Of a DNA stretch of 64,000 bases, positions 1 through 64,000 are shown piece by piece. The notes beneath the pieces are model-generated. The model worked only from the letters and a program-made list of their open reading frames with translations, had not been told where the DNA came from and did no database searches. The position numbers and the translations under genes were made by a program. Source of the DNA: Platerodrilus igneus (taxonomy: Eukaryota; Arthropoda; Insecta; Coleoptera; Lycidae); assembly GCA_036346225.1 (NCBI GenBank), contig JARFIW010000494.1, positions 2,046,001 through 2,110,000 of the forward strand. Reading direction: 5' to 3'. Numbering within the stretch: the stretch's first letter is position 1; each line of letters opens with the position of its first letter.

Positions 1-244
1 CCTTCCATTCATTTAAAGTTTGAACATTCAAAATATTCTTCAGTACAACTAATTTATCCAAGCAAGAAAGCAATGGTGGTAGAAGTAAGGATCGTTTTAG
101 ATAAGAAAATTCAGAGGAACCCAATCTAGTAATTTGTACAGATGAAATGTAGTTTAAACCCAAGTTTGAGTCTTGACTAGTAATTGAGGGATCTTTTCTA
201 AGTTGTTCATTTGAGGACTTCCATTTAATACCCGATTTCTTCAT
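1..244 (-). CDS. Partial open reading frame at left edge, unrecognised
   Basis: On the minus strand an ATG at 244 opens a frame that stays open for 81 codons to the window edge, so the gene or exon continues outside. An in-frame TAA lies about 50 bases upstream, so the ATG is a reasonable start. The peptide is Ser/Leu-rich (contains SSNEQLRKDPSI and LLLPPLLSCLDKL) and I recognise no domain. It lies left of a Copia-like fragment on the same strand but does not read like Copia gag. It could be the first coding exon of a host gene or part of an unrecognised repeat. An 81-codon open frame in sequence this AT-rich is more than usual but not proof. Confidence 0.3.
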   Translation of the reverse strand, partial: MKKSGIKWKSSNEQLRKDPSITSQDSNLGLNYISSVQITRLGSSEFSYLKRSLLLPPLLSCLDKLVVLKNILNVQTLNEWK

Positions 245-539
245 TATTGTGTATAAAACTTGTACAAACGTTTGGCAACTGACGTATAATTATTTTTAGA
301 GTAGCAGCACTAGCCTACCTGATTTAATACACATGTGTCGATTGTACATAAATGAGCTGAGCAAGGAACTATTAACTTCCAAAAACTACAGTGCTCAAAT
401 GGACAAGGACATGTAAGTAGAACGAAATGAAATATATATTTAATGTTATAAACCATCCGTTCCAAATACACTAAACCGTATATTAACCAGTAGATGCTAA
501 TATGCGACAATAAAGCACCGCCTCTTTTTCTCCTATTCA

Positions 540-742
540 TATTGTAGCGCCGCAACATCAGTACAATTGACGCTTTTGTTTTTATGTCTCCAGCCGCTTT
601 TTGATACTTCCGTTTCTGTGCAAGTGCCTGTGACATGACACCATAAACCGGTCATCTCCAAATAAGCCTGGACAGCGAACTTCCAAGTTTCGTAATTTCC
701 TCGTCCTTTCAATTTTTGAATTGATTCTATTGCCGTCGCCAT
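540..742 (-). pseudogene. Copia-like gag, 5' part, truncated and frameshifted
   Basis: Translation from the ATG at 742 gives IQKLKGRGNYETWKFAV and then a segment ending in an Ala-Leu-rich stretch. This is the usual start of Ty1/Copia gag (the LKGxNYxxWK motif). About 50 codons in, the frame breaks and continues in a second frame (KAAGDIKTKASIVLML) to about 540, after which similarity stops. It is the 5' stump of a Copia-type polyprotein. A matching primer site and LTR lie just upstream at 806-959, which confirms the type and orientation. The rest of the element is absent. Confidence 0.7.
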
Positions 743-805
743 TGGCCAAATTATTTTGTAAATTTTTTTTTACATTCTCTTTTTAGACAATAATGTTATG
801 AGTGC

Positions 806-819
806 CTGGGCCCATAACC
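806..819 (-). other. Primer binding site, half-tRNA initiator Met type
   Basis: The plus strand reads CTGGGCCCATAACC, the anticodon arm sequence of initiator tRNA-Met. Copia elements prime from this internal tRNA fragment rather than the tRNA 3' end. It directly abuts the proposed LTR at 820, as expected for a 5' LTR followed by its primer site on the minus strand. Confidence 0.75.
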
Positions 820-959
820 TGATGGGAAAATGCGCGGAAATTACGGAACGTCACTTAGTATAAAAGCTCTATTTTTATTGTACAGAAACGTATTTCAGAT
901 AATAAACATAAAAGGGACAACTATATATCAACACTCTAGTCACGGCTTATTTCTCAACA
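820..959 (-). mobile_element. Copia-like 5' LTR, about 140 bp
   Basis: In minus orientation the segment starts TGTTGAG, ends CATCA and is followed at once by the half-tRNA primer site. It contains a TATA-like stretch and AATAAA-like sequences. No second LTR is present because the element is truncated inside gag, so the boundary rests on the TG...CA ends and the primer site only. Confidence 0.6.
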
Positions 960-1667
960 CTTGTTCGCAGGGGAAAGCAAACTAATTTTTAAAATATTCC
1001 TGCGGGATTAGGCAAATAGCAACACAGCTAAGCAAATCGAGTTGCCTGTCTTTTTCAAACAGAATAGTGGTTTGTATGATTATCAATCCACGCTATAAAT
1101 ATTCCCGGAATAATTTAATGAGGAAGAACGTTACTACCAATAAAACTTGAGCAACGAACACGTGTAGATATAACAAAACAGCATTTCAAAAATACGAGAA
1201 AATAACAAACGCATTTAAGCATTTAATCTTTCCAAAGAATTTATTTAAAAGTAGTTTTAACGACCAGCAAATACAACGAGCATAGCTTATAATATTTTAC
1301 AAAGAATTGCTAAAGCGAGGTTTTCGGTTTTAGAAGTGGTTTTACAATAGCATTTATTTCGACGAAAACTAATGAACATAAGCAGCACATATTTCCAAGA
1401 AGAAACATCATTTAAAGCCGTTTGAGGAGCAAACATTTCTAAGAATTTAAAGTGTTTAGAAGACGCAAATGCTTGTTTGGTTTTTAATGAATTGATAAAG
1501 GGTTATGGGATACAGTTCACGTATTGAGGAACAATTTTATGCAACACGGTTTTTAATATTCGAATATTGAACTTGCTGTTAACTAAGAATAACATAAAAG
1601 ATTTGATTAGCATTTTCAATTAGGGTCGTGTTGTAATTTCATGCAGAATCTCTCTATTTCAGAAAGT
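960..1667. other. Intergenic, no recognised feature
   Basis: AT-rich sequence without a convincing open frame, RNA gene or repeat recognised by eye. Confidence 0.5.
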
Positions 1668-2280
1668 TGCCGTGACAAACTTACAAGAGGTTAAGGATGT
1701 CTGCTACCTAGGAAGCCAAATAACGCGAGGTGGAACAATTGTAAAAGATATAAAACAAAGATTAACACAAGGTCGTATTGCATTTAACAAGAAAAATCAA
1801 CTACTATGTTCAAAGACAACAAACATAAAAACAGGGAAAAGATTGCTGATAGCGTATGTGTAAAGCATAACATTGTACTGCTGTGAAACTTGGTCAGTAG
1901 GAAAAGCGGACAGGAAAAGATAGAAGCCTTTGAAATGTGGTGCTTCAGATGTATGATGAAAATATCATTAGCAGACAAAGTAAAGAACCATTTAAATACG
2001 GTAGAGAAAGAAAGATATATGTGGAAAACGGTAAAAAATAGGGCAGATGGGATGATAGGCCACATACTAAGGCATGAGGGAATAGTGTGGAATATACTGG
2101 AAGCAAAGATAAGAAAAAATAGAGGTAGAGGTAGACCTAGGTTAGACTATTATATACAGTTAGTCAAAGATGTAGGCTGTTAGAGTGTCAGGGAAATATG
2201 TAAGCTAGCTCAGAATAGAAATCTATGGTGGTACGCGTCCAACCAGTCCAAGACGGAAACCTAATGACGAAAAAATAATT
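1668..2280 (+). mobile_element. LINE 3' end (reverse transcriptase C-terminal region), family 1
   Basis: Two plus-strand frames, separated by one frameshift near 1860, encode the C-terminal half of an insect endonuclease-reverse transcriptase: DVCYLGSQITRGG, then EAFEMWCFRCMMKIS, MIGHILRHEG and RGRGRPRLDY. The coding end near 2265 is followed by a tail (TAATGACGAAAAAATAATTG) that recurs, inverted, near 43190. The copy is 5' truncated, as is typical of target-primed retrotransposition. Sister copies of the family lie at 42.2, 43.1 and 44.5-46.5 kb on the minus strand. Confidence 0.75.
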
Positions 2281-3290
2281 GTACTTAAATCTGATAATTG
2301 TCATAGACAACTACAGGTGTTGGTTTTGCAATATTTTCAATTATTGTTGCTTGTGTGTAAAAGGATTCAGCAAATGTTTAAGTGTTGAGGAATTTTGGTA
2401 GTCGCAGATTGACTAACCCCTTCACATACCACTAAATATTGGTGAAATAGGATATGTATTTAGAAATAATAGAGGGGAATATCTAGGCCGTGGGAATTTC
2501 AGGAAAACGTGTAGCTAAAAATAGAAATTAATGGAGCTAGTGACGAAAAAATAATTGTACCTAACCCTGATAATTATTATAAACATCTACAGGTGTAGGT
2601 TCTGCAATATTCTCAACTAATGTTGATTGTGAAAAACGATTTATCAGAAAACTATTGATTCGGCAAATCTCTAAGTGCTGGGGTATCTAGGTATTCACAG
2701 GTTGCTTAAGCAGAGGGTTGCACCGATATTTGGTGGTATGTGAAGAATCATATACCACTGAATATTGGTGAAATAGGGTATAAAGTTAGAAAATAATAGA
2801 AAGGAAACCGAGGTGTATGTAACAAGAATGAGCAGCTGTTATGTTCGAAAACATATGTGTGGAGTATTGCACTGTGTGGCTTAGAAATAGGAACAGTTGG
2901 AGAAACAGACAGGAAAAAGGTAGAAGCCTAATGGAATGTGGTGTTTCAGATGTATGATGATGATAGCAAGGACCGACAAGTTAAGTACAAAGAAGTTCTA
3001 GAAATAGTAGGGTATCTCTGGAAAACAAAAAAAAATGAGAAGAAGTAGTAGGACAGGACACGTTTTAAGGCATTTGGGGAATAGTGCGGGATATATTACA
3101 CGCAGAAATAGGAATAAGGAGAGGTAGCGATAGACTTAGATCAGACTATTGAACGCAGATAGTGGAAAATGTAGGCTGTGTAAATTCCAGAGAAATGTGT
3201 AGGGAAGCTTAAAATAGGAAACAATGGAGGTACTCATCTAACCAGTTTCACGACTGAAGACTTAATGATGATGAGGAGAATGGAATACAC
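2281..3290 (+). mobile_element. Decayed, duplicated LINE family 1 tails
   Basis: The 3' tail that follows the LINE at 2265-2480 recurs at about 2540-2790, sharing GTGACGAAAAAATAATTGTAC and the CTACAGGTGT segment. From about 2870 to 3290 comes a second, heavily mutated coding tail (the GTTTCAGATGTATGATGATG region matches the FRCMMK codons at about 1945). No frame is intact. This is a cluster of old copies of one family. Confidence 0.55.
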
Positions 3291-3344
3291 TCAAAAACGA
3301 TCAAAAGATATTATATCTACCTGATAGACCCAATCATGCATATC

Positions 3345-3782
3345 ATAAATTTGATTTTTTAGAACAATATCCCAAATAATTTTAAACACTATCATCATAC
3401 CTATATTTAAATCAGGTGCCAAACATAACATATACAATTATAGACCTACCAGTTTGATAAGTATATTTGCAAAAGTCTTCGAAAAATGTCTGCAAGAAGA
3501 CCACCAGAAGTTTTAAATAAATATTACATAATCAGTAAAAAACAAAATGGCTTTACAAAAAGTGTAGGTACGGAGGGCGCCTTGCTTGACTTAGTGAATA
3601 ACATTAAGCTGAACTAGGATAATAATAAAAAGGTTATAGGAGTCGTTTTGGATCTAGCACAGACCATCAACACATTGCCCCATGAGAAGCTCCTAAAAGT
3701 GCTTGAGCACTTTGAAATTTGAGGTACAGTGTCTGATGAATAGAATCCAAGTAAAAATTTGAAAGTTGCAGTTCTAAAACAG
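3345..3782 (+). mobile_element. Jockey-type LINE, reverse transcriptase fragment, left half
   Basis: The plus strand reads, across frameshifts, IIPIFKSGAKHNIYNYRPTS, FAKVFEKCL, NGFTKS, then VIGVVLDLAQTINTLPHEKLLKVLEHF. These are the fingers/palm motifs of jockey-like reverse transcriptases (usual forms YRPISL and DLAKAFD). Stops and substitutions make it inactive. It stops exactly at the LTR of Gypsy element A, and its continuation is found on the other side at 10384. Confidence 0.75.
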
Positions 3783-4315
3783 TGTAACGGGCTACTACTA
3801 CCGCGTTTCTTTAATTTAAAACAAGTAGTAACAAGAGTCTTTATTACTCACTGTTCACAAGTCTAATTAACAGTATATGCCTTATTTATAGATGTTTTCA
3901 GTCCACTTAACAATGAAGCACTATTACACTAATGAATTGATAAGCATTAATATCTTCTTTAACTAACTCCTTTACCATAGGTCCATTAATAACACTAACA
4001 CAACTAGTATTTATTGCACTTCTATCTATTTATGTATACTACAAGCTGCATGTACATTAGACACATCATATAACATTTATGTATACTCTTTGACTTCCAA
4101 AAGCTCAACTACTGTTACTTTACACGATATAATTTATATTCGATATTCTGGTATAGACTAACTCTGTACTTTATCATCGGTCTTATTTATACCATAAATT
4201 AAAAAAGATGACTCATCCTCCAACAATTGCCAAAAGCTTCTCGGTCCGTGTAGAATATGCAGTGCTTGCGGCGCATGTGTATGTTTGACGGGTTGCCTAA
4301 TAGTAGCTCGCAACA
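3783..4315 (-). repeat. 3' LTR of element A
   Basis: Plus strand TGTAACGGGC...CTCGCAACA, 533 bp. It matches 9878-10383 and the solo LTR at 48894-49415 along its whole length. It carries about 26 bp (around 4250-4275) that the 5' LTR lacks. Confidence 0.9.
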
Positions 4316-4586
4316 CTGCCCCCTCTTTAAAACCGTTACGTCTCGTAACTGTAAATACATTTTGACGCCAATTCGAAGACTGATGACGGTATCGGCAGCT
4401 ATCTCCTCGGGTACATCCACCGCGTCGTTGGAAATAACAGTCAACGCTCTTTTCTTGGTCTTGGTAGGCAACCGGTTGATAACAACAAACAAGGACCTGG
4501 ACGTTGGTTCCCTGGAAAACTACTTCTATCATATTTCGGACTATCCTCCAATCTAAACGATCCAGTCCACAGCCTAGCTTGGGCAC
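4158..4586 (-). pseudogene. Macrodomain C-terminus plus CCCH zinc finger (element A accessory gene, second frame)
   Basis: This frame continues the macrodomain after a frameshift near 4589-4595. It starts PKLGCGLDRLDW, the motif that in OARD1/TARG1 holds the catalytic aspartate, followed by the last helix and strand (MIEVVF...VQVLVCCY). It then has a non-homologous tail with C50-X7-C58-X5-C64-X3-H68 (4383-4439), a CCCH-type zinc finger, a fold often used to bind RNA. The frame runs on through the polypurine tract (encoding FKEGAV) and about 50 codons into the 3' LTR before stopping at 4158. The frame has no ATG of its own (the first codon here is GTG), which supports its being the second half of the gene that begins at 4930. 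Confidence 0.75.
4316..4330 (-). other. Polypurine tract of element A
   Basis: In minus orientation AAAGAGGGGGCAG lies immediately before the 3' LTR, where plus-strand DNA synthesis is primed. It is also inside the accessory reading frame. Confidence 0.8.
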
Positions 4587-4588
4587 CG

Positions 4589-4930
4589 CTAGTCTCCATT
4601 TTCCATCATCTGAGCCTTAAGATTCAGCAAAGCCTCCCATAGATGTCCATAACTAGGTCTCTGCCATGAAGAATTTTTGGTGACCAGATAGTAAACACAA
4701 CGATTTTTATCCTGAAGAACCAAAGCTTTTCCTACAGTTGGCTGCTGTTGTACTAATTTATCGACACATCCAAACTTTTTCTTGAAAACAACAGCTATTC
4801 CCCTTGACATTTCCAAATCTTGAGCTACGCAATGTGCAAGGGAATACTCTTCTGGTGCTCTAAACAGATCTTGCTGTTTTTCAACAACAACGCCAAATCT
4901 CGCCTTAGCAAAACCACCATACGCCGCCAT
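4589..4930 (-). CDS. OARD1/TARG1-like ADP-ribose macrodomain carried by Gypsy element A
   Basis: The 113-codon ORF starts at ATG 4930, 14 bp after the integrase stop. From residue 21 it reads like the OARD1/TARG1 family: DLFRAPEEYSLAHCVAQD, SRGIAVVFKKKFG (the ligand loop, GxGIA in most members), then YYLVTK with lysine 85 at the position of the family's catalytic lysine, then a helix. The rest of the domain, with the GCGLDR catalytic aspartate, follows in another frame at 4586 after what looks like a one-base shift. Known members remove ADP-ribose from glutamate and deacylate O-acetyl-ADP-ribose. The first 20 residues are unrelated to the family. Gene order (after integrase, before the 3' LTR) is that of env in other elements; no env-like sequence is seen. 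Activity is doubtful in this copy because of the frameshift. Confidence 0.8.
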   Translation of the reverse strand: MAAYGGFAKARFGVVVEKQQDLFRAPEEYSLAHCVAQDLEMSRGIAVVFKKKFGCVDKLVQQQPTVGKALVLQDKNRCVYYLVTKNSSWQRPSYGHLWEALLNLKAQMMENGD

Positions 4931-4944
4931 AAAACTCTCAAAAT

Positions 4945-6339
4945 CTACATTTGCTCATGATTAATAACTTGTCGAATACCATTCTCATTATTCGAGCCTT
5001 CTTGGTTGTTGACAGCGTAAGATGTTAAACGGTCAAAGTGTACCACTTTCGGTTTACCACGGGGAGATCTTCTGATCCGGTATACTACATCATTAATCTT
5101 TTTCATCACTTCGTACGGGCCTTCCGATTGTCTTTGTAATTTTGGCGACAACACGCGTTTCCTTTGTGGATTATACAACCACACTAAATCTCCAGGTTGA
5201 TAACCACCTTCTTGAGCTCTCATGTCATATTGTGATTTCATTCGATCGCTTGCTGCCTGGATATTCTTTCGGACGTTTTCGTGAATGCTATTACGAAGCT
5301 TACTAACGTAATCTTCACCTGCGATCTCTTCTCCAGGTTTAAATCCAAACTGAAGATCACATGGTAGCCGCAATTCACGTCCTAGCATTACGCAAGCAGG
5401 CGAGTATCCTGTGCTGTCATGTACCGAAGATCGGTACGCCAGTAGGAACAAATGTAAATATTGGTCCCAGTCTCGTTGATGTTCAGAGACAACTTTGGCT
5501 AGGTACTTTCCTAACGTCCTGTTCATTCTTTCAACCATTCCATCCGATTGTGGATGAAGTGGAGTGGTTCTAGTCTTCCTGATTCCAAGATGCTTGCAGA
5601 CGTTTTGAAACAACACTGATTCAAAGTTCCGACCTTGATCGGAGTGTAATTCCAACGGAACTCCAAAGCGACAAAACAACTCCATCACTAGTACATGTGC
5701 AACCGTCTCGGTTTCTTGGTTAGGTATAGCATATGCCTCCGGCCATTTGGTAAAATAATCCATTGCAACCAAGATGTATTTATTTCCTTTCTCTGATTCA
5801 GGAAACGGACCAGCTATATCAATGGCTACTCTCTCAAAAGGATTCCCCACGTTATAATGTCTCACTGGGGCTTTCCGTTTTGTGACCGGGCCATTTGCGG
5901 AGGCACACAACTCACATTTCCGGCACCACTCCTTCACATCCTCTTTGCAGTTCACCCAATACAATCTTTTTCTCACTCTTTCGAGAGTTCTTTTCACGCC
6001 AAAGTGTCCTCCGGAAATACCATCGTGCAAGTGCTGCAACACTTCCGGCACTCTGCTTCTCGGCACTATCACTTGGAGTCTCTCAGTGCTATCTTCACAT
6101 TCCAGGCGTCGTTTCAAGATTCTATTTTCAATCACCAAGGAGTCCCACTGTGCCCAGTGTGCCTTCAGGCTCCTACTTGAAATACTAATTTCTTCCCAAG
6201 CTGGTCGGTGTCCTTTACTTTTCCACTCAATCATACGTCCCAATTCGGCGTCATTCTCCTGGTCTTCTCGTATTCTTTCGAGTTGCCAAGTATAATCGGT
6301 TACTGTCATTCTATGGATGACACTTATTTTCTCTTCCAT
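4945..6339 (-). CDS. Element A integrase (3' part of pol)
   Basis: A 464-codon open frame, the 3' part of pol. It has the HHCC zinc-binding domain (HDGISGGHFG ... CRKCELC, about residues 108-146), then the catalytic core with D in DIAGPFPES, D in SDQGRNFE and E in DGMVERMNR, and a GPY/F-type module (SEGPYEVMKKINDVVYRI) near residue 410. These are features of Ty3/Gypsy integrase. The frame is shared with the RNase H and RT segments upstream, so the native protein was one polyprotein. The stop at 4945 is followed by the macrodomain ATG. Confidence 0.9.
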   Translation of the reverse strand: MEEKISVIHRMTVTDYTWQLERIREDQENDAELGRMIEWKSKGHRPAWEEISISSRSLKAHWAQWDSLVIENRILKRRLECEDSTERLQVIVPRSRVPEVLQHLHDGISGGHFGVKRTLERVRKRLYWVNCKEDVKEWCRKCELCASANGPVTKRKAPVRHYNVGNPFERVAIDIAGPFPESEKGNKYILVAMDYFTKWPEAYAIPNQETETVAHVLVMELFCRFGVPLELHSDQGRNFESVLFQNVCKHLGIRKTRTTPLHPQSDGMVERMNRTLGKYLAKVVSEHQRDWDQYLHLFLLAYRSSVHDSTGYSPACVMLGRELRLPCDLQFGFKPGEEIAGEDYVSKLRNSIHENVRKNIQAASDRMKSQYDMRAQEGGYQPGDLVWLYNPQRKRVLSPKLQRQSEGPYEVMKKINDVVYRIRRSPRGKPKVVHFDRLTSYAVNNQEGSNNENGIRQVINHEQM

Positions 6340-6663
6340 CTTGGAGCAATGATTGCAGTCTACCGGAAAAGGTCTACTAGATAGAGCGTCTGCATTCCGA
6401 TGGCTAGTTCCTACACGAGGTTCTGTGTTAAAGTTATATTCCTGCAGCCGCTCTATCCACCTTGCAACTTACCCTTCAGTATTTCGAAACTGCAGTAACC
6501 ATTTTAGTGCAGCATGGTCTGTTCTCAACAGGAATTTACGGCCGTATAAGTACTTATAAAAGTGCTCTACGGATTTGACGACGGCCAACAGCTCCCTTTT
6601 TGTTACACAATAGTTCCTCTCTGGCCGCGACAAGACCTTGCTGAAATACCCAATAACTTTTTC
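6340..6663 (-). pseudogene. Element A RNase H segment with two nonsense codons
   Basis: In the same frame as RT and integrase the translation gives KVIGYFSKVLS, YCVTKRELLAVV, YLYGRKFLLRTDHAALKWLL and HRNADALS, all RNase H motifs of Gypsy pol. A TAA at 6664 and a second TAA near 6471 interrupt it. Confidence 0.85.
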
Positions 6664-7632
6664 TTATCCGTCCTGCACTTGAGAAAAAACGCTTCCTATA
6701 GCTGTGTTACTGGCATCGGTATCCAACACAAATTTCCCCTCCAACCGTGGATAACTCAAAATTGGTGTTGTAACTAGTAGCCGTTTGAGTTGTTCAAATG
6801 CACTGTAGCAGTCGTCATTCCAATCATATTCTTGTCCATCTTCGGTTAATTTCGTTAACGGTTTGGCAATGTTCGCAAACGCAAGTATCAAACGTCGGTA
6901 ATATATGCACAATCCTAGAAAACTGCGCAGTTGGTGTATATTTGCCGGTGTAGGCCACTCTTGTACCGTTTTAATTTTGTCAGGGTCAGCTCTTATTCCG
7001 GTCTCTGAAACGACATGTCCTAGGTATTTCACCTCTTTTCCAAATAGGAGACATTTCTTGAGGCTCAATGTAAGGTTTGCCCCGCGTAATTTTTGGAATA
7101 TCTCTTCTAGGTTCTTGAGATGTTCTTCAAATGACCGGCCTAACACTATCACGTCGTCTAGGAACACCAGATATGTTTTCCAGGACAACCCACGCAGCAT
7201 CGACTCCATCAATCGTTCAAAAGTAGCAGGGCATTGCATAATCCAAATGGCATAACCTTGAATTGTAAACGCAGTCTTTTCTTTATGGCTTGGCTCCAAA
7301 CCTATCTGCCAGTATCCGCTTTTCAAGTCCAAGGTCAAAAACCATTTAGATCCGGATAGGGTATCCAACGCGTCATTAATTCTGGGCAAAGAATAGCTGT
7401 CTTTCTTTGTCACATTGTTTAATCGCCGGTAGTCTACACAAAACTTTGTCGACCCATCCTTTTTCTTGACAAGCACTACCGGGGATGCCCATGGACTATT
7501 CGAGGGTTCAATCACTCCTTGTTCTTCCATGTCGGTGATTATTTGCTCGGTTTCCTTACGTTTTGCCAAAGGAAGCCGCCTGGGGTGTTGTCTTATCGGT
7601 TGCGTATCTCCAGTATTGATCTTATGTTGCAC
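6664..7632 (-). pseudogene. Element A reverse transcriptase
   Basis: A 322-codon open stretch with VIEPSNSPWASPVVLVKKKDG, FCVDYRRLN, LDLKSGYWQI and the catalytic FLDDVIV box, then the thumb (YLGHVVSETGI) and the start of RNase H (LDTDASN). It is bounded by in-frame stops at about 7648 and 6664, so pol is not translated through. The active-site aspartates are kept. Confidence 0.9.
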
Positions 7633-7647
7633 AACATTCGTCCTTCC

Positions 7648-8343
7648 TTACTCACTATCATCCAGTGCAAACATACCTCGATACTGTCCGACCAGTTCTT
7701 TTACCTTGCTCAGTTGGTCGCCGTTTAGTCCTTGACACGAAGGTGTCAACATATCCAGTAATTTCTGTGAGCAACCATTGGCTGGTTTATCTTTCGTGTA
7801 GTCCACACAACGTTTAATATGGCATACTGGAATGGAACTTCCCACAATCATGTCTTTCTTCAGGGTCACCGTATGCGGATTAATGTTCAGCACCCTTACT
7901 GGTATCATATTTCGAAACTTTACCAGCGTTTTTCCAATCAGTAATCCTTCCTGACCCATTTCCGATTCAGTTGCTTCCATCATGCATACTTGTCCTTCCC
8001 GAAGCGTAGCATCCGGTCGTCCCATTACTATCATTTCCGCCTTCTTGGGTATTTTCATATCGCAAATCATTCGAACTTGCATAGTTTGGTTACTCGTACC
8101 TTGAAATGGAATCTCATCATCATCTATCCGAAGCACATTTTCTTTCATGTTTACATGAAACCCATATTCTCTCATGAGATCCATTCCCAAGATCACTTCT
8201 TCTGTAATTTCAGCTACCAACACTCGATGATTAATTAGTTTGTCCCCAATTGCCAACATAACGGCAGTCTCTCCGTAAGTACAAATTTTTTCACCACTTG
8301 CCGTTCGAACACACCGATGCAGGTAGCACTTTTCCACGACCAA
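7648..8343 (-). pseudogene. Element A protease-RT linker
   Basis: Continues the protease that begins at the end of the preceding frame (DTGATRT) after a frameshift near 8340. It contains LGMDLMREYGFHVN, a typical second half of a Gypsy aspartic protease, and a linker to RT. It shares the RT frame and ends in a TAA at about 7648. Confidence 0.75.
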
Positions 8344-9190
8344 CCAAATCTGGTCTCACAATAGTTCTTGTCGCTCCTGTATCCACGAGTAATCGGACAA
8401 TCCTACCATTAATTCTACCATCGCTATAAATGCTGTCCAGACTTCCCATCGACGATGCAGCACGGATGATAATCTCCGGGGCACTACGCTGTGCTGTCGA
8501 CGTTCGCCCCCTTACATTGACCTGCTTTAGCTCAACCGGTTGTTTCTTTGGTTGAGTACAGCGTCTCTGCATATGACCAACTTCACCGCAGCTCCAGCAT
8601 CGCAGACGCCATCTCCGCGGTCGTTGTCTTTCCAGCCTTTCCGCGTTTCGCTTTTCAAACACACGATTGATTATTTCATCTATGCTGTTTTGAGCTTGAC
8701 TAGGTTCCTCTAAGGCAGACCGAACTTTGTGACTCATCCTGTGTGATGTCTGCTTAGCTGCTTCGAATTCAAGCTCATGAGCCAGTGCGTCATCTAACAT
8801 TTTTGGCCGTGCTAGTCTTAGCGCTTGCTGTATTTCGCCATCTTTAACGCCATCCAAAAATGTTTGAACAGCCAGTTGTTCAAGGCAGCTACCTAGTGCC
8901 GTTGGGTATGCTAATCTAACTAATCTGGCGATGTCAGCTTCGAATTCTTGCAGGCTTTCACTTGTCTTTTGCGAGCGGCTCCTAACTTGTGCGTGGTGAA
9001 CTTGTTGAAGGTGAGCATCTCTATATCTCATCTCTAGCTTCGATGTTAAGAGGCCGTAATCATTCCGCTGGTGATCGGGAATCGTTTGTAAGATGTTAAG
9101 GGCTTCTCCTCGTAGGGCCACTATTAGAGAGATAGCCTTCTCTTTGTTGCACCAACCGTTGGCTATTGCAGCAGCTTCAAATTGTTTCAA
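8291..9190 (-). pseudogene. Element A gag (capsid, CCHC knuckle) and protease start
   Basis: A 299-codon open stretch. It starts in the capsid region (KQFEAAAIANGW ... LRGEALNIL, SLQEFEADIARLV), followed by a CCHC knuckle CWSCGEVGHMQRRC (CX2CX4HX4C) and then the aspartic protease motif LLVDTGATRTIVRP. The start is not the native one: similarity to capsid begins upstream in another frame, so the gene is shifted near 9200-9230. Confidence 0.85.
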
Positions 9191-9230
9191 ATATGCGGGC
9201 CAAGTGTTTTGCCATCGAATGTGGGTGGTT

Positions 9231-9833
9231 TCACAATTTTGACGGTATTGACTCGCTTTCTACCATGCTTCTTATTTCGGGAATGTTCTGATTTACAACT
9301 TGGTTTGCTAATTCAAGTGGCCGCGTTGTTAGTGAAATCACTTGTTCTTGCAGCCTCATCATATCTTCTTCCATTTTTACCAATTTACTGTCCAACTTTT
9401 GCTCAACTGTTTTTATCTGTTCGGTGACATCTTCTTTCAGTACAATGAAGCTTTCCATTAATCTTTGTTATAACGTGGCTATCTTTTCATTCAACTCTTC
9501 CGTTTTCACTGCATTTTTATTAAACCTTTTTTTAATTTTCTTAGAATTTTCACTTAACTTTTCTTTTATTTTTTCAGCATTTGTACTAAACCTCTTTTTC
9601 ATTTTCTTAGCATTTTCACTTGACTTTTCTTCTATTTTCTCAGCATTTTCACTTAACTTTTCTTTAAAGGTTGATTCCAGTTCAACTGACCTCACTACGT
9701 TTTCATTTTGTGTCACTTCCAGTTTAGCCGACCTCTCCTCCATACCGGATTTAAAATCCTTGAGGAATTTCATTAAAGTTTCTGCCTCCATTTTCTTTTG
9801 GCTTCTTGTAACTGGCATATACAAACTACTCAA
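9231..9833 (-). pseudogene. Element A gag N-terminal coiled coil
   Basis: ATG 9833 begins MSSLYMPVTRSQKKMEAE. It then has a Lys/Glu-rich repeat (NAEKIEEK / NAKKMKKRF / NSKKIKKRF units) and, after a TAA near 9468, a second helical part with DVTEQIKTVEQKLDSK and MRLQEQVISL. The whole is a long coiled coil, common at the N-terminus of such gags. The repeated DNA unit (CATTTTCACTTAACTTTTC on the plus strand) suggests internal duplication. Confidence 0.7.
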
Positions 9834-9867
9834 ATGTCTTTAGACTTAATTAATCACCCAACACAGC

Positions 9868-9876
9868 CTGACACCA
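9868..9876 (-). other. Primer binding site, tRNA-Leu like
   Basis: Minus orientation TGGTGTCAG, one base after the 5' LTR, complementary to the CTGACACCA 3' end found in many tRNA-Leu. Only about nine bases match clearly. Confidence 0.6.
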
Positions 9877-9877
9877 G

Positions 9878-10383
9878 TGTAACGGGCTACTACTACCGCG
9901 TTTCTCTAATTTAAAACAAATAATAACAAGAGTCTTTATTACTCACTGTTCACAAGTCCAATTAACAGTATATGCCTTATTTGTAGATGTTTTCAGTCCA
10001 ATTAACAATGAAGCACTATCACACTAATGAATTTACAAGCACTAATATCTTCTTAAACTAACTTCTTAAGGATTGGTCCATTAAAAACATTAACACAACT
10101 ATAATTTATTACACTTTTGTCTATTTATGTATTCTACGAGCTGCATGTACATTAGACACATAATATAACATTTATGTATACTCTTGGACTTCTAAAAGCT
10201 TAACTACTTTTACTTTACACGATATAATTCCTATTCGACATTCTGGTATAGACTAACTCTGTACTTAATCATCGGTCTTATTTATACCATGAATTAAAAA
10301 GGATGACTCATCCTCCAGCAATAGCCAGAAGATTCTCGGCGCTTGTGTATGTTTGACGGGTTGCCTAATAGTAGCTCGCAACA
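9878..10383 (-). repeat. 5' LTR of element A
   Basis: 506-bp copy of the LTR at 3783-4315, with TGTAACGGGC and CTCGCAACA ends on the plus strand. It lacks about 26 bp present in the other LTR and carries many point differences. Confidence 0.9.
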
Positions 10384-10670
10384 ATAGTTAAAAAAGGAGT
10401 TTCGCAAGGAACAGTTCTTAAGTCATCATTATTTATTATTTACATCAATACATTACTACAAATCGCTATAAACTCAAATATAATTGATAGCTGGAAAGTA
10501 GTAAAAGAGGAAGCTGAAACTAACATGGTCAATGTGAAAAATGTACTGAATAAACTAAAACTAATACTTAATATAACTAAAACTCATTATAGCACATTTT
10601 CTCTAAATAATAAAAGTAAATCTAATTTAATACAATGAAAATAAGAAACTAAATTTTATCTGTATAGACG
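10384..10670 (+). mobile_element. Jockey-type LINE, right half
   Basis: Directly after the element A LTR the plus strand reads VKKGVSQGTVLKSSLFIIYI, the GVPQGTVLGPLLF box that follows the DLAKAFD region in jockey-type reverse transcriptases, and then VKNVLNKLKLILNITKTHYS. It continues the fragment ending at 3782. The YADD box between them is deleted or degraded. Confidence 0.75.
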
Positions 10671-11450
10671 AGCATTATGATACTTTTTTTTCTTTTTGCT
10701 CCTAAAATAGAGTTGATTTTGATACCAAAGGCATAATAAAAATCGCAAATGTGGTATCTCATGAAACCTGTTCATTTTATGTACTTATCCATAAAAATTT
10801 GTAATTAATTTTATTAAAAAGACGTCTAATAATAGGAAATAGAGCTGTAGTTTACTATTTCTATTGATACAGAGTATGGGGAAGAGATTTGGACTATTTT
10901 GTTATTCTAAGAGCTCCCAAAATTTCATATGTATGAAGTCAAAAGTTAAATATGCGAGAGCTGTTTTTTTTTACAAAACATATCTTTCTTCAATTGCAAG
11001 TGGCAAAATTTAGTACTATCGAGTTCCGCCATACGAGTAAAAATAAATTTGTATAAAATAACTATATAAACAATTATAATTATAAAAGTGAATGGATGAA
11101 TAAGTAATGAGCAAATAAAACAACAAATCAAATAAATCAATAAATAAACAAATAAACAAGCAAGCAAACAGACAATCAAATAAACAAACAACTAAATAAA
11201 CAACTAAATAGTATGCAGGAATTTAAACCAACTCGAATGTTAGTATATCTTGGAGCAACTTAGATAAATGTTATAAAACACTTACAACTAAAAATGAAAC
11301 TTGAAACATAGTACATCTTAGCTACATAATTCTGCTCCGGAAGAGTTGCATATATGGCAATAACCTTCGACTGCTATTGTTAAAATGGTATCTGATTTGA
11401 AAATGTTTTAATTCTACAATATCAAAATTAATATTATATATATTTTACAG
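10671..11450. other. Intergenic or intronic, AT-rich with low-complexity block
   Basis: No gene seen. From about 11095 to 11215 there is a run of AAATAAAC / AAGCAAAC-like units, a degenerate simple repeat. The segment ends in the TTTTACAG acceptor of the first coiled-coil exon. Confidence 0.5.
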
Positions 11451-11709
11451 AAATAATCTTAAAGATGACGTTAGGAAAACAGAAAAGAATTTTCAGATTG
11501 CGAAATTAGAAATAGAGGGCTTAAGTGAACAAATAAAGCAATACGACGATATGAATGATGAGCGTATAAGATATAAAACCAGATGCGGCGAACTTGAAAC
11601 AGAGGTAGACACATGGAAAGATATTGTTAATAAACTGGAACATGATATTGAGAATGAAAAGATTTTATTGGAGACATCGTTTGATGAAGTAGATAAAATT
11701 AACAAAGTA
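11451..11709 (+). CDS. Coiled-coil protein gene, exon 1 in window
   Basis: Acceptor TATTTTACAG at 11441-11450, donor GTAAGT at 11710. The 86 complete codons are almost wholly heptad-type helix (KLEIEGLSEQIKQYDD, KDIVNKLEHDIENE). The exon enters one base before a codon boundary and leaves in phase 0. No motor or globular domain is visible, so I cannot name the protein; large scaffold or vesicle-tether coiled-coil proteins, or kinesin-like tails, are all possible. It joins in frame to the exon at 21361, 9.65 kb away. More exons must lie upstream of the window because no start codon exon was found. Confidence 0.75.
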
Positions 11710-11739
11710 GTAAGTATATTATTTTCTGCATTAGTTTAG

Positions 11740-11899
11740 TAACGTAAGGCACGGATAGTTATTGTTTTCTCGGTGCATTTTTAAAAAGATATACCGAGAA
11801 AAAATTCAGACAAGGTTTATTTAAACATTTAAACATTTATTCCATTAACTTTTTGTTATATATTTACAACACTGTAATTATACAAAACTTTACATCTAC
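11740..11899. other. Intron 1 left part
   Basis: Intron sequence between the donor at 11710 and the 3' end of the LINE below; no feature seen. Confidence 0.4.
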
Positions 11900-13068
11900 A
11901 GAGACTTTTTTTAAATTTTATAATAGAAATACCAACCGAACGTTCAAGTTTTAAACATTTGGGAATAAAGTTTCGGTTGAAGTTCTTCTTAAATTAGTTT
12001 CCAATAAAAGACAGTCGTATTGCAATTCTTCTTTCGATTTCGGCCAACTATGGACCACGTGAAATAACTTATGATGATTATCTTTCTCCCCTCTTTCTTC
12101 TCTTCGAGTATTCTATCAAATTTTTCCGTGTTGTTTCTTTCTTTCTTCTGTCCATTTTGCTCCAGTCTTCTTTTGTTATTTTTCTTGAAAACCTTTGAAC
12201 TCTTAACTCTTATTTTTGCTCTGAGTTTTTCTCATTGTTCTACCTCTTTTCTATCTATTTTCATTTCTTCCATGTCTTTTCTGATTTCCTTGATGCATGT
12301 CATCTGTGTCTTGGGGTTTCTGTCGAAGTAATTAAATAGTCTCTTTGTTAATCTTTCATCATTCATTCTTTTAATGTGACCGTAAAATATCACTCTTCTC
12401 TTTCTCATTGTGTCTGTTATTTTCTCTGTTTTTGAATAAATCTCCTTATTGTTTCTCAGTTTCCATTTTCCGTCTTCACATTTTGGTCCTAGGATTTTCC
12501 GTAAAATTTTTCTTTCTCTTTTTTCTACCGCGTCTAGCTGTCTGACTGTGTTCGGTGTAAGGCATTCTGAGACATAGAGGCCCTCTGGTTTGATAACTGT
12601 GCCTTATCTTTGCATTGATGGATATGGACTTCTTATTGTATATATTTTTTGTCAAGTGGAATGCTAGTTCTATTTTTCTTGCTCTAGTTAGGATGGCTTC
12701 TTTGTCAAAGGCGTTTGGTTGAATTAATTCTCCAAGGTAATTGAACTTGTTTACTCCCTTAATTTTCCCATATTATGTTGCAATCTGCTTTGGTATATCT
12801 TTTCTACTAGTCATGTATTCGGTCTTTTTATATGATATTTGTAGTCCAGCCTTTTCTGCTGTCTCTTTCAGTACATCAATTTGTTTTTTGCATCTTCTAA
12901 GTTTTCCGCTAGTAGTGCCAAATTGTCTGCAAAAGCCGTACAGTCTATTTCCAGATTATCTTTCTTTCTTGCTATTTTTATTTTAGGAATTCCTTCTTCT
13001 TCTATTCTTTTCCTCCACTTTCTTATTACCTTCTCTAGTACACAGTTGAAGATTAGTGGGGATAACCC
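11900..13068 (-). mobile_element. LINE C, 3' half (RT palm to C-terminus)
   Basis: On the minus strand GLSPLIFNCVLEKVIRKW, the FADN box (DCTAFADNLALLAENL) and, with frameshifts, the C-terminal region (GHIKRMNDERLTKRLFNY, DCLLLETNLRRTSTETLFPN) can be read. The active-site motif is FADN rather than YADD. The 5' half continues at 14711 beyond an inserted LTR-like element. The element lies antisense in intron 1 of the coiled-coil gene. Confidence 0.75.
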
Positions 13069-14706
13069 TGTAACGTGCATTTTTGGTGGCCTAACATTTT
13101 TAGTCTACTTAATTCTTAAAATACATCGTTTTTGGATCGCGGTTTGTATAAAGTAAATACTTCCGCCTAGTTTTCAGATTGATATGCAAGTTGACTCGCC
13201 GGTATTAATTTTAAAAGATGGTTTAGTTGGAAATTGGAATACTCGTAAAATTACTTTCCACTTGTCATTAATAAATAATCCCGCTGTAATTAATATGTGG
13301 ATATACAGTCTAGGTAGGCGATCAGAAGTTGTACTAGTAGGATTAGATATAAACAAAAAGGGGTCGTGTTTTGTTCTTGCTTGCGAGATGTCAAAAAATT
13401 AAGTGATGATATTTGTAAGATACGGGTTTTTCTGGTTGAACTAAGAGCGGTAGAGTTGGTGAAACTCGACGCACGTGTGTTCGAAGAACTTTCGACGTAC
13501 GGCTTTAGTGCTTACGCGTGTCTACTAAACGTTTTAGTCGTCTTTCTTATGGAAAAAAAGCCGTAGAACTAACTGTCGCGGAGTCGTAGTTGGTCTTTGG
13601 TTCCGATATAGGAATTACGTTCAAGATACTGTTTCGTTCTGCTTTTAACTCGATGCACGCGGGTTTTAAGGACATGGTTACGGACTCCCTTTAGTGATAC
13701 ATGTGCTTTACTTATTATGGCTTTTGTTGCTTGCTTGGTCTGGTGATATTTAAACTGTGACCGACTACCGGTATACAAAAGTAGTGGTTGAAGTTCCTCG
13801 CTGCTTTTTGTATGGTTATGCAACTAATATACCTAGTTCCTTCGCGTGATAAGGTCCGCTGCTAACCCCAGTGAAATCAGTCAGTATGATTAGGGTAAGT
13901 TGTGATAAGTTCCATCAACACCCTCACAGTCTAGGGTGCAGTGCTTCGTTAGTGTCAGACATCGTGGATCCCACACTGCAATGGCAAGGAAGCTGTACTG
14001 AAGGACTTTGTGTAAGTTGCACTACTTCCTATTTGTTCTTACTGTAAATATCTACCCGTTGTTGTTGCAATATTCCTTGTCGTTCTGATACCTTTTCCAT
14101 AGACTTGCCCGCTATTTAATAACAAAAAAAAAAAGAACAATCAACCATACTGAAGGACTCAGAACAATTGTGCTTATCTACTTATTTATGTCTTTGCTAA
14201 AAATTTTACTAAATTACTTAGAGTGATTATGTCTTACCTATTTATATTTTTTTGTTACATTTTACCTGAATTATGTTTAATTGGTGAGTGATGAAACGTT
14301 TCTGCTACTCCCCAATATGGCCTCACTTTGTACTCAGAATTTTTCTGTACTGCTATTACTGTTAGATTATAGAGTTTATCTAAACAGTTGCTCTTATTTA
14401 TTCTATAAAGTACTGAACAATTTATACTTGATCCATAGGCTATGCTTTTTCTCTGTTTCAGGTTTGCAGGACTAATTTGTTTTTCTTTCAGGTTTACTAT
14501 TCTAATTTCTCTATGGCAGGTATTGGTACTAACTCCTGACAGCCGCGTCCCGTATAGATTGGTCTGCTTTCTACAACCCCCCCTACTCTCCGATTGAGCC
14601 CGGTCATGTGTTTTTTTTTCTTGGTGTTTCTTTTGTTACGCACGGCTACGAACCACCGTGACATAACTGTGACGCACAACGTGGCGTCTACTAGAAATAC
14701 GTAACA
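13069..14706. mobile_element. 1.64-kb LTR-like insertion in LINE C (possible large solo LTR)
   Basis: The segment begins TGTAACGTG and ends ACGTAACA and is flanked on both sides by ACCC (13065-13068 and 14707-14710). Removing it with one ACCC makes the LINE reading frame continuous in the conserved RQGxGLSPLIF block, so the borders are exact. It has no recognised gene and no internal direct repeat. TG...CA ends and a 4-bp duplication fit a large solo LTR of a Gypsy-type element; a non-autonomous DNA element with short inverted ends is less likely. Confidence 0.75.
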
Positions 14707-16283
14707 ACCCATATCCCTGTCTTATTCCTGTTTTGACCGCAAAGAGTTCTGAAACTTCTCCCATAAATTTTACTTTTGATGTCGTGTTTGTTAGGGTATG
14801 TTTTATAATTGCGATTGATTTGTCATCGGCTCCGAATTATTCTAATGTATCGAATAGTGTTTCTCTATCTATAGAGTCGTATGCCTTTTTAAAATCAACA
14901 AATGTTACATGTATGTCCTTTGCTCTGGGTTTCTGTACCTTACTATAAGTTTCAGGTTTAATATATGTTCAGCACAGTATCTTCCTTTCCTAAATCCTCC
15001 TTGGTAGTCGGCTATTTGTGGGTCCATTTGGAACTCCAATCTATTTTGTAGTGCTTTGGATAGGATTATGTATGTTACTAATAGGATCGAAATTCCGCGA
15101 TAATTATTTGTATCTGTTTTATCTCCTTTTTTGTGTATTGGATGGATCGTAGCTGTTTTCCAATCTTCTGGTATTTTCTCCGTTTCCCAGATATTCTCTA
15201 TTATTTTATGTAGGCTTCTGACTGTCTTGGTGTCTACGTTTTTCCACTTTTCTGCTACTATCGAGTCTTTTCCTGGGGCTTTGTCATTTTTTAGTTCTTT
15301 AATAATCTGTTGAATTTCTGATGTCTGGTGGTTTGGAGTTTTCAAATTTATAAAATAGATTTCGTTTTGGAAATTTTGTTTTTGGTTCTTCACAGTTTAA
15401 TAGTTTCTTGAAATATGTTGTCAGTATTTTACAGTTTTCTTGGATATTTAGGGCTATTTTTCCTTCTTCGTTTTTGAAACATAGGTTTGGTGGTTGGTAT
15501 CCTTGAAGGTTCTGTTTAAAGGTTTTATAGAATGTTCTTGTGCTGTTCTTTTTAAAGTTTTCATCTAGTTGTTGCACTTGGATCTTGTCAAAATTTCTCT
15601 TGTTTGTTCTTATTGTTTTTGCAGTTTGTGATCTCTGTTCTTTGAACAAAATATAGTCTTTGTCAGTTTTGGTTGAGTGCCATTTTTTACAGGTCTTAAT
15701 TCTAAGTTCAAGGGCTTCTTCGCACTGTTCATATCACCACCTGTGTTTTCTCTGCCTCTTGAGTGGAGCTATCTCCATTGATGTCTTGACTATTTTTGTT
15801 TTGATTTCATCCCATTTTTCTGATTCAATGTTTAGTTTTTCCTGGAATTCCCGTCTTTTTAGATTTAATATATCTGTGTAATCCACTGTATTTTAAAATT
15901 ATTGTCAATTGTCTTTTTCTGGGGGATAAATTTCATTTTTAGTGTTGTTAGGTAGTGGTCTGTTTCAATGTTTGCACCTTTCCGAACTTTTACATTCATA
16001 ATTTCCTTCTGGTTATTGAAGAACGTGATCAATCTGGAATTCCCCCAAGCTGTGATTTGGCGTTTTCCATGTTTTTTGTTTTCTTGGTGTCTAAAATTTG
16101 TGGATATTAGCTTAAGATTAGCGCCTTTGCATAATTCTATTAGTCTCTCTCCATTTTTGTTGGTTTTTTTTGTGGGCAGGGTATTCTCCTACTGTTTTTT
16201 TGTATTTTCTTTCTTTTCCGATCTATGCGTTAAAGTCACCTAGCAGGATCTTAATATTTTTTCCTGGGATCTTTGATATTTGC
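14707..16283 (-). mobile_element. LINE C, 5' half (endonuclease end and RT start)
   Basis: Reading from 16283 leftward: endonuclease remnants (GDFNA, GNSRLITFFNN, ETDHYLT), then a linker and reverse transcriptase start (IKELKNDKAPGKDSI, TIHPIHKKGDKTDTNNYRGI, YQGGFRKGRYCAEHIL). Frames at 15299-15649 and 14905-15393 are open but shifted. The LINE is truncated inside the endonuclease domain at about 16283. It joins 11900-13068 across the insertion. Confidence 0.8.
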
Positions 16284-17112
16284 AATTACAATTATTATTA
16301 TAAAAAAAAATTACATATTTTTTGTCAGATTAGTGGAAGGTAATAGTCATATTATTATCATGTTTATTGTCAAAATTTCGAAATTCAATAAAAAATAACT
16401 GTAACAACATTTTCATGATACAATATTTGTCTTAAAGTGGTAACCACAACAATCACTGTTATAATATTTCAATAATAATATAAATGGTTATACGAATTCT
16501 ATTCGCATTATTCCGAACACAATATTGTAGGAGTTGTGTGCGTCGGCTGGCGGGAGTTATGTGATACCTGCGCACCTGAAAAAGTGCAGTTCCGCTTGTG
16601 CCGTTGGGTCGTACGAACATTTTTCAAGTATGTGAAGTTTTCTGCGTGTAGTGAGTAGTTTCATTTGTTTACGATAATCTTGTTTATTATTAGTAAATAT
16701 TCGGTGTATGAATTAAGTTGTGTTAAGCTATTGCCTAATTGTTTATCAAATTTTGAAAAATAAATAGGCTTTGGTGTGTGTATGCTGCTATTAATTTATT
16801 GATCACGAACCTAAACAACATTCAAAATATTACATTTGACATCTACTTGAGGTTTGATAAGAAGGTTACGGCAAGTTGAAAGCACCGAATAAATAGATAG
16901 GATTTATATTAATTACTGCGATTGCTTATCTGAGCAAAGACATATCAAGTTTATTTACGTTGTCGTTTAGTCTAGACAGGCGTGGAAACATTTGAGAATT
17001 TGATTTATGATGTCTGATGTCACGCAATCATAAGTTTTAAACCAAAGAGGATCTTCTTTTAGCGTTGTAATATGATGATGATAATTGGAAACTTGATAGA
17101 TCGTTTGTTGAT
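16284..17112. other. Intron 1, no recognised feature
   Basis: AT-rich sequence without gene or repeat recognised. Confidence 0.45.
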
Positions 17113-18289
17113 TTCATTATTCATTCAAAATACTACAGTTCTATACTTTAACTAATACTAAACTTCATCAATAAAACTTACATTTAAAATCTCTTAATTT
17201 TCTACTACATAAATACCAACCCGCTGACATAATTATAAAGCATCGACATAAAAGCTCACATTTACTCACTCTTCGTCAAAACTTTTAAGATGTCCAGAAA
17301 TCTTTAGCATTTCAATTTCTCGTCCTGCAAACAACAGTTCACTTAACACTACATAACACAAAATTATCAATTAATAAAGGACTGAACTTTCCAGGTTTAT
17401 AACTCCTTTAACAGGGCGCACCGACGATAATTCCACAAATTTGTGAATCGAAACGTACCATGCCCGTGCAAGAGTAAGTTAAAAAAACAGGAATCTGCGG
17501 GAATCTAAATTCTCGCATTTAACTTGAAATTGTTTCCTTTCAACTTTCAACCTCCCACGCTTCTATTTCTACATTTGATCATTTCTAGATGCCTGCTCGC
17601 GAATAATTAATTTCATGGTTTTACACTGTCTCACGTCTGACATTCTTCCCGCATGTTTTTATGTATTTCTATCACGTGAATCAAGCGTGAATTCGTATAG
17701 TTCCATCATGCGAAGGTCATATGACAGCCTGAATAAATACGTTAAGAACATCTTTACTGTGTATTGAATGATATGATTTAAATTACCTGTAACTTAATCG
17801 CTGTGAATTTCGTTAATTAAGCGTGTGTTTTTAAGTAATGACTACAATACCCAAATATGTTTGTGTTATTGTATAGGGTTTGTTTTATATCATACTTTCA
17901 AATGTGTCCCTGTAATATTAATTCTATATCATTTTACTAAAATTTGATAAAAACTCTCCTATATTTAGGATAATTATGGTACACACATATTAATAATTAC
18001 ACTGCTATAAATATTTTGTTTTCTCTTTTTGTAGTTTTAAAATAATTTATGGATCCGAGTTACGTTCAAATAGGTATTCCACAAAGAAACTATGCTTTTG
18101 TGGTTTTTAAATTTATGACCTAAACTTTCTTTAATACAACTAAAAATTTATTGAAATGTTATACTTAATTAATACTATTGTTCATGATATTAGAATGTAC
18201 ATGGTATATTGATATTAATTTGTTCACTTAAGAAAAATTTAATTTTTTTTGCATCCGCTTTCTATTTAACGTAATTCCAACGCGTTACA
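17113..18289. repeat. Long direct repeat, copy 1
   Basis: About 1.18 kb, repeated at 19497-20675 in the same orientation with many substitutions and small indels. Shared anchors include GAATCAAGCGTGAATTCGTA, the GATGTCCAGAAA segment and the terminal GACGCGTTACA/AACGCGTTACA. The inner end reads TGTAACGCGT on the minus strand, like an LTR end. No coding capacity. Confidence 0.7.
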
Positions 18290-19496
18290 ACCTCCCACAA
18301 ATGAGATTTTAAAAATTAATTACCCTAACATTCGTAACGTTAGTTCAGTCTCCGTCCTACGTTTACAGTCCTTCGTTCATCTAAATTATAATTAAAAGTT
18401 AAAAAAAATAAAAACGTATAAAGATAAAAAAAGAAGAACAATACTGCAAATGCCGTTGATGGCGTAAGATTGTGAAGTCGCCTTCTCTATTCCTCATGGG
18501 AGAACACTCACAGCTGTTGGACGGTTTATTTTAAGTACTAAATTGCTAGGATACTACCACTTGAGAAATGGAGCAAGCTACAATCCTCAGTCAAGTAATA
18601 TTCTAACTATCTAGGTATAATTTACGACAGCACCACCGTATAGAAAGTTTATTCGTAAATCGACCCCAATTCTTACCCTTTATCTCGTTCCTTTCATATC
18701 TCTCCACCGGTAAAAAAACTCTCCCCAATTCAAAGCCCTCCGCTGGATCTAGCATTAAGATCACCTAGTTCATTTAACAGAAGGAACTGTTGCGATGGCG
18801 ATGGGTCGAACTACTACCGTGGCCCTTGATAGAGCCTCAAAACCAAAGTGCAATGCTAAAAATTGTATGGGAAAAACTGAGTGAAGTTAAAAATAGTTAG
18901 GAATATACGGAGTTGAAGAAAGAAAATGTTTTGGAAGTGAAAGATAGAGTACAGCGATTGTCGAGTCCGCAAGTAGGACTAGCAGACGTCGGTTAAAAAC
19001 TTTCCTTTTCAAGAGACTACTGAGTGTGAACAGCCAACGAAGGGTAGGTTACTGTTGTCGGGAGACTGTTTGACAAATTTAGGTGATGTGGTCCCTTTGA
19101 GGAAAAATGCTGGGAAAGCATTTATGATAATAATATCTTAAAACACTTATTAAGGCCTCTCCCAAATACAATTTCATCATTGAGGTGACTGGAGGTCGTT
19201 TTATAGTGTCTTAAGTTTTATGTAGTTATTAAATTTTGCAAATGAATTCAACTTATGCTATTGATATTAAATAATTGGAAGATAAATACAAATACACTTA
19301 AAAACCTACTTTCTTAACGTCAGTCTGGTCGGGTATTACCAAAAGAAATCCTAAAAAAAATAAATAAAATCCATCTATAAATTTATCACTCAAATTTTCC
19401 ATATTAAACTACATGGCATTTATAAATTCCAATTTCTGAAAAAGCCTTGTATAACAACACAGAAAACAGTTGAATATCAACTTTTCCTTGAATCAC
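18290..19496. other. Spacer between long direct repeats
   Basis: 1.2 kb. If the repeats are LTRs this would be a reduced internal region. A weak plus-strand frame (KKENVLEVKDRVQRL...) near 18910-19010 is open for only about 35 codons and I cannot assign it. Confidence 0.35.
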
Positions 19497-20675
19497 TTCA
19501 CTGTCCATTCAATATAGTAAAGTTTCATGTTTTAACTAAAACTAAATTTTAGCAATAAACAACTTACATTTAAAATTCGTTAATTTCCTACCATATAAAA
19601 ACCAATCCGTGTACATTTTAACATTCACACGTACATGGTTATAAAGTATCGATATAAAAGCTCATGTTTCCTCGGTTTTCAATGTTAATTTCTTAGAACA
19701 TTCAGGATGTCCAGAAACCTCCAGCATTTCAATTTCTCGTTTTTTAATCAACAGCTCACTTACCACTATGTAACATAAAATTCCTAATTAATGAAGGGGC
19801 AAACTTTCCCAGTCACAATGATGATGATTTCACGAATATATGAATTGAAACGTACCTTGCCTGTGCAAGCGATAAAAATAAGACGCACGCTGCATTTTTC
19901 CTTGTGGGAATCTAAATTCCCGTATTGTACTTGAAATTGTGTTTCCTTTCAACATTTAACTTCCCACCGCCCTTACTACTCGCTCTTATTCTTACACTTT
20001 GGCGTTTCTAATGACTTGCTCGCAAATAATTTATTCTTGGTTATCCGCCCACTGTCTCGCGTCTGATATTTTCTATCACGGGAATCAAGCGTGAATTCGT
20101 ATAGTTCCATCATGCGAAGGTCATATACATGACTATTGCATTTTTATCAATCTGAATTAAAAGCTTTTTACTTTGTATTTATTAAATAATATGATTTATA
20201 TTATCTGTAACTTGAACTATGTGAGTTTCATTACCTAACCCTCTATGTTTTTAAGTAATGATTACTTTGTCCGAATACGCTTCTAGTATTGTCTAGGGTC
20301 TGCTTTATATTATACTTACACATGTAATATTAATTCTATGCCGTTTTATTAAAATTTGTGAAAATTTCTCCTATATTTGGAATTATTACGGTATGTGCAT
20401 ATTAGTAATTTTACTGTTATAAGTATTTTGTTTTCCCTTTTTGTGGTTTAAAAATAATTTATAGACCTGCGTTTCGTTCAAATAAGTATTCCACAGAAAA
20501 ACTATGCTTTTATGGTTTTCAAATTTATGACCCAAGCTTCCTATTAATAGAACTAAAAATTTATTGAAATGTCATGCTTCATGAACGCTACTAATAATGA
20601 ATTCAGAATATATAGGGCACATCAATATTAACTTGTCCCTTTATCATTAATTTAACGTAACGCCGACGCGTTACA
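19497..20675. repeat. Long direct repeat, copy 2
   Basis: Partner of 17113-18289 over its entire length, including the sequence around GAATCAAGCGTGAATTCGTA (20087) and the final GACGCGTTACA. By eye roughly three quarters to four fifths of positions agree, so the duplication or insertion is old. Confidence 0.7.
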
Positions 20676-20689
20676 ATTCTTTGTAAGGC

Positions 20690-21160
20690 TGACTTCTTCT
20701 GTGCGGACGCTGTAACTTTTTATACACTGTTATTTTTCCGATACTTTTTGTATTGTGTTCCTGGGTGTGCGTAGATCAAAATAGATAGACTAAATTTTTG
20801 AAAAATGTTTCATTTTGATGTCTATGCGTATTTTTGCATGTTGGAGAAGTTTTTGAGGAATATTTTCGTCCGTGCGGACGCTGTAACCTTTTTATGTATT
20901 GTTTATTGTCTAATTCTTTTGTATCGTGTTCCTATGCGTCTGTAGATAGAAATGAACAGGTTGAATTTTTGAAAATGCCCTTGACAGTCAAAATATTGTT
21001 CTTTTATTATTTTTAAAGAATGCTTTCTTCTCTGTGGACCAGCTGCCGAAGGCGCATCTTCAAAAATTGAGCCTGTCTATTTCCATGCACATACACCCAC
21101 GAATACGATACAAAAAATTAGAACAAGAAACAAAACACAAAGGAAGTTGGCGGAGCTGCC
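20690..21160. repeat. Two direct and one inverted copy of a ~110-bp unit
   Basis: Units at about 20700-20800 and 20868-20975 share GTGCGGACGCTGTAACTTTTT-like starts and a TTTTGTAT-GTGTTCCT core. A third copy at about 21040-21145 is inverted (ATACGATACAAAAAATTAG). Single-stranded forms could fold back. It lies immediately before the exon at 21361. Confidence 0.6.
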
Positions 21161-21360
21161 TTCTGCAGCTAGTTTTATAATAACAATTACAGAGATTACA
21201 TTTCTAATCCTAGACATCTTTTGTGAACGATCTTACTAATATAGCTGAACTGTTGCGTTTATGTACAATAATATACAATTATGTAAACGTGTTAATATTA
21301 GTAGTTATAGTATAAATTAAAAGACCTCAATTTACCGCTAAGAAACTCAATATTTAACAG

Positions 21361-21552
21361 GTTATAGAAAAGGAAGAAGAACTGACCCTCAGCAATGAGA
21401 AAATGTGCGAATACAAATCTGAAAACGAAGCACTTCGTATGCAATTACACGGAATGAAACAAATATTAACTGCGTCTGGTTCTGGCGATGTTGCCAGAGA
21501 ATTAGCAGCTACCCAAGAAAAGATGGCATTCTTCCAGTCACAGTATTATAAA
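21361..21552 (+). CDS. Coiled-coil protein gene, exon 2
   Basis: Acceptor TATTTAACAG ends at 21360. The frame starts in phase 0 (VIEKEEELTLSNEK) and contains NEALRMQLHGMKQIL, a Gly/Ser hinge (TASGSGD) and ELAATQEKMAFFQSQYYK. The donor is placed at GTAATG (21553) because this is the only nearby GT that keeps the frame into the next exon; the frame stays open further, so the donor is less certain than the acceptor. Confidence 0.75.
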
Positions 21553-21602
21553 GTAATGCAAAATTATCAAATATGTCGGTATGATGAATTCAATTTTTGC
21601 AG

Positions 21603-21789
21603 CTTTTTTCTGAGAAGAATTATTTAGTCGAACAGCTTCAAACAGCGAATATAGAACGTGGTGCATTAAGTGAGTTTCAAAACAGTTACTATCAATTTAT
21701 CAATGTTCAACAACAGGACTTAGAAGCACTAAATACTACTAATACTGCGCTAAAAGAGCAATTACAAATTGAACGCACTCAAATATTAG
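21603..21789 (+). CDS. Coiled-coil protein gene, exon 3
   Basis: Acceptor TTTTTGCAG at 21602, donor GTAAGG at 21790, phase 0 in and phase 1 out. Encodes SEKNYLVEQLQTANIERG and VQQQDLEALNTTNTALKEQL, again helical heptads. The preceding intron is 50 bp. Confidence 0.8.
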
Positions 21790-21836
21790 GTAAGGTTGCA
21801 CCAAGTGATTATTTTTATTATTAATTGTTGTTTTAG

Positions 21837-21979
21837 AACTTCGAAACGATTATAATAAACTTAAAGAAGAAAAGAACGTAATGAGGCAGATTTATCGACA
21901 ATTAAAGAATGAAATTAGTAAAGTACAATCACTTGAAGGAGAAATGGCAGATATGAGTATGGAAGCTAAACGGTTAACG
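21837..21979 (+). CDS. Coiled-coil protein gene, exon 4
   Basis: Acceptor TTGTTTTAG at 21836 after a 47-bp intron; donor GTAAGT at 21980. The two leading bases complete the codon split by the previous donor. Encodes LRNDYNKLKEEKNVMRQ and EISKVQSLEGEMADM. Leaves in phase 0, matching the exon at 41137, 19 kb away. Confidence 0.85.
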
Positions 21980-22504
21980 GTAAGTGCTGACTATGGAAAT
22001 TATTTCTTAGTGTACCATGCTGCTTTCTGACTCGTTTTTGTATCATTTCATGATTTCACTTACTTAGCAATATCCATATCTCCACTCCTTGTTAGCTAAC
22101 CCATTGCGGGGAGCATCTTGTACAAGAAATGCACTGTTTTATAATTTTTATATAGTTTAATAATGTTATACCTTGGCGCAAATGTGTCGCTTTCTGTCGC
22201 AGAAAATCTCCCAATGCATGTATGTAGCAACAAAATCAAATGTAAGAACACATGTTGTAGATTTTTCTGTACCGGGTATATTTTTTATCATCGCAGATGG
22301 GACAAAAATTACGCTTGGATTTAGAAGGCTGATAAAAACCAAACTATGGTACATTGAGGAAAATACTTTTTATTATTGCATTCTGCACATAATACAGTTT
22401 TTCATTTAAGTAGTTTTGAACATTGTATCTGATAGGTGACGGTCTTTGTTATTGACACGGCAATCTAGTCTTTCCAAGTAGCGAGCATTAAATTGCTCTA
22501 CGCG
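21980..22504. other. Intron, no recognised feature
   Basis: Start of the 19-kb intron. Short frames on both strands are not supported by any homology. Confidence 0.45.
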
Positions 22505-22662
22505 AATTATGTATCCCCCAATTGATGTATACATATTAAAATAGAATAGTTAAGAAATTATTAGAAAGTGTTAAGAATACGTCAAGTGAAATGCAACATT
22601 GTATCACCAGGACAATTTATAAAGTTTATTAACGTTCATGAGAACGGAAGCGCTACTTTGTA
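22505..22662 (+). repeat. Errantivirus LTR fragment, 5' part
   Basis: Starts AATTATGTATCCCCCAATTG and matches the start of the complete LTR at 37543 for about 160 bp, to CTACTTTGTAT, then stops abruptly. It is in the same orientation as the LTR remnant at 26479 and may be the other end of the same LTR, separated by 3.8 kb of other sequence. Confidence 0.75.
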
Positions 22663-23216
22663 TCACAAACGATAGTGTGGGATACGGTCCTGCGTCGCCC
22701 AACAGCCACAGCCACAAATAGAATTTTGCGAAAATTTATGAAAACGCATTAATATAAATATAAATTTATATAAACATGAAGAAACGCTTCACTTAACTAT
22801 TAAAATTTTTTAGTGACAAAAATGTATTCCAAATATTTTGTATAGAAATTTTATTTGCAAAAAAGAGAATCAATCGACTTCAACTGCTCCTAATGATTTT
22901 TAATAAAAATCATCATTGCTGTTACTCTAAGATTTTCTATTACGCAATCTAAACTATAACAATATTCTTACATTTTGTTGAATTCGAAATTTCTAAACGT
23001 AGACAAAACTTGTATAACTTTTTGTAAGTTATTCCAAAGTCTTTTATATAGTTGTAGCTAAAATTTACAAAACTAAATAATGACATTTGTGTTCCTTTGT
23101 ATTAAATTTAAAATGTTAAATTATTCACTTAAGTTTTTCGTTTTTGCACAGGTTGACACATATTTTTAGGTCTCCACTTAAGCTAAGTTATTCATTCTGG
23201 AATAGACTTTCCAGGT
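22663..23216. other. Sequence downstream of the zinc-finger gene
   Basis: AT-rich; contains the 3' flank of the minus-strand zinc-finger ORF. No other feature seen. Confidence 0.4.
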
Positions 23217-25247
23217 CTATTTTTTAGAATTCTTAGTATGTAAATTAATATGGAACTTTAAATTAAATTTCAGAGATGCGGTGTAATCACATAAATTGCA
23301 TGCAAATGGACGATCATTAGTATGGGATCGCATATGAATTATCAAACTGCTTCTATAAGATGTAGCATAATTACACAAATTGCATGCAAATGGACGATCA
23401 TTAGAATGAGACCGCATATGAATTTTCAAACGGTCTTTACGAGATGCAGCATAATTACATAAATTGCATGCAAATGGACGATCATTAGTATGAGACCGCA
23501 TATGAGTTTTCAAATTGTCTTGACGAGATGCAGCATAATTACATAATTTGCATGCAAATGGACGAACATTAGTATGAGACCGCATATGAATTTCCAAACT
23601 GTCTTTACGCGATGTAGTATAGTTACATAAATTGCATGCAAATGGTCGATCATTAGTATGAGAACGCGCATGAATTTTCCACTTGCTTTTACAAGATGCA
23701 GCATAATTGCATAAATTGCATGGAAATGGACGATCATTAGTATGGGACTGCATATGAATCTTCAAACTAATTTTATAAAATGTTGCATAATTACATAAAT
23801 TGCATGCAAATGGACGATCATTAGTATGACGCAACATATGAACTTTCAAACTAGATTTACGAGATGCAGCAAAGTCACACAAATTGCATGCAAATGAACG
23901 ATCATTAGCATGGATCCGTATATGAATATTTAGATTACTTCTAGAAGTTGCAGCATAATTACATAAATTGCATGCAAATGGTTGTTCATTAGTATGAGTC
24001 CGCAAATGAATTTTCAACTTACTCTTACAAGATGCAGCATAATTGCATAAATTGCATGCAAATGGACGTTCATTAGTATGAGTCCGCGAATGAATTTTCA
24101 ACTTGCTTTTACAAGATGCAGCATAATTGCATGCAAATGGACGATCATTAGTATGGGACTGCATATGAATCTTCAAACTAATTTTATAAAATGTTGTATA
24201 ATTACATAAATTGCATGCAAATGGACGGTCATTAGTATGACGCAACATATGAACTTTCAAACTAGATTTACGAGATGCAGCAAAGTCACACAAATTGCAT
24301 GCAAATGAACGATCATTAGCATGGATCCGTATATGAATATTTAGATTACTTCTAGAAGTTGCAGCATAATTACATAAATTGCATGCAAATGGATGTTCAT
24401 TAGTATGAGTCCGCAAATGAATTTTCAACTTGCTCTTACAAGATGCAGCATAATTGCATAAATTGCATGCAAATGGACGTTCATTAGTATGAGTCCGCGA
24501 ATGAATTTTCAACTTGCTTTTACAAGATGCAGCATAATTGCATGCAAATGGACGATCATTAGTATGGGACTGCATATGAATCTTCAAACTAATTTTATAA
24601 AATGTTGTATAATTACATAAATTGCATGCAAATGGACGGTCATTAGTATGACGCAACATATGAACTTTCAAACTAGATTTACGAGATGCAGCAAAGTCAC
24701 ACAAATTGCATGCAAATGAACGATCATTAGCATGGATCCGTATATGAATATTTAGATTACTTCTAGAAGTTGCAGCATAATTACATAAATTGCATGCAAA
24801 TGGTTGTTCATTAGTATGAGTCCGCAAATGAATTTTCAACTTACTCTTACAAGATGCAGCATAATTGCATAAATTGCATGCAAATGGACGTTCATTAGTA
24901 TGAGTCCGCGAATGAATTTTCAACTTGCTTTTACAGGATGCAGCATAATTGCATAAATTGCATGCAAATGGACGATCATTAGTATGGGACTGCATATGAA
25001 TTTTTAAACTAATTTTATAAAATGTTGTATAATTACATAAATTGCATGCAAATGGACGGTCAGTAGTATGACACAACATATGAACTTTCAAACTACATTT
25101 ACGAGATGCAGCGTAATTACATAAATCGCATGCGAATGGACGATCCTTAGAATGGGATCGCATATGAATTATTAATGTACTTTTAAAAGATGCGGAATAA
25201 GAACACAAAAAACATGCAAATGAGCGTTCGTTGGTATGTGAGAACAT
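23217..25247 (-). CDS. Tandem C2H2 zinc-finger protein, 24 fingers
   Basis: A single 676-codon open frame made almost entirely of C2H2 fingers of the form FACNLCNYAAS...LKIHxRxH, spaced 28 residues and joined by TNDRPF/TNERPF linkers. This is typical of DNA-binding finger arrays in the nucleus. I count 24 fingers; two (about the 9th and 14th) have lost three residues including the second cysteine (FACNYAAS) and should not bind zinc normally. Three blocks of five fingers repeat with a 411-bp period (for example at 23866, 24277 and 24688), the result of recent tandem duplication. No KRAB, ZAD or other effector domain is in the ORF. The ATG at 25247 may not be the true start: decayed fingers continue upstream. 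It lies antisense in an intron of the coiled-coil gene. Confidence 0.85.
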   Translation of the reverse strand: MFSHTNERSFACFLCSYSASFKSTLIIHMRSHSKDRPFACDLCNYAASRKCSLKVHMLCHTTDRPFACNLCNYTTFYKISLKIHMQSHTNDRPFACNLCNYAASCKSKLKIHSRTHTNERPFACNLCNYAASCKSKLKIHLRTHTNEQPFACNLCNYAATSRSNLNIHIRIHANDRSFACNLCDFAASRKSSLKVHMLRHTNDRPFACNLCNYTTFYKISLKIHMQSHTNDRPFACNYAASCKSKLKIHSRTHTNERPFACNLCNYAASCKSKLKIHLRTHTNEHPFACNLCNYAATSRSNLNIHIRIHANDRSFACNLCDFAASRKSSLKVHMLRHTNDRPFACNLCNYTTFYKISLKIHMQSHTNDRPFACNYAASCKSKLKIHSRTHTNERPFACNLCNYAASCKSKLKIHLRTHTNEQPFACNLCNYAATSRSNLNIHIRIHANDRSFACNLCDFAASRKSSLKVHMLRHTNDRPFACNLCNYATFYKISLKIHMQSHTNDRPFPCNLCNYAASCKSKWKIHARSHTNDRPFACNLCNYTTSRKDSLEIHMRSHTNVRPFACKLCNYAASRQDNLKTHMRSHTNDRPFACNLCNYAASRKDRLKIHMRSHSNDRPFACNLCNYATSYRSSLIIHMRSHTNDRPFACNLCDYTASLKFNLKFHINLHTKNSKK

Positions 25248-25425
25248 ATTATTACTTTTCTATATGATGTATAGTTACATAAATTCCATGCCACACATGT
25301 TCTTTAGTATGAGACCGTTTAGTGTAATTGTAATTTTGTTTTTGATGCAACAAAAGTCATACACTGGGTAGTCTTTGAGAGATCACTTAGTGAAGCACAA
25401 TAATCACATAAATTGTCTATTCAAC
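25248..25425 (-). pseudogene. Degenerate upstream zinc fingers
   Basis: Upstream of the zinc-finger ORF, in a frame shifted by one base, the minus strand reads NLCNYTSYRK and, further up, NLCDYCASLSDLSKT, with two stops between. These are finger remnants, showing that the array was longer and that its original N-terminus is lost or lies in other exons. Confidence 0.6.
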
Positions 25426-25789
25426 AAGCATATTTCATGAATATTTTATTATTACGTCGACTTAGTGAAATCTGCGTAGGCGCCAGTTATTTTAATCTCA
25501 CATTCTCTGCTAGTGATACAATAAATTCTACAAAATAATTTCCCGTCTAAAATTAGTAACGATCGGGTCGTTTACATGAGTTTGTTGACGAACGAAATAC
25601 AAAATGTTACTATATACCCTACAGAGTTAAGAAGGTACTAGTTAGTGCTTTTCATTGATTCAGATTTTCACTGCTGAATATATATACTATAATCCGTTCC
25701 ACGAGAAAACAAAGTAGAGAACTTGTGGTACTAAGAGCCATTTACAACACAAGGAATATTGATGAGGAAATTCAAACTAGTTACTTAAC
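25426..25789. other. No recognised feature
   Basis: Nothing identifiable on either strand. Confidence 0.4.
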
Positions 25790-26027
25790 TGTTGTGTATT
25801 ATGTGGGAGCAATAACTGTAGGCTCTTACGAATGCTATATACTTTATTCACGATACACAACTTAGTAATTAGTAGAAGCTTAATAATGCGTATTACCTTA
25901 TATTACATACATGATACAAGACATTTTATTTTGACATTCCCATGACATCACCGAAAGGGTTGTGTCACAAGTACCTACTACTATATGTAGATGATAGCGT
26001 TGGATCATAGATCACAAGGTATGCCAC
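25790..26027 (-). repeat. Possible 3' LTR of another LTR retroelement
   Basis: In minus orientation TGTGGCATACC...ACACAACA, 238 bp, containing AATAAA, and directly preceded by a purine-rich tract (GTAAGGGGGAGGCAG, 26028-26043). No second copy is in the window, so this rests on ends and tract only. Confidence 0.4.
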
Positions 26028-26400
26028 ACTGCCTCCCCCTTACAGAGAGGTTTCACTACACTATCAACACGCATTCACTGGTCACTAACTTCCATTCACA
26101 AGTCGAGTCTTCTTGGTGCTTGTATCTTACGACGTTCTCTGCAAGCTGCCAATGAGGGCAAACTACTTGTGGCAGAAATTGTGTTTGGAGTTTATGGTGT
26201 AATTACTTCGGGTAATTGTGTTGCCTCAACGAAAGATTCAGTTGATTCTTCAGTTGTATTTGTTCGTACTTGTTCCTTAGATGTTTGTTGTACAGATGCC
26301 ATAAATTCCATGTTGGGATGTGTAGGTGTAGTAATATTGATAGTAGCATTTTGTTGTGTGATATAGGTACGAGATAAGTAAGGTATATCAGGTAAAGTAT
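26028..26400 (-). pseudogene. Possible pol C-terminal tail next to LTR
   Basis: The minus strand has an open Thr/Ser-rich stretch (THPNMEFMASVQQTSKEQ ... FVEATQLPEV), then after one stop RERRKIQAPRRLDL and a stop, 60-80 bp before the purine tract. A basic tail of this kind is common after the integrase of LTR elements. Assignment is tentative. Confidence 0.35.
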
Positions 26401-26478
26401 GAGTAAGGTGACCAGATTTTTAGATGAGCAAACGGGACAACTCTGAAGGAGGGGGGAAGGGGTATCAACAAAAATTTT

Positions 26479-26733
26479 CATGTGAGGAGGTAGGGATATT
26501 ATAAAAAGCCCGGGAGCCCCAGTTGACGACAGTCAGTCCAGCGATCAGCTTTAGCACTGCAGTTTGTTAGACTACTCATCATAGTATAATTAACTAGTAT
26601 AATTTCGATTTAAAGTAATATTTAATTAATTTGTCAAAATTCCATAAGTCAATTCTGTAGCAATAAATAAATTTGTTAAGAAGTTTTGGAGCTGATTTTT
26701 AAAAAAGCAGCTCCCAAGCCACGAACTTTAACT
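26479..26733 (+). repeat. Errantivirus LTR remnant, 3' part (5' LTR of the old copy)
   Basis: Matches 37837-38091 from CATGTGAGG to the terminal TTTAACT. It includes TATTATAAAAAGCCCGGGAG, a TATA-like element, and is followed by the primer-site region (GTCGCAGTCGGTAGGATGTC; the family form is TGGCGCAG, tRNA-Ser type). The upstream half of this LTR is missing here. Confidence 0.8.
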
Positions 26734-28440
26734 GTCGCAGTCGGTAGGATGTCAAAAGGTCACTAGGAAACCCAAATTTGAAGAACTGGTGGTCTGGAAT
26801 TTCAATTCCGAATTCGACAGAACCAAACAGAAGTTGGAGGCGAAACAAGAATCGTTCAAACCCAGTAAATAAACAGAAGTTGGAGGCGAAACAAAATCGT
26901 TCAAATTCAACAAAAGAAAACCCGGAGAAGAGACAGCCATAGATCGAATTCGAAAAACCGACGTGGAGAAAGTACAAAAATTGACGGACTCCATAAAATC
27001 AACAAAACAATTAGTGTAAGTTCATTTCCTTAAACCAATTGAATTTTTATTTTACAAACATTTTTGATATCTGGTAGTATAAGAGAAAATTTTATGATTT
27101 TATGATTTATATATGTATATTGACTACTAGTACTATTATTTTATGCTATTGATAAAAATAATTCACCTAGCTATTGCAAGGGATTACTTTCAAGTTATTT
27201 TTGAGAAAATTCATTTTTTGTTTAAAAGAAACCTATACAAAAAATAGAGAGAACCAAAAGACGCATTAGTTGCGCACTTGAGACAATTATTACGAAAGTT
27301 AACTAAGCAAAAATTATAAAAACAAAACAAAAACGAATTTCTAATTAACAATACGAAATTAACTGGCTCACAAATAATTTTAAATTACCCAAAAACAGAG
27401 CGAAATTAAATTACAATTTAATACCAAAACCTCTGTATATAATGCAGAACGAATTATCCAGACGCAAACCCATTGCATTCCACAAATAATAGACACAGCT
27501 TACAATCTATTATTAACCTAAATTCTTATTACAAATTAGAACAATCGCAAATCCAAGCGCAAGTATCATCATCGAAAGTGAATAATTTAAAACTCAACCT
27601 TGAACGCAACGAATACAAAGCTAAAACGCATATTGCAACCTCATTCAAACATGACAATTATAATTAAAATACTGCAGGAATTAACAAGGTATAAATTTCA
27701 TTCATCCCAAACGCAACATTGTACGATTAAATACTTCAAGACGAGATAATTAGTTATAGAGAAGACGCAATCTATTTAAATAAAAGTTTCAGGAAGATCA
27801 AATAAAGTATAATTGCATAATTAATTATACCACAGCATTCACAGAGGCTGAATAATACCTACAGCATTTTAAAACATTGTATGCAACTTTGAATAACGCA
27901 AAAGACGAAACCTTGCAAACTTTATAATTAGCACTTAAGTTTACGAGAAGAGAAGCATCGTAGACACACTTATAAATCACACATACACCCACGGGAAAAG
28001 ATAATTACAACAGGCAGAATAAAATCAGCAGAATTAAAATAGAAAAGTTTTAACTAACGCAAAACAAGCAAAGTGAAATAAATTACCACAAAATTCACTC
28101 AGTCACATCGAAATTTAAGAGATCAAACCTACAATAGAATTAACATCAGTAAATTAAAAATAAACGTAACCAAAACAGTATCAAGCGTAAACCTCATAAA
28201 TTAACTACAGCACCGTACAATTAAATACAATACAAGCAACTCAATTCCTTAAATAATCCAAAACGACCCAAGCTAAAAATAGCAAGTAATCCGACTTAAT
28301 CTAAACGGAAAATTAATAAACCTAAGCAAGGAATAACAATACAAACCGCAAAATAAATCCCAAATTTTACAAAATTTGAAATTTGAAAATAATCAAAGTC
28401 AAAACTAAATATTAATTATCAGAACAACCTACCCAGCCAT
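26734..28440 (+). other. 5' leader of old errantivirus copy
   Basis: 1.7 kb between LTR and gag, rich in A and without a long frame. It holds a tRNA-Ser-like primer site at its start, a short open frame ending near 27018, and a good splice donor (TTAGTGTAAGTT, GT at 27019-27020) at the same place as in the young copy. Two partly duplicated 60-bp segments occur around 26825-26920 (GAGGCGAAACAA...CGTTCAAA). Confidence 0.7.
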
Positions 28441-29618
28441 AATGAGTGGAGATATGAAACTTTACTTGGAAACCATTCCAATGTACAATGGCGATCAAAT
28501 GCTATTAGGAATACATTACGGCGTGTGAATTATTTTTGAAAACAATCTATAAACCCGGTGACAACGAAAGAAACGTATTACTCATACACCTTATTATCAG
28601 CAAACTAACCAGAAGGGTACTAACATTAATTGCCAGTCGAGAAGATTTAGAACAATGGGACGATTTCAAACGAGTATTGATTGCATATTTTGGCGATCAA
28701 CGTAACCTAAAATGCCTAGTACATGACTTAATAAACCTTAGAATAGAAAATAACCAATCCCCGTACCAATTTGGAATAAAATGCCAATATGTTTAATCTT
28801 GACAAAACTAAAAATTGAAGAACTCGACCAAAATATCAGACCTTTAAAAACAAAAATGTATGATGAAATGGCATTAGACACGTATCTAAACGTACTACCA
28901 GAACGACTATCACACAAAATTAGATTTCAACATCCCCAAATCTTAGAAGAAGCTATGAACATAATAATCGAAGAAGAAAACGTAATGTATTACAGAAACA
29001 AATTATACAACCCCAACGTGAACAAAAGTTATTCATCAATAGAAACTATACAACCCGCGAGACAAACAACTCCCCAACAAAAATTCACATTATTCAATGC
29101 ACAAGCAAACTAACCGCGAAGTAATAACCCACATTTTAATAACGCAAACTTTAATAATCAATATAAACATTTTTCAAAACCAACGTTCAACCCAAATTTT
29201 ACAAAACCCGTATTTCAACCAAGATTCAACCAAAACATAAATCAACAAAGACCAGCATTCAACGCGAACCCTATCAGAAACTCACCAATGACAAACAATA
29301 ACAACAATCCTAATAATTATTATAAACCCACACCAATGGATACCTCCATCTGGTAACACCAGACCGAATACAAAAATAACACGCATTCGACCGAACCCTA
29401 ACCAAAAACGCACTTTTACATCGGAAGAACTATTTCATCAAGAAGTAGAGGAATTTGATAATGACCAGAACAATTGCATTCAACCAAATACAAACGATGA
29501 ACAAAACCATTTGAACAATTATGAACGCAAAGAATCATACGAAACTCATAACGAGGACGACAAAGAAAACGCGTGCTCAAATTTTCAGATAGACCGATTT
29601 ATAAACGACCAAACTTAA
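28441..29618 (+). pseudogene. Errantivirus gag, old copy, frameshifted
   Basis: Starts ATGAGTGGAGATATGAAACT and is collinear with the intact gag at 56568-57791: LYLETIPMYNG, then KTIYKPGDNERN, LTLIASREDLEQWDDFKR, then EEAMNIIIEEENVMYYRN, and the Asn-rich tail. A stop near 28529, frameshifts near 28790 and a TAA near 29113 break it. No CCHC knuckle, as in most errantivirus gags. Confidence 0.85.
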
Positions 29619-29639
29619 TAAACTTAAATAACAAACCAC

Positions 29640-30050
29640 CTAGTACTACCTTATGTAGAAATACCCCATGTCGAATTCAAACTACTAATTGATACCGGAT
29701 CCTCAAAAACATTAATTAGCCCCCGAACCGTAAAGAAACACTATTTAGACTATGTAGAAAGAGAACCGTTTAAAATTAAAACAGTCCATCAAACAACCCT
29801 ACATCAATTCGTAGCAAACATACCTTTACCTAAAACATTTAACGTAAAAATGAAGCATAAATTTTGCATCTTCGAATTCAATGACAAATATGACGGACTG
29901 TTAGGAATGGACCTTCTAAGAAAATTAGGAGCCAACATCGACATTAAGAACCGTTTATTAAGAACAAAATATGGACGAATCCCCATTAAATTTCAAAACA
30001 CTCAAGTCGAACAAAAATACACAATAAAACCCCAAACAGAGAAAAAATAA
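29640..30050 (+). pseudogene. Errantivirus protease, old copy
   Basis: VEFKLLIDTGSSKTLISPR is the aspartic protease active site, followed by DGLLGMDLLRKLGANID. The frame ends at TAA 30050 just after GAGAAAAAA, and pol continues in the -1 frame, exactly as in the young copy. The active site and flap region are intact. Confidence 0.75.
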
Positions 30051-33000
30051 AAATCCCTGTAAATTCAAACAACAAATTAGGAATAATAAATCATATAACA
30101 TTTCAACAAGGAGTAGAGACCCCAACCGCACTAGTACAAATAAAAGATAATTATGCCACAACGACGATTTTAAATTCAAATGACTACCCCTTAGAACTAT
30201 CATTAACCAACCCAATTAACGCTGAAGAATTAAATTTTAACGAGATGGAAATAGACGAAAATTTAAACGAAAATTATAATCCCGCAGAAAACAACGAAAT
30301 GTTAAGAGAGAATTTAAGTAACATCCGCTTTACAAACATCAATCAAGTGGAACAAAGAGGCAATAAAAAATTTGTTTTGAATACCACGACATATTCCATT
30401 GCGAAGGAATACCCCTAACGTTTACAAATACAGTCAAACATAACATCGAACTAACGGATAACAAACCAATATTCGCAAAAGCATACAGATTACCCCAGGC
30501 AAGTCAGGAAGAAGCTGACAGACAAGCAGCCGACTTATTAGATCAAGATATCATACAACACTCGAACTCCCCATGAAGCAGCCCTGTATTAATAGTACCC
30601 AAGAAATTGGACGCATCAGGAAAAAGAAAATATAGAATGGTAATAGACTATAGAAAACTAAATGAAAAAACGGTAGAAGACATAACTGAAACTTTAGATA
30701 AATTAGGCAAGTGCCAATATTTTTCGACATTAGATCTAGCCTCAGGATACCATCAAGTAGAAATGGAAGAAAAGGATACACCAAAAACAGCCTTTAGCAT
30801 ACCTAGAGGACATTACGAGTATAAAAGGATGCCATTTGGATTAAAGAACGCACGCGCAACTTTTCAACGACTGATGGATAATATACTACAAGGGATACAC
30901 AACGAAAAATGTCTTGTGTACCTAGACGATATCATAGTTTATTCAACATCATTAGTGGAACATATAGAAAGATTAAGAGAAGTGTTCGAAAGAGTATACG
31001 AAAAGCACAATTTAAAGTACAATTAGAAAAGAGCGAATTTTTACAGGAAGAAGTAGCATTTTTAGGACATATAATAACACCCCAAGAAGTTATGCCGAAC
31101 TCCGATAAAACAAATGCAGTACTAAATTACCCCATGCCAAAGACGAACGAAAGAAATAAAAAGATTTTTAGGACTTAGTGGTTACTACCGCAAATTTATT
31201 AAAGGTTATGCTCAAATAACCAAACCCCCTGACAAATTGTTTAAAGAAAGCAAATAAAATTGAACATACCCCAGAATTTAATAAAGCCGTAGATAAAATT
31301 AAAAGCATATTAACAAATCACCCCGTATTAGAATACCCCGACTTTTCGAAACCATTCATTTTAACGACAGACGCACCAAATGTAGCATTAGGCGCAGTGT
31401 TAAGCCAAGGAACAGTAGGCAACGATAAACCCATCAGCTACGCATCCAGAACCCTAAACGAAACCGAACAGAAGTATAGCACGATAGAGAAAGAATTGTT
31501 AGCCATAATTTGGGCAACAAAATATTTTAGACCATATCTATACGGACGAAAATTTCATATATACACCGATCATAGACCATTAGTATGGCTATGCAAACTT
31601 AAGGAACCTAATTCAAAATTACAACGATGGAGAATCAGACTAGAAGAATATGACTACGAGATAATATACAAGAAAGGAATTTATTATAATAACGCAGACG
31701 CTTTAAGTAGAATACAGCTTAACGCACTGGAAACAGAATCAGTTATAGGAAACGTAGACGAAACGGAAATTAGAGAAGATCCAGACGAGATGGACACCAT
31801 ACTCTCAACACAAAATCAAGAGCCGAAAACCGCGATTAAAATTTTAAATAAAGCCATCGATATGAAACCCAATCAGTTTATAATCAACGAAGTTTTAACC
31901 AACCCCAACCCTGTAAAATATACAAAAGTAGATAACAAAAAGATATACCAAATTCAGATAACCAAAGACTACAATGAAGAACAAATAATTAAAATTCTAA
32001 AAGAATACACCTCCGAGAAAAAACGATTTTATTTTTACTTTAACACCGAAAACTATATAAACGATTTTCAGAATTATATGTTAAATTATTTAATAACTCT
32101 GGCCCTGAACTTATAAGATGCACAAGAAAATTAATAACCTTAGACGACCCTGACGAAATAAATGATGTAATAAGAAACCAACACAAAGGAAAAACCAACC
32201 ATCGTAGAATTAATGAAACCCTAAAACAAATTATGAGACGATATTATTTCAAGGACATGAAAGAACTAACTACAGACTTTATCAATCAATGTGAACTATA
32301 CGACAAAGCAAAATATGATAGGAAACCCCAAATATACCTTTAATGTTAACTAAGACACCTGACAAACCCTTTCAGAAATTACATGCCGATACTCTAGTAG
32401 TAGAAGCACAAAGTTATTTGACAATTGTAGACGCATTTACAAAAATAGGCCAAGCAATACCAATCACCTCTAAAAATAGTATTGACGTAATCCAAGGATT
32501 TTTACAGTACTTTACATTTTATGGAACGTCCGAAACAATAACGTTAGATAACGGCAGCGAATTTAAAAATGAAACTATACAAAACACTTTGGAACTACAC
32601 AAAAAAAAATTCATTTTATAACCGAAAACCACCTTGAATCAAATGGACTAATCGAAAGACTACATTCAACCCTGCAAGAACAAATCAGATTACTAAGAAT
32701 AACCTACAAGAAAGAACACATAACTAATTTAATGTCATACGCACTAATCGCCTACAATAACACAATTCATTCATCAATCAATTTTACGCATTAGAATTAA
32801 CTTTAGGACATTCAGATGCACGCAACCCTTACGATATACATTATAACAACGAAGTTTATCAGCAATACGTCAAAGATCATAAAGAAAAACTAAAAATAAC
32901 TTACGACAAAGTAAAGGATAAATTAGATAACGACAAGAAACGCATTACCACAACCCGTAATAAAAATAGCGACGCAAATAAATTCTCAATAGGACAAACC

Positions 33001-33126
33001 GTGTACGAGAAAAATTTCCAAAGCAAACGACACAAAACGGCATCCAGAAATTTAAGCCCTTTTAAATTCAAAAAAATGTCGGACAAAAACATAGCCGTAG
33101 TAGACAACGGCAAGATAACAAAATAT
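30051..33126 (+). pseudogene. Errantivirus pol, old copy (RT, RNase H, integrase)
   Basis: Collinear with the intact pol at 52941-56145. It has RT with [13 protein letters not shown] and [10 protein letters not shown], RNase H with [12 protein letters not shown] and [10 protein letters not shown], and integrase with GKTNHR, CELYDKAK (a zinc cysteine lost), DTLVVEAQSY, LDNGSEF and SNGLIERLHS. It is broken by frameshifts near 30370, 31020, 31180, 32080 and 32610 and a stop at 30574. A TAT-for-TGT change removes one HHCC ligand. The end is interrupted by a LINE insertion at 33127. Confidence 0.85.
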
Positions 33127-35566
33127 CATCATCATTTCATCATTTTGTTTTCGACCTTACTTAAGGTCGGTTTGACGCAGCTCTAACTTCTTTTCTATTC
33201 TGTGCTAATCTAAAAAGCTCTACATACCCTTCACAACCTAAATTTCTAATAATTTGACTAATATAGTTTGGTCTAGGTCTTCCTATATCCTTCTATCTTT
33301 TTCCTATCCAGCTGGCTCTACATAGATATTAGCAACCTGATGGTTGTTAAAAACTCTAACATGTTTACATGATTACCATTTATAGGAAATGAAATATAAC
33401 CTGGTTATCCGCTTCAAAAGGAAAAGTGTTAAATTATATGTTATGGTAAGGCTTAAGCAACGAATCGCTGTCAACATGCCAGACCGCTACCTAATTGTGA
33501 GTTATGTTATGGTGACGTTTATTAAATTATATGTTATGGTAAGGCTTAAGCAACAAATCGCTACCAACATGCCAGACCGCTACCTAATTGTGAGTTATGT
33601 CATGGTGACGTTTATTAAATTATATGTTATGGTAAGGCTTAAGCAACGAAACGCTACCAACATGCCAGACCGCTACCTAATTGTGAGTTATGTCATGATG
33701 ACGTTTATTAAATTATCTGTTATGGTAAGGCTTAAGCAACGAAACGCTATCAACATGCCAGACCGCTACCTAATTGTGAGTTATGTGATGATGACGTTTA
33801 TTAAATTATCTGTTATGGTAAGGCTTAAGCAACGAAACGCTACCAACATGCCAGACCGCTACCTAATTGTGAGTTATGTCATGATGACGTTTATTAAATT
33901 ATCTGTTATGATAAGGCTTAAGCAACGAAACGCTACCAACATGCCAGACCGCTACCTAATTGTGAGTTATGTCAAGGTGACGTTTATTAAATTATATGTT
34001 ATGGTAAGGCTTAAGCAACAAATCGCTACCAACATGCCAGACCGTTACCTAATTGTGAGCTATATCATGGTGACGTTTATTAAATTATATGTTATGGTAA
34101 GGCTTAAGCAACGAAACGCTACCAACATACCAGACCCCTAACTAATTGTGAGTTATGTCCTGGTGACATTTAGTTAACTGATTTTTATTTTTTTTTTGTT
34201 TTGTTTTCGAACTTACTTAAAGTCGGTTTGACGCAGCTCTAAATTCTTTTCTATTCTGAGCTAATCTAAAAAGGTCCACATACCCTTCACAACCTAAATC
34301 TCTAATTATTTGACTAATATAGCTTTGTCTAGGCCTTCCTACTCTATTTTTATTTGGTAGTCTATAATCTAAGACTTTACTAAATAGTCCCTCATGTCTT
34401 AACTGGTGCCCTATCATTCTATCTCTCCTGACCTTCAATTGTTTCCACATACAGGGTTCCTCACCTATCCTTCTATAAACTTCCTCGTTAGTTACTCTAT
34501 CTGTCCAGCTAATCTTTAACATTCTCCTATAGCACCAAGTTTCAAAAGCTTCTATCCTTTTCTTATCTACTTCTTTAATTGTCCAAGTCTCACTACCGTA
34601 TAGTAGAACGCTCCATACGTACGACTTTAAAAACTTTTCTATTATCTAAACTAATACTATTAGCTATTAGTAAGTTTTTCTTTTTAAAACATTTTTCTAG
34701 CTTGAGCTATTCTAGCTACTATATCCCTTCTGCTACGTCCATCCTTTGTAATTATACTACCTAAATAGCAAAATTCATCTACCTCCTCTAACTCGGTATT
34801 ACCTATTTTTAATTTTGGTTTATAACTAGGCTGTAACTCACTTGTCATTATCTTTGTCTTTACCGAGTTAATTCTCATACTATAGTTACTCCGTAGTATC
34901 TCATCTAAAATATTTAAAAACTCTCCTAACTCTTTTCTAGACTCTGCTATAATGGCTATATCATCTGCAAAACGTAACATGTCTATTTTCTGTCCCTGTA
35001 CACTAATACCTATCTCTTTCTCTCTCTAGCTAAATTTAAAGCTTCCTCAATATAAACATTAAAAATCAAGGAGACAGTATACAACCCTGTCTAACACCAT
35101 TTCTAATCTTAGCTTCCTTTTCTATTTCATCAAATCTAATTACTACACTTTGGTTTTATATAGACTGCAAATAATTTTTCTATCCCTATGAGAGATTCCT
35201 ATTTTTGCAAAACCCTGAACATAACAATCCAATTAACCCTATCAAATGCTTTTTCTAAATCTACAAATGCGAAATGAGTCTTTTATTTTTTGTAACCTTT
35301 TTCGATAATTACCCTAATCATTAGTATCGGTTCTCTAGTCCTCTGTCTTTACGAAAACCATATTGGTCTTCGCCTAAATAATTCTCAGTCAAAGCTTCTA
35401 CTCTATTTTTAATTATTATTGTTAGTATTTTGGAAGCATGAGAAGTTAAACTAACCGTTCTAAAATTCTCACACCTATCAGCTCCTGACTTTTTTGGGAT
35501 TGCGATAATAATATTTTTTTCGAAATCTATTGGAACCTCACCTGTATCATATATTAATTTCACTAG
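33127..35566 (-). mobile_element. LINE D with internal 93-bp minisatellite, inserted in errantivirus pol
   Basis: The 2.44-kb insertion is flanked by an 11-bp duplication TAACAAAATAT (33116-33126 and 35567-35577), typical of LINE integration. On the minus strand it reads RT fingers (IIAIPKKSGADRCENFRTVS, YGFRKDRG), the FADD box (MLRFADDIAIIAESRKEL), CYLGSIITKDGRSRRD, MIGHQLRHEGLFSKV and GRPRQSYISQIIRDLGCEG. Left of the coding end comes the minisatellite and then a second, 170-bp copy of the coding end (33140-33312, matching 34199-34372) with the ATGATG tail. Frameshifts make it dead. Confidence 0.85.
33429..34170 (+). repeat. Minisatellite, eight copies of a 93-bp unit
   Basis: Unit starts at 33429, 33522, 33615, 33708, 33801, 33894, 33987 and 34080, each TTAAATTATATG or TTAAATTATCTG, so the period is exactly 93 bp. 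Copies differ by a few bases. Because 93 is a multiple of three, one plus-strand frame is open through all copies (250 codons, 31-residue repeat with LKQRNATNMPDRYLIVSYV). I regard this as a repeat, not a proven gene. Confidence 0.9.
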
Positions 35567-35577
35567 TAACAAAATAT

Positions 35578-37490
35578 ATCCACTTGAAAAATTTAAGACA
35601 CCCTGTACTTTCAGATGGACAATCATCGCCCTTACCGTTAACCTCCACCCAAATAGAACGGACACCTTTGCACAAAAATTCGAATTAACAGAACTAAAAC
35701 AGAAATTTCAAACAATCAAAAATAATTATTACCGATTAAAATAATCAATGGACACAACAAAATTCGTAAAGGAATACGCAATCGAAATGATAAACTATGA
35801 CAGCATAATAGAAAGTATTTTGAGAAACATAGAAGATAAATTTAACCTACTAATACCCACAGATCAAACGGCGAGACAAAAAAGGGGACTAATCAACGGA
35901 TTAGGAAACATAATAAAACCAATCACAGGCAATTTAAATAATCAAGACGCAGAACGCTATGGCAACGCAATACAACAGTTAATTGAAAACCAAAACGATA
36001 TCAAAACCATAATTAGTAACCAAATATCATTAACTCAATCAACGATTATAAAATTCAACGAAACATTAAGAAAATTAATTAGAAACCAAGACAGTATAGC
36101 CAACCGAATACAAACCCTTGAAAATAACATGCAAACCACCATGTTAGGCATGTGAGATTTAATTATATTTAACACAATATACACGCAAATAATATCAACC
36201 CTTCTCTTAATTCAACAAATTTTAGCCACGTTAGAAAATGCAGCAACATTTGCAAAATCAAATACCCTACATTCCAGTATCATAGAACCAATTGATTTAT
36301 TAAGAGAACTATTAAGAATTAAATCATTTACAACCAACAGTAAATTACCTTTTGATGTAGTAGAATGAACCATTTTAATATTTGAAAAAATTGCTATAGT
36401 TAAAGGCTATGTGAAAAATAACGACATAACATTTCTAATAAAAATCCCAATAGTAGAGATTAACAATTATAATTATTATAATTTATTTGCTTTTCCAATG
36501 AAAATGACTAGCACATACCAAGTTATTATACCCAAAACCAAATTCCTATCCTTAAATGAACTAAGATATGGTATACAAATAAAAATGTAATGAAGTCACA
36601 CCAAATCAATATTTATGCCAATCGTTGACAACGACAACCATTCAAGAAGACAGCCCTTGCGAAGTACATTTATTAAAATTTTCAAATCATTACAAGAGTT
36701 GTGAAGCCAAACCCGTAACAAATCGCCAATATGAAAATCCAAAAAGTAACAGAAAAGAAATAGATAGCCATTTTTCCCACAGAAGTAATAGCAACAGTCC
36801 ACAGCAATCAAGACGAAAACAACTTAGCATTAACCGGAAGTAAATTAATCACTTTTAAGGAAAATTGTTATTTAAAACTAAAAAATGAAGTAATCAGAGT
36901 TTACCAAGATCCCGTACAAACCAAGAAATTAGCAAACTTACCTGAATTACAAATCAAGATAATGCAAAACGAAGACGAAGAAATACTTCAAAAACCCATG
37001 CAACTCGAACATCTGGAACTAGACAACTTCAACCACGCTGTATAAAATATTTCAGGCCTTCTGCGTGCGTCGATAGACCTAAGCGTAGTAGATGGAGTAA
37101 GTAAGGGGTTACTGTAACTTGTTGTTCAGAGATACAGAGGAACGTAAGAAGCTTTCATGATGTGTAGTCGCTTAGCTTGATTTATATTTAAATAAACCTT
37201 TCTTTAAACTTGATGTTTATTGCATTACACACGCCATGCAACTTATAGAAAATTATAAAGAACATTTAAACGAATTAAAAACGCCCAGAGTGCACTACGA
37301 TAACATTAGTGTTTGGACAATTGTATTAATTATTTTAACTATTTTATTAATCACTTGTGTAATTTACAAAATGTATATTAGGCATAAAAATAAAGAAAAC
37401 AGTTTAGATTTAAAGCAACGAAGGTTAACAAAGAAACAAATGTACCATTAGAAACTATGAATTTTAAGAAATGAAATTAAATGAATTTTA
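35578..37490 (+). pseudogene. Errantivirus env, old copy
   Basis: Collinear with the intact env at 51259-53002: the splice acceptor TACTTTCAG (35611-35619), the furin-like site RQKRGLINGLGN (mutated from RRKR), the heptad region and the C-terminal membrane segment (WTIVLIILTILLITCVIYK). It is broken by several stops and frameshifts (about 35740, 36155, 36368, 36570) and interrupted by a 191-bp solo LTR at 37039. Confidence 0.8.
37039..37229. mobile_element. 191-bp solo LTR inside env
   Basis: Begins TGTATAAAATATTTC and ends GCATTACA, flanked by the 5-bp duplication CACGC (37034-37038, 37230-37234). Removing it restores the env reading frame. It contains AATAAA. A 5-bp duplication and small size suggest a Copia or BEL-type element; orientation is probably plus, from the AATAAA. 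Confidence 0.8.
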
Positions 37491-37542
37491 AATTAAAAAT
37501 CAAGAATAGGAAAACGCTTAATTTTTAATGTACGTCGGGGGA

Positions 37543-38091
37543 AGTTATGTATCCCCCAATTGATGTATACATATTAAAATAGAATAATTAGGAAATTGTT
37601 GGAAAGTGTTAAGAATACGCCAAGTGAAGTGCAACATTGTAACACGAGGACAATGTATACAGTTTATTAACGTTCATGAGAACAGAAACGCTACTTTGTA
37701 TTGCAGACTATATTGACACTGCAAATGTCAGGTCACAGACGGTCAGGTACCGTGATTATTTAGAAATTAAGATTACAGCAATGTAATTATGAATAGAGTT
37801 AAGAATAAGGAGACATGAGATCTGCAAGTTCTCACAGCCATGTGAGGGGCAGGGATATTATAAAAAGCCCGGGAACCCCAGTTGACAACAGTCAGTCCAG
37901 CGATCAGTTTAGCATTGCAGTTTGTTAGACTACTCATCATAGTATAATTAACTAGTGTAATTTCGATTTAAAGTAATATTTAATTAATTTGTCAAAATCC
38001 ATAAGTCAATTCCGTATCAATAAATAAATTTGTTAAGAAGTGTTGGTACTGGTTTTTAAAAAAGGCAGTTCTCAAGCCACGAACCTTAACT
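37543..38091 (+). repeat. Errantivirus LTR, middle copy of tandem
   Basis: AGTTATGTATCCCC...GAACCTTAACT, 549 bp, with AGTTA/TAACT inverted ends as in the young copy. It is preceded by a purine tract (GGGGGA, 37537-37542) and followed immediately by a second primer site (TGGCGCAGTGGGTAGG), so it serves as both 3' LTR of one unit and 5' LTR of the next. Confidence 0.85.
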
Positions 38092-38765
38092 GGCGCAGTG
38101 GGTAGGATGTCAAAAGGTCACTAGAAAACCCAAATTCGAAGAACTGGTGGTCTGGAATTTCAATTCCGAATTTGACAGAACCAAACAGAAGTTGGATGCG
38201 AAACAAGAATCGTTCAAATTCAACAAAAGAAAACCCGGAGAAGATACAGCCATAGATCGAATTCGAAAAACCGACGTCGAGAAAGTACAAAAATTGACGG
38301 ACTCCATAAAATCAACAAAACAATTAGTGTAAGTTTATTTCCTTAAACCAATTGAATTTTTATTCTACAAACATTTTTAATATCTGCTAGTATAAGAGAA
38401 AATTTTATGATTTTATGATTTATATATGTATATTGACTATTAGTACTATTATTGTATGCTATTGCTATTGCAAGGGATTATTTTCAAGTTATTTTTGAGA
38501 AAATTTATTTTTTGTTTAAAAGAGACCTATAAAAACTAGAGAAAACCAAAAGACGCATAATATGCGCACTTGAGACAAATATTACGAAAGTTAACTGTGC
38601 AAAAATTTTAGAAACAAAACAAAAACGAATTTCTAATTAACAATACGAAATTAACTGACGCACAAATAATTTAAAAATAACCAAAAACAGAGCGAAATTA
38701 AACTACAATTTAATACCAAAATCTCTGTATATAACGCAGAAAAAATATCTAAACGAATTATCCCC
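38092..38765 (+). other. Second errantivirus 5' leader, truncated
   Basis: Repeats the leader at 26734-27440: primer site, GTCAAAAGGTCACTAG, the short frame ending in the conserved donor (TTAGTGTAAGTT) and the following AT-rich part, then ends at about 38765. The rest of that second unit is absent. Confidence 0.8.
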
Positions 38766-38880
38766 TAAACGGTCGGTCTCGGTGCAGCTTTTGGTTTAAG
38801 CTCCTTAGTTATTAACGTTTCAAAACACTACATATACATTCTAAGTAAAAAATATTGTATAATAAAAAAAATTATAATTT

Positions 38881-39270
38881 CGACTCAGGTGGGTGCCGTG
38901 TCTTACATACTGGAACGATGGAGATTTTCGCGGCTCGCAAAAATCACTCACCCTTAACCGTGCATTTATATTTCCAATGCTCCACCAGAAGGTACTACAT
39001 TGGCCAGGAGGCGAGTTTTTTGTTGCCTGGAAATTTAGAATTTTGCCGAACCCTTGCCGTTCCAGGCAAGGTAGGGATCTTTAACGTGCGTGACAACACT
39101 CACACACGGGACCTCCATTTTACCTCTCATCCGAACGAGGGCGTAATTTTTGTGAAAAATGCTCACCTGCCATTTTTCAAGCAGTCGGCCGTGTCGGGAT
39201 TTAAACCCGGGACCTTGGGATCCGTAGTCTTACGCTTACTACATTGATTCACGGCGACGCCTACTCACCC
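38881..39270 (-). mobile_element. tRNA-derived SINE-like element, copy 1
   Basis: On the minus strand the head is tRNA-like, with a B-box-like GGGTTTAAATCCC. The body (GAGCATTTTTCACAAAAAT, CCTCGTTCGGATGAGAGGTA, GTTAAAGATCCCTACCTTGC and GGCCAATGTAGTACCTTC) is shared with 42726-43065. No coding role. Confidence 0.6.
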
Positions 39271-41136
39271 TTAACCACTGGCCGCTGGCTGCTACTCTTA
39301 GATTGGTTAGGTACAGGTTCCAGCTAATTGCTTACAGCGACAAAGGCGATGGCCCTAGACGGATGTCGTAGTACGTGATTGATAAACTCGTAGATAATTA
39401 ACGATGTTGGTTGGCTAGTAGGTGTTTCTTGGTTTTACAGCATTTTGTAAGTTTTACATATTTTGTTGGCCCTACAGGGTTTTATTTTGTTGGACCTACT
39501 GAGTTTTTGCGCTGTAATAAAAATAGATTAAGGCACTTAAATTTGTGACCATAAAATCTCACCATCAACGACTTCCCAACCTGCTTGACTCGAAAATGAT
39601 GTGAAAGTGAGCGGATTCAGAAAATTACTTGCAAAGACAGTTCAACCGGGGAAAATCTTAACAGAACAAAAGTTTAATGTCCACTCGCCGGGTGTATGTA
39701 ACAAATTGAAACCCTTAGACTATTTTGTGAACAATAGGGTGTTTATACTGGCCTTTAAGAGATTAAATTGCTAATTATGACTTCACAAACTTGGTTTCAA
39801 AACAGCTGAATTGTTTTCTACACGACTGTGGGTACAAAATGTTGAGCTTAGCCTTGTAATTAAACCTAACCAGAAAATAACAAATCGCATGTTGTTTTCC
39901 ACATGGGACCAAAGACTTGTTAAAATTTAGAAAATCTACCTAAATTTGCAAATAAATATTCTTGGCAAATTTTTTCAGTTTCCTTCTATTGCGGTTATAC
40001 TTGTAAGTTGTTTCAAAAGCAATTTTTGTACATAGCCAAAAAAATTATTACAGGTTGTAGAAGTATAAATGCAAGAACTCTTGCATGTAACTAGAAACGT
40101 GTACGATACAGGAGTTATTGTATGGCAAATATTTGAAATTTATTTGAACAATTTATTTAGGTATTTTATCAACGAACTTCGTTCGTTTATGAAATCTATT
40201 TGTCTGTGTGTCTGTCTGTGTGTCCGAGGCCTTTTTAATGGTCGGACATCAATGTGTCATACATGAATCGATTCAGCTCGGTGTCCAGAGCTTAAGTTTT
40301 GATGTCAGTTAAAATCGGGCCACGGGGACGCCGAGCCCCCGGGAAAATCCACAGGGATAATTAAAATTTTAAATAAGTTTAAAATCAATATGCGACACAT
40401 ATTTCAACAATTTATGGCATTTCATGCCAATTATTCCAATATTATAGACATTGTTTAAACTTAAATTTTGATTACCGAAAATAATTAGATTCATATAAAA
40501 AAAAATAAATTTCTTATCTTATTGATGAGAACTAATATATAGCTTTTAAAATATTTATTCAATAAAATAAAATATATTAAAATGTCTCTTTTGTTGTTTA
40601 TAAATTTTTGTTTTTATCTGAATACTTATAATTATTACAACATAATAATTTTAATTTCTTTAATTTGTTTTAAAGTAAGTCTACATTTGGAAGTTCGTTG
40701 CGACAATGCCTTGCATTTTCAACTTGTTTTTATTATAATTTATGATGCTATTATTATATTATGTTATGATTCTAATTTAATTTTGTTCATCTACATCGAT
40801 TATTAGAGATACACTGAAATAGAAATTTGAACATAAAAAATCTCTAAGATGCATCTTCAAAAGGGATATACTGTATACTCTTTTCACATTAAATAAATTA
40901 TTGAAGCAGTTAAAAGGTTACGATTTGATATACAAGAAAATATGTTTTTTAATTTCTTAAAACTATTAAATGTACCTACTTGTAAAAAGAACTGGAACAA
41001 CGTCGAAAAAGATTAACAACTTTTTATCACATCTGTTGAAACATTTTATATGTATATCTTCATCAAAAATGCAAAAAAAAAGGTTCTTGATGTTTGCATA
41101 CACATTATATAAGTGAAATTAATATTTATGCTTTAG
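39271..41136. other. Intron, no gene recognised
   Basis: AT-rich. At 40190-40225 there is a short TCTGTGTGTCTGTC microsatellite with a flanking palindrome CGAACTTCGTTCG (40174-40186), and a GC-rich patch (CGGGGACGCCGAGCCCCCGGG) at 40323-40343. The block resembles dispersed insect repeats but I cannot assign it. Confidence 0.4.
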
Positions 41137-41394
41137 ATAATTGCAGAATTTAACAAGCAACTTGGTGAAAAGTTACAGTGTGAAGTAGCTGAACGTGATG
41201 TCAAAATTAACGAATTACAAAGCAATGTTCAAGAGCTAAATTTTGCTCAGTTAGAAAGTACAAAAGAAAAAGTTGCCCTGTGCGTTGAACTAACCGAGGT
41301 TTGCAACATTAACGAACAACTTAGCAACTCACTTGAGGTCGAGAAGCAAACAAGTAAGAATATTAACAAGCAAGAAGGTGCGGCTATAGTTAAA
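41137..41394 (+). CDS. Coiled-coil protein gene, exon 5
   Basis: Acceptor TGCTTTAG at 41136, donor GTAATA at 41395, phase 0 at both ends. Encodes 86 residues with KLQCEVAERDVKINEL, ESTKEKVALCVELTEV and NEQLSNSLEVEKQTS, continuous coiled coil. A stronger-looking GTAAGA lies inside at 41354 but would break the frame with the next exon. Confidence 0.8.
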
Positions 41395-41447
41395 GTAATA
41401 TGTGACCGATACTAAAGTTAGAAATTGAATAATTTTTAAATCTTTAG

Positions 41448-41573
41448 CTTAGAGAGGTTGAAGAAATGCAAAAAGTGGAACGTTCAGCTTTAAGGGAATT
41501 GTTAAAAGACTACAATAATCTAGTTGCACAACGTGATAGCCTTTTAGCGCTCCAAAATGATTATTTGGAACAG
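41448..41573 (+). CDS. Coiled-coil protein gene, exon 6
   Basis: Acceptor ATCTTTAG at 41447 after a 53-bp intron; donor GTCTAG at 41574, a poor match to consensus but frame-consistent. Encodes 42 residues (LREVEEMQKVERSALREL, QRDSLLALQNDYLEQ), phase 0 both ends. Confidence 0.8.
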
Positions 41574-41618
41574 GTCTAGGACTTTTTCAATTATTCTTAT
41601 TTTAAAGGATTATTTTAG

Positions 41619-41807
41619 ATAAGTGATTTGCACGCTACTACTATGGAGCAAGCCCGTAGTATTGAAATTGCAAACGTAAAATTTCTTAAGAGCGAAGAAA
41701 GTATTTCTCATTTTGAAAAATCATTGTATAGTGCTAGAAGACAAATCGAACGATTAGAGGAAGAGCTGAAAGGTTGTCATGTGAAAAAACAGGATTCATT
41801 TAATCAG
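41619..41807 (+). CDS. Coiled-coil protein gene, exon 7
   Basis: Acceptor GATTATTTTAG at 41618 after a 45-bp intron; donor GTAGTA at 41808. Encodes 63 residues with ESISHFEKSLYSARRQIE and RLEEELKG. Phase 0 both ends. Confidence 0.8.
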
Positions 41808-41934
41808 GTAGTAATTTCAAGTAATTAACTATTGTATTATGAAAACGTTACAAATGCTCTACTTATGTAGTGAGTTCTAGACACTTTTTAATTTTAATTA
41901 TCTTCTTACTAAAACTTTCTTATTTTGCTGGTAG

Positions 41935-42036
41935 TTGATACAGCTTGACCGTTTGTCTGATAAATTACTTATGCAGTTGTTAAACAATACAGTGAACTTG
42001 CAGTATTCATTTAGAAATGTTGAAATCGAAGTCTAA
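41935..42036 (+). CDS. Possible extra or alternative last exon of coiled-coil gene
   Basis: A pyrimidine-rich acceptor (TTATTTTGCTGGTAG, ending 41934) is followed in phase 0 by leucine-heptad codons (LIQLDRLSDKLLMQLLNN). It could splice out at GTGAAC (41992) in phase 0 to the exon at 43973, or run to the TAA at 42034-42036 as an alternative end. Without cDNA this is uncertain. Confidence 0.35.
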   Translation: MIQLDRLSDKLLMQLLNNTVNLQYSFRNVEIEV

Positions 42037-42169
42037 TTAAATTAATCTGTATTGGGGAACCCCAAAATTTAGTTTGTTGTTACTTACGTTGTGAAAAAAT
42101 TGCTTTGTTAAAGTCAGCATCTAATATAAAAAAGTCTGGTTAATGTTGTACCCAGTACACAGGGGGATT

Positions 42170-42725
42170 TTATCATAATCATTAGGTTTTCAGCCCTGGA
42201 AGTAGTTAGAGGCGTACCCTTATTGTTTCCTATTATGAGCTAACCTACACAATTCCCTGAAATTTCAACAGTCTGCCACTTTCGGTATATGCGTGCAATA
42301 GTCTGATCTAGGTCTACCTCTATCTCTCATTTTTGATATCTCTGTTTATAATATATCCCGTACTAATTCGCCAAAGATGCCTTAGAACGTATCCTACACT
42401 TCTATTTCTACAATTTTTTTGGTTTTCTACAGATATCTTTATTTCCCTACTATTTCTATAATCTTTTTGTTATAAAATTTGTCTGTCTATGCTCATCCTC
42501 ATACATCTAAAACACAACATTCCAAAATGTTTCTACCGTTTTTCTGTCTGCTTTTCTTACTGCCTCTATTTCATGAAGGTTCTGTGCTGTTCTCCAGACA
42601 CTTGCTTCAACAATTTTCTCCTTGTTTCTATGTTTGTTGTCTTGGAACATACCGCTGTTCTTCCTTGTTAGATGCAGTTCGGTTCCCCTTCTATTGTTTA
42701 TAAATATATACCCTATTTCCCACAT
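42170..42725 (-). mobile_element. LINE family 1 fragment (RT C-terminal region)
   Basis: The minus strand resembles 1668-2280 inverted: AATCATTAGGTTTTCAGCC tail, then coding remnants (NKHRNKEKIVEASVWRTAQ, KADRKTVETFWN) with many stops. Truncated on the right by the SINE-like element. Confidence 0.65.
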
Positions 42726-43065
42726 ACTCAGCGGTCTGTGAAGGGGGTGACTACTACGATAAAGGTCTCGGGTTCCAATCCCGACACGGTCCACTTGAAA
42801 AATGTTAGGCGAGCATTTTTCACAAAAATACGCCCTCGTTCGGATGAGAGGTAAAATTGAGGTCCCGTATGTGAGTGTTGTCACGCCCGTTAAAGACCGC
42901 TACCTTGCTTGGGACAGCAAGGGTTTGGCAAAATTCAAAATTTTTCAAGTAAAAAAAAAACTCTCTTCCTGGCCAATGTAGTACCTTCGGGTGGAGCATT
43001 CGAAAATCACATACAAGGTCTGTGATGGAGGTTAAGCAACCTACGGCTACCAAGATCCCCCAACA
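42726..43065 (+). mobile_element. tRNA-derived SINE-like element, copy 2
   Basis: Inverted partner of 38881-39270: tRNA-like head with B-box-like GGGTTCCAATCCC, then the same body segments. It sits between two LINE family 1 fragments. Confidence 0.6.
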
Positions 43066-43470
43066 CTTGAACATTTGCCAAATTAATAGTTTTCCAATAT
43101 ATCCTTTCGCACAATCAACATTAGTTGAGAGTATTTCAGAACCAACACCTGTAGTTGTTTATAATAATCATTATATTTAAGTACAATTATTTTTTCGTCA
43201 TTAGGTTTTCGTCTTGAAACTGGTTGGCCGCGTACCTCCATTGATTTGTATTCTGAGCTAGCCTACATACTTCCCTGTGTGCAATAATCTAACCTAGATC
43301 TACCTCTACCTCTCTTTTTCCTATCTCTGCTCTAATATATTCCGCAGTATTCCCTTATGCCTTAGTATGTGGCCTATCATCCTATCTTATCTATTTTTTA
43401 CTGTTATCCACATATTTATTTCTTCTCCTACCGTTTCTAGTACCTCTTTAGTCTGCAACAAATAGAAGAT
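43066..43470 (-). mobile_element. LINE family 1 fragment, 3' end
   Basis: Inverted match to 2050-2350, including the tail (CAATTATTTTTTCGTCATTA) and the coding end (the ACCTCTACCTCTCTTTTTCC region reads as the basic RGRGRPRL codons). Severely 5' truncated. Confidence 0.7.
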
Positions 43471-43972
43471 CAAGTTGTATAAAGTTTATATTTGAAGAAG
43501 TCTTTCCAAAGAACTGCTTTTGCACTAAAACAAGTTGCACCTGAAAAATTTTTTCAAATACCAGACATCTCCACCTTCAATTTAGAAAGTTGTAATCTGG
43601 GTCCACACTTAACCCCACTTTACCTTATTTTATCCTTTCGTACTGATATACATTAATCCAAAAGATAGAATCCAACTTGGATTGCACCGGTTTAAACTCA
43701 GATAATCTAAAATTTTAAAGATCAAACAGATTTAATTAATTAAGCTATTGCGTCAACAATAAATTTAAAATCAATAACGACGTGGCAAGTTCTTCTTACA
43801 ATAAGAACTTTAGCGAAAAATTACATTACGACTAAATCACATCAATCATCTTCTGTTTATATGTGGCTTTTGTATTTCACCCCCACGCCCTACCGTAACT
43901 TACTGTAATTGTTTAATCAAATGCGTCATGCACATTTCTGAGTACATCGATAACTGTTTGCTATATTTGCAG
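43471..43972. other. Intron, no recognised feature
   Basis: AT-rich sequence up to the acceptor of exon 8. Confidence 0.4.
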
Positions 43973-44074
43973 CTTAAGAAAGAAAAAGAAGAACTAGAAT
44001 CAAGCGTGGAGTACCTTCAAACAAATATCAGGAAGCTACATAGTGACTTGGATAACTCCAGGCGAACAGAAATG
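43973..44074 (+). CDS. Coiled-coil protein gene, exon 8
   Basis: Acceptor TATATTTGCAG at 43972, donor GTAAAA at 44075, phase 0. Encodes 34 residues (LKKEKEELESSVEYLQ, RKLHSDLDNSRRTEM). Confidence 0.85.
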
Positions 44075-44123
44075 GTAAAAAATTCTCATCTAAAGTCACT
44101 TTAAAATTAAGGAAAATTTATAG

Positions 44124-44283
44124 GAAGCAAAACAAAATATGAATCAGGAAAAATCCAAACGAGATGAAGTACAAATAGCTTTTAATGAAAATAGAATCTG
44201 TTTGGCAAAGGCCAATGAGGATCAACAAGTATTAGCCGATGAACTTTCTCGTGTACAGGAACTTTACAACCATGTTCTAAATG
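44124..44283 (+). CDS. Coiled-coil protein gene, exon 9
   Basis: Acceptor AATTTATAG at 44123 after a 49-bp intron; donor GTATAG at 44284, leaving in phase 1. Encodes EAKQNMNQEKSKRDEVQ and DEQQ-like heptads (QQVLADELSRVQELYN). Confidence 0.85.
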
Positions 44284-44331
44284 GTATAGTTCACATATTT
44301 TAAATATTATTTTCTTCAATTTTCTTTTTAG

Positions 44332-44447
44332 AGCATCAGGAAGTTATAGATCAAGCTACGTACGACAAAGAAACACTTGAAAAAACATTAGATGAGCACA
44401 AAGAAATGTTAGAAGAAAGCAATATTGAAATTGAACGTTTGCAGGAC
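44332..44447 (+). CDS. Coiled-coil protein gene, exon 10
   Basis: Acceptor TTCTTTTTAG at 44331 after a 48-bp intron; donor GTAAGT at 44448. The first two bases complete the split glutamate codon. Encodes KETLEKTLDEHKEMLEES and NIEIERLQD; phase 0 out, matching the exon at 60810. Confidence 0.85.
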
Positions 44448-44469
44448 GTAAGTACATCAAAATCCAAAC

Positions 44470-46540
44470 AACAGATGATATCGTAAAATCAAAATCATCA
44501 CTAAGTTTTCAGTCCTAGAACTGGTTGTACGCATGCCTCTATTGATTCCTATTCTGAGTTAACCTACATATTTCCCTGAAATTCCTAGTCTACATCTTTC
44601 ACTATCTGCGCGCAATAGTCTAATCTAGGTCTACCTCTACCTTTCCTTTTTCTTTTTCTGCCTCTAATATATCACGTACTATTCCTTCATGCCTTAGAAA
44701 GTGTTCTTTCATCCTATATCTCCTATTTTTTACCGCTTTCTACATACATCGTCCTTCCTCTACCATTTCTAGTACCACTTTGTTCTTAACTTTGTCTGTT
44801 TGTGATATCTGCATCATATGTCTGTAGCACCACATTTCAAGTCTACCTCAACCTCTCTTTTTTCCTATCTCTGCTTCTGATATATTCCGCACTATTCTCT
44901 CATGCTTAGTATGTGGCCTATCATCCTATCTCTCCTATTTTTTACCGCTTTCTACATACATCGTCCTTCCTCTACCATTTCTAGTACCACTTTGTTCTTA
45001 ACTTTGTCTGTTCGTGATATCTGCATCATATGTCTGTAGCACTACATTTCAAATGCTTCAATCTTTTTCCTGTCTGCTTCTTCAACACATATGCTTTCAG
45101 CAGTCTATTCCTTGTTTCCATGTTTGTTATCTTCGAACATAGTAGTTGCTTTTGTTGTTGCTTTTTTAAATGCAGCTTGTTTTTGTGCCAATATATATCT
45201 TTTTCATTTTCCCATCTTGCATTATTTGGCTTCCTAAATAGCAGATATTCTTAACCTCTTGTAAATTCTTATTGCCTACTTATATTCTGGCTATTAACTT
45301 ATTTTCCCCTTCTTTACATACACTTTAGTTTCAATTTTGTTAATTATCATACCATATCTCTCTGTTAGTAGTCTACATTTCATTAAGAGCTGCTTCTAAC
45401 TTTTCCTTACTAGATTCTTATACCATGATATCGTTTGCAAATCTGAGCATATCAATCTTTTGTCCCTGCATAATAATTCCTAATATCTTTCTACATTTGA
45501 CAGTATTCATTGTCTCTTCGATATACAAGTTAAAAATTAATGGGGATAACGCACATCCTCGTCTCACCCCTTTCCTAATATTTGCTTTTTTACGTTCCTG
45601 CTCAAATTCTATTGCCGCTCTTTGCTCTCTGTATAAGCTATGTACCATCCGCCTATTCATACAGCTCATTCTTATCATTTTTAGAATATCGAATACCTTT
45701 TACCCATTTTACATTGTCGAATGCTTTTTCCAGATCTATAAATCCTATATATACACTTTCTCCTTCTTCTATTGTTTTCTCCAATATCACCTTCAAAGTT
45801 AAAATTGCCTCCCGCGTTCCCCTGTTTCTCATAAACCCAAATTAATTTACTAGTATTTCTTCAGTCCGTTTCTCCATCAGTCTCTGTAGAATTCTAGTTA
45901 ATATTTTTGATATGTATGCGGTTAAACTTTTTGTTCGAATATTTACCTGTTTGGATTCTAATCTAACCATGAGCACTATTTTGATCATTTGTAGGTAGTT
46001 TTCCACACACTGTCCTACCTTTTTTCCGCATAACTATCTCCAAACCAGCATTCTCTTCCTCCGATCCTGTATGAATTATTTTAAAGTTTCCGCTCCAAAA
46101 ATCCCCTACCTCTGGCCACCGAACTTTGCAAGTCCCTACTATGTCTATTGTTAATCGATTCATTTTAATTTTCAAACTCTCTAGCTTATTTACTTGCTTC
46201 ATGCTTCTAAGAATCCACGTTTCGACTCGCGAGATGTTCCCGGTTCTTCTTTTAAAGCTGCTGATCACATCCTCCAAAAAAGTCCCCTCTCGGAGATCTG
46301 AATGGGAGACCATTTTAACTCCGGAATCTTTATGCCAGAGCATGCCATCGTCTTAAAGACAATTTTAGTACGCCGTGTGCTTGGCAAGTGATGTGGTGGT
46401 TTCCTGGCCACTTTAAGTACCGAAAGAGCTGCTGCCCTCTTTCGGGGACCTGTCTGAGTATGATTCTTCACTAAAGACCCCACTAATTTGTTGAAACATA
46501 TAGTTCGACTCTTTAGCTCACTGAACCCGCGAGCCATTCC
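44470..46540 (-). mobile_element. LINE family 1, longer internally deleted copy
   Basis: Reading from 46540 leftward: a 5' segment (RKRAAALSVLKVARKPPHHL), the endonuclease start (KLESLKIKMNRLTIDIVG, KVRWPEVGDF), a jump to the reverse transcriptase palm (KGVRRGCALSPLIFNLYIE, MLRFANDIMV in place of FADD), and then the C-terminal region and 3' tail to about 44480. A second copy of part of the C-terminal region is duplicated (ACATACATCGTCCTTCCTCT at 44739 and again at 44954). All frames are broken. Confidence 0.75.
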
Positions 46541-47985
46541 ACCCTTTCTAGTATTTTAGAGGTTCTTCAAGATGCAAGTCAGTTTAGAATGGATCATAAA
46601 ATCATCCCTAAGAAATATCTAAATTTATTAGTTTATAGTTTCGTCCGGTTGCTTAACAACACATTTAATCAGCTTTTTTTGCACGAAAAAGGTTTTGTTT
46701 TTGTAATAACCACAATATTTAAATACGAACCGAAAATTTTCCACTTTGTATATAGCCTTGGGTCCTGTTTGCGATTTCACGATTTTGTTGGCATTTATGA
46801 AGGCAAAATGTACCAATCTGAGGGGCTGTAAAAACAGTGAAACCGGTCAATGGTTCTCTTCATTCTAGAAGCTACCAACAAACATAACCGATGGATAATT
46901 CATTTTTGGATTAAAAACTGACTACGAGGCCCTTAAAACGGTCATTGGTTAGTACTTTCCTAAGAAGTTGCCTACATCATTCCTTGTTGAATTTGGTTAG
47001 ATGGCGTTTTAGAAATTTTCCACGTTGTACTCAAATTTGAGTTATGCTATGTAAAGGGTAATATAAGCTAATCTAGATAGTTACAAACACAGCAATTGAT
47101 TGTTTTCTCGTTACAAATTACCAACAAACACAACTGATGTGCAAATATTTAATTTTTAAGAGCCATTTCTGCAGTTTCAAAAATGTTACAGTTAAGCAAA
47201 TTAACCCGTAATACGCATTTTTCAGTCATTGGATAACCAGTTTCCATTTCCTATACTCATTAAATTTACCGTATTTTGTTTAAAAGCAAAAGTAATTATC
47301 CTTGTTTCGTGGCTTTGGTTTTGAGTAGGTTATAAATTAATAGTTAATTTGTAGACTTGAAATGATGTAGTATGTAAAAATATGTTAATGCGAGTTCAGG
47401 GGTTTACATTACTCTCGTGGAATTTTTATTATTTTTGGGAGAGAATAATTTGAAACCTTTATTAGACCTCGAACTAATTCTGCCGGGAATTACATGATAA
47501 CTTTAGTATCGGGACTTGACTAGAACGATTGTGCTTTGGTCTGAGTGCTGTTTAGTGGAAGTTTTTCAATGTAGTGACCTAACTCCCTGCCCCCTTCTTT
47601 ACATCATCATTTTAGGACATACTAGAATTGGAATATCCATGTGACGAAAATTTAATGAGAACCCGGACCACGACCACGAAATGTAAGTAAAACCTGTTAT
47701 AATCTTGGTATTGAAATTTGCATACTTACATTATAAATTTTTTCTATGTAAGGAGTAAGGGTTGTGCAACGTGTAACAATTGACGACCCAACAAGAGTTT
47801 TAATAATTTTCGCCTGTTGAGTAAAACGTAATAAAAAGTTCTCCCTTCACCCGCTATAACGTGCCTAAATAAAAACTAACATATGCACGTAAACGCAAAT
47901 TCAAAATTTTAGTTCTCGGTGTTCCAAAAATAAAATTGTCAATCTCTTAAACGTTCTTGCATCACCTTATGTTAATTTAATTTTG
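46541..47985. other. Intron, no recognised gene
   Basis: No homology recognised. The motif ACCAACAAACA recurs near 46875 and 47112, suggesting an old tandem or dispersed repeat. Confidence 0.4.
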
Positions 47986-48893
47986 AATGAGTTTGAAGTT
48001 CTTCTAGCAGTAAATGAATACATAATGAATACAATTATGCACATATACCCATTCCCTAGACTGGTCAGGGGAGCCTTACAAAACTCTTGTTTATATTAAT
48101 TTTTAATTTATTTTACAAAAACTCTGTTAACAATATCCTTCTATACCATACTGTCCTGGCGTAGTTCCCTTAGCTTCTTAACATCTATGCATCGCTTTAT
48201 ACAAGTCATCCTATTCTTTAAGCTTCTCGTTTTCCTTCTTTGCATACTTTCAGCCACCACGCTTTTGTAACCTATCTCGTCTTCTCGAACCGCTTACCCA
48301 TTCTTCTTTCACTAAACGTTCCTTACTTATTCTATCTACAGACCAAACCATCGTAAAATGCTTCTTGTGTAAGAATTTGCTGATTTAATTTTTAAATTAC
48401 AAGCATTTCAATACCATGCCACATTAGTCTTACCGCATACGTTTTACAAGAATCTTATATTGACTGTATTTATTCGGCTTTTATACATGTCTAGACTTAC
48501 CTATACAAAACCGAGATTAGCATTCTCGTACACTGCCATTTGTGCTTGTTGTGAAACCACTCCATCCCTTGCCATAGACCATAAACAACAGATAATTTTA
48601 TGTAAAGTATTCACCCTGTTTTCAATCTCTTATCCATTTTAATCCTTACTAAATACCCTCCCTAGATACACAAAATAATTTACATCTTTCATGGTCTTAT
48701 ACTAACTTAGCTTTAAAGACCAGACCTGGCCCTATCAAAAACAAAAACTTTAGTTTTTGATATTTTTATCAACACATTCTGTGTAACATATTTTGCTAAC
48801 CAATAGCGGTATCGTCAGCAACCAGTAGCAATTTTCCATTCATATTGTTCTGACATACACCATTTGCATCTATCCATCTATCCATAAATATAT
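47986..48893 (-). mobile_element. LINE E, 3' part
   Basis: The minus strand has the active-site region MNGKLLLVADDTAIG (VADD in place of YADD) near 48840, followed by degenerate reverse transcriptase C-terminal motifs (VNYFVYLGRVF-like, MDKEIENRVN-like, spread over frames) to about 48000. It is interrupted at 48894 by a solo LTR. Confidence 0.6.
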
Positions 48894-49415
48894 TGTAACG
48901 CGCTACTACTACCGCGTTTCTTTAATTTAAAACAAGTAATAATAATGGTCTTTATTACTCACTGTTCACAAGTCTAATTAACAGTATATGCCTTATTTAT
49001 AGATGTTTTCAGTCCACTTAACAATGAAGCACTATTACACTAATGAATTTACAAGCACTAATATCTTCTTAAACTAACTTCTTTACCCTAGGTCCAATAA
49101 CCACACTAACACAACTATTTGTTTATACACTTCTATTTATTTATGTATACTGCAAGCTGCATGCACATTAGACACAGCATATCATTTATGTATATATTCT
49201 AAAAACTCAACTACGTTTACTTTACAACGATATAATTTATATTAGACATTCAAGAATAGACTAACTCTTACATTCATAAGCGGCCTTATATATACCCTGC
49301 ATTAAGATATGACTCATTATCTAGAACTTTGTAGAAGGATTCTCGAATGCTGAAGAATACGCTGTGCCCCGGGCGTTTGTATGTTTGACGGGTTGCCTAA
49401 TAGTGGATCGCAACA
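48894..49415 (-). repeat. Solo LTR of Gypsy element A
   Basis: 522 bp, TGTAACGCGC...GATCGCAACA on the plus strand, matching both LTRs of the element at 3783-10383. Flanked by a perfect 4-bp duplication ATAT (48890-48893, 49416-49419). It results from LTR-LTR recombination after insertion into LINE E. Confidence 0.9.
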
Positions 49416-49740
49416 ATATTAATAACCATGGAGACATGTTACAGCTTTGACTAACTCAGGGTTCCATTCATTCTAACACATGTTCTGCTTTCGACATAGA
49501 AAGATTTTAAGACGTTCCCCAACATATTCCTGTTCACTCGCTCATATATTTCTCAAGAGCCATAAATACACAATACATCTGCTTTTTTAACCTCCATACA
49601 TCTTTTAAACACCAGGGGGCAATGGAAACAATTGATCCAAACAGCCCCTCTTAGCATGAAACTATGCTGCACGTCCCTAATCTATCTATCGTCCTCTCAA
49701 GCCTAAATAATACTTCCAGCTATTCGAATGCAGAAGAAAA
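49416..49740 (-). mobile_element. LINE E, central part
   Basis: The minus strand reads RVNRNMLGNVLKSFYVESRT and CVRMNGTLS, the palm region preceding the QG box in this LINE type. It continues into 48893 across the solo LTR. Confidence 0.6.
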
Positions 49741-50090
49741 TGAAACAGAATATGAAAAAAATTAATTTTCTCATGCTAATTATTTAAAACTGTAAATTGA
49801 TGATTTTTTGGTAGTGAAACTCAATGATGAAATAACAAAAAAAAAAGAAAAACCGTACGTGATAAACGTGTCTTCTATAGAAGAAAACAGCAATGGAATT
49901 AATAGAAATGTGGGGGTGAAATTTTTAAAAAGTACAGAGGTCACAAAGATACATTTGTGTGGCCAGATATTGAGGCAATCAGCATAGTTTATCACCAGGA
50001 CATCCAATCTTCTCTCCCGCGGCATATCGCTATTCGTAATGGACGACTGCAGTTTCCTAAGAATGTTTTTAAATAAAGTATTTATGACAT
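49741..50090 (+). pseudogene. C-terminal tail remnant of a transposase-like protein
   Basis: The plus strand reads DDFLVVKLNDEITKKKEKPY then, after a frameshift near 49940, TFVWPDIEAISIVYHQDI, SSLPRHIAI and a stop at about 50075. This VKL...YV...VKFL...F.FP..DI pattern is a small Tudor-like module I associate with the C-terminus of some pogo/Tigger-type or related insect element proteins; the association is from memory of the pattern only. Followed by very AT-rich sequence. Confidence 0.35.
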
Positions 50091-50430
50091 AAATATATTT
50101 TTTAATTTTATTTTTTTAATTTATTTTTTAAATTCAATTTGTCTGAACTAATTTTTCTTCTCATCAAGAAATGTTTTTTTTACTGTATTTGTAAACAAAA
50201 ATTATTATGTTTAAAGATTTTATACAATTGTGTTGTGAATAAAATGTTTTTTAAAAACATAAATTTTGTCTTAGTTCAACCCAACTCCTGAAGCGATAAA
50301 CAATGTAAAGTAAATAATGTATCAATTCGCACACTTTGGTGGGGTGGACTAATATAATAACTTTTTTTTAAAAAAAAGAAAATAAAAGTTCAAAGTGTAA
50401 TTTTGTTGGGCAAAATTATAATTTTAACAT
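50091..50430. other. AT-rich sequence, no gene
   Basis: Long runs of A and T; possible 3' flank of the preceding remnant. Nothing else seen. Confidence 0.4.
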
Positions 50431-50602
50431 AGAAATGTGATTTTAACTAAAAAAAAATTAAAGAAAAAATTTTCTTGTTGACATTAACGCTCTTTAAATT
50501 TTGAAAGTGTATCACTTCATCCCGTTAGACGGTACTGAGCAAATTAATTGTCTTGCCGTTTTATATTTCTTTGTACTACCTATATTTACCTTTATGCACG
50601 CG
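50431..50602 (-). mobile_element. LINE E, segment left of errantivirus insertion
   Basis: Minus strand HKGKYR and, in a shifted frame, NGKTINLLSTV resemble the PIxKGKG...NYRGIxLLS block of LINE reverse transcriptase. It ends at the CGCG target site of the errantivirus. Confidence 0.45.
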
Positions 50603-51184
50603 AGTTAAGGTTCGTGGCTTCGAGCGGTCCTTTTTAAAAAGACTTCTTTTGTTCCTTAACACATTTATTTGTTTAAACAGATTTGAACATGGAATTTTAC
50701 AATACTGGATTAATTTATTCTAAGTCGAAATAGTTAATACTTAATTGTACAGTGAGTTATCAGTGAACTGCAAGGTAAAAGCTGAACGTCTGATGAACTG
50801 ACTAGGAGTGGAGCTCCCAGTCCTTATATAACTTTCTCCCCCTCACATTTCTGTGGGAACCTGCGGACGTAATGTCCGCTTACACTTCATAAATACATAG
50901 TTGTTATCTTAAAAGCTATTCATAATTACATTGTTGCAGGCTTATTCTGCGTAATCTTGGTACGTGACATCTGACGACCGTCTGTGACCTGACTTTTGCA
51001 GTGTCAGTTATCCTTGTGCTACTTTGTAGCGTTTCCACTCGTGGGAACTAAAATCATCTTAATATAATGTAATAAAATGTTGCAACGACATTGTTGCACT
51101 GTCCTAACATTTCCTAATGTTTCCTAATATTTCCTAATACAGATATTAGTTTTATATATATAATAGATGGGGGATCCTATAACT
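50603..51184 (-). repeat. 3' LTR of young errantivirus
   Basis: 582 bp, plus strand AGTTAAGGTTCG...CCTATAACT. Contains CTTATATAACTT (10 bp absent from the other LTR) and a short TTTCCTAATA triple repeat near 51110. Confidence 0.9.
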
Positions 51185-51258
51185 CATCCCAACGTACATT
51201 AAAAATTAAGGGTTTTTACCTTTTCTTGATTTTTAATTAAATTCGTTTTCGTTTAATC

Positions 51259-53002
51259 TCATTTAAAATTCATATTGTCTAGGGGTACATTTGTTTGTTT
51301 GGGTTTCTTAAATCTAAAACTGTTTTCTTTATTATTCTTAAATCTAATACATATTTTGTACATTACATAAATAATCAATAAAATAGTCAATAAAATCAAT
51401 ATAATTGTCCATACACTAATGTTATCATAGTGCACTTTGGGCGTCTTGATCTCGTTCAGTTTTTCTTTGTATTCTTCCATGAGTTTCATGGCGTAGTTTA
51501 AGTTGTCTAATTCCAGGTGTTCTAATTGCATTGGTTTTTGAAGGGTTTCTTCATCTTCTTCTTGGTTAATCTTGATTTGCAGATCGGGTAGATTTGCTAA
51601 TTTCTTGCTTTGTACTGGATCTTGGTAAACTCTAATTATTTCATTTTTTAATTTTAAATAACAATTTTCCTTAAGGGTGATTAATTTACTTCCGGTTAAT
51701 GCTAAATTACTTTCTTCTTGATTACAATACATTGTTGCGATTACTTCGGTGGGAAAAATGGCTATCCATTTATTTTCCGTTACTTTCTGAATTTTCATGT
51801 TGTTGATTAATACAGGTTTGTCTTCACAATTTTCATAATGATTGGTAAATTTTAGTAGTTGTACTTCGCAAGGGCTGTCTTCTTGAATTGTTGTGGTTGT
51901 TAATGATTGGCATAAGTATTGACTGGGTGTGACTTCATTACATTTGTCGTTTGTATAACCATATCTTTGTTCATTTAAGGATAGGAATTTGGTTTTTGGA
52001 ATAATAACTTGGTATGTGCTAGTCATTTTCATTGAAAAAGCAAATAAGTGGTAATAATTGTAACTGTTAATCTCTACTATCGGTATTTCTATTAAAAATG
52101 TTATATCGTTATTTTTTACATAGCCTTTAACTGTGGCTATTTTTTCAAATATTAAAATGTTTGATTCTAATACATCGAAAGGTAATTTACTATTAGTTAT
52201 AAAAGATTTTATTCTCAATAATTCTTTTAATAGATCTACTGGTTCTATTATACTTGAATGTAGGGTATTTAATTTTGCAAAGGTTACTGCGTTTTCTAAT
52301 GTTGCTAGGATTTGTTGAATTAAAGTTAGGGTTGATATTATTTGGTTATATATCGTATTGAATCTGATTAAATCTCGCATGCCTAACATGGTAGTTCGCA
52401 TGTTATTTTCTAAGGTTTCTATTCGATTAGATATACTATCTTGATTTCTAACTAATTTTCTAAGGATTTCATTAAATTTGATGATCGTTGATTGTGTTAA
52501 CGATATTTGATTACTAATTATAGCTTTAATGTCGTTTTGATTTTCTATCAATTGTTGTATCGCGTTGTCATAGCGTTCTGCGTCTTGGTTATCTAAATTT
52601 CCGGTAATTGCTTTAATTAGGTTTCCTAATCCGTTGATTAGTCCTCTTTTTCTTCTCGTCATTTGCTCTGTAGGTATTAGTCGATTAAATTTGTCTTCGA
52701 TATTTTTCAAAATACTTTCTGTTATACTGTCGTAGTTCATCATTTCTATTGCGTATTCTTTTCCGAATTTTGTTGTGTCCATTGACTGTTTTAGTCGAAA
52801 ATAATTATTTTTTATTATTTGAAATTCTTGTTTTAGCTCGGTTAAATCGAATTTTTGTGCAAAGGTCCAATAATCTATAGTGTTTTGCATACTGCCTAAT
52901 TTAATTGGTAGTATACCGGGGTTATTCTTTATGTTTTCAATTATAATTTCTGTGTCCGTTCTACCTGGGTGGAGGTTGACGGTAAGGGTGACGATTGTCC
53001 AT
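51259..53002 (-). CDS. Errantivirus envelope glycoprotein (main exon)
   Basis: An open frame whose first ATG is at 52890 (543 codons) but which is open upstream to beyond 53002. It has a furin-like site RRKRG about 79-83 residues from that ATG, a following Gly-rich fusion-peptide-like segment (GLINGLGNLI), a long heptad region, and a C-terminal membrane anchor (ISVWTIILILLTILLIIY) with a basic cytoplasmic tail. This is the F-like envelope architecture of insect errantiviruses, a type I fusion protein. It overlaps the end of pol in another frame. The start appears to come from a spliced leader exon: acceptor TACTTTCAG at 53011-53003, donor at 59294. In that reading the N-terminus would be hydrophobic, as for a signal peptide. 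Confidence 0.85.
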
Positions 53003-56000
53003 CTGAAAGTACAGGGTGTCTTAAATTTTTGAGGTGAACATATTTTGTTATCTTGCCGTCGTCTATCGCGGCTACGTTTTTGTCGGATATTCGTTTGATT
53101 TTCAAGGGTCCTAAATTTCTCGGTGCCGTTTTGTGTCTTTTGCTTTGGTAATTTTTCTCGAATACGGTTTGTCCTATGGAAAATTTGTTTATGTCTGAGT
53201 TTTTATTACGGGTCGCGGTAATTCGCTCTTTATCGTTATCTAATTTGTCCTTTACTTTGTCGTAGGTTATTTTTAGTTTCTCCTTGTGGTCTTTAGCGTA
53301 TTGCTGGTAGATTTCTTTGTTATAATGTATATCGTAGGGGTTGCGTGAATCTGAATGTCCTAAGGTTACTTCTAAGGGTGTAAAATTTGTAGTTGAATGA
53401 ATCGTGTTATTATACGCGATTAATGCGTATGACATTAAATTGGTTATGTGTTCTTTCTTGTAATTTATTCTTAATAGTCTGATCTGTTCTAATAGGGTTG
53501 AATGTAGTCTCTCAATTAGTCCGTTTGATTCAGGGTGGTTTTCCGTTATTAAGTGAATTTTTATTTTGTGTAATTCTAAAGTGTTTTGAATCGTTTCGTT
53601 TTTAAATTCGCTTCCGTTATCTAATGTTATTATTTCGGGTGTTCCGTAAAATGTAAAATAGTGTAGAAATCCTTGAGTTACGTCTATACTATTTTTTGAA
53701 GTGATTGGTATTGCTTGTCCTATTTTCGTAAATGCGTCCACGATTGTTAGGTAACTTTGTGCTTCTACTACTAGAGTATCTGCATGTAATTTTTGGAAAG
53801 GTTTGTCTGGTGTTTTAGTTAACATTAAGGGTATCTTTGGGGGTTTTCTGTCGTATTTGGCTTTATCACATAATTCGCACTGATTGATAAAGTCGGTCGT
53901 TAGTTCTTTCATGTCCTTGAAATAGTAACGTCTCATAATTTGTTTTAGGGTCTCGTTTATTCCTCGATGGTTGGTCTTTCCTTCGTGTTGGTTTCTTATT
54001 ACGTCATTTATTTCGTCAGGGTCGTCTAATGTTATTAATTTTCTCGTGCATCTTATAAGTTCGGGGCCAGAATTGTTAAATAGTTTTACATATATTTCTG
54101 AAAATCGTTTGTATAAGTTTTCCGTGTTAAAATAAAAGTAAAATCGTTTTTTTTCGGGGGTGTATTCCTTTAATATTTTTATTATTTGTGATTCATTGTC
54201 GTCTTTGGTTATTTGAATTTTGTAAATTTTCTTATTGTCTACTTTCGTGTATTTTACAGGGTTGGGGTTGTTTAAAACTTCTGTGATTATAAATTGATTG
54301 GGCTTCATGTCTATAGCTTCGTTTAAAATTTTTATTGCGGTTTCCGGTTCGTCATTTTGTGTCGAATGTATGGTTTCCATTTCTTCTGGGTCTTCTCTGA
54401 CTTCGGTTTCGTCTACGTTTCCTGCTAATGATTCTGTCTCAAGTGGGTTAAGTTGGATTCTACTTAAAGCGTCTGCATTATTGTTGTAAATTCCCTTTTT
54501 GTATATGATCTCATAGTCATATTCTTCTAGTCTGATTCTCCATCTTTGTAATTTCGAGTTAGGTTCTTTGAGTTTGCATAGCCAAACTAATGATCTATGA
54601 TCGGTATATATATAGAATTTCCGTCCGTATAGGTACGGTCTGAAATATTTTGTTGCCCAAATTATGGCTAACAATTCTTTCTCTATCGTACTGTATCGTT
54701 GCTCTGTTTCGTTAAGGGTTCTTGATGCGTAACTGATAGGTTTGTCGTTACCTACTGTTCCTTGACTTAATACTGCGCCTAAGGCTACATTTGATACGTC
54801 CGTTGTTAAAATGAATGGTTTCGAAAAGTCTGGGTATTCTAATATGGGGTGATTTGTTAAAATGCTTTTAATTTTATCTACTGCTTTTATGAATTCTGGG
54901 GTATGTACAATTTTGTTTCCCTTTTTTAAACAATTGGTTAGGGGCTTTGTTATTTGAGCATAACCTTTTATGAATTTTCGGTAATATCCGCTAAGGCCTA
55001 AAAATCCTTTAATCTCTTTATTCGTTTTGGGTATAGGGTAATTTAATACAGCGTTTGTTTTGTCGGGGTTTGGCATTACTCCTTGGGGTGTTATTACGTG
55101 TCCTAAAAAGGTTACTTCTTTCTGTAGAAATTCGCTTTTGTCTAGTTGTACTTTAAATTTTGTGGTTCTTAATCTTTCGAACACTTCTCTTAATCTTTCT
55201 ATGTGCTCCATTAATGATGTTGAATACACTATTATATCGTCTAGGTACACAAGGCATTTTTCGTTGTGTATCCCTCGTAGTATGTTATCCATTACTCGTT
55301 GAAAAGTTGCGGGTGCGTTCTTCAGTCCAAATGGCATCCGTTTATACTCGTAGTGTCCTCTAGGTGTGCTAAAGGCTGTTTTCTGTGTATCTCCTTCCAT
55401 TTCTACTTGATGGTATCCTGATGCTAAGTCTAGCGTCGAAAAATATTGGCATTTGCCTAATTTGTCTAATATTTCTGTGATATTCGGTAACGGGTATTTA
55501 TCGTCTACCGTTTTTTCATTTAGTTTGCGGTAATCTATTACCATTCGGTATTTCCGTTTTCCTGATGCGTCTAGTTTCTTAGGTACTATTAGTACGGGGC
55601 TGCTCCATGGTGAATTGGAGTGTTGTATAATATCTTGATCTAATAGATCGGTTACTTGTCTGTCAGCTTCTTCCTGACTTGCCTGGGGTAATCTGTATGC
55701 TTTGGTGAATAGGGGTTTGTTATCCGTTAGTTCAATGTTGTGTTTAACTGTATTTGTAAACGTTAGGGGTATTCCTTCGCAATGAAATATATCGCGGTAT
55801 TCATAACATAATTTTTGTATTGCGTTTTGTTCTTCGTGATTTATGTCGCGGTTAAATCGGATATTATTTAAATTTTGTTTCAACATTTCGTCTTTTTCTA
55901 CGGGGTTGTAATTTTCGTTTGGGGATTCATCTATTTCCATTTCGTTAAAGTTTAATTCTTCTACGTTTATCGAGTTTGTTAAAGATATTTCTACGGGGTA

Positions 56001-56145
56001 ATCATTTGCGTTTAATATGGTCGTTGTGGCGTAATTGTCTTTGATTTTTACTAATGAGGTTGGGGTTTCTACTCCTTGTTGAAAAGTCCTGTGGTTTATT
56101 ATTCCTAAGTTTTTATTTGAATTTACGGGGATTCTTATTTTTTTT
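52941..56145 (-). CDS. Errantivirus pol: reverse transcriptase, RNase H, integrase
   Basis: Open from about 56145 (after the protease) to the stop at 52941; from the internal ATG 55940 it has 999 codons. Counting from that ATG: RT with [10 protein letters not shown] near 131, [10 protein letters not shown] near 170 and catalytic YLDD at 232-235; RNase H with [24 protein letters not shown] and NNNADALSR; integrase with HHCC (NHRG...CELC), D in LHADTL, D in LDNGSEF and E in GLIERLH. No stop or frameshift seen. It is in the -1 frame relative to protease, after a run of ten A. Confidence 0.9.
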
Positions 56146-56613
56146 TTGTTCGGGGTTCTAATGTATATTTTTCGTCGATTTGGGTATTTTGAAATTTAAT
56201 GGGGATTCGTCCATACTTGGTTCTTAATAATCGGTTTTTGATATCTATGTTGGCTCCTAATTTTCTTAGAAGGTCCATTTCTAATAGTCCGTCATATTTG
56301 TCATTAAATTCAAATATGCAGAATTTGTGTTCATTTTTACGTTAAAGGTTTTTGGTAAAGGTATGTTTGCTACGAATTGGTGTATGGTTGTTTGATGGGC
56401 GGTTTTAATTTTAAAGGGTTCTCTCTCTACATAGTTTAAATAATGTTTCTTTACTGTTCGCGGGCTTATTAATGTTTTAGAAGATCCGGTATCGATTAGT
56501 AATTTAAATTCAGCGTGGGGTATTTCGATATAGGGTAATACAAGGTGATTCATATTATTTAGATTTATTACGTTAAGTCGTTTATAAAATAATCCATTTG
56601 AAAATTTGAACAT
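56136..56613 (-). pseudogene. Errantivirus protease (one-base deletion)
   Basis: The frame overlaps the end of gag by 46 bases in the -1 frame and carries LLIDTGSSKTLISPR, the aspartic protease active site. It stops early at 56281 because of a one-base loss near 56330; the following codons (the second half of the protease) continue in the neighbouring frame up to a TAA just after the A-run near 56145. The old copy at 29640-30050 has this region uninterrupted. Confidence 0.8.
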
Positions 56614-57791
56614 GTGTTCTCTTCGTCGTCTTCCTCGTAATTTTCTTGTGGTTCTTCGCGTTCATAATGGTTTGATTGATTTTGTTCGTTATTCGTACAC
56701 GGTTGATTATTATTATTCTGGTCATCTTCATACTCTTCTACTTCTTGGTGAAATAGCTCTTCTGAAGTGAAAGTGCGTTTTTGATTAAGGTTTGGTCTTA
56801 TGTGGGTTATTTTTGTGTTAGGTCTGGCGTTACCAGATGAGGTATCCATTGGTGTAGGTTTGTAATAGTTATTGGAATTATTATTGTGTATCGTCGGTGA
56901 GTTTCTGTTAGGATTCGCGTTAAATGTTGGTCTTTGTTGATTTATATTTTGGTTAAATCTCGGTTGAAATGCGGGTCTTGAAAAGTTCGAGTTAAATGTT
57001 GGTTGATATGCGGGTTTTGTAAAGTTCGGGTAAAATGTTGGTTTTGAGAATTGTTTGTATTGGTTATTAAAGTTTGAATTATTAAAGTGTGGATTATTTG
57101 TTCGCGTTTGATTTGCTTGTGCATTGAATGAGTTAAATTTTTGTTGTGGATTTATTTGTCTTGCGGGTTGTATAGTTTTCATTGGCGTATAGCTTTTATT
57201 CGCGTTGGGGTTATATAGTCGGTTTCTGTAGTACATTACATTTTCTTCTTCAATTATCATATTCATTGCTTGTTCTAAGTTTTGGGGATGTTGAAATCTA
57301 ATTTTATCTGAAAGTCTTTCGGGTAGTGCATTTAGATAGGTATCTAATGCCATCTCGTCATACATTTTAGTTTTTATTAGTCTCACGTTTGGGTCGGTTT
57401 CTTCGATTTTGAGTTTTGTCAAGATTAGGCTTCTTACATCTTGGCATCTCATTCCAAATTGATAGGGTGACTGATTGTGTTCCATTCGTAGACCGGTTAA
57501 GTCCCTTACTAAACATTTTAAGTTCGGTTGATCGCCGAAATATGCAATTAATATTCGTTTAAACTGTTCCCATTCGTCTACGTCTTCGCGACTGGCTATT
57601 AACGTTAGTTCCCTTCCGGTTAGTTTACTGGTTATAAGGCGGATCAGCAAAGTGTTTCTGTCGTTATCGCCTGGCTTATAAAAGGTCTTTAAGAATATTT
57701 CGCTGGCTGAAATGTAATTACTGAGTAAGCAAGTGTCATTTCCATTAAATTGGGGTATCATTTCGAGGTACAGCTTCATGTCATTAGTCAT
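56568..57791 (-). CDS. Errantivirus gag
   Basis: 407 codons from ATG 57791 to a TAA at 56568. The N-terminal half is a helical capsid-like region (ELTLIASREDVDEWEQFKRI, LKCLVRDLTGLRMEHNQ, KMYDEMALDTYLNALPERLS), followed by an Asn/Gln/Pro-rich tail with repeated NF.P/F.P.F units and an acidic C-terminus. No CCHC knuckle, as usual for errantiviruses; RNA binding probably relies on the Asn/Arg-rich tail. It forms the particle core. Confidence 0.9.
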   Translation of the reverse strand: MTNDMKLYLEMIPQFNGNDTCLLSNYISASEIFLKTFYKPGDNDRNTLLIRLITSKLTGRELTLIASREDVDEWEQFKRILIAYFGDQPNLKCLVRDLTGLRMEHNQSPYQFGMRCQDVRSLILTKLKIEETDPNVRLIKTKMYDEMALDTYLNALPERLSDKIRFQHPQNLEQAMNMIIEEENVMYYRNRLYNPNANKSYTPMKTIQPARQINPQQKFNSFNAQANQTRTNNPHFNNSNFNNQYKQFSKPTFYPNFTKPAYQPTFNSNFSRPAFQPRFNQNINQQRPTFNANPNRNSPTIHNNNSNNYYKPTPMDTSSGNARPNTKITHIRPNLNQKRTFTSEELFHQEVEEYEDDQNNNNQPCTNNEQNQSNHYEREEPQENYEEDDEENTCSNFQMDYFINDLT

Positions 57792-59565
57792 CTTGGCTGG
57801 GGTAATATTTGGGTAATTTTAAAAAAAGTAAAAAAAAATTTATTTTTTTTTTGAAAAATTTTGGTTTTATTTTGTGGTTTTTCGGTGTTATTTAATGAGT
57901 TTTACGCTTGGTATTAGTTTGGTTGAGTTTACTTTTGATTTGCAGATTTTTAATTTTAATTTCCGAAGTTTCAATGGGCTGAGTTATTTTTTGTGGTAAT
58001 TTATCGGGTGTAAATGTTTTGCGTTAATTGCGACAGTTAAAACTTCTCTAATTTTTTAATTACGTCGATTTTATTTAGGTGCGTAATAATTAATTTGTTG
58101 GTTTATGCGATTGTAAGGTGTCTGTAATGCTTACAATGTTATCTGCTGTTACAGGATGTTGTTAGTCACTTAGTTGCATTTGCGTCTCTATTATGAGTTA
58201 TTTTTAATTTTTACGTGGGTGTAATTTATTACTCGCAGTGATTTTATATAATACAATTTGTGCGTCTTTAATTTATTGCAGTAAAATTTTCACGTTATAA
58301 TTTGCGTTTTAGTACCGTACTTATTTATTCTTTCCGAGTAGTTTTAGATTGATACTTAAATAAAGTTTTCAATCGTAATTTTATGCTGTTTATAATTTCA
58401 CAATGATGAGAGGTTTCGCGATGTATTTAAATAGCTTTTGATGTGATTTATTATTAGATTTTTTGCGTATTTATTCAAGGTTAGTTTCATTCACTTTTGT
58501 AAGGATGAGGTATTACGTTCAATTTGAATTTGCGCTTAGTTAATTCTCGTATTAAGATGTGGTTTTTTAATAATAGAATGTGATTTGTCTATTTACGGAT
58601 GGTATTTGAGTTTGAATCGTGGTGTTGCTTTCGCGTTTTTATTCTTGGTGTATTTTAAATTATTTTTGTGAGTCAGTTAATTCTTTTATTGGGATTATAA
58701 ATTTTTATTTCTTGTGTTAGTTGGGATTGTAGAATTAGAAATTCTAAAATTTGTTGCGCCAGTTAAGATTGAATCAGAAATTCTAAAAATTTCTTGCGTT
58801 ATTTAAGTTTTGATTCAAAAATTCTAGAAATTTTTGTGTCAGTTAAGGTTGTCGAGTTAGAGGTTTTAAAAATTTTTTTTCGCGCCAGTTAAGATTTAAT
58901 TCCGCAATCTTAAGAGGTTTGATTTTGTTTAAGAATTTTTCTTACGTTAGTTAAAACGTGATCTAGTCTCTTGTGCTTTGCGACTTTTTTAATAATTGTC
59001 TCTAGTTTTTGTTTCAGAATAATTTTTCTCAGATCTTAGTCTCAGAATTTTTTGTTGTCTCAAGTTTTCATAAATTTTTCATATATAAAAGTAAAATAAT
59101 AATAAAATTTCAATAAAGGCTTGAAGATAATCTCTAGCAATTGCTAAGTCGATTATTTTCAAAAAATGGCATAAAATATTTGTAACAATAGTCAACATAT
59201 ACATAAATAAATCATAAATCATAAAACTAGCAAATATCAATTGTCTTTGTTAATAATAAAATAAATTTCAATTGGTTTAGGAAAATGAACTCACACTAGT
59301 TGCTTGGTTGCTTTCATTGATTTTCCTTTGTTTCTGTTTTTCTTTTGGCTTCTTGGATTTGATCTATGCTTGTATCGCCTCCAATTTTTCTTTTGTTGAA
59401 TTCGAACTATGCTTGTTTCTCCTTCAACTGCTGGACTTGAACGATGCGTGTTTCTTATCCAACTTTTGTTTTTGTTCTGCCAAAATCGGAACTGAAATTC
59501 CCGGACCACCAGTTCCTCGAAGTTGGATTCGCTAGTGCCCTTTTGACATCCGTTACGACTGCGCC
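57792..59565 (-). promoter_or_regulatory. Errantivirus 5' leader with splice donor and primer site
   Basis: 1.77 kb between the LTR and gag. The primer site TGGCGCAGTCG (59566-59556) fits the tRNA-Ser 3' end. A donor, ACTAGT|GTGAGT with the intron starting at 59294, is kept in the old copies as TTAGT|GTAAGT. An ATG at 59317-59315 lies 23 bases before the donor, in the frame that would enter env. Confidence 0.7.
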
Positions 59566-60137
59566 AGTTAAGATTCGTGGCTTCGAGCGGTCCTTTTTAA
59601 AAAGACTTCTTTTGTTCCTTAACACATTTATTTGTTTAAACAGATTTGAACATGGAATTTTACAATACTGGATTAATTTATTCTAAGTCGAAATAGTTAA
59701 TACCTAATTGTACAGTGAGTTATCAGTGAACTGCAAGGTAAAAGCTGAACGTCTGATGAACTGACTAGGAGTGGAGCTCCCAGTCTTTCTCCCCCTCACA
59801 TTTCTGTGGGAACCTGCAGACGTAATGTCCGCTTACACTTCATAAATACATAGTTGCTATCTTAAAAGCTATTTATAATTACATTGTTGCAGGCTTATTC
59901 TGCGTAATCTCGGTACGTGACATCTGACGACCGTCTGTGACCTGACTTTTGCAGTGTCACTTATCCTTGTGCTACTTTGTAGCGTTTCCACTCGTGGGAA
60001 CTAAAATCATCTTAATATAATGTAATAAAATGTTGCAACGACATTGTTGCACTGTCCTAACATTTCCTAATGTTTCCTAATATTTCCTAATACAGATATT
60101 AGTTTTATATATATAATAGATGGGGGATCCTATAACT
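59566..60137 (-). repeat. 5' LTR of young errantivirus
   Basis: 572 bp, nearly identical to 50603-51184. Ends AGTTAAG and TATAACT on the plus strand, then the target duplication CGCG. Confidence 0.9.
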
Positions 60138-60141
60138 CGCG

Positions 60142-60560
60142 TTCGGTCAAGAACCCTTCCAAACATTCAGAATTGTGCACATCCAAAACGCAGGTTACAT
60201 AGTTCACATTCTTCCAAATAAGCCAACATACCTCCCAGTTTAACATTTCGCCCGTGATACTGTCCATTGTCCGTCTTGCAATTCTTCAACGTTTTCACAG
60301 CTTTGAGCAATTCATCTTCATTTTCTCATTCATATACCACCATGCAAATGCTCCAAGTATTTCCCCCCTTGTTCTATTACAATCGTTCCTCCCAAATCAT
60401 TTTATCTTGCTCGTGATACATACCTCATGTTTTATTTCGCACTACTTTGTTCACATGTTCTTACAAAAGAATTTCTATTGCTCTCTAAATCATTCTGCAT
60501 TCTTTCTTACTCATTCGGTTTCATTTCTTCTTCTGTCTATTAAAGTGTAACATTTTTCTT
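60142..60560 (-). mobile_element. LINE E, 5' fragment
   Basis: The minus strand contains helical, Lys/Glu-rich remnants (NENEDELLKAVKTLKNCKTD-like across frames) and AEML/GEMLN-like RT start. Similarity is weak; the assignment rests mostly on its position directly across the errantivirus from the other LINE E segments. Confidence 0.35.
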
Positions 60561-60809
60561 AGTTGCTCTAATTTAATTTATGATATGAAAATAGAAGTTC
60601 TTTTTGGCAAGAAGTCGATCGCAAGATTTTAAACAATCTCGTTTCGTAAGACTAAAAAAATCCGTATAGTAGCATCTGTAAGTTATTCAAAATTGTATTC
60701 TACAAACTTTGAACCTACACAATTTTCTTGTTAAGAAACTATACTATTGTCACCCTCCTGCATTTTTGGTCTTTTTCTACATATTTATTAATATTAAAAA
60801 TATTTTCAG
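60561..60809. other. Intron before exon 11
   Basis: AT-rich; ends in acceptor ATATTTTCAG. Confidence 0.4.
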
Positions 60810-60922
60810 GTAATTACTGAAAAAGAATATGAATATAGCAATCTGCAAAACGTTTGTGAGGACATGAAGAATCAACTGCAGATTATGGAAAATGCTGCTG
60901 AAGATATCGAAGACCAATCAAG
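60810..60922 (+). CDS. Coiled-coil protein gene, exon 11
   Basis: Acceptor TATTTTCAG at 60809, donor GTAAAG at 60923. Encodes VITEKEYEYSNLQNVCED and MKNQLQIMENAAEDIED, phase 0 in and phase 2 out. No following exon was found in the remaining 3 kb, so the gene continues beyond the window. Confidence 0.8.
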
Positions 60923-62351
60923 GTAAAGTGTTCTACATTGTAACGTTTTGCCTTACTGATGGGTTTTTACTCCTATATTGTCAACTGAAAGGCACAAGGA
61001 TAATTAACGAGGATTTCCTGATGATGTAAAGAGTCCAAGGTTAGTTTAGATGGAAAACGGCTCGTGGATAAGGAAACCTCCAAAGGCTAAGCGGCTAGTA
61101 GAGTGATTTGCTCTGGGTAGAACATGAGTTTGAGTCGGGGTTGGATTGCGACCAAAAATATAGTGAATATGGCGCCAACGAATTTTTGAATACAATGAAG
61201 ACCAAATTTTAGTCTGTTTGTATAAGGGGAATGCGAAAAGCTATGCTCAAATACCGCTGTATTAAAAATATCACGTGAACATAACCCTTACAAATGCTTA
61301 CCTTCTGGCTCGATATTGATTGATAAAGATGCACTGCTACACTTGTAATCAAACTAAACCAATACTAGCACAGTTTGAGCATTCTGTTAATTAATTCAAA
61401 AAAGTTTATAATTACTAAGAATCCAAACCTCACTCATTCTAACTAATAATCATAGACGTGACCGAAATGAATTTCTATTCTCTTAAGTATCAGTTGAAAA
61501 ATATTTACATTGAGCTCTCTTAACAAAATTAACCTAAAAAAAATCCGACTATCTTAGTTATAGTTAGAAAAAATATGTACCTATATACACAATAATCTTC
61601 TGAACACCTATATCTCACAAAAATTAGATAGTGTTGTTATACTTACATCATAAAAATTTAGCAATGATTATTCTTATTAATATTCAAACTTGATTATTAA
61701 GAATGACTAATGATATACTGACAGAATCTTCATTGCCTTCGGTAGTATTATTATAGACATTACATTTAACTTGTATTTTAAAATATTTCAATTAATTAAT
61801 ATTGTAGTGCAAAATGAAACAATTTAGTTATCTGAACTTAGATAATTTTATATTCAACATGATAGTTTCAATTTTGTTAATCTTGAAAGTTAACCCTTAA
61901 TATACATATATACTGCCCTCTGTAATCTTTTCATTTGTACTATTGAAAAATAAAAATGAAGTTTATCAGGTTCTTTTCACAAATAACAAAGATATCCAAA
62001 GGTCAACAACATAACGAACTTGAAAATTTCCAAGTCTAACAGTATAAAAAAACTTACTTGTTTTGTCATTCCAAATGTTGTTACAACTTGAACGTACGTA
62101 ATGAGCAACTAACTACATACCAGATGGTTATCTCTCAAAAGAATAATTGCGATGTACTTGAACCATTTTCGGAATATTTAATGATAATTGAAATTTTCTT
62201 GTTACATTAATAATCAGGTTAGAATTCTCCAACACCACATAAATTAAATAATCTTGTTACAAATAACAAACTAACATCCACGTGTATCCACGTCAAGTAA
62301 TTGCACTGCAAATTTAAATTAATAATGGCCATAAGGCTCGCTAATACTTAC
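60923..62351. other. Intron; possible tRNA-like repeat
   Basis: Mostly unassigned AT-rich sequence. At about 61085-61145 the plus strand (GGCTAAGCGGCTAGTAGAG ... GAGTTTGAGTCGGGG) looks like degenerate A and B boxes of a tRNA-derived SINE. It is also the expected place for later exons of the minus-strand gene starting at 62580; none was identified. Confidence 0.35.
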
Positions 62352-62580
62352 TGTTGTTCAAATGCCAACAATTTCCATTTACGTCTAGTTTAGTGCAAAC
62401 ACAGTCGGTAAAGCGTGGACATGAAGTGAACCAACAAAGACGATTTCCCTTTAATTCTATTTTTTTCTCACATGGCACCAAGCATAATCGCTTAGCACCA
62501 TTTCTTATCTCAAGAACAACTTTCTTAACCGACACTTGTAAATGGTAGTATTTTATGTCACCGCTCAACTTGTAATTCAT
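62352..62580 (-). CDS. Cysteine-rich first coding exon, unrecognised gene
   Basis: ATG 62580 opens 76 codons that run into a consensus donor (AACA|GTAAGT, intron from 62351), so this looks like a first coding exon rather than a chance frame. It encodes KYYHLQVSVKKVVLEIRNG and then seven cysteines in a short span (RLCLVPCEKK, LCWFTSCPRFTDCVCTKLD, NGNCWHL). The spacing is C-X3-C-X11-C-X4-C-X6-C-X-C-X9-C. There is no signal peptide at the start. I do not recognise the domain; an extracellular or zinc-binding module is possible. It lies antisense, in or beside the coiled-coil gene. Confidence 0.5.
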
Positions 62581-64000
62581 GCTCTCGGTTTTGAAGCTTA
62601 CGTTAGATTAAACAACATGTAATAAATATTACGTAAAAACGTGTAGACATATTAGGCTTGAATTGACCTCCTATAAAAATAATAACATAAATATTCGTCA
62701 AAATATTGCCAGAAAATAAACTTGTCACAACATATTTAAAAATCTATTAAAAGTAATAACGAAAATGTCAGAAAAGCTAGCTGTGAAATGTACTGTTATA
62801 TACTAAAAGTAATGCAAAGAGGTTTGAGTTGTAAAACCAACCAAACCATAAAATTGTATTTATAACCAACATAGACAGTTTCCGAGTTCTTATTTAGCCC
62901 TTAACAGTTAATTATAAAAAATTGAAATTTTTAGGAAAATTTAATGATTTTTAGAAAGCGAAAAACTTTGCATTGAGAACATTAATTAGAATGAATAAGG
63001 CTATATAACGTCAAGCTAATTTAGTAGTTAGTCATTAATAAAATTTGCGCTTTTGTATGAATGCAGACAATTTGCATCTTTATTTTGAAAAAAATATGTT
63101 GTTGCGTTTACGGCATTGTCAGTATAAATTAAGTGAGATTTAACTTCCCCGACGTCTATTAATCATGCATAACCTTGACGTATAAAAGGATTACGCCTAC
63201 AAATTAGGTTAGACGAGTAATTGTTGCGAGTAAAACACACAAATTAGTACAAAAATATACAATAACTTACTGGGTTTATTACTAAACGCTACGGCTGCTA
63301 CCTAGACTTTAGGAGTAGTCTTTTGGCTGTAGTTTTTCGACGCGGTCCAACTGTCTTCGTCGATAAAGCACAAAATAATTTTGTAGATATACGGGATAGA
63401 TACAAACATGAAAAGGGATCACTTCACCGAACTCAAAACTTCACGCATGTTCGTCCCCGTCAAATGTCGATAGTAAGGTCCTCTTATGAAAGAGGCTTTG
63501 TTTTCAAACACTGTAGACCGTCAGCACTTTTACCACGCTTTCACGGCTAAAACCGTTAAACAAAGCTTTATTCCTTTCGCATAAGAACGCAACGTTTGCG
63601 ATTAGCACATTACCTCATATATATTACTGTCCTAAAATGCGCGAGAAACTAATAATCGTGGAACTTAAACATAAAAACTTAAATTAAGGACGAGAAAAAA
63701 AACTTTTCTATACTGGATTTAAAGATCCACTCAAATTAAATAGTAAAATAAAATGTGAAGCCCTATAAACAAAGGTGCAACATCCGCCTTAAAACTTCAA
63801 ACTAAAAACAAATAAAAAATGGTCTCTTCATACGAGAGCTCACATGCACGAAAAACTTAAATTAAATTTTTCTATAGGCGGCACCTAGTTTTTTAAACGG
63901 TAGCAATACATACGATACCAGGAAAAAGAAATGAGTAGCTGCCCAATTTTAAGGCTAACTCAACTAAGCGCGTAAAAGTCTTGTTTACAACCGCACGACC
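62581..64000. other. Right edge, no confident feature
   Basis: A TATAAAAGG box occurs on the plus strand at 63181 but no gene is recognised after it. A 75-codon frame at 63323-63550 starts with TTG and shows no known domain. The rest is AT-rich. Confidence 0.4.

What the first reader, a model, noticed from the sequence alone, without database searches (positions are those of the whole stretch)
4158..4930. Gypsy retrotransposon carrying an OARD1/TARG1-like ADP-ribose macrodomain in the env position
Between the integrase stop (4945) and the polypurine tract, element A encodes a protein that matches the OARD1/TARG1 macrodomain over most of its length (DLFRAPEEYSLAHC, RGIAVVFKKKFG, YYLVTK, then GCGLDR in a shifted frame). 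Both residues known to be catalytic in TARG1, a lysine and an aspartate, have counterparts. This looks like capture of a host ADP-ribosyl hydrolase by a mobile element. By analogy with macrodomains of RNA viruses it may act against ADP-ribosylation-based host defence, but that function is inference. I know of no standard Gypsy lineage defined by this gene.
Basis: partly seen in the sequence, partly recalled or inferred. Interest (0 to 1): 0.88.

Follow-up and report, generated by a model that had tools for sequence, protein, structure and literature searches.

The report
Jumping gene carrying ADP-ribose eraser domain
An old, broken Gypsy-type retrotransposon carries, where some of its relatives carry an envelope gene, a gene resembling an animal enzyme that removes ADP-ribose tags, followed by an RNA-binding-type zinc finger, which hints that such elements may gain from erasing tags that cells place on them.

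Summary
On the minus strand one Ty3/Gypsy-type element runs from LTR to LTR (3783-10383). The 629-nt interval between its integrase stop and 3' LTR (4316-4944) is spanned by two overlapping open frames matching human OARD1/TARG1: 94 residues at E=1.8e-21, then 39 residues in the second frame at E=7.6e-7. The catalytic lysine and aspartate positions are kept. The copy is dead: LTRs 8% diverged, four in-frame stops and a frame break in gag-pol, a frame break in the macrodomain gene. Compact placement, no flanking repeat or poly(A), and biased retention of conserved residues favour a true accessory gene over a stray pseudogene, but no second internal copy could be examined: own-genome search did not complete 16 times. 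Best reading: captured host TARG1-type ADP-ribosyl hydrolase fused to an RNA-binding finger, acting on element RNA, particles or silencing factors; activity and anti-defence role are inference. Macro-domain ORFs are already reported in fish endogenous retroviruses, so this is a new variant of a known kind; my searches found no Gypsy precedent.

The parts
3783..4315 (-). 3' LTR of element A (533 nt; TG..CA termini)
   Evidence: Alignment with 5' LTR and solo LTR; 91.9% identity to the 5' LTR over 506 aligned columns, K2P 0.086
4316..4328 (-). polypurine tract adjacent to the 3' LTR (reads AAAGAGGGGGCAG in element sense)
   Evidence: Sequence
4383..4439 (-). CCCH zinc finger, C-x7-C-x5-C-x3-H, C-terminal part of the accessory gene
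   Evidence: CPSF4 chains, best E=5.6e-6; Pfam zf-CCCH 20.7 bits, cut-off 20.5; pattern arises in 19 of 20000 residue shuffles
4488..4604 (-). C-terminal part of the OARD1/TARG1-type macrodomain, including GCGLD with the catalytic aspartate (codon 4560-4562)
   Evidence: phmmer E=7.6e-7 to human OARD1, residues 5-43 of ORF 4158-4616
4589..4930 (-). N-terminal two thirds of the accessory gene: first ATG 4930-4928, macrodomain with YYLVTK catalytic lysine (codon 4676-4678); frame is lost within the overlap 4589-4616
   Evidence: phmmer E=1.8e-21 to human OARD1, residues 27-120 of ORF 4589-4954
4945..8355 (-). pol (RT, RNase H, integrase after an unmatched first part) in one frame with internal stops at 7650-7648, 6666-6664 and 6471-6469
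   Evidence: ORFs, stop positions, Pfam RVT_1, RT_RNaseH, Integrase_H2C2, rve, Integrase_p58_C; no Pfam match in 7648-8355 at E<=1
8291..9818 (-). gag with CCHC zinc knuckle, and the start of protease in the same frame; broken by a stop at 9470 and a frame change between 9233 and 9262; N-terminal part lysine/glutamate-rich with 33-nt repeats
9862..9876 (-). primer-binding-site-like sequence beginning TGG, one base inside the 5' LTR (tRNA not identified)
   Evidence: Sequence
9878..10383 (-). 5' LTR of element A (506 nt)
48894..49415 (-). solo LTR of the same family, flanked by a 4-bp duplication ATAT
   Evidence: 86-87% identity to both LTRs

Best explanation
Element A is a decayed Ty3/Gypsy-type LTR retrotransposon whose third gene, downstream of integrase, is a captured animal TARG1/OARD1-type macrodomain joined to a C-terminal CCCH zinc finger. 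In living relatives the protein most likely worked as a mono-ADP-ribosyl hydrolase: the lysine attacks the distal ribose and the aspartate completes release, as proposed for TARG1. The zinc finger would hold it on RNA, so that it strips ADP-ribose from the element's own RNA ends or from gag/RNA particles, or from silencing factors at sites of element transcription, countering host ADP-ribosylation. Shown here: element anatomy, homology, kept catalytic residues, zinc finger, position. Inferred: that the gene is shared by the family, that it is one fused protein in intact copies, that it is active, and that it counters host defence.
For: OARD1 matches on two overlapping frames in the right order. 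Lysine of YYLVTK and aspartate of GCGLD kept; among 164 homologues held, the lysine is K in 157 of 157 with the motif and the aspartate is D in 146 of 148. Against 75 representatives of those homologues (less than 80% alike), the N-terminal piece keeps 25 of 34 near-invariant residues, 14 of 28 intermediate and 9 of 49 variable ones; the C-terminal piece 5 of 7, 9 of 19 and 4 of 20, as expected of a domain that diverged mostly under constraint. The start codon lies 15 nt after the integrase stop; open frames span the interval up to the PPT; the interval's two ends share no word of 7 or more bases, and it holds no A run above 5. CCCH finger. TARG1 removes ADP-ribose from acidic residues and from RNA and DNA terminal phosphates and binds RNA (PMC8053099, passages; PMC7050489, passages). 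Mono-ADP-ribosylation of KAP1 by SIRT6 is reported to silence L1 retrotransposons in mammals (PMC4695847, passages), so an element would have something to erase.
Against: One copy only, and it is broken. No relative of the element or of the macro-plus-CCCH combination was found: 0 of 164 retrieved homologues has a CCCH pattern; the single-sequence protein search gave no hit; IMG/VR scans gave none. The macrodomain ORF has lower GC3 (0.32; second piece 0.39) than the gag and pol segments (0.41-0.44), so it may be a late arrival. The first glycine of the phosphate-loop motif M-G-x-G-I-A is a serine, although M-S-x-G-I-A occurs in 12 of 161 homologues. Nine of 34 near-invariant positions are changed. 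Pfam's Macro model does not match.
Confidence: 0.5

Rival explanations
1. The macrodomain is a host OARD1 retrocopy or chimera picked up once, in this copy or a tiny subfamily (for example by template switching during reverse transcription), and never served the element.
For: Only one copy seen; GC3 differs from gag and pol; no second copy in the window; no match in protein or viral collections with the piece alone.
Against: Placement between integrase stop and PPT within open frames, without poly(A) or flanking repeat; biased retention of conserved residues although identity to the best listed OARD1 proteins is only about 50%; fused zinc finger not seen in the 164 homologues held.
Confidence: 0.22
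2. It is a true accessory gene but works as a reader or RNA-binding/targeting module (for example binding ADP-ribosylated chromatin or damaged DNA to steer integration, or packaging RNA) rather than as an eraser.
For: The phosphate-loop glycine is replaced by serine; ALC1-like macrodomains include readers as well as erasers (PMC7050489, passage); CCCH finger suggests RNA binding.
Against: Both TARG1 catalytic positions are kept; MS-x-GIA loops occur in 12 of 161 OARD1 homologues.
Confidence: 0.18
3. The zinc finger is a chance reading of non-coding sequence; the accessory gene is a macrodomain only, ending soon after the GCGLD helix.
For: The Pfam score is only 0.2 bits above cut-off; the frame runs on through the PPT into the LTR, where the solo LTR has frame-breaking indels, so about the last 51 codons of that frame are not gene.
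Against: Best structure match E=5.6e-6 to CPSF4; pattern in only 19 of 20000 shuffles; no stop in this frame between the macrodomain and the PPT.
Confidence: 0.15

Closest known systems
OARD1/TARG1 (C6orf130), ALC1-like macrodomain hydrolases of animals
   Same: Sequence over nearly the whole domain; catalytic lysine and aspartate positions
   Different: Encoded by a retrotransposon, followed in frame by a CCCH finger, frame broken in this copy; phosphate-loop G changed to S
Macro-domain ORFs of fish epsilon-like endogenous retroviruses (Basta et al. 2009, as cited in PMC4977317; passage seen)
   Same: A retroelement carrying an extra macro-domain gene
   Different: Vertebrate retrovirus-like elements; the macrodomain class is not stated in the passage; here Ty3/Gypsy-type with OARD1-type domain plus CCCH
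Orchid Ty3/Gypsy elements with a captured AlkB-type m6A RNA demethylase (PMC9289625; abstract and section 12 read)
   Same: Gypsy element that captured a host eraser enzyme acting on RNA
   Different: Different enzyme (demethylase), plants, many copies, activity shown in vitro
Bdelloid rotifer LTR elements with enzymatic ORF3 (DEDDy exonuclease, GDSL esterase) (PMC5408684; abstract)
   Same: Non-envelope enzyme in the third ORF
   Different: No macrodomain mentioned in the abstract; the rest was not read
Insect errantiviruses (gypsy/gypsy clade) with Baculo_F-type env, such as the neighbouring element at 51.3-57.8 kb
   Same: gag-pol-third ORF layout
   Different: Third ORF is a fusion glycoprotein (Pfam Baculo_F), not a macrodomain

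Membership tests
OARD1/TARG1-type macrodomain | Full-domain sequence similarity to OARD1 | tested here: met
   E=1.8e-21 and 7.6e-7 in two frames
OARD1/TARG1-type macrodomain | Catalytic lysine (Lys84) and aspartate (Asp125) of TARG1 | tested here: met
   YYLVTK and GCGLD aligned to human OARD1; residue roles from PMC5087735 passages. Mapping of motif to residue number is recalled.
OARD1/TARG1-type macrodomain | One intact open reading frame | tested here: not met
   Frame lost within 4589-4616; pieces were searched apart
OARD1/TARG1-type macrodomain | ADP-ribosyl hydrolase activity | not testable with these tools
   Needs a bench assay
Pfam PF01661 Macro | Score above Pfam cut-off | tested here: not met
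   No Macro hit at E<=1 for either piece; 7 of 7 whole OARD1-type proteins scanned do match, at 25-54 bits against a cut-off of 22
Ty3/Gypsy LTR retrotransposon | Paired LTRs with TG..CA ends, PBS, PPT, gag CCHC, RT-RH-IN order | tested here: met
   the protease region has only partial, weak aspartyl-protease matches
Ty3/Gypsy LTR retrotransposon | 4-6 bp target-site duplication | tested here: inconclusive
   Element A flanks ACAG/ATAG, one mismatch; solo LTR perfect ATAT
Ty3/Gypsy LTR retrotransposon | Clade placement by RT phylogeny | not tested
   No set of reference eukaryotic elements at hand; 41% identity to the neighbouring errantivirus-like RT
Errantivirus (insect endogenous retrovirus) | Third ORF encodes an F-type envelope | tested here: not met
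   No Baculo_F or other envelope match in the third-ORF pieces at E<=1
CCCH zinc-finger protein | C-x7-9-C-x4-6-C-x3-H and profile match | tested here: met
   Pfam zf-CCCH 20.7 bits vs 20.5 (marginal), CPSF4 E=5.6e-6
Element family defined by the macrodomain | Independent copies carry it at the same place | not testable with these tools
   The genome search unanswered 16 times; only a solo LTR elsewhere in the window

The most novel reading that the evidence does not exclude
A lineage of arthropod Gypsy elements has, in place of an envelope, a TARG1-type macrodomain tethered to RNA by a CCCH finger, an RNA-directed ADP-ribose eraser. Its upkeep would mean that the host ADP-ribosylates retrotransposon RNA, particles or silencing factors as a defence.
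Probability: 0.2. Interest if true: 0.85.

Novelty: new variant of a known kind. Interest (0 to 1): 0.62.

Why it matters
If the gene recurs in other copies, it would be another host 'eraser' enzyme kept by a Gypsy element (after the orchid m6A demethylase, PMC9289625), and it would make a concrete question testable: do animal cells use ADP-ribosylation, perhaps of RNA ends or of silencing factors, against LTR retrotransposons? SIRT6 is reported to silence L1 through mono-ADP-ribosylation of KAP1 in mammals (PMC4695847, passages), and the cellular relevance of nucleic-acid ADP-ribosylation is still called unclear (PMC8053099, abstract passage). An element that keeps a TARG1-type enzyme would point to a physiological setting.

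Tried and rejected
Host pseudogene inserted only here: not excluded, but disfavoured by the anatomy. C-terminal reading frame continuing into the LTR as real coding sequence: rejected, because the solo LTR copy has indels that are not multiples of three there. Bacterial DarG-type origin: weaker profile hits only (NCBIfam DarG 28.9 bits, cut-off 250; PHROG 335, E=2.8e-7 and 1.6e-8), while the animal OARD1 match of the larger piece is far stronger. Viral-collection scans for the macro piece, integrase, OARD1 pair, LTR and RT pair found nothing; one LTR pattern in prokaryote genomes found nothing. Paper searches for macrodomain/OARD1/TARG1 with Gypsy, retrotransposon or Metaviridae terms showed no report of such a Gypsy element (in only the first 20 of 37, 1191, 452 and 378 papers were shown). 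The only paper with both OARD1 and retrotransposon does not describe one in the passages found. I first took the flanks for a LINE RT by eye; Pfam gives the right flank RVT_1 at E=0.014, below its cut-off, and the left flank nothing, so this is only probable.

Full report
What was checked. The element lies on the minus strand. Its LTRs are 3783-4315 (3') and 9878-10383 (5'), 91.9% identical over 506 aligned columns with 41 substitutions and 30 gap columns (K2P 0.086), and a third, solo LTR of the family lies at 48894-49415 with a perfect 4-bp flanking repeat ATAT. The 4-bp flanks of element A are ACAG and ATAG. Its flanks look like two halves of a decayed LINE-type reverse transcriptase, but only the right one gives a Pfam trace (RVT_1, E=0.014, 15.6 bits against a cut-off of 29.6; left flank none), so insertion into a LINE is probable, not shown. 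A PBS-like TGG sequence follows the 5' LTR and a purine tract precedes the 3' LTR.

Genes. Gag (about 9818-8291) carries a CCHC knuckle and the start of an aspartyl protease; pol (8355-4945) carries, in order, RVT_1, RNase H, Integrase_H2C2, rve and p58_C domains, with no Pfam match in its first part, 7648-8355. Pol is one frame with three internal stops (7650, 6666, 6471); gag has a stop at 9470 and a frame change between 9233 and 9262. This copy is dead and old.

The finding. The integrase stops at 4947-4945. Fifteen bases on, at 4930, an ATG opens a frame that matches human OARD1/TARG1 over 94 residues (E=1.8e-21; 44% identity). The frame is lost in the overlap 4589-4616, and the match resumes in another frame with GCGLDRLDW (residues 5-43 of ORF 4158-4616, E=7.6e-7). 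Both catalytic positions of TARG1, the lysine of YYLITK and the aspartate of GCGLD, are kept; roles of Lys84 and Asp125 are from PMC5087735 (passages), while PMC7050489 writes Glu125 (passage); the mapping of motifs to numbers is recalled. The two frames were searched apart and never joined. Pfam's Macro model finds neither piece at E<=1, though it finds 7 of 7 whole OARD1-type proteins scanned, at 25-54 bits.

After the macrodomain the second frame encodes C-x7-C-x5-C-x3-H at 4383-4439, a CCCH finger: CPSF4 chains at E=5.6e-6, Pfam zf-CCCH 20.7 bits against a cut-off of 20.5, and 19 of 20000 residue shuffles give such a pattern. The frame then runs through the PPT into the LTR; since the solo LTR has indels that are not multiples of three there, 4158-4315 should not be counted as gene.

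Is it the element's own gene? For: the 629-nt interval between integrase stop and LTR is spanned by the two open frames from the ATG to the PPT; its ends share no word of 7 or more bases and it holds no A run above 5. The domain keeps 25 of 34 near-invariant, 14 of 28 intermediate and 9 of 49 variable residues in the N-terminal piece, and 5 of 7, 9 of 19 and 4 of 20 in the C-terminal piece, against 75 representatives of 164 homologues (the set is dominated by vertebrates). Lysine is K in 157 of 157 and aspartate D in 146 of 148 homologues with the motif; the altered phosphate loop MSRGIA has MS-x-GIA counterparts in 12 of 161. Against: one copy; lower GC3 in the macrodomain ORF (0.32; second piece 0.39) than in gag and pol (0.41-0.44); no relative found with the piece alone in the protein collection or in IMG/VR; no CCCH pattern in the 164 homologues. 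The profile searches returned 447 and 4954 proteins, of which 120 each were listed; the names I saw were of vertebrates, molluscs, an annelid, corals and lancelets, with no arthropod, so capture from the present host could not be tested or dated. The decisive test, other copies in the same genome, was asked 16 times and never answered (first, last).

How it most likely works. TARG1 hydrolyses ADP-ribose from acidic residues, from O-acyl-ADP-ribose and from the terminal phosphates of RNA and DNA, and binds RNA (PMC8053099 and PMC7050489, passages). The CCCH finger, a kind that usually binds RNA (recalled), makes RNA or the RNA-gag particle the likeliest substrate. Two lines make a defence target plausible: PMC7050489 speculates that RNA ADP-ribosylation may mark transposon-derived or viral RNA (passage), and PMC4695847 reports that mono-ADP-ribosylation of KAP1 by SIRT6 silences L1 in mammals (passages). 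That this protein acts there is inference.

Comparison. Extra macro-domain ORFs are reported for fish epsilon-like endogenous retroviruses (PMC4977317, passage; the cited paper is not held). Gypsy elements elsewhere have captured an m6A demethylase (PMC9289625, abstract and section 12) and bdelloid LTR elements carry enzymatic ORF3s (PMC5408684, abstract). Among Drosophila melanogaster Metaviridae, all seventeen lineages described as having a third ORF belong to the gypsy/gypsy clade, and that ORF is an envelope (PMC12992720, passages); the neighbour at 51.3-57.8 kb has that plan, with Baculo_F, which suggests, but does not prove, that the genome is an insect's. My searches showed no paper on an OARD1-type domain in a Gypsy element (open-access library, long listings seen only in their first 20 rows). 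Hence: new variant of a known kind, resting on one copy.

Noticed in passing
51259-57818 (minus strand): A second Gypsy-type element with open gag-like (416 aa), pol (1084 aa) and F-type envelope (647 aa, Pfam Baculo_F E=4.1e-29) ORFs: errantivirus-like.
   Followed up: partly
30424-31603 (plus strand): A third Gypsy-type RT/RNase H fragment (32-42% identity to element A's pieces).
   Followed up: no
9495-9665: 33-nt tandem repeats in the N-terminal part of gag encoding a lysine/glutamate-rich stretch.
   Followed up: no
3355-3782 and 10384-10635: Flanks that look like two halves of a decayed LINE-type reverse transcriptase; only the right one gives a weak RVT_1 match (E=0.014).
   Followed up: partly
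2261-2355 and 2537-2631: A 95-nt direct repeat, 85% identical, 276 nt apart.
   Followed up: no
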